Shown here piece after piece: positions 1 through 38,711 of a stretch of 38,711 nt of DNA. The stretch lies in assembly GCA_023480825.1 (NCBI GenBank), contig JAMCWQ010000013.1:1-38711 (forward strand), in the 5' to 3' direction. This stretch comes from Chloroflexota bacterium. GTDB taxonomy: Bacteria > Chloroflexota > Chloroflexia > JAMCWQ01. Within the stretch, counting starts at the first letter, position 1; the number at the start of each line of letters is the position of its first letter. The translations under genes were made by a program, and so were the position numbers. The notes beneath the pieces were generated by a model. It did no database searches. It was given only the letters and a program-made list of their open reading frames with translations, and had not been told where the DNA came from.

Positions 1-2
1 TC

Positions 3-155
3 TCGTATTCAGTATTGCTTGCCGGCAGTGTGGCGTACTCCTCGTCCAACTTCTTTCCCTGGTGGTACGTCTCTCACAAGAACGCCCCTTTGGTGGGAGC
101 GTTGCGGATTATCATCGCAGTAAGCCTAGCCCAATTGGCTTCCCGTCGCTTATAA
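3..155 (+). CDS. possible 3' end of an unidentified gene (partial)
   Basis: Frame 3 is open from the window edge to a TAA at 153-155 and would encode about 50 residues. The end has a hydrophobic stretch (GALRIIIAVSLAQLA) and then RRL, which could be the last membrane segment of a truncated protein. I do not recognise a family. Frame 2 is also open from the edge to about position 200, so an open frame alone proves little. This is a tentative call that needs the upstream sequence. Confidence 0.25.
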   Translation, partial: SYSVLLAGSVAYSSSNFFPWWYVSHKNAPLVGALRIIIAVSLAQLASRRL

Positions 156-283
156 TACCAGATTCCGGCCTTCGATTCCTGCCTGGCAATGCATTATAAT
201 GTTCTTCGCGCTTTCGTCCGGCAGGCTCCACAGTTTGCCTCCTGATGTGGTCAATCAAACCTTATTGTATGCGAGGAGAGTCA

Positions 284-1735
284 ATGCTGTCGCATCCCCA
301 GTCGACCGGCTACAAATGGCTGGTTCTCGGTGTTACATCAGTCGGCGTCCTCATGGTAGCCATCGATAGCACCGTTGTGGTGCTGGCCTCGCCGGATATC
401 ATGTCCGACCTTCACTCCAATCTGGTCAGCATGGTTTGGGTGCTGATGAGCTACATATTTGTCAGCACCATCTTCCTGTTGGGTCTGGGCCGTGTGGCAG
501 ACATGTATGGCCGCGTCCGGCTGTATACTATCGGCTTCGCAGTCTTCACCATTGGGTCTGCTTTTTGCGGCTTCGCCCAGAACGATTTTCAGCTTATCGC
601 CGCCAGGGTCATACAAGGTACCGGAGGCGGTATGTTGATAGTCAACAGTCTGGCGATAATCACCGAGACTTTTCCGGCAAACCAACGCGGCACGGCGATG
701 GGGATAAACTCTGCAGTATGGGGGACCGGGACAATCGTTGGTCCGGTTCTAGGCGGGGTGATTCTGGCCATCACTTCTTGGCGCTGGATATTTCTGATCA
801 ATGTTCCCATCGGAATCACCGGCACGGCCTTGGCCTTTCTATACTTACGTGATATTTCCAAGCGCAAGAAGGATGAGAAGCTGGATATAGTCGGAGCTGC
901 CGCGTTTACGGTCTGCCTGTTTTCACTTCTTTTTGCTCTGACTCAGGGGATAGAATTTGGCTGGGCATCGCCGCCGATCCTAGGAGTGTTCGCTGTATTC
1001 GCCGGGATGCTGGTTTTCCTGCTCTTTTGGGAGAGCTGGGTGGAATATCCGGCGCTTGATGTTAAGCTTTTCCGCAGCCGGCTGTATGACTTTTCGGTTT
1101 CCGCGGCTACTCTCCAGTCACTGGCCATGTTCGCCTCCCAGTTTCTGATAGTGTTCTACCTGCAGGCGGCAAGGGGGTTCTCGCCGCTTTCTGCCGCTCT
1201 GCTGCTCCTACCGATGTCTATTACGAACGCGATAGCCGGGCCGTTCGGGGGAAGGATATCGGATAGAATAGGCCCGGGTGTGCCGTCTTCCATTGGTCTG
1301 GTGTTGCAGGCGGCTTCCCTGTTCGTGCTGAGCACTGTTACCATGCAGTCGTCTTACGTGTATATCGCTGCCGGCTTGATGCTTCAGGGGATCGGTGGAG
1401 GATTGTTCTGGGCGCCGAATACCAGCGCAGCGATGGGCGCAGCGCCCAAGGCGAGGCTGGGAATTGCGGCAGGGACGCTGGCGACTTTGCGAAACACGGG
1501 GATGGTGGCTAGCTATGCTTTGTCTCTGGCGATAGCCGCTGGTACTCTGCCCCGTGAGGTAATGCTGCAGCTTTTCGTCGGCACCGCGGTTGGGTCCGGT
1601 TCGCCCCTGATGGCCGATTTCGTTTTCGGCATGCAGATAGCGTTTAGGGTATCGGTTGTCATTTGTCTGATCGCCGCCGTGTTGTCCCTAGTGCGTGATG
1701 GCCGCAAGCGGGTGGTGGAGAGCGCCGGCCGCTAG
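284..1735 (+). CDS. MFS drug:proton antiporter, DHA2 (EmrB/QacA) family
   Basis: Proton-driven efflux of drugs or other small hydrophobic compounds at the cytoplasmic membrane; the substrate cannot be deduced. The 483-residue product is almost wholly hydrophobic and fits the 14-helix DHA2 topology. Visible motifs are the first-helix acidic residue (VAIDSTVV), motif A (GRVADMYGR, about residues 69-77) and motif C (GPVLGGV followed by WRWIFLINVPIG, about residues 155-178). A further in-frame ATG lies at 245, but the ATG at 284 has GAGGAG at 273-278 just upstream and gives the usual length, so it is preferred. The gene is alone on its strand and converges on the large secreted-protein gene. No TetR or MarR regulator lies beside it within the window. 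Confidence 0.9.
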   Translation: MLSHPQSTGYKWLVLGVTSVGVLMVAIDSTVVVLASPDIMSDLHSNLVSMVWVLMSYIFVSTIFLLGLGRVADMYGRVRLYTIGFAVFTIGSAFCGFAQNDFQLIAARVIQGTGGGMLIVNSLAIITETFPANQRGTAMGINSAVWGTGTIVGPVLGGVILAITSWRWIFLINVPIGITGTALAFLYLRDISKRKKDEKLDIVGAAAFTVCLFSLLFALTQGIEFGWASPPILGVFAVFAGMLVFLLFWESWVEYPALDVKLFRSRLYDFSVSAATLQSLAMFASQFLIVFYLQAARGFSPLSAALLLLPMSITNAIAGPFGGRISDRIGPGVPSSIGLVLQAASLFVLSTVTMQSSYVYIAAGLMLQGIGGGLFWAPNTSAAMGAAPKARLGIAAGTLATLRNTGMVASYALSLAIAAGTLPREVMLQLFVGTAVGSGSPLMADFVFGMQIAFRVSVVICLIAAVLSLVRDGRKRVVESAGR

Positions 1736-1772
1736 GCATCCCGCATGAACATGGGCTGAACTACGCTGTTCA

Positions 1773-1816
1773 ACAAGATGACTGGGTATTATCTTGTAGG
1801 GTCGAATGCATTCGAC
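1773..1816. repeat. pair of intergenic palindromes after the efflux gene
   Basis: Arms ACAAGAT (1773-1779) and ATCTTGT (1791-1797) form a perfect 7-bp hairpin with an 11-nt loop. Immediately after it, 1801-1816 is a perfect 16-bp self-complementary sequence (GTCGAATGCATTCGAC). They lie between two convergent genes and could act as transcription terminators, although no T-run follows. They may also belong to the intergenic palindrome family seen near 21.1 and 25.1 kb. Confidence 0.6.
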
Positions 1817-1937
1817 ATCCCCCTCTTCCCCTCGAAGGAGAAAGGGGGGGTAGGGGTAATGCTGTCTTACTTCGGGTGTATTTCAACACTCGACGAACTT
1901 ATCGGCTTGAAAGAGTATTAGAAGAGCAAATTGGAAG

Positions 1938-1959
1938 GGGGCCGCCGTCGGGCGGCCCC
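1938..1959 (-). terminator. probable terminator of the giant surface-protein gene
   Basis: A perfect 9-bp GC-rich stem, GGGGCCGCC (1938-1946) with GGCGGCCCC (1951-1959), closes a GTCG tetraloop. It lies 36 bp beyond the minus-strand stop codon. The minus strand then reads TTCCAATTTGCTCTTC, only moderately T-rich, so termination is likely but the hairpin is not a textbook intrinsic terminator. Confidence 0.65.
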
Positions 1960-1994
1960 TTGAGGTTTACCTGGGCATGTCCAGCAGCCTAATC

Positions 1995-4900
1995 CTAGAA
2001 CTTCTTGGATGCGGTGCAACTGTTGTTGGTGCTAACCGGATCATAGGAAGTGGTCTTGACGGAAGCGGTGTTGGAGAACGTGCCAACCGGCTTGTTCAGT
2101 TGGACTTCGATGGTAATGGTCGCCGTCTCGCCTGCTGCCAGGCTGTCCAAGTCGACTGTTACGTTGCTGTTGTTTACCACTTTGTAGGTCGCACCACTCG
2201 GCACTACTATTGACTTGAATGTCGTGCCCTTGGCCAGGTTGTCCTTTATCTCCAATCCTTGGGCGGTGCTGGGCCCGTTGTTGGTTACCTTGATAGTCCA
2301 GGTGATGGTCTTGGTGCTGCTGTTGTAAGCCGGCGCATCCTGAGTGATCTTCACGTCCGCTCGGTTACGCACGTTGGTTGTTACCGTGGAGGTGTTGTTG
2401 GCCGTGTTCGGGTCTTGGTTATTGGAGGTGATGTTAGCAGTGCCCGACACGGTGCCGGTAGCTGCGCTGTCTACCTTCACGACAACAGTAAAGGTTGTCC
2501 GCTCGCCTGTGGCCATGCTCGTTTTAGTGAAGGTCACCGTACCCGTTCCTCCGGCATTTGGTTTAGTGGGGGTCCAGCCGGTAGGAGCGGTAGCGGAGAC
2601 GAAGGTGGTGCCTGCCGGCACGTCGAAGGTGACAACGGGGTTCTGAGCGATACCCAAGCTGGAGTTGGAGGCCACGATGGAGTAGGTGAGGTTGGCGCCG
2701 GCATTCACCGGGTTGGGGGAGGCCGAGAGCCTGACGCTCGGGTCTGCCTGCGTCAGGACTTGGTTTACGGTGATGCTGACCGTTGCTGTGTTGGAGTCGG
2801 CCTTCCCGTCATTGGCCTTGTAGGTGAAGGAATCGGAGCCGTAGTAGCCGGCACTTGGTGTGTAGGTGACCTGGTCGCCGGTGATAGCCGAGAGAGTGCC
2901 GTGAGACGGGCCGGAGACGACGGAATAGGTGAGAGGGTCGCCATCGGCATCGGTGGCATCAAGGGTTATGGTAACGGGAGTACCTTGGTTAGTGGCTACC
3001 GAGACAGGGTTGGCTACCGGCGCAGTGTTGAGTGTCCCGCCTGCGAAGATCGAGCCGTTCAGCTGGCCGATGCTTGGGGTGCTGGAGCCGTCTAGGGTCA
3101 TAGTTACGCAGCCGGTGGTCGAGTCGTAGCTCTGGGGGCTCACGCTCACCCACTCGGTCCCGCTCCACCAGTAGATTGTAGTTGCTCCGTTGAGGTTGCA
3201 GGCTTCGACCGTGAGGGAGGTGAGGCTGCTGCTGGAGGAGACGTAGACGTCGAAGTAGGCGCCAGTGAAGGTGCTGAGGGCCGATCCGCCCGGGTTGCCG
3301 GAGTACTCTGCCACGATGACGGTGCCCTCGCCTGTGCCGGTGGCCGTGACGTCAGCCGTCGATGCTGCAGGATCAGAGCCCGTGCCTACGTCTTGGCTCG
3401 TTACGGTTGTGGTGCTTGGGGTAACGAAGAAGCCCAAGAGGGCTGAGGAGCCACCGCCGGGGGTAGGGTTGAAGACGGTGATCTCGGCCGTGCCGGCGCT
3501 GGCGATATTGGCTGCGGGCACAGAGGCGGTTAGCTGGGTGGAGTTGACAAAGGTAGTGGTGAGGTCAGCGCCATTCCAGCGCACGACGGAGCCGGAGAGG
3601 AAGCCCGAGCCGGTGACCGTCAACGTGAAGCCGCCATCTCCCGCCTGGGCGGTGGCCGGATCGATGGTGGAGAGCACCGGAGCGGGGTTATTTACAGTAA
3701 GGGTAGCGGCATTGCTGGTGGCCGAACCCTGAGAGTTGGTAAAGACCGCCCGGTACTGATAGCCCTCCATGTCCGTGGTCACGCTGCTCAGGGTGAGTGT
3801 TGTAGAAATCTCGCCGCTCATGTCAGCCCATGTCGCCCCGCTGGCCGTGGTCAACTGTTGCCACTGGACAGTCGGCGTCGGGTAGCCACTCCTCGCTGCA
3901 GTGAATGTCGCCGTCTCTCCCGCCGTCTTTGTCTGGCTCTGAGGATCAGTGGTAACGTAAGGCGCTTCATTCACAGTCAGGGTGAAGTACTGGGTGGCAT
4001 CCGGCAAGGTGCCGTTAGTGGCGGTAAGAGTGAGCGGGTAGAGACCGCCAGAGTGGGCGGCAGGGGTACCGACAATGGTAGCTCCTCCACCGCTATTGCT
4101 GGCGAAGTCTACTCCGCTTGGCATCGATCCGGTCTTACTAACCCAAGGAACGGGATTACCAGATGTGGTCACGCTGAATAGCCGGAAGGATCCCACTGCA
4201 AACGTTGCCGTAGCGGGGCTCGTGAACTGGGGTGCAGTACTGGCCGCCGTTACCGTCAAGGTGGCAACATTGGAGTATAGGGTGTTGACAGCGTTAGAGA
4301 CTACCGCCTTGTACTTCCATCCGTTCATGGTTTGCAGGACGTTGGAGAGGGTCAGGCTGGTCTGATGCTCGTCCGCGATGGTGGTGAACGTTGCTCCTCC
4401 ATCTGTGCTACATTGCCAATTTATGCTGGGATTCGGGTAGCCTGCTACCGCTACAGTGAAGGTTGCTGTCCCTCCCACGGTTGCCGTTTGATCAGTTGGT
4501 TGAGTCGTGATGGATGCTGCCTGGTAACAGTGGAGAGTGAGGTCCTGGTAGACAGTATCGACAATATTGTTGGCCATGATAGTCAAGTAGACATTCTGAC
4601 CGCTGGGAGGAGTGCCGCTCAATGTCACCGTTCCATCCCCGTTGTAGACTACCGAAAGCCAGGCTGGGGCATAGAACACCTGTAATGTAGGGGTGGGGTT
4701 ACCCGTAGTGGTAACCGTGAAGGTGCCGGATTGCCCTACCATGAAGGTGGTAGTATCGGCGTTCGTGAAGACGGGTGAGGAGGTGGGAGCGCTGACGGTA
4801 ATGCTTACCTGAGCCACGTTAGAATCGGTCTTGCCGTCATTGGCCTTGAAGGTAAAGGTATCGGGTCCCGTGTAGTCCGAGGCAGGCGTGTAGGTAACCT

Positions 4901-7900
4901 GGTTACCGCTGACGGCAGACAGAGTACCGTGAGTGGGTGTGGTGACTATCGAGTACGTTAAGCTATCACCAGGATCGGCATCGGTCGCGACAAGCGTTAT
5001 TGTCTTTGCTACACCTGCCGTCGCCGTCACATTTTGGTCTTGAGCAACGGGCGGATTATTGGTAGTAGTCACTGTCAGGGTAGCGGCATTGCTGTTAGCC
5101 GAACCCTGAGAGTTGGTAAAGACCGCCCGGTACTGCCAGTTGTTTTTGCTCGTGCCAACGCTCTGAAGCTCGAGTGTGGTCGAGGTAGCTCCAGTAATGT
5201 CTGCCCAACCGAAGCCATCATTCGACTGCCACTGCACGGTTGGCGCTGGGTAGCCACTTGCCGTCGAGGTGAAGACTGCCGTCTCTCCCATTGCTACCGT
5301 CACGCCTTGGGGTTGGGTTATGAGGTAAGGTGCCTCATTGACGGTGAGAGTAAAGGTTTGGGTGGCATTAGGAGTGGTGCCGTTGGAGGCCGTGATGATT
5401 AGCGAATAGGCAGCACCGGAGTGAGCGGCAGGAGTCCCACTGAGGGTGGCAGTGCCGTTCGCGTTGTCCACGAAGCTCACCCCACCCGGCAGTGATCCTG
5501 TTTTAGTGATTGTGGATGTGGGGTCGCCGGTGGTAGTGACAGTAAAGCTGCCAGGGGTTCCGGCCGTGAAGGTTGTGTTGTTGGCGCTGGTTATTTGAGG
5601 TGCAGTGGTCGGGACAACCTCTGTGATGGTTAGCGTTTGAGTGGCGTCAGGCGAGACCCCGTTGGAGGCCTTTAGGTGTATGTAATCTATGCCGGCGCCT
5701 TCATTGGGCGTGCCGCTGATAGTCGCTGTACCATCATGGTTGTCAACGATACTCATCCACAATGGTTCACCTAGGGTCGAAGAGATAGCAGAAATGGGGT
5801 AGCCGGTGGTACTGACCGTGAAGGAGTTGTATTGCCCGATCACGAAGGTGACGCTACTCGCGCTCGTTATCTGAGGCGCCTCATTGACAGTGAAGGTGAA
5901 GTTGTGAGTGTCCTGGCCGCTGCTGTTAGAGGCAGTGATGACAAGTGGGTAGACACCACCCGAGTGAGCGGCAGGGGTGCCATTCATAGTAGCAGTGCCG
6001 TCCCCTCTGTCCCTAAAGGTTATCCCAGCTGGCAGCGTTCCTGTCACAGTGATGGTAGGCGTGGGATTGCCGGTAGTAGTGATCAGGAAGCCGCCATACG
6101 TGCCGGCGGTGAAGGTTGTGCTATTGGCGCTGGTTATTGCCGGCACCGGATTGGTCACAGTCAGGGTGGCGGCACCAGAGTAGGTGGTGCCAGCGACATT
6201 GGTGAATCTCGCCCGGAATCGCCAGCCAGCCCAGCTATCACCTATGCTAAGGGTCGTGTTGGTCTCCCCGGGGAGATAGGCCCAGTACGATCCATCAAGG
6301 CTGCCCTCCCACTGCACGGTTGGCGTTGGGTAGCCGCTCGCCGCTGCTGTAAAGGTCGCCATGTTGCCCACTATTATTGTCACGTCTTGGGGTTGAGTAG
6401 TGACATAGGGCTTCTCATTGACGGTCAGGGTGAAGGCCTGGGTAGCGTCAGGCGAGATGCCGTTGGAGGCAGTAATTGTAAGCGGGTAGACTCCGCCAGT
6501 GCCGGAAGAGGGAGTACCCTGGAGGAGGTACGGTCCAGCCATATATTGACCAAAACTCACCCCAGCGGGAAGCGCCCCGGTTTTCGAGATGGAAGGAGTG
6601 GGCTTGCCCGTGGCCGTGACTGTGAACGTGCCCGAAGCGCCCACCGTAAGGGTGGTATGGTCAGGAGATGTTATCTGAGGAGCGGTATCCGGAGCAACCC
6701 TATTGATCGTTAGGGTCTGGGTGGCATCAGGAGAGATGCCGTTGGAAGCCACTAGGTAGATCATATCGGCTCCCTCGGTGGAAGCCGGAGTGCCGCTAAT
6801 CGTCGCTGTCCCGTCCCCATTGTCGTGGAAGTTGTATGTACCCATCGTTTTAGAGATAGTGGGAATGGGGTAACCGCTGGTGGTTACGGTAAAGACGCCT
6901 GTCTGCCCAATCATGAAAGTAGTGCTGGCCGGACTGGTGAACTTGGGCGATTCATTGATGGTCAGGGTGAAGGGCTGGCTGATATTACCACCACTGTTAG
7001 TGGCAGTGATGGTGAGCGGATAGATCTTACCCGAGCCGGCCGCTGGGGTGCCGCTAAGGGTAGCTGTCCCATTGCTGTTGTCCACGAAGGTCACACCATT
7101 TGGAAGTGTCCCCGTTTGACTAATAGAGATCGGAGCGGTGCCGGTAGCCGTGATGTTAAAAGTTCCGGCTGTGCCAGCAGTAAAGGTAGTATTGTTGGCA
7201 CTCGTTATCGAAGGTGCGGTGGCCGGCGTGGTTCCCTGGAACTCATAGGCCCCCATATCGACTATCGGCGCAGTGCCGCTGCCGGTGTCCGGTGTACCGG
7301 TGTCGTCCTTGAAGCGGGGATTGCCGTCGAGGTCGGTGCCGGCGGTAATGACGGAATTGTTGCCGGCATCGATGCAAGGGGAACCGGCGCCGAGATGGAA
7401 ACCGGAGGTGAACTTGGGATCGAGATTGATGTTCTTGGTGCCCGCATAGCTTCCCTGCACATCGCTGTAGGAGACGGCCGGCTGCAAAGGCGAGGCTGAG
7501 CTGATCTCCGGCGAGGAGTCACTCCAGAATATAGAGTTGCTGACGTTGCAGGTGATGTTCATCCCCAGTCGCAGAGCGCCAGCTGAGCCGGCGGCGTTGG
7601 TGTTGCCGCTGAAGGTGCAGTTGGTTATGGTAGCCGTGCTGTACGAGTAGACGTTTATCGCACCGCCCGCCCCAGTTGCCCCCGTTGCCTGGTTGCCCTG
7701 GAAGAGGCAGTTGGTTACCTTCAGCTCGTTGCTGAGGCCGCTGCCGCCCCACCTTATGGCCCCACCGCCGTTGGCGCCCGTAGAGCCGCCCGACCCGGCG
7801 GCGGTGTTGCCGGTGAATTTGACGTTCGTCAGGTCCGCTTTCATGGTGTAGTAGCTGTTCTGGTTGTCGCCATATATGGCCCCGCCATCGCCGGATGAGC

Positions 7901-10160
7901 TGTTGCTATTGAATGTGCCGCCGTTGATGGTCAGGTTAATGCCGCCATAGCCCGGAACCATGTTTATGGCGCCGCCGGCGGTGGCGGAAGAGTTGCCCTG
8001 GAAGGTCACGTTAGTCATTGTCACATTGGTGGGCGATGGGGAGTCCAGATATACCGCCCCGCCTTTTCCATTGACGGAGGTGTAGTTGTTGGTGAAGGTG
8101 ACGTCGGTGAAAGTGGGGCTGCCGATGTAGACACACGCCGCTCCGCCCCCGGAGTTGGCGTGGTTATTAGTAAAGGTAACGTTGGTGAGTGAGGTGTTGC
8201 CGGCACCAAGGTAGGCGCCGCCACCGTATTGGCTGGCGAAGTTACCATCGAACTTGAGATTGCGGAGTGTCGGGCTGCCGGCGCTGCTGGCTTCGATATA
8301 CAGACCGCCCCCATGGTAGGTAGGATAAACAGTATAATTGGCGTTGCCGCCGGTGATGGTGAAGCCGTCGAGGATGGCGCTGCTATCAACTCCGGAGCCG
8401 GTGACCACGTGGTAGGAGTTGTCGGTGGCAGTTCCTGCCGTGCCGACGTCACCGCTCAGGATAGTGCCATTCGTAGCCGGGTCGGAGTTGCGCTGGTTGG
8501 GGCTGATCTCGCCTCCGGAGAACCCACCGTAGATCGCTACCCCGTTCTTCAGCGCGAAGGTGGCGGTCCTGTCCGTTGCACCGGGCTTGTAGGTGCCCGC
8601 GGCCACCCAAATCTGTTTGCCGGAAGTAGCCGCAGAAAGAGCCGACTGGAGGCTTGTATATGCCGTGCCCCACGATGTGCCATCCCCGGGCGGAGTAGCA
8701 CCAGCATTAACGTAGATTACGGACCCCGGTACCACCTGGGCTTCGTACGCCCCCATATCTACCGTGCCGTTGAAGATGCGGGGGTTACCGTCGAGGTCGG
8801 TGGTCACGCCGCTAGGAACGGCAGTATTATCGCCTTTATCGATGCACGGAGAAGTGAGTTGGAGATGGAGGTCGGTGGAGGAGACGAATTGGGGGTTGGC
8901 ATCAATGTTGCCGGTGCCTGGGTAGACTCCCCCCCATTGATCTTTTAGGTCGCTGTAGGTAGCCGTGTACTCGCCGGCAAACCATCCGCCGTTAGCACCT
9001 GCCCCCCAAATGATAGAGTTGGCAATTGTTTGAGTGGTGAGCGACTGGGCAAAGAATTCGCTCCAGTCGGGCGCCGAGTTGTTTGCGATGGTGACGTTAG
9101 TCAGTACGGCAGTCCCAGGGAAGACATAGAGACCACCGCCACCGTAGCTGTTGGAGATGTTACCCCTAAAGAGGACGTTGGTAAGGCTTGGGCTGCCAGT
9201 GTAGACGTCCATGCCACCCCCGCCTCGACTGGTGGAGCTGCACTCGTTCCCGGTGAACTGGACGTTGGTCAGGACAGCATTTGCTCCGATATCAGAGAAC
9301 CCGCCACCCGACCCGGCGGCCTGGTTTCCGGTAAACCGGACGTTATTTAGGGTGGGGTATTGATACTGTGACGTGGTAGCCATTCCGCCGCCATCGGCTC
9401 CGGCAGTATTCGAGTCGAAATCCACGTTGTCAAGGGCTATCTTCCCAGTTGCGAACAAACCTCCTCCGGAGACGGAGGCCTGGTTGTTGCTGAAGGTGAC
9501 GTTCGTCAACGTCGTCCAGGCGGTATCATTACTCCAGTAGAACATGCCGCCGCCGCCGTAATTCACATCCCCCGTGGCGTTGCCGGTTACAATTAGATTT
9601 CTGAAGGTTGTGGCCCCGTAGTCTTGGTAGATGCCGGCGCCGGGCGCCGGGCCGTAGCCCCCTGTGATGGTGAATCCGTCGAGCACTGCCGAGGTGTTGC
9701 TTGGCATGGCCAACGTGCTCGCGGTTACCACATGGTAGGAGTTGTCGGTGCTCACGCCTGTGTCACCGATATTCCCGCTCAAGATGGTCACGTTGGCCTT
9801 CCAGTCGCGTTGGTCGAGGCTGGTCTCAGTGCCCGCAAAGCCGCCATAGATTGCTACGTCATTCTTCATCCGAAACGTAGCATTGCGGTCGGTGCCGCTT
9901 GCCGGCTTGTAGGTGCCGGCCGCCACCCAGATCTGATCGCCAGAGGCCGCGGACGATAGTGCCGATTGCAGGTCGTTATAGGCTGTGCCCCATGAGGTGC
10001 CGTTCCCGCCGGCGGGCGCGGAGGCTCGCACGAACCAGGTACTTCCCGTCGCCGATGCGACATTGACCGTGCTAGGTACCAGGCCGCCAAGCAGGGACAG
10101 CAATAGGGCTAAGACGACGAAGATGTGGATGAGGTTCCTGGTTCTAGTATTGACTGTCAT
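1995..10160 (-). CDS. giant secreted repeat protein: two beta-helix modules, Ig-like/cadherin-like repeats, DUF11 C-terminus
   Basis: A 2721-residue secreted protein, probably a surface or matrix adhesin or sheath component. Residues 1-37 are a Sec signal peptide (hydrophobic core FVVLALLLSLLGGLV, cleavage near ASA). Two copies of a right-handed beta-helix module follow (about 41-475 and 483-975). Each opens with DGTSWGTAY/GNGTSWGTAY and closes with VDMGAYE, the pattern of choice-of-anchor Q/pectate-lyase-like repeats, with many N-x-T/GGG turns. Next come numerous putative-Ig repeats (about 980-1690 and 1795-2155; LSGTPA, PLTITASNG and QPQ...VTVxxG types), two cadherin-like tandem domains (about 1700-1795 and 2378-2465), an IPT/TIG-like domain (about 2157-2245), and two DUF11 repeats to the C-terminus. 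There is no LPXTG motif or terminal membrane helix, so retention is unexplained. Start: AAGGA lies 8 nt before the ATG. Ligand and exact role are unknown. Confidence 0.9.
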   Translation of the reverse strand: MTVNTRTRNLIHIFVVLALLLSLLGGLVPSTVNVASATGSTWFVRASAPAGGNGTSWGTAYNDLQSALSSAASGDQIWVAAGTYKPASGTDRNATFRMKNDVAIYGGFAGTETSLDQRDWKANVTILSGNIGDTGVSTDNSYHVVTASTLAMPSNTSAVLDGFTITGGYGPAPGAGIYQDYGATTFRNLIVTGNATGDVNYGGGGMFYWSNDTAWTTLTNVTFSNNQASVSGGGLFATGKIALDNVDFDSNTAGADGGGMATTSQYQYPTLNNVRFTGNQAAGSGGGFSDIGANAVLTNVQFTGNECSSTSRGGGGMDVYTGSPSLTNVLFRGNISNSYGGGGLYVFPGTAVLTNVTIANNSAPDWSEFFAQSLTTQTIANSIIWGAGANGGWFAGEYTATYSDLKDQWGGVYPGTGNIDANPQFVSSTDLHLQLTSPCIDKGDNTAVPSGVTTDLDGNPRIFNGTVDMGAYEAQVVPGSVIYVNAGATPPGDGTSWGTAYTSLQSALSAATSGKQIWVAAGTYKPGATDRTATFALKNGVAIYGGFSGGEISPNQRNSDPATNGTILSGDVGTAGTATDNSYHVVTGSGVDSSAILDGFTITGGNANYTVYPTYHGGGLYIEASSAGSPTLRNLKFDGNFASQYGGGAYLGAGNTSLTNVTFTNNHANSGGGAACVYIGSPTFTDVTFTNNYTSVNGKGGAVYLDSPSPTNVTMTNVTFQGNSSATAGGAINMVPGYGGINLTINGGTFNSNSSSGDGGAIYGDNQNSYYTMKADLTNVKFTGNTAAGSGGSTGANGGGAIRWGGSGLSNELKVTNCLFQGNQATGATGAGGAINVYSYSTATITNCTFSGNTNAAGSAGALRLGMNITCNVSNSIFWSDSSPEISSASPLQPAVSYSDVQGSYAGTKNINLDPKFTSGFHLGAGSPCIDAGNNSVITAGTDLDGNPRFKDDTGTPDTGSGTAPIVDMGAYEFQGTTPATAPSITSANNTTFTAGTAGTFNITATGTAPISISQTGTLPNGVTFVDNSNGTATLSGTPAAGSGKIYPLTITATNSGGNISQPFTLTINESPKFTSPASTTFMIGQTGVFTVTTSGYPIPTISKTMGTYNFHDNGDGTATISGTPASTEGADMIYLVASNGISPDATQTLTINRVAPDTAPQITSPDHTTLTVGASGTFTVTATGKPTPSISKTGALPAGVSFGQYMAGPYLLQGTPSSGTGGVYPLTITASNGISPDATQAFTLTVNEKPYVTTQPQDVTIIVGNMATFTAAASGYPTPTVQWEGSLDGSYWAYLPGETNTTLSIGDSWAGWRFRARFTNVAGTTYSGAATLTVTNPVPAITSANSTTFTAGTYGGFLITTTGNPTPTITVTGTLPAGITFRDRGDGTATMNGTPAAHSGGVYPLVITASNSSGQDTHNFTFTVNEAPQITSASSVTFVIGQYNSFTVSTTGYPISAISSTLGEPLWMSIVDNHDGTATISGTPNEGAGIDYIHLKASNGVSPDATQTLTITEVVPTTAPQITSANNTTFTAGTPGSFTVTTTGDPTSTITKTGSLPGGVSFVDNANGTATLSGTPAAHSGAAYSLIITASNGTTPNATQTFTLTVNEAPYLITQPQGVTVAMGETAVFTSTASGYPAPTVQWQSNDGFGWADITGATSTTLELQSVGTSKNNWQYRAVFTNSQGSANSNAATLTVTTTNNPPVAQDQNVTATAGVAKTITLVATDADPGDSLTYSIVTTPTHGTLSAVSGNQVTYTPASDYTGPDTFTFKANDGKTDSNVAQVSITVSAPTSSPVFTNADTTTFMVGQSGTFTVTTTGNPTPTLQVFYAPAWLSVVYNGDGTVTLSGTPPSGQNVYLTIMANNIVDTVYQDLTLHCYQAASITTQPTDQTATVGGTATFTVAVAGYPNPSINWQCSTDGGATFTTIADEHQTSLTLSNVLQTMNGWKYKAVVSNAVNTLYSNVATLTVTAASTAPQFTSPATATFAVGSFRLFSVTTSGNPVPWVSKTGSMPSGVDFASNSGGGATIVGTPAAHSGGLYPLTLTATNGTLPDATQYFTLTVNEAPYVTTDPQSQTKTAGETATFTAARSGYPTPTVQWQQLTTASGATWADMSGEISTTLTLSSVTTDMEGYQYRAVFTNSQGSATSNAATLTVNNPAPVLSTIDPATAQAGDGGFTLTVTGSGFLSGSVVRWNGADLTTTFVNSTQLTASVPAANIASAGTAEITVFNPTPGGGSSALLGFFVTPSTTTVTSQDVGTGSDPAASTADVTATGTGEGTVIVAEYSGNPGGSALSTFTGAYFDVYVSSSSSLTSLTVEACNLNGATTIYWWSGTEWVSVSPQSYDSTTGCVTMTLDGSSTPSIGQLNGSIFAGGTLNTAPVANPVSVATNQGTPVTITLDATDADGDPLTYSVVSGPSHGTLSAITGDQVTYTPSAGYYGSDSFTYKANDGKADSNTATVSITVNQVLTQADPSVRLSASPNPVNAGANLTYSIVASNSSLGIAQNPVVTFDVPAGTTFVSATAPTGWTPTKPNAGGTGTVTFTKTSMATGERTTFTVVVKVDSAATGTVSGTANITSNNQDPNTANNTSTVTTNVRNRADVKITQDAPAYNSSTKTITWTIKVTNNGPSTAQGLEIKDNLAKGTTFKSIVVPSGATYKVVNNSNVTVDLDSLAAGETATITIEVQLNKPVGTFSNTASVKTTSYDPVSTNNSCTASKKF

Positions 10161-10353
10161 TTCGGTGATCCTTTCTCATATCACTTCCCAAGATCTCGCT
10201 GCAACACACGGAAAGCTGTTCCTCTCGTTTGCCTTACTTTGCGTCTGACACAGATTGTGCGTGTCCCAAGAACCACAGGTCGATATGAAGGAGCGAGATT
10301 GCGAAACAAGGGGACTCCCTATCACATTTGCCGGCTCGCCGGCCGGCCATTGG

Positions 10354-10560
10354 TCAGGTCGAGTTGTTATCCTCCCCATCCGCGCAAGTCGACGACGTGC
10401 CGCTGCACTTGTCCTGCAGGAAGATGAACAGGGACTCCAGGTCGGAGAATACCTGCCGCTCGACGGTGCGGGGATTCTCCAAGGAGGCGCGCCATACGGG
10501 TGCGCCAGTGCCGTCACGCCAGAGCCTTAGCAGATAGGATATGTACTCTTGCCGGTCCAT
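10354..10560 (-). CDS. small conserved protein, MDRQEY type, unknown function
   Basis: A 68-residue soluble protein starting MDRQEYISYLLRLWR, with a central W-R-A-S-L-E-N-P segment and a hydrophobic DLESLFIFLQ helix. I recognise the pattern from short hypothetical proteins common in Chloroflexota genomes, where the middle reads roughly WRASLE-P-T-ER--F-DLE-LF-FL; no function is known to me. An upstream in-frame start at 10623 exists. The ATG at 10560 is chosen because GGGAG lies about 7 nt upstream and the family begins with MDRQEY. The serine/threonine-rich tail after residue 52 is probably disordered. It lies between the propeller gene and the giant gene on the same strand, with gaps of 138 and 193 bp, so co-transcription is possible but unproven. 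Confidence 0.7.
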   Translation of the reverse strand: MDRQEYISYLLRLWRDGTGAPVWRASLENPRTVERQVFSDLESLFIFLQDKCSGTSSTCADGEDNNST

Positions 10561-10698
10561 GGCTGATCTCCCTGACCTTGATTGTCCGACCTGTAGCACG
10601 CTATTACCGGGCGGAGCGCCCACCGCTTCAGAGACCGGGCCAGGGCCTTGGCTGTAACCATGGCCCTTCGCTCCAACGCCAGACTGGAAGACGAGCGC

Positions 10699-11883
10699 TC
10701 AGTCACGGCTAGTCCGGCCGTGCGCTGCCTGCCTCACGACCAGACCAACTGCCAGCAGCATTACCCCGAAGACCGCCGCTGCCGGCATGGCCGATCCCGG
10801 CTCGCCGGTGGCCGGCAGCCCAACGCTGGCGGAGGCGGTTGAGGTTGGGGAGGCAATGGCGGTTGGCGAAGCGGCGGCAGTCGGCGAAGCGGCTGCGCTT
10901 GCAGAATCTTCGACGACGGATAGGTTGTTGCTTTGAGGATTGGTCACATAGACGCGGTTGGTATCCTGATCAACATCCACGCCGGCCGCGCCAATATTGG
11001 GGACAGTCCCGGCGACGGTGTTGTTTGTCCCATCGAGGATGAAGAGATTATTGGCTCCTGGCTGGAAACTAGTGACATAGATCCGGTCAGTGTGCGGATT
11101 CACTGCAACGCCAAAGGTGCCTATGGGTGGCTGTGCCAGTGCGACAACGGTGAGGAGCGTGTTGGTGGCCCCATCGAACACGGAGACGTTCCCGATCATC
11201 TGGTTGGTGACGTAGACCCGGTTGGTTGTGGAGTTCACTGCCACCTGGGAGGAGTTGCTGCCAGACGGCAAGGTGGTGATCACATTGTTGTTCGAGCCAT
11301 CGATCACCGAGAGGACACCCTCGGAGCCGGTCGTGATGACATAGAGCCGGTTTGTGGCCGGATTCACCGCCAAGCCCAGTGGGCCGCTGGCGAACGGGAT
11401 GGTGGCGACAACGGAGTTGGTGCTGCCATCGATCACCGAGACGCTGTTGCTATCGCCGTTCCCCACGTAGACCGTGTTCGTCGCCGGGTTTACGGCGACC
11501 ACGATTGGCTTGCTACCGACAGTGATAGTGGCGGCTACCGAATTGCTGGACCCGTCGATCACCGAGACATTGCCGCTATCACGATTTGCGACATACACCA
11601 TGTTGGTGGTTGGATTTGCTGCAACGCCTTGGGGGCTTGTGCCGACAGGGATGGTGGCGACGGTGGTGTTGCTGGCTCCATCGACAACGGAGACATCGTT
11701 GCTAGTCTCGTTGCTTACATAGATACGGTTGGTTGTCGGGTTCACCGCGACATACTGGGGGCCGGTACCGACGGGCACCGTTGCAACGATAGTCTGGGCG
11801 CCAGCCGGTATGGCGGTCCAGAGTACCAGCGCCAAAGATAGTGCGCTGATCGTGGCGAGCCGTGAAGTGAAACGATGCATCAT
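10699..11883 (-). CDS. secreted YVTN-type beta-propeller protein with LPXTG-type sorting signal
   Basis: A 394-residue extracellular protein. The N-terminus (MMHRFTSRLATISALSLALV...AGAQ) is a signal peptide. The body is a run of repeats of about 42 residues with the signatures NPTTNRIYVSN, VSVIDGSSN and VATIPVG, the YVTN/NHL-like propeller pattern; I count about seven, enough for one closed propeller. A low-complexity Ala/Ser/Pro/Thr linker (ASPTAAASPT type) follows. The protein ends with LPATG, a hydrophobic helix and a basic tail (RQAAHGRTSRD), the layout of a sortase substrate. The start at 11883 has AGGAGG 8 nt upstream; the adjacent ATG at 11880 is also possible. No sortase gene is in the window. 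The gene is divergent from the BTAD-family regulator, which is therefore a candidate regulator of it (inference). Confidence 0.88.
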   Translation of the reverse strand: MMHRFTSRLATISALSLALVLWTAIPAGAQTIVATVPVGTGPQYVAVNPTTNRIYVSNETSNDVSVVDGASNTTVATIPVGTSPQGVAANPTTNMVYVANRDSGNVSVIDGSSNSVAATITVGSKPIVVAVNPATNTVYVGNGDSNSVSVIDGSTNSVVATIPFASGPLGLAVNPATNRLYVITTGSEGVLSVIDGSNNNVITTLPSGSNSSQVAVNSTTNRVYVTNQMIGNVSVFDGATNTLLTVVALAQPPIGTFGVAVNPHTDRIYVTSFQPGANNLFILDGTNNTVAGTVPNIGAAGVDVDQDTNRVYVTNPQSNNLSVVEDSASAAASPTAAASPTAIASPTSTASASVGLPATGEPGSAMPAAAVFGVMLLAVGLVVRQAAHGRTSRD

Positions 11884-11947
11884 TGCACTTGCCTCCTGTG
11901 CCAAGGACGAATCCCCAAGACAACCAAAAAGCTCGAAATTCCACCCC

Positions 11948-11965
11948 CCGGCTAAAGCTAGCCGG
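11948..11965. promoter_or_regulatory. perfect hairpin/dyad in the divergent propeller-regulator region
   Basis: CCGGCTA (11948-11954) and TAGCCGG (11959-11965) are exact inverted repeats around AAGC. The dyad sits 65-82 bp upstream of the propeller start and about 155 bp upstream of the regulator start. It could be an operator or a 5'-UTR stem-loop of the propeller mRNA. Function is inferred only from position. Confidence 0.4.
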
Positions 11966-12023
11966 TTGTCCACCGAAAACTATAGTAGCTAGGTGCGAAA
12001 CCAGCGTGAATTTATCGTGAAGA

Positions 12024-12052
12024 TTGACATATTTTCGAAGCGGTCTTACAAT
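12024..12052 (+). promoter_or_regulatory. sigma-70-type promoter of the BTAD regulator gene
   Basis: TTGACA at 12024-12029, a 17-bp spacer, and TACAAT at 12047-12052: a perfect -35, a five-of-six -10 and ideal spacing. Transcription would start near 12059, giving a leader of about 60 nt before the ATG at 12120. Confidence 0.8.
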
Positions 12053-12119
12053 TTCTTATTGGGAAGGGTTCCCAAGCCGATTTGCGTGGCCGTCGCTCGC
12101 CGGCTACCGGAGGAGGATG

Positions 12120-15100
12120 ATGGCTAAGTACTGTTTGTCCTTGCTCGGCCCCTCTCAATTGACGATTGACGGTCAACCTACTGCAAGCCTCACCTCGGCC
12201 AAGGCGCGTGCCCTACTCTTCTACCTGGCTGTTGAAGCCAGCGCACCGCACCGGCGCCCCTCACTGGCGGCCCTTCTCTGGCCGGAGAGTCCGGATGAGC
12301 TGGCGCTTGGCAGCCTGCGCCGGGCGCTTCTCGATATCCGGCAGACAGTCGAGCACCAAGGGGCCGGATCGCCTTTTCTCCTTGTGACAAGAAACAGCGT
12401 GCAATGGGACTCCCACAGCGATTGGTGGTGCGATGTGGCGGCCTTCCAGAAGCTACTTGCCGGGCATGAGCATAGGCAGTTACCTATAGAGCGTCTACGA
12501 GAGGCAGTAGGGCTTTACCGGGGCCAATTCCTGGAGGGCTTCGCTCTGGACGACAGCCCGGCCTACGAGGAATGGCTGTACTTCAAGAGAGAAGAGCTGA
12601 ACGTACAGGCGATGGCGGCGCTTCGCGGCCTCACGACGAGTCATGAGCGGCGTGGTGAGTGGAAAGAGGCGGAGTCTTTCGTTCGCCGCCAGCTTGCTCT
12701 GGAGCCCTGGAATGAGGATGCTCATTGTGCCCTCATGCGCGTGCTGGCGTCCAGCGGGCGGCGCAGCGAGGCTCTGGCGCAGTACGAGGTCTGCCGCAGG
12801 ATTTTGGCCCAGGAGCTGGAGGCCGAGCCGGGGAGGGAGACTAACGAGCTATGCGCGAGCATTCGTGCCGGAAAATTGGATCTAGGCTGCTCGGCGAGTT
12901 CTTTGGGGATGTCAAAGGCTCCCGATAACGGGGTGGTAGCAGAGCCAAAGGCTTTGTTCGTAGCCAGAGGCCGAGAGTTGGCAAGTTTGAAAGAACACCT
13001 CTCGGCAGCGATGGCCGGGCAGGGGCGAGTGGTGTTCGTGACCGGCGAGGCCGGTAGCGGAAAATCGAGCTTGTTGCATGAGTTTGCCCGGCGGGCAATG
13101 GATGAACACCCTGATTTACTGGCCGCAGACGGAAGCGGTAACGCCTACACCGGCGCCGGTGATCCTTACCTACCTTTCCGGGAGATTCTGGAGATGCTGG
13201 CCGGTGATGTGGAGGCCAGGCGGGCCTCAGGAAGTATATGCGCCGAGCAAGCGCGCCGCCTGTGGGATGCTCTCCCCGCCACCGCGCAATCGATAGTCAG
13301 CCACGGTCCCGACCTGATCGACGCGTTGGTGCCAGGGGCGGATCTTGCTCTGCGAGCACGAGCCTTCGTTCCCGGTAGCTCTGGGGGCCAGTGGCTTGAT
13401 AAGCTGGAGACGCTGGTGCAAAGCAAGGCGGCCGCCCAATCGGTCGGGCTTAGGGAGGTGCTATTCCAGCAGGTTACAAAGGTATTACGGGACATTGCGA
13501 GCCACCAGCCTTTGTTGCTCTTGCTGGACGACATGCAGTGGGCGGATGAAGGATCTATCGGCTTTCTCTTTCACTTGGGACGGCGGCTATCGGGCAGCCG
13601 GATTCTAATTGTGGGAGCTTACCGGCCGGAAGAGGTAATGGGTCGTCTCACCGAGGAGCGCCACCCTCTGGAGCCGGTGGTGAACGAGTTGGGGCGGTAC
13701 TCTGGGGATCTGAAGATCGACCTTGAGCAGGCCGATGGCCGGGCTTTGGTGGAGGCTTTGGTAGATGCCGAGCCGAACAGGCTTGGCAGCAGCTTCCGGG
13801 AGATGCTGTTTCGCCACACCGGCGGGCATGCCCTCTTTTCGGTAGAGCTACTGCGAGGGATGCAGGAGCGGGGAGACCTGGTGCGAGACGAAGAAGGTCA
13901 CTGGGTGGAGGCCCCGGAAGCGCGCTGGTGGCGTTTGCCTCCGCGGGTGGAGGCGGCCATCGCCGAGCGCTTAAACCGGCTTCCGGGTGCGCTGGTATCG
14001 GTCCTGCGGGTGGCCAGCGTCGAGGGCGCCGAGTTCACGGCTGAGGTTGCAGCGCAGGTGTTGGAAGTCCAGGAGCAAGAAATCTACCGGCGCCTCAGTG
14101 GGGCCTTGAGCAGGGAACATCAGTTGGTGACGGCGTGCAGTCTGAAGCGTCTGGATGGCCGGCGGTTGTCCTGCTACCGCTTCCGGCATCAGTTGTTCCA
14201 GGAGTACTTGTACCGGCACCTGGATGAAGTGGAGCGGGCGCACCGGCACGAGGCGGTGGCTTGCTCTCTGGAGACGCTGTATGGATCGGGCAGGTCTGAG
14301 AAGTCGCTCGAGCTGGCGTGGCATTTTGAGAAGGCTGGTCTACCCTCAAGGGCGATTCCCTACCTGGTCCTAGCAGGAGAGAGGGCCGTGCAGATCAGTG
14401 GTCACCGGGTAGCGGTTTCGCATTTCAATCATGCTCTAGAACTAATCGCCGCTTCGCCGCAGACTCGGGAGCGCGATGAGCTTGAGCTTCGTGTGCAGAT
14501 GGCCCTAACCGTCCCATTGGCCGCCATCGAGAGTTTCGTGTCACCCAGGCGAGTGCGAGCCTGCACGAGAGCCTACGAGCTTGGTGAGCGGCTAGGAGAA
14601 AAGCGCAAGCAAGTCGAGGCTCTATTTCTGATTGCCCATATCAAGGCTTTCTCTGGCGACTTGGATGGGGCGCTGGCGCTTGGCGAGCAGTTGCTCCAGG
14701 TGTCGGAGCAACTGGCTGACGCGCGATTGATCGCTATGGCCCACTACGCCATTGGCCTTGGCAAATATCTGAAATGTGACCTGCTGGCAGCTCAGGAGCA
14801 CTTGGACGAGGTCAAGCGGCATCACGATCCCAAGCAGGGCGCTTCAATGTCTGCACAAATAGGTTTGGACATGGGGGTCGATTCCCTTGCCCCTTACAGT
14901 ATGATCTTGTGGGGCTTGGGCTACCCCGACCAGGCCATCGAGTGCGTGCGGGAAACGATAGCCGCGGCGAGAACCGCCGGCAGCCTCCTGAGCATGGTCG
15001 ATGCCTTGGTGAGCAGTCTTAGCTGCTTGCTGCTGTCGGGAAAAGCGGAGGAAGTCGAACGGCTTCTGCCTGATCTCCAGAGCCTCATATTCGATAGGGG

Positions 15101-15728
15101 CTTCGAAATGTTCGAGCCCTGGTTGTACCTGGTGCGCGGGAGGCTCGGTCTTGCCACTGGTGCCCCTGAAGAGGGAATTGCTCAAATGATGAGTGCGGTT
15201 CGCGCTTGGGAAGCTTCCGGCATCTCTTATGCTGGGCCTTTCCAGTGCCACCTGTTGGCTGATGTGTGTCTCCGGACAGGACAGGCCCCAACTGGGTTCG
15301 CTATGGTGGACAAGGGGTTGGCAAGGGTGCGGGCTACCGGCCAGCGTGGTTTTGAGGCTGACCTCTACCGGCTGAAGGGCGAGCTTCTTCTGATGAGCGG
15401 ACAGGGAAGCGAAGTCGAGGCGGAGGAATCCTTCTGGAAAGCGTTGGAGTTGGCCCGCCGCCAGCAGGCCAAGGCCTGGGAGCTAAGAGCGGCCACTAGC
15501 CTCGCCAGACTATGGCGCCGGCAGGGCAAGACTGCTGAGGGCAGGCGGTTGCTAGAAGATGTCTACGTCTGGTTCACGGAAGGGTTCGGGACGGCTGATT
15601 TGCAGGAGGCCAAGGCTCTGCTTGAAGAACTGGCGGCGGAGGAGGAGCTGCAAGCACATGGGGCCTCAGACAGCCCTGTCACTGGAGATGAACGTTTCGA
15701 TCCAGAAGAGGAAGGTCTGGCGGTCTGA
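12120..15728 (+). CDS. BTAD/SARP-like transcriptional regulator with STAND-type ATPase and TPR region
   Basis: A 1202-residue multidomain regulator. About residues 1-90 form an OmpR-like winged-helix DNA-binding region (starting AKYCLSLLGPSQLTIDG, with LLWPES). About residues 130-255 form the helical bacterial transcriptional activator domain (LYRGQFLEGF, ERRGEWKEAESFVRRQLALEPWNEDAH is its TPR-like core). The ATPase follows: Walker A GEAGSGKSS near residue 307 and Walker B LLLLLDDMQW near 466. From about 750 onward the sequence is helical TPR-like repeats. This is the layout of large SARP/MalT-type regulators that switch on when a ligand and ATP bind. The tandem ATG codons at 12117 and 12120 follow GGAGGAGG; 12120 has the better 6-nt spacing. 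It is divergent from the propeller gene and has its own strong promoter. Its ligand and targets are unknown. Confidence 0.9.
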   Translation: MAKYCLSLLGPSQLTIDGQPTASLTSAKARALLFYLAVEASAPHRRPSLAALLWPESPDELALGSLRRALLDIRQTVEHQGAGSPFLLVTRNSVQWDSHSDWWCDVAAFQKLLAGHEHRQLPIERLREAVGLYRGQFLEGFALDDSPAYEEWLYFKREELNVQAMAALRGLTTSHERRGEWKEAESFVRRQLALEPWNEDAHCALMRVLASSGRRSEALAQYEVCRRILAQELEAEPGRETNELCASIRAGKLDLGCSASSLGMSKAPDNGVVAEPKALFVARGRELASLKEHLSAAMAGQGRVVFVTGEAGSGKSSLLHEFARRAMDEHPDLLAADGSGNAYTGAGDPYLPFREILEMLAGDVEARRASGSICAEQARRLWDALPATAQSIVSHGPDLIDALVPGADLALRARAFVPGSSGGQWLDKLETLVQSKAAAQSVGLREVLFQQVTKVLRDIASHQPLLLLLDDMQWADEGSIGFLFHLGRRLSGSRILIVGAYRPEEVMGRLTEERHPLEPVVNELGRYSGDLKIDLEQADGRALVEALVDAEPNRLGSSFREMLFRHTGGHALFSVELLRGMQERGDLVRDEEGHWVEAPEARWWRLPPRVEAAIAERLNRLPGALVSVLRVASVEGAEFTAEVAAQVLEVQEQEIYRRLSGALSREHQLVTACSLKRLDGRRLSCYRFRHQLFQEYLYRHLDEVERAHRHEAVACSLETLYGSGRSEKSLELAWHFEKAGLPSRAIPYLVLAGERAVQISGHRVAVSHFNHALELIAASPQTRERDELELRVQMALTVPLAAIESFVSPRRVRACTRAYELGERLGEKRKQVEALFLIAHIKAFSGDLDGALALGEQLLQVSEQLADARLIAMAHYAIGLGKYLKCDLLAAQEHLDEVKRHHDPKQGASMSAQIGLDMGVDSLAPYSMILWGLGYPDQAIECVRETIAAARTAGSLLSMVDALVSSLSCLLLSGKAEEVERLLPDLQSLIFDRGFEMFEPWLYLVRGRLGLATGAPEEGIAQMMSAVRAWEASGISYAGPFQCHLLADVCLRTGQAPTGFAMVDKGLARVRATGQRGFEADLYRLKGELLLMSGQGSEVEAEESFWKALELARRQQAKAWELRAATSLARLWRRQGKTAEGRRLLEDVYVWFTEGFGTADLQEAKALLEELAAEEELQAHGASDSPVTGDERFDPEEEGLAV

Positions 15729-15747
15729 TACTCCTTCACGCCACCGG

Positions 15748-15782
15748 CGCCAAATGCCAGCCTGAGAAGGGGGCATTTGGCG
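15748..15782. terminator. bidirectional terminator hairpin
   Basis: Perfect 11-bp arms CGCCAAATGCC (15748-15758) and GGCATTTGGCG (15772-15782) enclose a 13-nt loop. Outside them CTCCTTC (15731-15737) can pair with GAAGGAG (15782-15788). It occupies the 74-bp gap between the convergent regulator and binding-protein genes, so it probably ends both transcripts. Confidence 0.75.
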
Positions 15783-15802
15783 AAGGAGCGCGGCTCTCCA
15801 TC

Positions 15803-17023
15803 CTACCCGGCTCGCACGTCCTCATAGACCTGAGTTATTTTCTGCATTATCTCGGGTGCGTAGTAGGGCAGCCAATGGACGCGGGCCAATTCCTCGTCGG
15901 TGTGGGTCATCACTTTTTGAAGCTTCGGATCGAGGAACTCATTGGCTTTGGCGTTCACCGTCATGTAGCCGACTTCTTTCGCCATTTCAGCTGCATTGTG
16001 CGGTTCGAACATGTGGTTTATCCAGGCGTAGGCCGCGTCCTTGTGCGGAGCATCGGCCAGAATGCAGAACTGGTCGGCCCAGGAGGTAGCGCCTTCCTTG
16101 GGAATGACCGTTTGGATAGGCATTCCGTCGATGGCAAGGCCCCAGGCGAGCCCATCGTCGGTCTGTCCCAGCCAGACGTCTCCGGTGGCGAGTAGGTTCT
16201 TCACCTCTTCGAGGCTCTCATAATTCTTCAGCAAGAGAGGTTTCTGCTCGCGTAGTTTTGCCTCGATCTGCGCCAGTTTGGCGTCGGTATCCTGGTCCAG
16301 CTTCTCGATGTCGAGGCCAAGAAACATTCCGGCGGCGTAGATCCACTCCTCATTGCTCTCCATCGTGATCTTGCCCTTGTATTTCTCATCCCACATCACC
16401 TGCCAGGAATCCGGCTTGGGAGTCACCTGCTGGGTGTTGTAGACTATGCCGGTGACGCCGAAGACAAATGGGAAACTATATCTCTTGTTGTCGAAGAAGG
16501 CGTAGTTGGCTGTCTTGAAGCTATCATAGACGCCCTCGAAATGCGGGACCATTGCTTCGTCCAGCGGTGCGATAAGGCCGGTTTGCGCCATGCGCTGGAC
16601 GTAGTTGTTACTTGGCTGGATGATGTCCACTCCCTGGTGCCCGGCCTGGAGCTTGGACCATAGCTCTTCGTTGCCATGATAGAAGGTGACGTTGAGTTTG
16701 ACGCCGTACTGCTCCTCGAAGGACTTCACGGCAAAATCCGGAGCGTAGATGCCCCAAGTCCAGATGTTCAGCTCTTTGCTGGTCAGCTGGGCATTGGCGG
16801 CGGACGTCGCAGTTTGGGAGGCAGCAGCCGTCGCAGTCTGCGCAGAGGTCGTAGTGGTCTGGGCAGCGCCAGCTGAGCTTGGAGTGGTGGATGCTTGCCC
16901 GCCGCAGCCGTTAAGAACCGCGCCGCCGGCCAACCCCGCGATGGCCAGCCCGCCGGCGTGCAGTAGGCTGCGCCGGCTGATTCTTCGCTCGAATGCCTGG
17001 AGCCACGCTTCCTCTTTAGCCAC
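15803..17023 (-). CDS. spermidine/putrescine-type ABC transporter substrate-binding lipoprotein (PotD-like)
   Basis: A 406-residue extracytoplasmic solute-binding protein. Residues 16-21 (SRRSLL) resemble a twin-arginine motif, followed by a hydrophobic core and lipobox LNGC with Cys40 as the lipidated residue; export may therefore be by Tat. An Ala/Thr/Ser-rich linker leads into the fold at ELNIWTWGIYAPDF. Family landmarks include YGVKLNVTFYHGNEEL, DIIQPSNNYVQRM, PFVFGVTGIVYNT and PKPDSWQVMWDEKYKGKI, typical of PotD/PotF proteins. The start is GTG, with AAGGAGG about 10 nt upstream. It lies 30 bp downstream of the aminotransferase gene on the same strand. No permease or ATPase gene (PotABC) is beside it, so partners must be elsewhere. 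The ligand could be a polyamine or another amine. Confidence 0.88.
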   Translation of the reverse strand: MAKEEAWLQAFERRISRRSLLHAGGLAIAGLAGGAVLNGCGGQASTTPSSAGAAQTTTTSAQTATAAASQTATSAANAQLTSKELNIWTWGIYAPDFAVKSFEEQYGVKLNVTFYHGNEELWSKLQAGHQGVDIIQPSNNYVQRMAQTGLIAPLDEAMVPHFEGVYDSFKTANYAFFDNKRYSFPFVFGVTGIVYNTQQVTPKPDSWQVMWDEKYKGKITMESNEEWIYAAGMFLGLDIEKLDQDTDAKLAQIEAKLREQKPLLLKNYESLEEVKNLLATGDVWLGQTDDGLAWGLAIDGMPIQTVIPKEGATSWADQFCILADAPHKDAAYAWINHMFEPHNAAEMAKEVGYMTVNAKANEFLDPKLQKVMTHTDEELARVHWLPYYAPEIMQKITQVYEDVRAG

Positions 17024-17053
17024 TTTTCTGCGTCCTCCTTCTAATGTGTGATA

Positions 17054-18208
17054 CTAAGCGGTGGCCAATGCTGCCGATACCCCGGCTCCCGCCGGCACTT
17101 TCACTCCCAGGTCGGTGAGCGTCTTTTCCAGAGCGGCCAGTGCCACCAGCACGTAAGAGACCCCGGCCATCTTGCCCATATGACCAATCCGGAAGAGCTT
17201 TCCGATGAGATCGCCATGGCCTCCGGAGATCATCACACCGTATTTGTCGCGCATCATCGCCCGTAACGCCTTATCCGTCACGCCATCCGGCATCTTCACG
17301 GCGGTCACGCAGGTGGACATGATGTCTTCCGATGCCGGCCATAGCTCCAGCCCCATGGCTTTGATCCCTGCCCGGCAGGCTAGTGCCGCAGCACGGTGGC
17401 GGGCGAAGGCATGCTCCAGCCCCTCTTCCAGCAATTGGGCCGCTGCTTCGCGCACGGCATACACCTGGTTTACGGAAGGTGTGTAGGGGAAACGGCCGTT
17501 ATCGATCAGCCGCTCTTTGAAATCGAGCATGCTGAGCACTGATCCCCGTAGGGGCTCGCTCTTGCCTAGCATCTTTTGCCAGGCGTCCTTGCTGACGGAG
17601 ACAAGCGCCGAGCCGGGAGGCGCCCCGAGACACTTCTGGGGCCCGACTATGCAGATATCTACACCCCATTCATCAGGCAGGCACTGCATGCCGCCTACCG
17701 ATGATACGGCGTCCACAATGGTTATCGCCTGGTGTTCCTTGGCAATCGGGCAAAGCTTCTCTATGGGGTTGAGAGTGCCGGCGGGTGTTTCGGAATGGAC
17801 CACGGAGAGGACCTTGATGTCCGGATGGGCCCGAAACATGTCCCGTACAGCTTCCGGGTCAATGGACTCATTGAAAGGGACCTCGATTTCCAGCAACTCG
17901 CCACCAAAGGTGGTGACGTGCCGGCCGTAGCCCTTGCCGAAGGGGCCGGTAGCAAGGTTGAGGCACTTGTCGCCAGGCTCGATGGTGCTAGCAGCGGCGG
18001 CCTCGAGGCCGAGCACGGCTTCACCGTGCATGATAATTAGGTCGTTCTTGGTCTGAAAGATCTTCTTCAGTTTGTCGATAGTGTCGTTATGGAGTTCGAG
18101 GAACAATGGATCGTAATGGTACATGGTCTGCCTAGCCATCGCCCGCAGCACCCTGTCCGATACTTCAAGGGGTCCACCGGTCATCGTGAATTCGGGAAGA
18201 TCCGCCAT
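17054..18208 (-). CDS. class V PLP-dependent aminotransferase (alanine-glyoxylate / serine-pyruvate type)
   Basis: A 384-residue cytoplasmic pyridoxal-phosphate enzyme of the alanine-glyoxylate/serine-pyruvate group. It starts with the family's early glycine-rich TGGPLEVSDRVL and continues with HGEAVLGLEAAAAS (cofactor phosphate region), SVVHSETPAGTLNP, the cofactor aspartate in IVDAVSSVGG, and the Schiff-base lysine in GPQKCLGAPPG. The C-terminal domain ends with the conserved GVMISGGHGDLIGKLFRIGHMG, here with GG in place of the commoner AGGQG. The amino donor cannot be told from sequence; purine- or taurine-related aminotransferases of the same class are alternatives. It is the first gene of a likely two-gene transcript with the binding protein. 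This pairing suggests that the imported solute, or a breakdown product, is an amine substrate (inference). Confidence 0.88.
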   Translation of the reverse strand: MADLPEFTMTGGPLEVSDRVLRAMARQTMYHYDPLFLELHNDTIDKLKKIFQTKNDLIIMHGEAVLGLEAAAASTIEPGDKCLNLATGPFGKGYGRHVTTFGGELLEIEVPFNESIDPEAVRDMFRAHPDIKVLSVVHSETPAGTLNPIEKLCPIAKEHQAITIVDAVSSVGGMQCLPDEWGVDICIVGPQKCLGAPPGSALVSVSKDAWQKMLGKSEPLRGSVLSMLDFKERLIDNGRFPYTPSVNQVYAVREAAAQLLEEGLEHAFARHRAAALACRAGIKAMGLELWPASEDIMSTCVTAVKMPDGVTDKALRAMMRDKYGVMISGGHGDLIGKLFRIGHMGKMAGVSYVLVALAALEKTLTDLGVKVPAGAGVSAALATA

Positions 18209-18273
18209 TACTCTTCTACCTTTATCCCCTTTCTGATCTCTGTCGCCAGTTTCCTGCTTCCCTATGCGCCTAA

Positions 18274-18302
18274 ATAATCGCCAATTTCGCCCTTTCTGTC
18301 AA
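18274..18302 (-). promoter_or_regulatory. promoter of the aminotransferase/binding-protein transcript
   Basis: On the minus strand TTGACA (complement of 18297-18302), a 17-bp spacer, then GATTAT (complement of 18274-18279). The -35 is perfect, the -10 is four of six, and the predicted start lies about 60 nt before the ATG. Confidence 0.65.
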
Positions 18303-18388
18303 GTGAAAGCTAGGCCCTACTCGGCTGATTGGCGCTCTGCTTGCGTCCCACATCGCGGTAATTAGAATTGCCGGTCATTGTCTCTTTG

Positions 18389-18417
18389 TTGACCACTGGT
18401 GGGATGGGGTTTATCAT
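18389..18417 (+). promoter_or_regulatory. promoter of the first S41 peptidase gene
   Basis: TTGACC (18389-18394), a 17-bp spacer, then TATCAT (18412-18417), both five of six matches to consensus. The predicted start is near 18424, giving a leader of about 100 nt. The 314-bp divergent gap (18209-18522) holds this promoter and the opposing one at 18274-18302. I saw nothing else in it. Confidence 0.65.
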
Positions 18418-18522
18418 AGAACGATAGCCGTCCGAGTAATTCCTCCACGGTGCCTTCCTCATTCGCAACATCTGCCAGGCCAGTGGGAGTGGACGCAGCT
18501 CAAGTTTTGGAGAGAGGCCTCA

Positions 18523-19773
18523 ATGTCTGCACGCACACGCAATCTGGTCTTGCTATTGGTCCTTGTCGGTTTCATTGCCTCCTTTGTCACCGGATTCGGG
18601 TCGGCTCTGGTGGTGGCTCGCTCCGGATCGCCGTTGGTGAATGGATTTCTATCCGGTGATACTAATGTGCCGGCGATTGCCAGCCAGAATACGCCGCCGG
18701 AGTTGAAGGGCAAGTTCGACGTATTCTGGGAAGCCTGGAAGCTCGTCGAGGACGAATTCTACGGCCGGCCGGTGGACGAGAACAAGATGGTGTATGGAGC
18801 GGCCAAGGGGATGATGGAATCCCTCGGCGATGATTACACCATGTTCGTCACACCGGCTGAGAACCAAGACATTCAGGCACACATGGAGGGCAGCTTCCAG
18901 GGGATAGGCGTCTGGGTGGAGATGCGCAATCAGAAGCTAACAATCGTCTCGCCGATAGCAGGATCGCCGGCGGAGAAGGCCGGCATCAGAACCGGCGATG
19001 TCATTACGATGGTCGATGGCAAGTCCATCGAGGGCCTATCGATTGAAGAAGTAGTGGCGATGATGAAGGGACCAAAGGGTACCAAAGTCACCATCTCCAT
19101 TCTGCGAGGCGACTCGGCAGAGCCACGGTCCTTCCAGATAACTCGGGATGAGATCAAGGTGCCGAGTGTCACGTCCAAGATGCTGGATTCCAATATAGCC
19201 TACATACAGGTCATGGTCTTCGGAGATGACACGACCGCCTTGTTTGACGCAGCTCTCCGAGACGCCGCAAGCAAGAATGCTAAGGGGCTGATACTGGACC
19301 TACGGAGCAACGGTGGTGGCTATGTTAAGACCGCCCGGGAGATGCTGGGCAGGTTCCTGCCCGGCGGTGTAGCCTTGTACGAGGACACTGACCAAGGCCC
19401 CGGCGGGGAGACCTCGCAAGATGTGATAACCGGAGACATCAAAGCCTACGACATCCCCATGGTGGTGCTGGTGAATGGAGGGACGGCGAGCGCCTCGGAA
19501 ATCGTGGCCGGAGCGCTGCAGGACAGGAAACGGGCCACGCTGATTGGCGAGAAGACCTTCGGCAAGGGCTCCGTGCAAGATGTGCGCACCTTCACCGATG
19601 GCTCCAGCGCGCGCATCACCGTTGCCCATTGGCTGACGCCGAACAAACGGCAAATTCAGGGTGCGGGGCTCACCCCCGACCTCGCGGTAACGCTAACTGA
19701 AAGCGACATCCAGGCCGGCAACGATACCCAACTAACTGCGGCTCAGAGCTTCTTTCAAAAGGCGCCTCAATAG
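18523..19773 (+). CDS. S41 family C-terminal processing peptidase (CtpA/Prc type), catalytic dyad intact
   Basis: A 416-residue membrane-anchored periplasmic or extracellular serine protease. Residues 7-28 form an N-terminal membrane helix (LVLLLVLVGFIASFVTGFG). A PDZ domain follows (QGIGVWVEM..., SPIAGSPAEKAGIRTGDVITMVDG). The S41 core carries LILDLRSNGGGYV, the nucleophile Ser323 in GTASASEIVAGALQD and the general-base Lys348 in TFGKGSVQ. The 25-residue separation matches the E. coli Prc dyad. These enzymes trim or degrade proteins from the C-terminus. GAGAGAGG precedes the ATG. The last 7 bp overlap the 3' end of the convergent DUF362 gene. A paralogue at 31406 lacks the lysine. Confidence 0.93.
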   Translation: MSARTRNLVLLLVLVGFIASFVTGFGSALVVARSGSPLVNGFLSGDTNVPAIASQNTPPELKGKFDVFWEAWKLVEDEFYGRPVDENKMVYGAAKGMMESLGDDYTMFVTPAENQDIQAHMEGSFQGIGVWVEMRNQKLTIVSPIAGSPAEKAGIRTGDVITMVDGKSIEGLSIEEVVAMMKGPKGTKVTISILRGDSAEPRSFQITRDEIKVPSVTSKMLDSNIAYIQVMVFGDDTTALFDAALRDAASKNAKGLILDLRSNGGGYVKTAREMLGRFLPGGVALYEDTDQGPGGETSQDVITGDIKAYDIPMVVLVNGGTASASEIVAGALQDRKRATLIGEKTFGKGSVQDVRTFTDGSSARITVAHWLTPNKRQIQGAGLTPDLAVTLTESDIQAGNDTQLTAAQSFFQKAPQ

Positions 19774-20867
19774 CTTTTGAAGAGCTTGCCCCAGTCGCTT
19801 TTCATGTACTCGGCTACCCGGCGCCGCCCAAAGTAACGGTACCAGTAGTAGTTGTGGTAGATATTGGAAGCGAAAAAGGCCCAAGGCACAAGGGGCGTAC
19901 GGAGCAGAAGGTTCTCGAAGGGCTTGAGCGGGCCGTGGTAGATCATCTTTTGTCCTCTGCTGGCAAAGGTGTCCTTGTTGCCCTCAAACTGCCAGTTGAC
20001 GTTGGAGATGTCCTCACCGACCACAGTGATTTCCCGCGGGTCTCCCACGCCTAGGCCCAACTGGTGAGCAATGCTGATAAAGTCCAGTTTCATGGGGTTA
20101 AAGCCCATCATCTTGGCTGCCACCGCATCGATCGCCACCTGGTCGGAGCTGGCCAGGATATAGTTCTTGATGTGCGGCTTCATGGCCCGTGGGCCAGGCC
20201 CTTCGCCGGCAGCGGTGCCATCCATGACGGCGAAAATGCCGGGGTGGATTTCCCGCTGGATTGAGAGGAGATCGACCAGGGTCTCGTGGATGACTGAGTG
20301 AGTCCAGTGGCGCTTCTCCGTCAACAGTCCACCAAAGGCATTCTTCATCGCTCCGGTTGTTGTTGTGAAGACGTGTGTCTTCATAGTGGGCAGGTGAATC
20401 ACGTTTTCCCCGATGAGGTACTTTGGTATGAAGATGCCATCGCGGAACACTTTGTGGAGCACGAGGGTAGGATGCTTCGGCCGATACTCCACCCATTCCG
20501 TCTGGGGATCACCGATGTTGGTGCTTTGGAGGCCGAACTTATCGATCACGGGCTTGAGCTTGTTGTTTCGCTCGCCCTCGCGACCATCGACAACGACAGT
20601 GTTGTTGTTGCTGGTGTGCACCATGTCTTTCTGATAGCCATCCGCGAGCAGCGTCTTGATGACTCCCTCCAACTGCCAGGGAGTGGTGGAGCAAGCGGGG
20701 TAGAAGACCTGCCAGGAAATGTTGATTTTGAGGCCGGTGACCCGGTCCGCGGGCAGAGCTTGCTGGTAACCGGCCAGGTGCATGAGCTTCTGATAGTCAT
20801 CCAATACGGTAGCCGGGCTGGTCTTTAGAACGGCGACGCGCCCCTTCCCGGGAAAGTCCGCTGGCAT
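19767..20867 (-). CDS. DUF362 domain protein, unknown function
   Basis: A 366-residue protein with the features of the DUF362 family: an early K-I-N-I-S segment, IPKYLIGENVIHLPTMKTHVFTTTTGAMKNAFG (the conserved P-K-x-K-T-H...GxxKNxFG core) and AVMDGTAAGEGPGPR followed by ASSDQVAIDAVAAKMMGF. DUF362 proteins are often next to, or fused with, ferredoxin domains, but no 4Fe-4S cysteine cluster is visible here. The biochemical role is not known to me. The last roughly 60 residues (YHNYYWYRYFGRRRVAEY) are aromatic and basic. GGAGG lies 7 nt before the ATG. It converges on the S41 peptidase gene with a 7-bp overlap. Confidence 0.8.
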   Translation of the reverse strand: MPADFPGKGRVAVLKTSPATVLDDYQKLMHLAGYQQALPADRVTGLKINISWQVFYPACSTTPWQLEGVIKTLLADGYQKDMVHTSNNNTVVVDGREGERNNKLKPVIDKFGLQSTNIGDPQTEWVEYRPKHPTLVLHKVFRDGIFIPKYLIGENVIHLPTMKTHVFTTTTGAMKNAFGGLLTEKRHWTHSVIHETLVDLLSIQREIHPGIFAVMDGTAAGEGPGPRAMKPHIKNYILASSDQVAIDAVAAKMMGFNPMKLDFISIAHQLGLGVGDPREITVVGEDISNVNWQFEGNKDTFASRGQKMIYHGPLKPFENLLLRTPLVPWAFFASNIYHNYYWYRYFGRRRVAEYMKSDWGKLFKSY

Positions 20868-21299
20868 GAGTTTTCCTCCGTCGAGAGACCGGCCACAGTT
20901 GTGGGCGGCAGATTTAATGTGACATAAGCATTATGCAGAATACACCATTGGGTGCTGGGCCGCAAGTGGAGGACCCAGCGGGGAGCCGGAGGTAAAGAGA
21001 AAGGGGCAAGGGGAGAGGGAAGGGAAGGCCTAGTGGCGCACGGCCCTGTGCGAGGCCGTGGGGGTGCGGTTCGTGAACCGCCCGCCCTGACACGGCAATC
21101 CTTCCGCAGAAGGATTGCCCTACAGGTACAGCATTAAAATGCGGTGAACGTAGCGGCGGCCCCTTCGCGAACCCATGGCCGATCCTTGTGGTCAGCCTGG
21201 ATGCTCCAACCCAATAGTACGGCAAGGGGCAAGCCCTCGCCCTGCTCTTAACAATTGACTAGCTATTTTAGGCTGGCAATCTAGACTCGCAGTACGGTG
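20868..21299. other. 432-bp non-coding gap with a cluster of hairpins
   Basis: No plausible gene. The middle holds consecutive dyads: CGCAC/GTGCG (21037-21041/21048-21052), a GCGGTT/AACCGC hairpin around 21065-21081, and an exact 11-bp stem GGCAATCCTTC/GAAGGATTGCC (21094-21104/21109-21119, loop CGCA). Near 21225 a GGGCAAGCCC-type motif follows. The CCTTCCGC-GAAGG core recurs in the gap at 25.1 kb. Confidence 0.65.
21094..21119. repeat. REP-like palindrome, copy A
   Basis: Exact 11-bp inverted repeat GGCAATCCTTC / GAAGGATTGCC around a CGCA loop. The core CCTTCCGC(A/C)GAAGGA is shared with 25115-25138, and a degenerate form (CCTTCCAAGAAGGA) is in the glmU leader near 33963. The low-complexity flanking sequence (AAGGGGCAAGGGG) is also similar between gaps. 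Confidence 0.6.
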
Positions 21300-21815
21300 T
21301 CACGGCCCACTCTGAACGGCCACCGTCTGGTTCTCTTTCATATATCTTGCCCGAAGGTAACCGGTCAGCCTTTTTGCCCCGTAGGAGGCCAGGGCCGATA
21401 CGCCCGCGGACAAGGCAGAGAACAGCAGGCGCGCAAACAGACCCTGTTTCTGTCTGTTGCTTTGGCTCCGGCTGAACGCGGCGCCAACCGGCCTTAGCTC
21501 GACGTCAACAGGTAGGGCCCGCTTCAGCTCTTCCTGTTGTCTGGCCATCAAGGCGCGTGCCGATTGTAGGTACTGCTTTACTAAAGCGCGGTTTCGGCTA
21601 TTCTCTCTTGTGCGGCTTACCACGGCGAAGCCCGCAAAGCCGAGCAAAGCAGTGAATGAAGTGCCAATCAAGCCAACTGCAAGCGGGTGCTCGCGGACCT
21701 GCTTGCCGGCGTCCAGCGTGCTGAAGAGCCTGTGCTGCAATTCGTCGACAATAGCAGTTGTATCCCGCCTGATCCATTCTACTTCGCTCTCGATGTCAGA
21801 AGATGCTTTGCCCAT
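21300..21815 (-). CDS. DUF3618-like small membrane protein
   Basis: A 171-residue protein. Its start, SSDIESEVEWIRRDTTAIVDELQHRLF, matches the DUF3618 pattern of an amphipathic helix that often follows holin-III/DUF1469 genes. A predicted membrane helix covers about residues 45-65 (LAVGLIGTSFTALLGFAGFAVV), and a weaker hydrophobic segment lies near 135-150 (FARLLFSALSAGVSALASYG). The intervening stretch is basic and charged. AGGAGG lies 7 nt before the ATG. The first 37 bp overlap the end of the BrkB-DUF1469 gene in another frame, implying translational coupling. The arrangement resembles the envelope-stress YqjD/YqjE/YqjK cassettes of other bacteria; function here is unproven. Confidence 0.72.
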   Translation of the reverse strand: MGKASSDIESEVEWIRRDTTAIVDELQHRLFSTLDAGKQVREHPLAVGLIGTSFTALLGFAGFAVVSRTRENSRNRALVKQYLQSARALMARQQEELKRALPVDVELRPVGAAFSRSQSNRQKQGLFARLLFSALSAGVSALASYGAKRLTGYLRARYMKENQTVAVQSGP

Positions 21816-23215
21816 TCGACGTCCTCCTGAATTGACTCACGAGTGTGCTCCATCGGCTTGATCTCGATCTTACGGATTCCCCAGAGGGCAAGGATCGTAC
21901 CTATTATGCCGAAGGCCACTCCAAAAATGATTGCCGAAAGCCAGCCCGGAATGACCAGAGCCAGGGCCAGGATGCAGGCCACGATCAAGCTGATGAGGGC
22001 CAGGAAGAGTATCACCGCCCCACCAATTAGGATGCTGCCAGCTCTAATGCCCGCGTACAGGTCCTCCTTTGCCTCCACTCTCGCCAGTTCGATCTGCCGC
22101 TCAATCAGGCTGGAGATGTTGTCCAGCAGCCGATTAACAAGATCTGCCATGCTAGCGTTTCGAATGTCGTCCATACGTATCTCCTCCCTATTATCGTGTA
22201 CCACACTTTCACGCGGGGGTTCGCGATTTCCATGGGTCTCCTGGCCACTGGGTCCCTCTGGCCGTCTTTCGGTCGCTTCCGGCTCTGCCTTCTCGCGCTC
22301 ACCATTATCGGTATCGAGGAGCGGAAGAAATCGGCTTCTCTGCTCCGAGATACTGGATGGGAAAAGAAAGGAGTTTAGCTCGGCGCCGAGCAATAGTGCT
22401 TGGGCTAGCAGGTAGAACCAGGTCATGATCACCAGGAATAGGCCGATCAGCGCTCCATACTGGTTGAAGGTAGCGAAATGTGATGTGTAGAAGGGAAAGA
22501 TCTGAATGATGATGAAAAAGAGTAGGGTGGCCGCCAAGGCGCCGGGCCAGACCTGCCGGGGGGTGAGTGCGACGTTGGGTATCACCCAGTACACGACGAA
22601 GAACAGTAGGAAGCCTGAAAAGAAGCTGACGGACCATCCGGCGAGGTTCTGTAGCAGCCCAAGCTCGGGAACTTGGAACGGAAGCGCCTGCACGGAGACC
22701 TGCGTGAGGAAAGTGGTGATGCTGGACGCTGCTATTGAGAGCAAAGCGAAGATGATGAAGAAGATCATCATGGCGAAGTTTAGTAGTGTGGCGTATATTA
22801 TGTCTCTTTGCCTGACTTTGTACATTCTGCTGAAGGCGTATTCTATGGAGCCGAAAAGGGAAACACCGGACCATACCAGCCCTACAGCGCTGATAACGCC
22901 TAGCAGGCTGAGGTTGGAGGTGGTTGCATTGAGAAGAGACATGACGCTATCGGATATCTGGGCAGGGAGAATGGCATGAAGGCTTTGTATGAACTTCTGT
23001 CTGACTGACTGATCGGCTAAGACGATGCTGACGGCTGTCAGAATGATGAGAAGGATAGGCAGCATCGAGAACAAGGCCTGATATGCTATCCCAGAGGCCA
23101 GGAAGCCGGTTTGGTCGTTTCCATACTTTTGGAAGAAACGGACCGGCGGCCACGAGGTGACTGTCTTTATCAGTCCCCGAACCTTCTTGACGACGCCTTC
23201 ACCGCGCGTGCTCAT
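21779..23215 (-). CDS. BrkB/YihY-family membrane protein fused to a holin-III (DUF1469) domain
   Basis: A 478-residue inner-membrane protein. Residues about 1-300 are a YihY/BrkB domain with six predicted helices (family signature near GNDQTGFLASGIAYQALFSMLPILL; TWFYLLAQALLLGAELNSFL near 280-300). Residues about 305-345 are a hydrophilic, charged linker (EREKAEPEATERRPEG). Residues about 348-478 are a DUF1469/phage-holin-3_6 module: amphipathic DLVNRLLDNISSLIERQIELARVEAKE, then two helices (GAVILFLALISLIVACILALALVIPG and AIIFGVAFGIIGTILALWGI). These are normally separate proteins. The junction Met348 (22174) is preceded by its own strong Shine-Dalgarno, so the domain may also be made as a free 131-residue protein. 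YihY proteins are of uncertain function despite old RNase BN naming. Confidence 0.85.
   Translation of the reverse strand: MSTRGEGVVKKVRGLIKTVTSWPPVRFFQKYGNDQTGFLASGIAYQALFSMLPILLIILTAVSIVLADQSVRQKFIQSLHAILPAQISDSVMSLLNATTSNLSLLGVISAVGLVWSGVSLFGSIEYAFSRMYKVRQRDIIYATLLNFAMMIFFIIFALLSIAASSITTFLTQVSVQALPFQVPELGLLQNLAGWSVSFFSGFLLFFVVYWVIPNVALTPRQVWPGALAATLLFFIIIQIFPFYTSHFATFNQYGALIGLFLVIMTWFYLLAQALLLGAELNSFLFPSSISEQRSRFLPLLDTDNGEREKAEPEATERRPEGPSGQETHGNREPPRESVVHDNREEIRMDDIRNASMADLVNRLLDNISSLIERQIELARVEAKEDLYAGIRAGSILIGGAVILFLALISLIVACILALALVIPGWLSAIIFGVAFGIIGTILALWGIRKIEIKPMEHTRESIQEDVEWAKHLLTSRAK
22181..22188 (-). promoter_or_regulatory. internal Shine-Dalgarno at the BrkB-DUF1469 junction
   Basis: The minus strand reads GGGAGGAG, then 6 nt (ATACGT), then an in-frame ATG at 22174-22172. 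This lies exactly where the charged linker ends and the DUF1469 domain begins. Independent initiation would produce a 131-residue protein (21779-22174) in addition to the fusion. Confidence 0.6.
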
Positions 23216-23288
23216 CCAAGCCCCCCGCTCAGCTAACCCGCTTCAACGCGACTAAGTTCCGGAAGTCTTCCCACTCGGGGACCGTACC

Positions 23289-23352
23289 GCAAGAACCATA
23301 CCAACTTCCGCATTAGAATCCCTGTTTTGCCCGCTGATGGTACGGTTCTTGC
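23289..23352. promoter_or_regulatory. inverted repeat in the BrkB-encapsulin divergent region
   Basis: GCAAGAACCATACC (23289-23302) and GGTACGGTTCTTGC (23339-23352) are inverted repeats matching at 13 of 14 positions, with a 36-bp spacer. A further CCGTACC (23282-23288) also complements the GGTACGG of the right arm. The position, 153 bp upstream of the ferritin start and between divergent genes, suits an operator or a foldable leader. I see no convincing -35/-10 pair for either gene. Confidence 0.4.
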
Positions 23353-23504
23353 TTTACTACCGGGGCGTAGCTCGGGAGGGGGGACGAGCTTCCTACTAGT
23401 ACCCGGCCCCATTGTTCAGAGCCCTGGCTGGCAGGAAACCGGACCGACCGGCTGCGTCTCGGCGCGCCGGATGGACGAGACGACAGAGAAGGAGGCATCG
23501 GAAT

Positions 23505-23930
23505 ATGGATTTCTCTAGCCCGTATGTGGGGATGACTCCCCCACGGAAACTAACCACTGAGGAGCTCATGAGGGCGCTACGGATTGATGTTGCCGCCGAG
23601 CTCGATGCTATCAACCTTTACCAGGCGCACATCGACGCCATAGATGACGAGCAGGTCAAAGCAGTGATAGCCCATATTCGTGACGAGGAAAAGGAGCATG
23701 TGGCCGAGTTCATGGCGGCGCTCAATGCTTTGGACGCCAAGCAGAAGGATGAACTGGAGAGCCCTCATCCGGAGCTCGGGATTGAGGCCGGGCAGGCGCA
23801 GGTGATTCCTGTGGCGGGTACAGAAACCCAAGCGAGCACGGAATCTGCACCACAGGTCCAGCCACAGCAGGCGGCAATGGAGCCCAAAGCCTTTACCGTG
23901 GGGAGCTTGCTTGGCAAGGTGCAATCGTAG
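23505..23930 (+). CDS. encapsulated ferritin-like protein (EncFtn), encapsulin cargo
   Basis: A 141-residue iron-oxidising cargo protein of an encapsulin nanocompartment. The two-helix ferritin-like region (about residues 19-85) carries Glu32 (VAAELDA), Tyr39 (NLYQ), and Glu62 and His65 in IRDEEKEHV. These coincide in number with the ferroxidase residues I recall for Rhodospirillum rubrum EncFtn. EncFtn forms an annular decamer, with the di-iron site between subunits. Residues about 95-128 are a Gln/Pro/Ala-rich flexible linker. The C-terminus FTVGSLLGKVQS is a clear encapsulin-targeting peptide of the (L/F)TVGSL type. An in-frame ATG at 23412 would add 31 Arg-rich residues. The ATG at 23505 is chosen because GGAGG lies at 23490-23494 and the product then matches the family. 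It is 61 bp upstream of the shell gene. Confidence 0.93.
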   Translation: MDFSSPYVGMTPPRKLTTEELMRALRIDVAAELDAINLYQAHIDAIDDEQVKAVIAHIRDEEKEHVAEFMAALNALDAKQKDELESPHPELGIEAGQAQVIPVAGTETQASTESAPQVQPQQAAMEPKAFTVGSLLGKVQS

Positions 23931-23991
23931 TAGCCAATCCGCTTTCCGCGTTGTGCGGTAGCGGACCCAACAATTATTTGGAGGTGTAAAG

Positions 23992-24915
23992 GTGGCCGAT
24001 TTTCTCAATCGGAACGAAGCTCCCCTGACGCCGGAGGAGTGGTCGCAACTGGATACTATCGTGGCATTGGCAGCCAGCAAGCGCCTTGTGGCCAGGCGCT
24101 TCATCAATGTGGTCGGTCCGGTGGGCTCCGGTATGCAGGCAATCCCCAACTTCATGTATGAAGTTCTTGGGCCGGCGCATTTGGACATGATCGAGACGTA
24201 CGATGATACGCCGATCAGCGCAACCGGCAGGGTCTTCCAGCCTATGCCGGTGATTTCCAAGGACTTCATACTGCACTGGCGTGATATCGAACTGTCACGC
24301 CGGCTTGGGTTCCCGCTGGAGCTGGGAGCCGCCGGCGCCGCTGCGTATTTTGTGGCGGACATGGAGGACAATCTTATCTTTTGGGGTTCCGACGACTTGA
24401 AGGAGCCGGGACTGCTGAATGCCTCTGATATCATGACCGTCGATCACTCCGATTGGGGACAGGTGGGCACGATATTTGGCGATGCTGTCAATGCCATGAC
24501 CCAGTTGGTAGGGCATGGATTCTTTGGCCCTTACGCTATGGTGGTTAGCCCGGCGGATTTCGCGCTGATGTCTAGACTGTATGGCAATACCGGCAGGCTT
24601 GAGGTCGAGCAGGTTAGGCAGGTCATGACAGCCGGTGTCTTCTTCACGGCCTCTGTACCTGATGGTACCAGTATTGTCGTGTCCACGGGGCCTCAAAATC
24701 TGGACCTGGTGATCGGGCAAGACATGACGGTGGCTTACTTGACTCAAGAGAACCTCGACCATCCATTCCGGGTGATGGAAAGCCTGGCTTTGCGTATCCA
24801 CCGCCCCGGAGCGATTGTTCGCATTGGCGGACTTCCAGCGCCGGAGGGCGAGACCAGAAGAGGGCGGTCAGCCGCAGGACGCTCCCGAGCACAGCGCGCA
24901 GAGGCCGGAGCGTAA
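23992..24915 (+). CDS. family 1 encapsulin shell protein (HK97 fold)
   Basis: Self-assembles into an icosahedral protein shell that houses the ferritin encoded just upstream. It shows the family 1 pattern: N-terminal FLNRNEAPLTPEEWSQLD (the amphipathic region that docks cargo peptides), SKRLVARRFINVVGPVGSG, VISKDFILHWRDIELSRRLGFPLELGAAGAAA (P-domain/E-loop region), MEDNLIFWG, and late GPYAMVVSPADFALMSRLYGNTGRLEVEQV and VIGQDMTVAYL. The start is GTG with GAGGTG upstream. Family 1 shells are usually about 265-280 residues. This one has 307 because, after the expected end at HRPGAIVRIGG, it adds about 28 residues rich in Arg, Ala and Glu (TRRGRSAAGRSRAQRAEAG). In this fold the C-terminus faces outward, so the tail may decorate the exterior. 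Confidence 0.93.
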   Translation: MADFLNRNEAPLTPEEWSQLDTIVALAASKRLVARRFINVVGPVGSGMQAIPNFMYEVLGPAHLDMIETYDDTPISATGRVFQPMPVISKDFILHWRDIELSRRLGFPLELGAAGAAAYFVADMEDNLIFWGSDDLKEPGLLNASDIMTVDHSDWGQVGTIFGDAVNAMTQLVGHGFFGPYAMVVSPADFALMSRLYGNTGRLEVEQVRQVMTAGVFFTASVPDGTSIVVSTGPQNLDLVIGQDMTVAYLTQENLDHPFRVMESLALRIHRPGAIVRIGGLPAPEGETRRGRSAAGRSRAQRAEAGA

Positions 24916-25013
24916 AGCAGGCATCGATAGTAGGGTATGCCATTCCGAAAGCCCCGCCTGGAATAGGGTCGTAGGGTCAGGGGTCAAAGGGGCAAATCTG
25001 AAAGGATAGATGT

Positions 25014-25039
25014 AGTGGCGCACAGAGCCGTGCGCCACT
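25014..25039. repeat. perfect 10-bp hairpin
   Basis: AGTGGCGCAC (25014-25023) and GTGCGCCACT (25030-25039) around AGAGCC. The left arm also occurs at 21032-21041 (AGTGGCGCAC), where the right arm is degenerate. This links the two intergenic clusters. Confidence 0.6.
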
Positions 25040-25114
25040 GTGACCGGTTTTCGTAGGCCGGGGTCTTGCGCCCTGACCCTTTTGCAGTACCAAGGAACGC
25101 CTTGGCTTTCTAAA

Positions 25115-25138
25115 GCGGTCCTTCCGCCGAAGGACCGC
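25115..25138. repeat. REP-like palindrome, copy B
   Basis: GCGGTCCTTC (25115-25124) and GAAGGACCGC (25129-25138) are exact inverted repeats around CGCC. The inner part is the same as in copy A at 21094-21119, while the outer stem bases have changed in a compensated way on both arms. Confidence 0.6.
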
Positions 25139-25231
25139 AGTCCAAAGGCCCCCAAGGAGGGCAGGGCCGCCCTCAGCTAAATGTCAGTGGCCCCGCCGCC
25201 ACTACCCCTCGACAGGCGATACGCTGGGCCT

Positions 25232-25837
25232 CTAGATATATCCTAGCCCTTTCAACCGCTTTGTGACTTGCTGCTCTTCCTCAGCGGAGTAGGCCTGTTT
25301 TGACCGCTTCGCAGGGACGTAGCCCAGTTCTTCCAGTTTGGCAAGGACCTTGCCGGCGCTCTCCTGAGGAGCCTCTTTGTCGCTCTCCAACACCACTTCC
25401 GGGCTCAATGGCTCCTCGTACGGGTCCGATACGCCCGTGAAGTTGGCTATCTCTCCGGCAATTGCTTTCTTGTACAGCCCCTTCACATCTCGCTCCACAA
25501 GGGTCTCCAAGGGGCATTTCACAAAGACTTCGACGAACCGCCCGTTTTCTCGCCGGACCTCGTCCCGGATTTCGCGGTAGGGGGATATGGCCGAAGCAAT
25601 GGCTGCCACTCCGTTGCGGCTCAAGAGCTTGCAGACGAAGCCGATCCGGCGAATATTGATATCCCGGTCTTCCTTACTGAAACCCAGTCCCTTGCTCAAA
25701 TTGGTCCGCACCACGTCGCCGTCGAGTACCTCGACGTTCAGTCCCCTGCTTCGTAGCTCCTTTTCCACAAGCTGCGATACGGTGGTCTTGCCGGCGCCGG
25801 ACAGGCCCGTAAACCAGAGTGTGAAGCCTTGATTCAT
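25232..25837 (-). CDS. cysC: adenylylsulfate (APS) kinase
   Basis: Phosphorylates APS with ATP to give PAPS, the second step of sulfate activation, in the cytoplasm. The 201-residue protein has the P-loop GLSGAGKTT (about residues 10-18), the [31 protein letters not shown] segment that binds APS, the [12 protein letters not shown] loop around the phosphoenzyme-type serine, and [20 protein letters not shown]. About 35 C-terminal residues ([23 protein letters not shown]) go beyond the minimal kinase. The start is the ATG at 25837, which overlaps the TGA of the upstream phosphodiesterase gene in ATGA and has AAGGAG nearby. It is the third gene of the sat operon and is translationally coupled. 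Confidence 0.95.
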
Positions 25838-27231
25838 TTGGACTCCTTTTCCAAGATGTCTTTGCCGTGCATATCTGTAGGAACGTCGACGCCGAGCAAG
25901 CGCAAAGCTGTCGGGGCGCAATCCATAAGCTGTAGACCGGATAGGCGGCGGCTCTCACGGACTGCAGGGCCGCGCAAGACAAATATTCCGTTCTCGGCGT
26001 GGTTGGCGTCATCCGGCCCGGTGTCGTTGTCGAAGATATGAATCTTGCCGTGCCCCACGCTGCCGACGCTTCGCCAATATAGGTCGCCGAAGTAGACGAT
26101 CAGGTCGGGCGGGATGCCCCTTACCTCCCGGTAGATGTCCTGAGGACGAAGGGCCTTTGTGCCGATGGGGTGGCCGTTTTCGTCTGTGATGGCTTCCAGC
26201 TTACGGGCAATCTCACTGCGGACTTTCTCATAGTCCACCGGATCGATCGTCCCCTGCGCCTCTCTTCCCTTCACGTTGAGGAATAGCCGGCCGTAGTAGC
26301 CGCCGGCTCCCCAGGCCATCGTCTTCTCCCAGTTGACCTCTGCCTTTTCCAGCGGCACAACCTTTGGCGGCGCGCTCTTCAGCGTCAGATACCCGTCTTG
26401 CATCAGCCATTCGTTGATGCAGATACCGCCATCCATGCGTTTGGCGCCGTGGTCCGATACCACCATCACATTGGTATCGGAATTAACCATGCTGAGAAGC
26501 ACACCGATTTCCTGGTCGATGTACTTGTAGTAATCGCGGATGGCGTTCTCGTAGCCGTTTCCCGGCTCGTATTTGGGATGCTTGGGATCGAAGTATTTCC
26601 ATAGCCCGTGATGAATGCGGTCTATGCCCATTTCCACGAACATCAGGAAGTCCCATTCCCTGGTCTGCATGAAATGCCGCACGACGGCAAAGCGCTGCCT
26701 CGTCATGGTGTATATGCGCTCGAGAAGGGCGTCCTTGTCTTCTGTGCGGAAGTCATCGACATCGAGTATGTACTTGCCAAAGTGTTTCTCGATTTCATTT
26801 TTCAATTCCGCAGGATAGGTATATTGGCTGTCCGTGCTGGGGGTGAGGAAGCAGGTTATCATCTCCCCGTTCACAGGCTTTGGCGGGTATGTCTGTGGCA
26901 CTCCCACCAGAATCACCTTTTTTCCTGCCCGCGAGAGGATGTCCCAGACGGTATCGGCCTTCACGGAGACGGAAGTGGCGAAGCCCATCTCTTTGTAGGA
27001 GTAGTCGCTCCGGTTGCGAAACCCGTAGAAGCCAAGCTCACCCGGGTCCTTGCCGGTCATCATGCTGGTCCAGGCAGGAACGGTGATCGGCGGGTCGGCG
27101 CTTCGGAGTTCTCCCCAGAGCCCCTCGCCGGCCAGTTTTGATAGATTTGGCAATTGGTCGCGCCACAGCTCGAAAACAAGCTGTGGCGCCGCACAGTCCA
27201 GTCCGATGATCAGAAGCTTGTTATTTTCCAT
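25834..27231 (-). CDS. alkaline-phosphatase-superfamily phosphodiesterase / nucleotide pyrophosphatase
   Basis: A 465-residue metal-dependent hydrolase of the type I phosphodiesterase/nucleotide pyrophosphatase family. Metal and nucleophile landmarks are [13 protein letters not shown] (first Asp), [19 protein letters not shown] (the Thr nucleophile), [13 protein letters not shown] (Asp-His) and [13 protein letters not shown] (His). There is no signal peptide, so it is probably cytoplasmic. It overlaps sat by 11 bp upstream and cysC by 4 bp downstream, so the three genes are tightly coupled. Being between the two sulfate-activating enzymes suggests it acts on APS, PAPS, PAP or pyrophosphate-type products. 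That is inference, since family members hydrolyse many phosphodiesters. Confidence 0.88.
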
Positions 27232-28438
27232 TTTGTTCCGTCAACACTCTGGCGACCTCCGGCCGGGTGAATTCTACCGGCAGGTCCTCGCCCGCTTGCA
27301 ACATTTGCCGCACCTTTGTGCCGCTCAGCACGACATGGTCTTCATTACCGTGGGGACAGGTCTTGGCCGAGGCCATTCCCCCGCAGCGGCGACAATAGAA
27401 TGTGTGATCGAAGAAGAGAGGCGTGATCGCCAACTCCTCCGGCGTGAACTCGCGGAAGATGTAGTGAGCATCATAGGTACCGTAGTAATTGCCCACTCCC
27501 GCGTGGTCCCGACCGACAATGAAGTGGGAGCACCCATAGTTCTTGCGGACTATGGCGTGGAAGATGGCCTCTCGTGGCCCAGCATAACGCATAGCAGCGG
27601 GCAATACCGACAACATGGTGCGATTAGCCGGGTAATATCCTTCCAGCAGTACTTCGTAGCACTTCATCCGCGTGCCGGCAGGGATATCATCGCTCTTGGT
27701 TTCGCCGACCAATGGGTGAAGAAGCAGCCCATCCACGATCTCCATGGCACATTTCTGAATGTACTCGTGGGCCCTGTGCACTGGATTGCGCGTCTGGAAG
27801 GCGACCACTGTGTGCCAGTTCCGTTCGGCAAATGCCCATCTCGTTTCGGCGGGCCGGAGGCGATACTCCAGAAAATCCGTGTGCTGCGGCAATTCCAGAA
27901 CGACGACAGGGCCGCCAATCAGGAGTTCACCCTGGCGGTACAGGGCGGCAACGCCGGGATGGGCCTGATCGGTAGTGCGGTAGACCTTCTGGGCTTCCGC
28001 TTCCTTGTCGTAGGTGAAGATTTCCTCGACCTGCATTACGGCCACAATCTCTTGGGACTCGTTGGTCAGGGCGACCGCTTGCCCCTCTCGTACGCCGCCG
28101 AGTTCCACTTTGGAAGTAGACAACGTGATCGGAATGGTCCAGGGCAGGCCGTTGGCAAGGTGCATCTCATCGACGACCTTGCTGTAGTCGGCTTTACCCA
28201 TGAAGCCTTCCAACGGGCTCATGGCACCGGTGGCGATCATCTCCAGGTCGGAGAATTCCCTAGCGTTTAGCTGGAGGCGGTGGAAATGTCCGGCCTGTTC
28301 CAGAAGGTCTGCCTTTGCCGACCGCGAAGCCATGCGGTTGACAAGTGTGCCGCCGTGAGGCGGTATTACTACTGTGTTGGGGTCTAAGTCTGCGAGAGAC
28401 TGGGAATCGTCGAATGCTGCCTGATCGGTTGAGGCCAC
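27221..28438 (-). CDS. sat: sulfate adenylyltransferase (ATP sulfurylase)
   Basis: Makes APS and pyrophosphate from ATP and sulfate, the entry step of sulfate assimilation or dissimilation. The 405-residue homo-oligomeric type has the active-site motif [12 protein letters not shown], with [12 protein letters not shown] and [10 protein letters not shown] downstream. The [17 protein letters not shown] segment (C-x2-C-x8-C-P-H) is the zinc site seen in bacterial and archaeal Sat enzymes. The start is GTG at 28438, with GGAGGAG 6 nt upstream. It is first in the sat-phosphodiesterase-cysC operon, 33 nt or so after a consensus promoter. The pairing with cysC points to assimilation or sulfate-donor (PAPS) synthesis rather than dissimilatory reduction. 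No APS/PAPS reductase is in the window. Confidence 0.96.
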
Positions 28439-28477
28439 TGTTCACTCCTCCGGCGGTAGTCTGATTTGCCGCGGCGC

Positions 28478-28506
28478 ATTATAACGGGTGGGCAATAATG
28501 AGTCAA
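28478..28506 (-). promoter_or_regulatory. strong sigma-70-type promoter of the sat operon
   Basis: On the minus strand TTGACT (complement of 28501-28506), a 17-bp spacer, then TATAAT (complement of 28478-28483): five of six and six of six matches at ideal spacing. The predicted start is about 33 nt upstream of the GTG codon, so there is no room for a sulfur-responsive riboswitch in the leader. Confidence 0.85.
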
Positions 28507-28598
28507 ATAATGCCTTGCCGGCGCGATAATAGTTGTTTGATAGGTGTAGTTGTTTGCTGGCCGCTACGGCCCACCGGAATCAGGAGGTGAGACGGAAT

Positions 28599-29612
28599 AT
28601 GCCGATTCCCGATATGATGAGGGCAATGGTGTTGGAGAAGCCGGGGCAACCGCTAAGGGCGATGGATGTCCCCGTCCCTCGGCCGGGGCCTGGCCAAGTG
28701 CTGATAAGGGTGCATGCCTGTGGCGTATGCCGGACGGACTTGCACATAATGGACGGCGAGCTGGCACATCCCAAGCTGCCCCTGATCCCCGGCCACGAGA
28801 TTGCCGGGGAAGTGGTGCAGCTTGGAGAGGGAACCACCGCATTCGCCGTTGGAGACCGCGTTGGTGTCCCCTGGCTGGGGTGGACGGATGGCGACTGCCA
28901 CTACTGCCGCAAGGGGCAGGAGAACGTTTGCGATAACGCCCGCTTCACCGGTTACACTCTTGATGGGGGCTACGCTCAATTCACCGTCGCCGATCAACGG
29001 TACTGTTTTCCGCTTCCAGCAGCCTATAGCTATCCCGATGCTGCTCCTCTACTGTGTGCGGGGTTGATCGGCTATCGCTCCTACCGCATGGCCGGCGAGG
29101 ACGTGGAGCGCCTGGGCATCTACGGCTTTGGTGCCGCGGCCCATATCATCGCCCAGGTGGCGGTGCACCAGGGCAAGAAGCTCTATGCTTTCACCCGACC
29201 GGGAGACGAATCCTCCAAGGAGTTTGCCCGCCGCTTGGGAGCAGCATGGGCCGGTGACTCCGACAAGGCGCCGCCGGAGCCTCTCGACGCGGCGCTGATT
29301 TTCGCTCCTGTGGGCGAATTGGTTCCCGCTGCACTACGGGCGACTGCGAAGTGTGGCACCGTGGTCTGCGGGGGCATTCACATGAGCGATATTCCCCGTT
29401 TCGCTTACTCCCTGCTGTGGGGCGAGCGTGTGGTGCGGTCGGTGGCCAACCTGACCCGGCAGGACGGTGAGGAGCTGCTGGCCATAGCGCCGCAGGTGCC
29501 GGTTAAGACCGAGGTCCAGCTCTTCCCACTCGAGCAGGCCAATGAGGCGCTCGACCGTCTACGGCGAGGCCAGATCGAAGGCGCCGCGGTGCTGATCATG
29601 CCAGTGGGATGA
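28599..29612 (+). CDS. zinc-dependent alcohol dehydrogenase, MDR family, with altered structural zinc site
   Basis: A 337-residue cytoplasmic NAD(P)-dependent oxidoreductase. Catalytic zinc ligands are in HACGVCRTDLH (Cys) and LIPGHEIAGEVV (His-Glu). The nucleotide fold is at LGIYGFGAAAHIIAQVA. The structural zinc loop reads GWTDGDCHYCRKGQENVC. The usual first cysteine of the four (as in C-G-x-C-x2-C-x7-C) is Asp, leaving three cysteines, so the structural zinc may be bound differently. The Rossmann glycine motif is GFGAAA rather than GxGxxG with a glycine at the third place. An upstream in-frame ATG at 28533 exists; 28599 is chosen for AGGAGGTGA at 28582-28590. It is divergent from sat. The substrate alcohol is unknown. 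Confidence 0.9.
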   Translation: MPIPDMMRAMVLEKPGQPLRAMDVPVPRPGPGQVLIRVHACGVCRTDLHIMDGELAHPKLPLIPGHEIAGEVVQLGEGTTAFAVGDRVGVPWLGWTDGDCHYCRKGQENVCDNARFTGYTLDGGYAQFTVADQRYCFPLPAAYSYPDAAPLLCAGLIGYRSYRMAGEDVERLGIYGFGAAAHIIAQVAVHQGKKLYAFTRPGDESSKEFARRLGAAWAGDSDKAPPEPLDAALIFAPVGELVPAALRATAKCGTVVCGGIHMSDIPRFAYSLLWGERVVRSVANLTRQDGEELLAIAPQVPVKTEVQLFPLEQANEALDRLRRGQIEGAAVLIMPVG

Positions 29613-29619
29613 CCCGTTG

Positions 29620-30000
29620 TCAACTCTCCGCGGCTGGGCTTCTCCACCGGTAGAGCTGCCAGCCCAACAGTACTCCGCCGATGAAGTAGGATATTGTGAT
29701 ACCGATGTCGTCTCCCTGAGCGGTAGGATCATCGGCCTCTCCGAAGGCCGCGGTAAATGCTTTGATGATGAGAGTAATTACCAACACCGTCAGAGGCACA
29801 AAGGACCGGTGGAACCGGTTGCTACCTACCAAGTACCATCCTACCGCAATGAGGGCCAAAATGGCCACCACAATATCATCAGCCCTGTCCGCCCAATCCG
29901 TCTCGGTGAACGCGACGGCCGCCACAGCGCCGGCCGCTGCCGCTAGCAGTCCGACGCCAAAGAAATTGACGCCCCGATTGACAGCCTCCTGTACTTTCAT
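29620..30000 (-). CDS. small integral membrane protein, unknown function
   Basis: A 126-residue hydrophobic protein with four predicted membrane helices, approximately at residues 13-32 (FGVGLLAAAAGAVAAVAF), 43-60 (IVVAILALIAVGWYLVG), 66-88 (SFVPLTVLVITLIIKAF) and 99-118 (IGITISYFIGGVLLGWQLY). An acidic loop (TETDWADRADD) lies between the first two. No family is recognised. AAGGAG is 6 nt before the ATG. The stop lies 7 bp from the end of the convergent dehydrogenase gene, so the two transcripts must overlap or end inside the neighbouring gene. Confidence 0.7.
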   Translation of the reverse strand: MKVQEAVNRGVNFFGVGLLAAAAGAVAAVAFTETDWADRADDIVVAILALIAVGWYLVGSNRFHRSFVPLTVLVITLIIKAFTAAFGEADDPTAQGDDIGITISYFIGGVLLGWQLYRWRSPAAES

Positions 30001-30433
30001 TTCTGCTCCTTGTTGAAGTCTCCCCTTGAACTGCCGGGGCTAATTGAGCACCCAATTGCCTTGCGAGCACCACCTTGGCGCTGAAAGGCGCTCTTGACAG
30101 AACTGGGCTTACGCCCGATGAGCGGGTGATCCAAGTCGGCCTCATCGTCCGCGGAAGCTTCTGCTACGGCCCGTGCTGTCTCATTCGGGGCCAGTTGTGG
30201 GGACCTGAAGCAACTCCCGTGCCAAGCGGCAATCGGTGGCCGGAAAACTCGCGACACTTCGGCCAATCGTCTCACGGCGACGGGGGCCACCATGTAACCG
30301 CGGCTGCATGGCAGGATCGAGAGGTCTCTTGTCCTTGTTGGCGGTAGACGGGAGTCTGGCCCGAATTATGCCATTACTAGGGGTGTGTTTACTTGACCCT
30401 GACGAGCGCGAGCACAGCAAGGAGGAGTCATAT
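30001..30433. other. 433-bp divergent gap without recognised genes
   Basis: The gap lies between the membrane-protein and FMN-reductase genes. A TTGACA at 30094-30099 has only a poor -10 (GATGAG) 17 bp later. Open frames here have no recognisable protein features. No strong hairpin or riboswitch-like pattern was seen. Its length leaves room for a small RNA, but nothing supports one. Confidence 0.4.
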
Positions 30434-31000
30434 ATGAACGGGCAAGGCTTTCGAATTCTGGGAATCGCCGGCAGCCTGCGAGCCCACTCCTATAATCGTG
30501 GTCTGCTGAGAGCGGCGGCAGAGTTGGCGCCGGATGACGCACGGATCGAAACATTCGATTTGGCTCCCATCCCCCCCTACAATGCGGACGTGGAGGCCCA
30601 AGGGGACCCGGAGCCGGTCCGGGAGCTCAAGAGCAAGATCCACGCGGCCGACGCTTTGCTTATAGCTACACCGGAGTACAACTACTCCATTCCCGGCGTG
30701 TTGAAGAACGCCATCGATTGGGCGTCACGCCCGCCGGAGGGGGCTGTGCTGCGCCACAAGCCGGTAGCCATGATGGGAGCGTCGACTGGAAATTTCGGCA
30801 CCGCCCGCGCTCAGCTGGCCCTCCGCCAGGCCTTCCAGTTCACAAAATCATTTGCCATGCTGGAGCCGGAAGTCTATGTGTTCCGGGCCAGGGAGCGGTT
30901 CGACGCGGAGGGCAACCTCACCGACGAGGACACTCGAGACCGGGTGCGGGCTCTTCTCGAGGCCCTAATCATCTGGACGAACAAGCTGAAGAACGGGTAG
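30434..31000 (+). CDS. NAD(P)H-dependent FMN reductase family protein
   Basis: A 188-residue flavodoxin-like reductase that reduces FMN or quinone/azo/chromate-type acceptors with NAD(P)H in the cytoplasm. The FMN phosphate loop is IAGSLRAHSYNRGLL (about residues 11-25) and the isoalloxazine loop is the family signature ATPEYNYSIPGVLKNAIDW, followed by P-VAMMGAS and GTARAQLALRQ. The length is typical for this family. The frame stays open upstream to 30236, but the ATG at 30434 has GGAGGAG 6 nt upstream and gives the canonical N-terminus. It is monocistronic in appearance, and the electron acceptor is unknown. Confidence 0.92.
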   Translation: MNGQGFRILGIAGSLRAHSYNRGLLRAAAELAPDDARIETFDLAPIPPYNADVEAQGDPEPVRELKSKIHAADALLIATPEYNYSIPGVLKNAIDWASRPPEGAVLRHKPVAMMGASTGNFGTARAQLALRQAFQFTKSFAMLEPEVYVFRARERFDAEGNLTDEDTRDRVRALLEALIIWTNKLKNG

Positions 31001-31071
31001 AGCTGGTAGCTGAGGAAAGAGGCAAGGGGTCAAAGGGCAAAGCGGGGTTGAGGTACACCATTTCCGCATTT

Positions 31072-31242
31072 GTCATTCCGAAAGCCCCGCCTCTTTCCTT
31101 AGACAACTGCTGGCCCTTAGCTGGGCGGGGCTGAGGAATCCGCTCCTGGTAGTGGCCATCCCCAACCGGTTACGGATTCCTCAGTCGCTCCTGCGTTCTT
31201 ACCCCGAACACTTGATGTATCCCCCCGCTCCTTCGGAATGAC
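31072..31242. repeat. nested palindromic (MITE-like) intergenic element
   Basis: Terminal arms GTCATTCCGAA (31072-31082) and TTCGGAATGAC (31232-31242) are exact 11-bp inverted repeats. Inside are AGCCCCGCC/GGCGGGGCT (31083-31091/31124-31132) and CTGAGGAATCCG/CGGATTCCTCAG (31131-31142/31173-31184), also exact. Bounded terminal repeats in a non-coding 171-bp unit suggest a miniature mobile or REP-type element. No flanking target duplication was established. Confidence 0.55.
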
Positions 31243-31346
31243 AACGTTTATCCATTCCCAAAGCCCTAACCCCCTACACACCGATAAGGGGGTATTACGC
31301 ACATGCCGGCGTGAAAGAGTATATGCGGGGGGCTGGTTGCACCGTG

Positions 31347-31376
31347 TTGAATTCCGTGGTATAGGTTTTGCATATT
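31347..31376 (+). promoter_or_regulatory. candidate promoter of the second S41 gene
   Basis: TTGAAT (31347-31352), an 18-bp spacer, then CATATT (31371-31376), each about four of six. The predicted start would leave a leader of roughly 25 nt before the ATG. Confidence 0.45.
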
Positions 31377-31405
31377 GGCTCCGGCAGTTTACTAGACGCA
31401 GGTGA

Positions 31406-32674
31406 ATGATGAATAGACCACGGTTATCCTTCTGGACTGTGCTCGCAGTCTTCGTTGTGGCGATTGTGTTGTTGGGTGGTGGTTTCGGCGCCGGGGTGGC
31501 TCTAGACAGGAACAACATGCTGCCAGGCTCGGTGGCTTTGGAGCCGCAAAGTGTTGCGTCCACCTTCAGCCCCTTTTGGCAGGCCTGGAACATTGTGCGG
31601 CAGGACTACGTGGATAGATCGGCCGTCGACCCGACTAAGCTGACCCAAGGGGCCATCGATGGGATGGTTACATCGCTCGGCGATGTGGACCATTCGCGTT
31701 ACCTCACTGCCAACGAATTGAAGCAGGAACAGGAATCTCTGGCCGGGCAGCTCGAAGGGATCGGCGCGGAAATGGTGCAACAGGCCGGTATGCCGACGAT
31801 CCTGGCTCCGATTGCCGGGTCGCCGGCAGAGCGGGCGGGGCTGCGTCCCGGAGATGTCATCACTCGCGTCAATGGGCAGGATATCAGCGGGCTAAGCCTG
31901 TCACAGGTTGTAAACCTAGTGCGCGGTCCGGCCGGTACCTCGGTGACGCTGACTATTGTGCATAAGGGCTCATCCACGCCGGTTAATGTCACAATTGTCC
32001 GGGCGAAGATCAATGTTCCGACCGTCACTTGGGCGATGCTTCCGGGCACCACTACTGCCGATGTCCTCATCAATCAGTTCGCCCAGGATACGACCGACAA
32101 ACTAGTCTCCGCCATCAAAGACCTCAAGGCAGCGGGAGCGACCTCGATTATTCTCGATCTCCGCAACAACCCAGGTGGTTATGAGGACCAGGCCATCGGG
32201 GTGGCGAGCCAATTTCTGAAGAGCGGAAACGTACTTCTTACGCAGGATGCCACGGGGAAACGGACTCCGACGCCCGTGCAGCCGGGGGGCATCGCTACCG
32301 ACATACCTTTGGTTGTGCTCGTCAATGATGGTACCGCGAGCTCATCGGAGATAGTTGCCGGCGCCATCCAGGATCACAAGCGCGGAGAGCTAGTCGGCAC
32401 CACGACTTTTGGCACCGGCACTCTGCTCTCTACCTTCAATCTGAGCGACGGCTCGGCGCTCTTGCTTGGCACCGCCGAATGGCTCACGCCGAATGGCCGG
32501 GTGATATGGCATAAGGGGATCACGCCGGATATAGTGGTGGACTTGCCACCAAATGCACTACCTCTTATTCCCGAGACAGAGACGAACATGACTCCCCAAC
32601 AGCTGCAGGCAAGCCAGGATACCCAGGTGTTACGGGCCTTAGAAGTTCTGGGCGGCAGCGGTAGCAAATCTTGA
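31406..32674 (+). CDS. S41-family protein lacking the catalytic lysine (probable pseudo-protease)
   Basis: A 422-residue paralogue of the S41 peptidase at 18523. It has an N-terminal membrane helix (about residues 8-30, FWTVLAVFVVAIVLLGGGFGAGVAL), a helical cap, a PDZ domain (APIAGSPAERAGLRPGDVITRVNG) and an S41 core (IILDLRNNPGGYEDQA). The nucleophile Ser312 is present in GTASSSEIVAGAIQD. However, the general-base lysine of TFGKG, 25 residues on, is Thr337: the codons read F-G-T-G, with ACC in place of a lysine codon. The C-terminal part (LLGTAEWLTPNGRVIWHKGITPD) is otherwise intact. It may be catalytically dead, use another base, or act as a PDZ scaffold. ATG codons lie at 31406 and 31409 after AGGTGA; 31409 has the better spacing. 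Confidence 0.9.
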   Translation: MMNRPRLSFWTVLAVFVVAIVLLGGGFGAGVALDRNNMLPGSVALEPQSVASTFSPFWQAWNIVRQDYVDRSAVDPTKLTQGAIDGMVTSLGDVDHSRYLTANELKQEQESLAGQLEGIGAEMVQQAGMPTILAPIAGSPAERAGLRPGDVITRVNGQDISGLSLSQVVNLVRGPAGTSVTLTIVHKGSSTPVNVTIVRAKINVPTVTWAMLPGTTTADVLINQFAQDTTDKLVSAIKDLKAAGATSIILDLRNNPGGYEDQAIGVASQFLKSGNVLLTQDATGKRTPTPVQPGGIATDIPLVVLVNDGTASSSEIVAGAIQDHKRGELVGTTTFGTGTLLSTFNLSDGSALLLGTAEWLTPNGRVIWHKGITPDIVVDLPPNALPLIPETETNMTPQQLQASQDTQVLRALEVLGGSGSKS

Positions 32675-32757
32675 GTGCGCACTTTCCGTTGGGTGGAGGA
32701 GGTAAGTTCGGAATGTAAGTTGTGGTTGAGGAACCATCGCCAATGATGAACGTGAAG

Positions 32758-32766
32758 AGGAGGTGA
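32758..32766 (+). promoter_or_regulatory. full nine-base Shine-Dalgarno of the rhodanese gene
   Basis: AGGAGGTGA at 32758-32766 is a full match to the usual 16S rRNA 3' end. It lies 4 nt before the ATG at 32771, with the GGAGG core 7 nt from it. Such a site argues against the downstream frame being a decayed pseudogene. Confidence 0.75.
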
Positions 32767-32770
32767 AGGA

Positions 32771-33154
32771 ATGCAGGGGAGCCCGTCACTGGACGATGCG
32801 CCTCGCATTGGTTTGTCCGAGGCGGAGGCAAAATTCGAGATGAAGACAGCGGTCTTCGTCGATGTGCGGACCAGCGAGGAATTTGAGCGCTCACACATTC
32901 CGGGAGCGATTTCGATGCCGCTACGGGAGTTTGGCCGCCGGGCTGGTGAGTTACCGCGTGACCGCTCCATCATCTTTTACTGAACCTGAGCGAAAGAGGA
33001 ATACAGCGCCCGGGCGGCGCTGCTGTTGCTAAGACGGGGATTCAGAAACGTGCAAGCACTCAAGGGCGGCCTACACGGTTGGCAAGCAGCAGGTTATCGT
33101 CTTGAGGGCATGCATGCTGAAATCAGGCTGGAAGCCCACCGCGAAGGCCATTAG
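32771..33154 (+). CDS. rhodanese-domain protein, candidate selenoprotein with two in-frame UGA codons (U-T-U active site)
   Basis: Conventional reading stops after 70 residues at FY. The same frame then runs TGA-ACC-TGA and stays open to a TAG at 33152, giving 127 residues. The upstream half has rhodanese landmarks (FVDVRTSEEFERSHIPGAISMPL). The part after the TGAs has the rest of the fold (SARAALLLLRRGF, VQALKGGLHGWQAAGY). The first TGA falls exactly at the catalytic cysteine position (IIFY-U-T-U-AKEEYSARAA), the second two residues later, where a C-x-C variant would have its second cysteine. TGA is a normal stop elsewhere in the window. A perfect hairpin follows at 33004-33022. The expected activity is sulfur or selenium transfer or redox. 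The main alternative is a two-stop pseudogene. No sel genes are in the window. Confidence 0.75.
33004..33022 (+). promoter_or_regulatory. candidate bacterial SECIS hairpin
   Basis: CAGCGCC (33004-33010) pairs exactly with GGCGCTG (33016-33022) around the loop CGGGC. The apical loop begins 27 nt after the first TGA and 21 nt after the second. Bacterial SECIS elements, as I recall them, have a short stem with a G near the start of the loop about 16-37 nt after the UGA; this hairpin satisfies that for both UGAs. Such elements are sequence-variable, so this is a structural match only. Confidence 0.55.
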
Positions 33155-33227
33155 ACGAAAAGCCGGAACCGGCTTTAGTCTTCCTGAAAACGGCTATAGT
33201 TCTCCGGACACCGATAACGAACCATTA

Positions 33228-33839
33228 CTATTTTTGTCTTTGCCTGCGCCAGAGCGTAATCGCAGCAACCAGCGCTACTACTACCGCCACAATGGCTATG
33301 GTCGCGTAACCGAAATAGCGAACGATTCGGAGCAGGAGTGGCAGGTTCTGGCCGAGAACGTAGGCCACAATTCCCCAGCCCGTGGCCCAAAGTATGCCGC
33401 CCGCGGCGTTGAAAAACAGGAAACGGGGCCAGCGCATATGATTGACCCCCGCCAGGAAAGCGGCCCAGGCGCGAAGCACGGAGATGAAGCGACCAAAGAA
33501 GACGGTCTTATCCCCATGGCGCTGGTAGAAGTGTTCCGCCCTTGCCATCCTGGACTTGGTGAGCCCGACAAACCTTCCGTAACGGGCCACTAAGAGGCGG
33601 CCGCCTGACCGTCCTACCCAGTACCCGAGGTTATCCCCGACGATGGCCCCGGAAGCCGCGGCAATAATTACCCACGCGATGCTGATGTGCCCGGTGGAGG
33701 CATAGACGCCGGCGATGATCAGCATTGTCTCGCCAGGTAGAGGAATTCCCGTGCTCTCGAGCATGACGAGGAGGAAGACGGCAAAGTAGCCGTAGCTATT
33801 CAGTAGCTCTTGCAGGGTTTGCAGGGATAGGAATTGCAT
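33228..33839 (-). CDS. DedA/SNARE-associated family membrane protein
   Basis: A 203-residue polytopic inner-membrane protein; DedA proteins are implicated in lipid (undecaprenyl-phosphate or phospholipid) flipping and envelope homeostasis. Signatures are FLLVMLESTGIPLPGETMLIIAG near residues 17-40, GAIVGDNLGYWVGRSGGR near 60-77, and FFGRFISVLRAWAAFLAGVNHM followed by FLFFNAAGGILWATGWGIVAYVLG. Basic residues (RRQRQK) end the protein. The frame is open upstream to 33944, but the 35 added residues (Cys/Trp-rich) do not look like the family, so the ATG at 33839 is chosen despite a weak ribosome-binding site. It is divergent from glmU and converges on the rhodanese gene. Confidence 0.9.
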   Translation of the reverse strand: MQFLSLQTLQELLNSYGYFAVFLLVMLESTGIPLPGETMLIIAGVYASTGHISIAWVIIAAASGAIVGDNLGYWVGRSGGRLLVARYGRFVGLTKSRMARAEHFYQRHGDKTVFFGRFISVLRAWAAFLAGVNHMRWPRFLFFNAAGGILWATGWGIVAYVLGQNLPLLLRIVRYFGYATIAIVAVVVALVAAITLWRRQRQK

Positions 33840-33915
33840 GCGCTTTGCTGTGCAAAAACAATGCCAGCCGGTACAGGAACCGGGAGCGGAGGTGAGCCAT
33901 AATGAGTTCTTAGCC

Positions 33916-33944
33916 TTGACAGGCCGCCCTATCTCCGATAACAT
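33916..33944 (+). promoter_or_regulatory. promoter of the glmU-prs transcript
   Basis: TTGACA (33916-33921), a 17-bp spacer, then TAACAT (33939-33944). The -35 is perfect. Transcription near 33951 would give a leader of about 155 nt before glmU, containing two hairpins. Confidence 0.65.
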
Positions 33945-34054
33945 AATTCAGCGCTGGAACGGTCCTTCCAAGAAGGATTCCACGATTGCCACCGAAAACC
34001 GGCCGGGTGTTTTTGCAGTCGTCAGAGTGCTCGCTTTGAGCGGCCGCAGCAGCA

Positions 34055-34079
34055 GTGAAGCAAATTCGCTTCACTTTTT
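34055..34079 (+). terminator. terminator-like hairpin in the glmU leader (possible attenuator)
   Basis: GTGAAGC (34055-34061) and GCTTCAC (34068-34074) form a perfect 7-bp stem with a 6-nt loop, immediately followed by TTTTT (34075-34079) and GCGTTTTC. It lies downstream of the predicted promoter and only 28 bp before the glmU ATG. It would therefore act inside the leader rather than at the end of a gene. An imperfect upstream hairpin (CCTTC/GAAGG near 33963-33976) might compete with it. Attenuation is inferred. Confidence 0.5.
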
Positions 34080-34106
34080 GCGTTTTCTTAGGGAGAAGGT
34101 CAGAAT

Positions 34107-35510
34107 ATGGGCGACCCAGGCGTGATTGTGCTGGCAGCCGGAGAAGGGACCCGAATGAAATCGAGGATACCCAAGGTGCTGCATAAGCTGGCTGGGCGAC
34201 CTATGGTGCGCTACATCCTCGAAGCCGCGGAGACCCTGAAGCCCTCGGTCGTTGCCATCGTAGTAGGGAGAGAGGCCGGGCTCGTGCGCGCAGAACTCGG
34301 CGATTCCGCCATGCTCGTCGAGCAATCAGAACGTTTGGGCACCGCCGATGCAGTCCGCGTTGCCAGGCCTGTGCTCGAGGGAGCATGCGAAGATGTGATG
34401 GTGTTGTACGCCGATACGCCGCTTCTGAGGGCTTCCACTATTCAAGAATTACTGGGCATTCACAGGCAATCTGGCGCTCTGATCACCCTACTGACAACTG
34501 TCATGCCGGAGCCTCGGGGATATGGGCGCATCAAGCGGGATTCCCTGGGCAGGATGTGTGGCATCATCGAGCAGGTGGAAATAGCAGGGGCGGAGGAAGA
34601 AATCCATGAGATCAATGTGGGAGCCTACTGCTTCCGCTCCGGCTGGCTTTGGCCCCATCTCTCCCGTGTCCGGCTCAGCGAAAAAGGCGAGTACTACCTC
34701 ACGGATCTCGTCGCAATGGCCGTGGCAGAATACGAGGCGGCGGGGGGTTCCCGAGCTTACCCACTCCAGACGTTGTGTGCGGAAGATGCGGTCGAGACGA
34801 TGGGAATCAACGACCGCCGGCAGCTTGCCAAGGCCGGGCTGGAGATGCAAAGGCGGATCAACGAAAGCCTAATGCTCCAAGGTGTGACTATCATCGACCC
34901 CGCCAGCACCTATATCAACGCAGGCGTCCAAATCGGGCGGGATACCATCATTTATCCCAACACTACGGTTGAGGGCAAGACGGTCATTGGCGAGGAATGC
35001 GGCATCGGGCCGAATAGCCATCTGATCGACTGCATAATTGGTGACCGGTGCCGGGTTTGGTCTTCGGCTGTCGAGGGCTCGCGCTTATCACCGGGCGCAA
35101 CCGTTGGGCCGTTTTCTCACTTGCGCGCAGGCTCCGCAATTGGCGAGGATGCACATATCGGGAATTTCGCCGAGGTAAAATCCTCTTCACTGGGTGCCGG
35201 CACGCGGATGGGGCATTTTAGCTATGTGGGTGATGCCGAGGTCGGCTGTGATGTCAATATCGGCGCGGGTACAGTGACGTGCAACTATGATGGCAATGCT
35301 AAGCACCAGACTGTAATCGGGGATGGCGCGTTCATCGGCAGTGATACCATGCTGGTCGCTCCCGTTAAGGTCGGAAGCCAAGGAAAAACAGGAGCAGGGT
35401 CAGTCGTCACCCATGATGTGGCAGACGGCGCGGTGGTGTACGGCGTCCCGGCTAGAGCAAAGAAATCTGAGCGGAAAGAACGAGCGCAGTTGCGCTTAGA
35501 GGAGGAATGA
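34107..35510 (+). CDS. glmU: bifunctional GlcNAc-1-phosphate uridyltransferase / glucosamine-1-phosphate acetyltransferase
   Basis: Makes UDP-GlcNAc, the precursor of peptidoglycan and other glycans, from glucosamine-1-phosphate. The 467-residue protein has the N-terminal uridyltransferase (VIVLAAGEGTRMKS with the catalytic Arg/Lys region PKVLHKLAGRPM, RLGTADAV, and LYADTPLL as the metal-Asp motif). The C-terminal left-handed beta-helix acetyltransferase has hexapeptide repeats, the catalytic-His region EDAHIGNFAEVKSSSLG and the NYDG motif (CNYDGNAKHQT). The length matches the usual 450-470. GGAGAAGG precedes the ATG. The downstream prs gene begins at the next base after the stop codon, so the pair is an operon as in many Gram-positive bacteria. 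Confidence 0.96.
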   Translation: MGDPGVIVLAAGEGTRMKSRIPKVLHKLAGRPMVRYILEAAETLKPSVVAIVVGREAGLVRAELGDSAMLVEQSERLGTADAVRVARPVLEGACEDVMVLYADTPLLRASTIQELLGIHRQSGALITLLTTVMPEPRGYGRIKRDSLGRMCGIIEQVEIAGAEEEIHEINVGAYCFRSGWLWPHLSRVRLSEKGEYYLTDLVAMAVAEYEAAGGSRAYPLQTLCAEDAVETMGINDRRQLAKAGLEMQRRINESLMLQGVTIIDPASTYINAGVQIGRDTIIYPNTTVEGKTVIGEECGIGPNSHLIDCIIGDRCRVWSSAVEGSRLSPGATVGPFSHLRAGSAIGEDAHIGNFAEVKSSSLGAGTRMGHFSYVGDAEVGCDVNIGAGTVTCNYDGNAKHQTVIGDGAFIGSDTMLVAPVKVGSQGKTGAGSVVTHDVADGAVVYGVPARAKKSERKERAQLRLEEE

Positions 35511-36449
35511 ATGGATCGTCGCCTACAGGTCTTCGCCGGCAATTCGAACTTGGCTTTGGCAGAGGAGATAGTCGCATTATTGGAGATTCCCCTCGGCAAG
35601 GCGCTGGTGACGACGTTCAAGAATGGTGAGACACGGGTTCGCCTTGAGGAAAATGTTCGGGGATCGGACGTGTTCGTTCTTCAATCGACGTGTTCACCCG
35701 TCGACCACAATCTTATCGAATTGTTGATCATGATTGACGCTCTCCGGCGGGCTTCGGCGAATCGTATTACCGCGGTTGTTCCTTATTATGGCTACGCCAA
35801 GCAGGAGAAGAAGACCGCAGGGAGAGAGCCGATCTCCGCCAAATTGGTGGCGAACCTTATTCACACCGCCGGGGCTGACCGCGTATTGACGGTAGACCTT
35901 CACGCTCCGGCCATAGAGGGTTTCTTCGACATCCCGGTTGATCACCTGAGGGCGTCGCCGTTACTGGCTTCTTATTTCCAGGGGTTAGGTGTGGAGGACA
36001 TCGTGGTGGTGTCGCCTGATGCCGGTGGCGTGGGCCGGGCTAACGAATTCAGGGAGAGATTTGGCGCTTCGCTTGCCATAATTGCCAAGCAGAGGCCGGA
36101 GCCGGATGTCGCCGAAGTGCTGGAGATGGTGGGCGATGTGGCTGGGAAGACGGCGATAATCATCGACGATATGATCTCGACCGGTGGCACACTCGTGGAG
36201 GCAACTGAGGTGTTGATGGAGCGTGGTGCTAGAGAGGTATACGCCGCCGCGACGCATCCTATCCTGGCAGCCGACGCGCCGCAATTGTTGCGGCAATCGG
36301 TGATGCGCGAAGTGGTGGTTACAAATACCGTCCCCGTTGCACCGGAGATGAGGGATTCTAAGATCAAGGTTCTGACCATCGCCCCGCTTCTCGCAGAAGC
36401 AATAATGCGCATTCATAAGGACCTTTCGCTGAGCGCTTTGTTTACCTAG
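35511..36449 (+). CDS. prs: ribose-phosphate pyrophosphokinase (PRPP synthetase)
   Basis: Makes PRPP from ribose-5-phosphate and ATP for nucleotide, histidine, tryptophan and NAD synthesis. The 312-residue class I enzyme shows FKNGETRVRLEENVRGSDVFVLQS, PYYGYAKQEKKTAGREPISAKLVANL (flexible-loop Lys-Arg region), the signature VDLHAPAIEGFFDIPVDHL, and the PRPP-binding loop IIDDMISTGGTL. The ATG directly abuts the glmU TGA, with the Shine-Dalgarno (GAGGAGGAA) inside the end of glmU, so translation is coupled. Confidence 0.96.
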   Translation: MDRRLQVFAGNSNLALAEEIVALLEIPLGKALVTTFKNGETRVRLEENVRGSDVFVLQSTCSPVDHNLIELLIMIDALRRASANRITAVVPYYGYAKQEKKTAGREPISAKLVANLIHTAGADRVLTVDLHAPAIEGFFDIPVDHLRASPLLASYFQGLGVEDIVVVSPDAGGVGRANEFRERFGASLAIIAKQRPEPDVAEVLEMVGDVAGKTAIIIDDMISTGGTLVEATEVLMERGAREVYAAATHPILAADAPQLLRQSVMREVVVTNTVPVAPEMRDSKIKVLTIAPLLAEAIMRIHKDLSLSALFT

Positions 36450-36941
36450 AGGGCCGCGGATTAAGAATAATCCACCTTAGGAATATTGTTTGGTAGGGCC
36501 GAATTGTGCTGTCTAACAAAATAATCGGGCAACAGCTTTTACGGTCGACTTAAGTCGCGCCTACAAGATACCCGCTTTATCTCTTAAGTGCGTAATTCGC
36601 ACCGACAAAACACCAGTTTCATTACACAAGGACAATCATTCGGACCCGGAGTCCAGACCCCGCATTTCCTCTACAGCGGATTCTTCCTAGTCGATGCGCG
36701 GGCGCAGCCCTCGCGAACATCACTAAACGCGCCCATGCGGATTGATAACATGGAGGTCGCTTGTATTGTCAAGATGCGACAGCATAGTGTATATTAGATA
36801 GGATATAACAAACAACCACACAAGTGGTATGGATTCTGCATAGTAGTACTCACGCGACACTTCTCTGGTTGCTGCATTGCGCCCGCGGGTAGCTGTCGCG
36901 TTGCACACCTTGGAATTCAACCAGTCGACAGGGAGCGAGAA
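36450..36941. other. 492-bp gap upstream of the glycosyltransferase gene
   Basis: No gene or tRNA-like cloverleaf was seen. It contains a perfect 12-bp palindrome CGACTTAAGTCG at 36546-36557 and a promoter at 36766-36795. The rest shows no recognisable structure. The stretch just after prs has only a weak 5-bp dyad (GGATT/AATCC), so prs has no clear terminator. Confidence 0.5.
36766..36795 (+). promoter_or_regulatory. candidate promoter of the glycosyltransferase gene
   Basis: TTGTCA (36766-36771), an 18-bp spacer, then TATATT (36790-36795): five of six and five of six matches. It would produce a leader of about 140 nt before the ATG at 36942. Confidence 0.6.
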
Positions 36942-38114
36942 ATGAAAATAGCACAAGTAGCGCCTCTGTGGGAAAGCGTACCCCCCAAATTGTATGGGGG
37001 GACAGAGCGCGTTGTTCACGGTTTGACAGAAGAACTCGTGAAGATGGGACACGATGTAACGCTCTATGCCAGCGGTGATTCCGTCACGTCCGCCAAGCTG
37101 GTTCCCCTTTCCAAGGAAGCGTTGCGACTTGACCACAAAGTCATTGATCCCTATGTGTTCAATACCCTGGAACTCGGGCGAATCGCCGATGACGCCCAAG
37201 AGTTTGACATAATTCACAACCACAATGACTACTTCATCTACCCAATCACGAGGTGCTTAGACACTCCTATATTGACGACACTCCACGGACGCCTCGATCT
37301 GCCGGAGCTGCAGGATATTTATCGCGAGTTCAGGGAGCTTCCCCTCGTATCTATCAGCAACTCCCAGCGCCGGCCGCTGGCCAACCTGGACCTGAACTGG
37401 CGGGCCACCGTTTATCATGGTATTGCCTTGGAGAACTTCACGCCCAGGTCCCAGCCAGGTGACTATCTGGCCTTCCTGGGCAGGATTTCCCCGGAGAAGG
37501 GACCGGACCTGGCAATCGATCTCGCCAAGAGAGTGGGTATGAAGCTGAAGATCGCTGCCAAGGTAGACCAGAAAGACTTCGAGTATTACAAAAAGGAGAT
37601 CAAACCGCGGATTGATCACGGCCTGATCGAATTCATCGGTGAGATCGACGAGGGCGAGAAGGATGCCTTTCTTGGCAATGCCTACGCTCTCGTGTTCACA
37701 ATTTGCTGGCCGGAGCCGTTTGGGCTAACCATGGTCGAGTCTATGGCTTGTGGCACGCCTGTGCTGGCCACAAATTGGGGGTCTGTGCCGGAGATCATGA
37801 AGGATGGCGTTAGTGGATTCGTCTCCCCGTCAGACAGCCTAGAGGACTTGGTAGCCGCCTTCCAGAGGATTCCTGCGATCGATCGCCTTGGCTGCCGGAG
37901 ATACGCCGAGCAAAGGTTTTCTTGGAAGCGCGCCGCACGCGAGTATGCCTTGGTATATGAGAGACTGATCGAGGAGACGAGAAGCAAAAAGGGTGCGGTC
38001 ACAGTCTTGCCAGCGCTCAGGGAACCAGGGCGGTGGGAACCAACCGGCCGGATAACGATGGAGCAGATACTATCCGAGGACAAAATGCCTGAGGGCGAAG
38101 TCAAAAGCGCTTAA
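36942..38114 (+). CDS. GT4-family (GT-B fold) glycosyltransferase
   Basis: A 390-residue cytoplasmic or membrane-peripheral retaining glycosyltransferase. The N-terminal half has the glycine-rich acceptor-side loop PPKLYGGTERVVHGLTEEL and GHDVTLYASGDS, then IIHNHNDY. The C-terminal donor domain starts at YLAFLGRISPEKGPDLAIDLAK and has the E-x7-E nucleotide-sugar motif WPEPFGLTMVESMACGTPVLA with GFVSPSDSLEDLV after it. This matches the GT4 group that includes sucrose, trehalose and lipopolysaccharide transferases; the donor and acceptor cannot be assigned. A GGGAG ribosome-binding site precedes the ATG. No sugar-biosynthesis gene other than upstream glmU is nearby. Confidence 0.93.
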   Translation: MKIAQVAPLWESVPPKLYGGTERVVHGLTEELVKMGHDVTLYASGDSVTSAKLVPLSKEALRLDHKVIDPYVFNTLELGRIADDAQEFDIIHNHNDYFIYPITRCLDTPILTTLHGRLDLPELQDIYREFRELPLVSISNSQRRPLANLDLNWRATVYHGIALENFTPRSQPGDYLAFLGRISPEKGPDLAIDLAKRVGMKLKIAAKVDQKDFEYYKKEIKPRIDHGLIEFIGEIDEGEKDAFLGNAYALVFTICWPEPFGLTMVESMACGTPVLATNWGSVPEIMKDGVSGFVSPSDSLEDLVAAFQRIPAIDRLGCRRYAEQRFSWKRAAREYALVYERLIEETRSKKGAVTVLPALREPGRWEPTGRITMEQILSEDKMPEGEVKSA

Positions 38115-38136
38115 AGGGATACCGGCGGGCGTGGCG

Positions 38137-38556
38137 CTACTGCCGGTCCGCGAAATTCACCAGCATGAACTTGCCCTGGCCGGTAGCCAGGGCTTTTCCA
38201 TCTGTTTCGCTGGCCAAGGTGGCTTCGGCCTGAACCAGCCGTCCTTTGCGGGATATGATCCTTGCTGAGAGTGAAAGCGGCTGGCCGATTGGCGCGTGGC
38301 GCCTCAAGCGCACCACTAATTCGCCGGTGACTGCCGGGCCTAGCCTGGTCATCACGGCGTGAGCGATCGCTTCGTCTAGCAGGGTGGCCACTATCCCTCC
38401 ATGGGCGATCCCTGGCCAACCCTGGTACACGCGGTCGAGAACGATAGTCGTTCGCACTCCGTCTTCCGTTTGTTCAAACTTGAGCTTCAATCCAATGGGA
38501 TTCTCTTTGCCGCAAGCAAAGCACCAGTTGTCTTCGGAATACGCCGGGTCTGCCAT
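38137..38556 (-). CDS. PaaI-type hotdog-fold thioesterase
   Basis: A 139-residue cytoplasmic acyl-CoA thioesterase-like protein. The N-terminal CFACGKENPIGLKLKF and the hotdog helix HGGIVATLLDEAIAHAV (the catalytic Asp/Glu helix in this family) are clear, followed by TGELVVRLRRHAPIGQPLSLSARI. The frame is open upstream to 38685, but the ATG at 38556 yields the canonical MADP...WCFACG start. The extra residues (CCPPRRQYYEERLPREKAKR) would be atypical. It converges on the glycosyltransferase gene with a 22-bp gap. The acyl substrate is unknown. The remaining 155 bases to the window end show nothing recognisable. Confidence 0.88.
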   Translation of the reverse strand: MADPAYSEDNWCFACGKENPIGLKLKFEQTEDGVRTTIVLDRVYQGWPGIAHGGIVATLLDEAIAHAVMTRLGPAVTGELVVRLRRHAPIGQPLSLSARIISRKGRLVQAEATLASETDGKALATGQGKFMLVNFADRQ

Positions 38557-38711
38557 TCTCTTCGCCTTTTCCCTTGGTAGTCGTTCTTCATAATATTGTC
38601 GCCGGGGCGGACAACACGAAACCATATCGAAAGCAGTGTAGATGCTAGGGACAGGCCATGTCAATCTGGTGGTCCCGGCCCCCATGCCAGATTGTGTAGA
38701 CGCTGCCAGGG

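Follow-up and report, generated by a model that had tools for sequence, protein, structure and literature searches.

The closest described relatives of the gene analysed here are rhodanese-like selenoproteins. A 2026 inventory gives the NF041203-type rhodanese (rhodanese_LYCAU, rhodanese-like selenoprotein form 3) as a C-x-U protein with one Sec, and the only other two-Sec rhodaneses in it are the TsoB proteins (rhodanese/DsbD fusion-like selenoprotein, NF045694), which have a U-x-x-x-x-U arrangement (PMC13188914). Forms 1, 2 and 4 carry a single Sec at the canonical catalytic position, in U-x-x-S or U-x-x-G loops (PMC13188914).

Our gene lies in a 38,711-nucleotide stretch of a Chloroflexota metagenome-assembled genome (MAG), referred to below as the window, and encodes a rhodanese with predicted Sec at residues 71 and 73 (U71-T-U73). 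NF041203, titled 'rhodanese-related (seleno)protein', is the best NCBIfam match of the protein (81.3 bits), and the two share the loop U-x-x-E-x-x-S-A-R with Sec at the second position. They differ in that the NF041203 type is C-x-U with one Sec, whereas the window protein has a second predicted Sec at the first loop residue. The match is below the model's 115-bit cut-off; likewise no match in 400 Chloroflexota genomes reaches 115. TsoB resembles the window protein in having a rhodanese domain with two Sec, but its Sec residues are spaced by five rather than two, and it is a DsbD-like fusion of ∼ 570 amino acids whose model (NF045694) the window protein matches weakly (31 bits). Forms 1, 2 and 4 have Sec where U71 is found, but in a different loop that lacks the second Sec. 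No mention of a U-x-U rhodanese was found in the open literature searched, although an earlier mention in papers on new selenoprotein families (Haft) is possible. The U-x-U rhodanese adds a second Sec to a known one-Sec selenoprotein family and is a variant of it, rather than a new kind of system.

The rhodanese gene and its two in-frame UGA codons

With TGA translated as Sec, the gene (32771–33154, plus strand) encodes 127 residues from an ATG to a TAG stop at 33152–33154. The assignment draws on this translation, on PF00581 and NF041203, and on an AlphaFold2 model. UGA codon 71 (32981–32983, plus strand) occupies the canonical rhodanese catalytic position, where relatives have Cys or Sec; UGA codon 73 (32987–32989, plus strand) is the Sec position common to the C-x-U relatives. 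An earlier note, made from the DNA of the window, had described two in-frame TGA codons at residues 71 and 73 of a continuous rhodanese, a complete nine-base Shine-Dalgarno sequence and no other lesion. All three descriptions hold: coordinates, frame and both codons are as given, the Shine-Dalgarno sequence AGGAGGTGA is found at 32758–32766 (plus strand) with the ATG 4 nt downstream, and apart from TGA71 and TGA73 there is no further stop in the ORF. Standard gene callers end the protein at residue 70, and the U-x-U class is therefore likely to be truncated in databases. Elsewhere in the window, a single 2,721-residue ORF on the minus strand (1995–10160) contains repeated adhesin-like domains, by eye a right-handed beta-helix and Ig-like repeats.

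The read-through product matches PF00581 (Rhodanese) over residues 17–107 with 69 bits (cut-off 22.2, E 5e-19). AlphaFold2, given an alignment of 28 U-x-U relatives, predicted a rhodanese fold with confidence (mean pLDDT 91), in which strand 66–70 is followed by loop 71–76 and helix 77–88. Because the strand leads directly into the loop, U71 takes the place of the catalytic Cys of rhodaneses, with U73 two residues on in the same loop. Rhodaneses in the PDB match the predicted fold (E about 1e-8). BH2092 (3nhv), Alr3790 (3ilm) and the YgaP domain (5hbo) have the same fold (TM-score about 0.62–0.73 by query length), but are Cys enzymes without the U-x-U loop. By its N-terminus the window's clade is cytosolic; other clades have signal-peptide-like N-termini. 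Thiosulfate or mercaptopyruvate sulfurtransferase activity is a further mark of the rhodanese family.

Conservation of the U-x-U loop

Relatives were sought in the GTDB 220 collection with a degenerate DNA pattern (Tyr/Phe, TGA, x, TGA, x, x, Glu, x, x, Ser, Ala, Arg, Ala/Val/Gly) that allowed all synonymous Ser, Ala and Arg codons. The scan gave 82 stretches, 80 of which were obtained as loci. These were tested against a profile of C-x-U relatives in which the U positions had been masked (E < 1e-10), and 62 of the 80 were recognized as rhodaneses that have TGA-x-TGA in the two places where the window gene has it. The remaining 18 are chance matches, a number close to the ∼ 20 roughly expected for a collection of this size; five matches to the same pattern in viral contigs were all due to chance. 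Judged from record titles, the 62 U-x-U genes come from at least seven phyla, with members in Chloroflexota, Nitrospirota, Thermodesulfobacteriota and other 'Deltaproteobacteria', Planctomycetota, Acidobacteriota, Armatimonadota and Actinomycetota. Not one other stop occurs in the 5,501 codons surrounding TGA-x-TGA in these genes. In nine relatives whose neighbouring ORF translations were inspected by eye, no shared neighbour was seen beyond an apparent universal-stress protein gene adjoining two of them (L122 and L136).

A family profile gave 40 matches in 37 of 400 Chloroflexota genomes. The only internal stop codon in these matches is TGA, and some have no internal stop; TAA and TAG do not occur. 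Most have a C-T-U or C-A-U loop and three have U-T-U (in genomes G338, G215 and G208). In this phylum C-x-U, the form of the known NF041203 'LYCAU' selenoprotein, is the commoner one. Cys and Sec are exchanged at the UGA positions among C-x-U and U-x-U relatives, and locus L179 has a gene laid out in the same way with Cys-x-Cys. Homologues that end at the first TGA, or that carry extra stops or frameshifts, were not encountered; they have U-x-U or C-x-U instead. Selenoproteome surveys include Sec-containing rhodanese-like proteins, and the immediate family, NF041203, is a known C-x-U selenoprotein. The earlier note had thought a U-x-U version unusual; with 62 relatives, it is not a one-off.

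SECIS hairpin and Sec decoding

A bacterial SECIS hairpin (CAGCGCC-CGGGC-GGCGCTG; 33004–33022, plus strand) starts 14 nt downstream of the second UGA. It was assigned from its fold, a covariance model, codon fixation with covariation, and the published bSECIS rules (PMC13188914). A 7-bp stem (33004–33010 paired with 33016–33022) closes the loop CGGGC (33011–33015), with a fold energy of -17.9 kcal/mol, and the loop is 27 nt from UGA71 and 21 nt from UGA73. The rules call for a loop of 3–9 nt, a stem of 4–16 bp, a G in the first two loop positions, 16–37 nt from UGA to loop and an MFE of at most -7.5 kcal/mol (PMC13188914); the window hairpin falls within every one of these limits for both UGAs.

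Every one of the relatives has such a hairpin shortly past the second TGA, and the Ser-Ala-Arg codons that form it are rigidly kept as AGY-GCC-CGK in the U-x-U relatives. Ser is AGY in all 62 (background 0.34 at the same loci) and Ala is GCC in 61 (background 0.42), giving a family hairpin consensus of G-Y-G-C-C [CGKGY] G-G-C-R-C. The third base of the Ser codon covaries with an Ala third base across the 62 relatives (C-G in 30, U-A in 26; Fisher p 2e-12, a value inflated, as are the codon statistics, by ignoring shared ancestry). Both sites are synonymous, so the protein does not explain this covariation. The window's own loop CGGGC is rare, being found in one of the 62 relatives, and G-G occupies those two loop positions in 16. 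A covariance model of the hairpin of the 62 genes, trained with the window left out, matched the window at 32990–33031 (37.8 bits, E 2.8e-8); the runner-up scored 15.8 bits within the window and 13.5 bits in the whole genome. The same model gave 27–48 bits for 31 Sec rhodaneses and at most 12.8 bits for Cys rhodanese loci. Rfam SECIS_1 (RF00031) had no match in the source genome, and no Rfam SECIS was found in the gene. Bacterial SECIS sequences vary from gene to gene, so this outcome was to be expected, and a family-specific model was built for that reason.

The source MAG (1.57 Mb, 51% complete) encodes SelB, a 633-residue ORF scoring 351 bits in total (cut-off 242), and SelD (G000:C47:3149-4075, L168), scoring 395 bits (cut-off 125). 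The active site of SelD reads GAGUACK with an in-frame TGA, making this Sec-type SelD an independent selenoprotein of the same genome; a foldable stem-loop follows the TGA. A candidate tRNA-Sec with a TCA anticodon (G000:C49:5840-5924, L048:1341-1425, minus strand) scores 53.8 bits (Rfam cut-off 47). Its anticodon arm, variable arm and T arm are sound, but the 5′ acceptor strand is mismatched and does not pair with the intact 3′ strand GCGCCCCC. ARAGORN did not call it, and it lies ∼ 70 nt from a 10-N scaffold gap. Neither an intact copy of selC nor SelA (best match 52 bits, cut-off 268) was found in the 51%-complete MAG. The tRNA anomaly may reflect either an assembly fault or an odd selC; an assembly fault together with the missing half of the genome would be the simplest reasons for the anomalous selC and the absent SelA. 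Of the four sel genes that the earlier note proposed to look for, selB and selD are therefore present above cut-off, as is a tRNA-Sec candidate with an anomalous acceptor strand, and selA was not found.

These data are consistent with a functional selenoprotein gene. We consider it very probable that the window encodes a soluble single-domain rhodanese in which SelB and tRNA-Sec decode both UGAs with the help of a single in-frame SECIS. The suggestion that this is an unannotated selenoprotein is strongly supported by the 62 relatives, the hairpin, and selB with a Sec-type selD. One hairpin would serve two UGAs six bases apart, SelB and tRNA-Sec inserting Sec at each. With UGA73 in the A site, 14 nt are left to the stem, so the hairpin should outlast the first insertion and serve again.

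It is very improbable that UGA73 alone is efficiently decoded as Sec, with UGA71 acting as a leaky or regulatory stop read otherwise (e.g. as Cys or Trp) to give what is effectively an x-T-U product. C-x-U is the commoner form in Chloroflexota, the hairpin is equally placed in both forms, and the residue inserted at UGA71 is not readable from sequence, all of which suit such a product; on the other hand, the alternatives at codon 71 in relatives are TGY (Cys) or TGA, the pattern of a Cys/Sec exchange, and UGA71 is 27 nt from the loop, within the 16–37 nt range (PMC13188914). A pseudogene, the 70-residue remnant of a C-x-C rhodanese that has acquired two nonsense mutations, is hardly credible: the TGAs do break a gene whose distant homologues use Cys, and the genome has a Cys rhodanese paralogue (C40), but 62 genes of many different phyla keep both TGAs and show no further lesion, neither TAA nor TAG occurs inside the 40 Chloroflexota family matches, and the SECIS hairpin is conserved downstream, which refutes this reading for the family. 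C40, the second rhodanese match in the genome, was also considered as another TGA gene and rejected; it is a Cys rhodanese gene that simply terminates at its TGA.

Exchange at the first loop position and possible chemistry

Interchange of Cys and Sec at a single codon (TGY/TGA) is the classic exchange in selenoproteins. Few prokaryotic proteins have two Sec residues. The C-x-U relatives have the same SECIS hairpin at the same distance as the U-x-U genes, so codon 71 is already within reach of the SECIS and a change from C-x-U to U-x-U needs only TGC or TGT to become TGA. A tree of 89 domains (117 columns, the two trait columns masked) requires at least eight switches between the forms, four of them forced by well supported branches; many of its forks are open, and its sampling is uneven, U-x-U genes having been drawn by pattern from all of GTDB and C-x-U genes from Chloroflexota only. 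The Chloroflexota genome G208 has U-T-U (L080, G208:C3) and C-T-U (L071, G208:C16) paralogues in one fully supported clade. The tree indicates that Cys and Sec have interchanged repeatedly at the first loop position. Such repeated switching at codon 71 would follow if one third-base change suffices under an existing SECIS.

For the two-Sec protein, we suggest that U71 could be the nucleophile and U73 the resolving group. U71 would take on sulfane sulfur or selenium, or be oxidized; an attack on U71 by U73 would then either free the cargo or yield a diselenide or selenenylsulfide, to be reduced by cellular thiols. The predicted loop could thus support sulfane sulfur or selenium carriage (as persulfide or perselenide) or a diselenide cycle, and we favour neither. 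In two MAGs, 'Syntrophobacterales' and 'Deltaproteobacteria', a single ORF joins a U-A-U rhodanese domain with a multihaem c-type cytochrome (PF13447, PF13435; L128:1430-2983 and L094:924-2540, minus strand). Four further loci (L087, L163, L160 and L164) look like similar fusions, judged from downstream CxxCH motifs. For the cytochrome-fused clades, the fusion in two 'Deltaproteobacteria' proteins leans towards redox chemistry. A broader proposal is possible but rather doubtful: that U-x-U proteins form a widespread class in which one SECIS directs two Sec one codon apart, the first site moves between Cys and Sec by third-base changes, and the paired selenols are a diselenide redox centre in a rhodanese fold, joined in some lineages to multihaem cytochromes, rather than an ordinary sulfurtransferase.

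The hairpin offers a natural, compact test case of one SECIS/SelB complex serving two UGAs that lie six nucleotides from each other. Matched pairs of C-x-U and U-x-U genes, including one from a single genome (G208), provide a means to ask what the second selenium adds.
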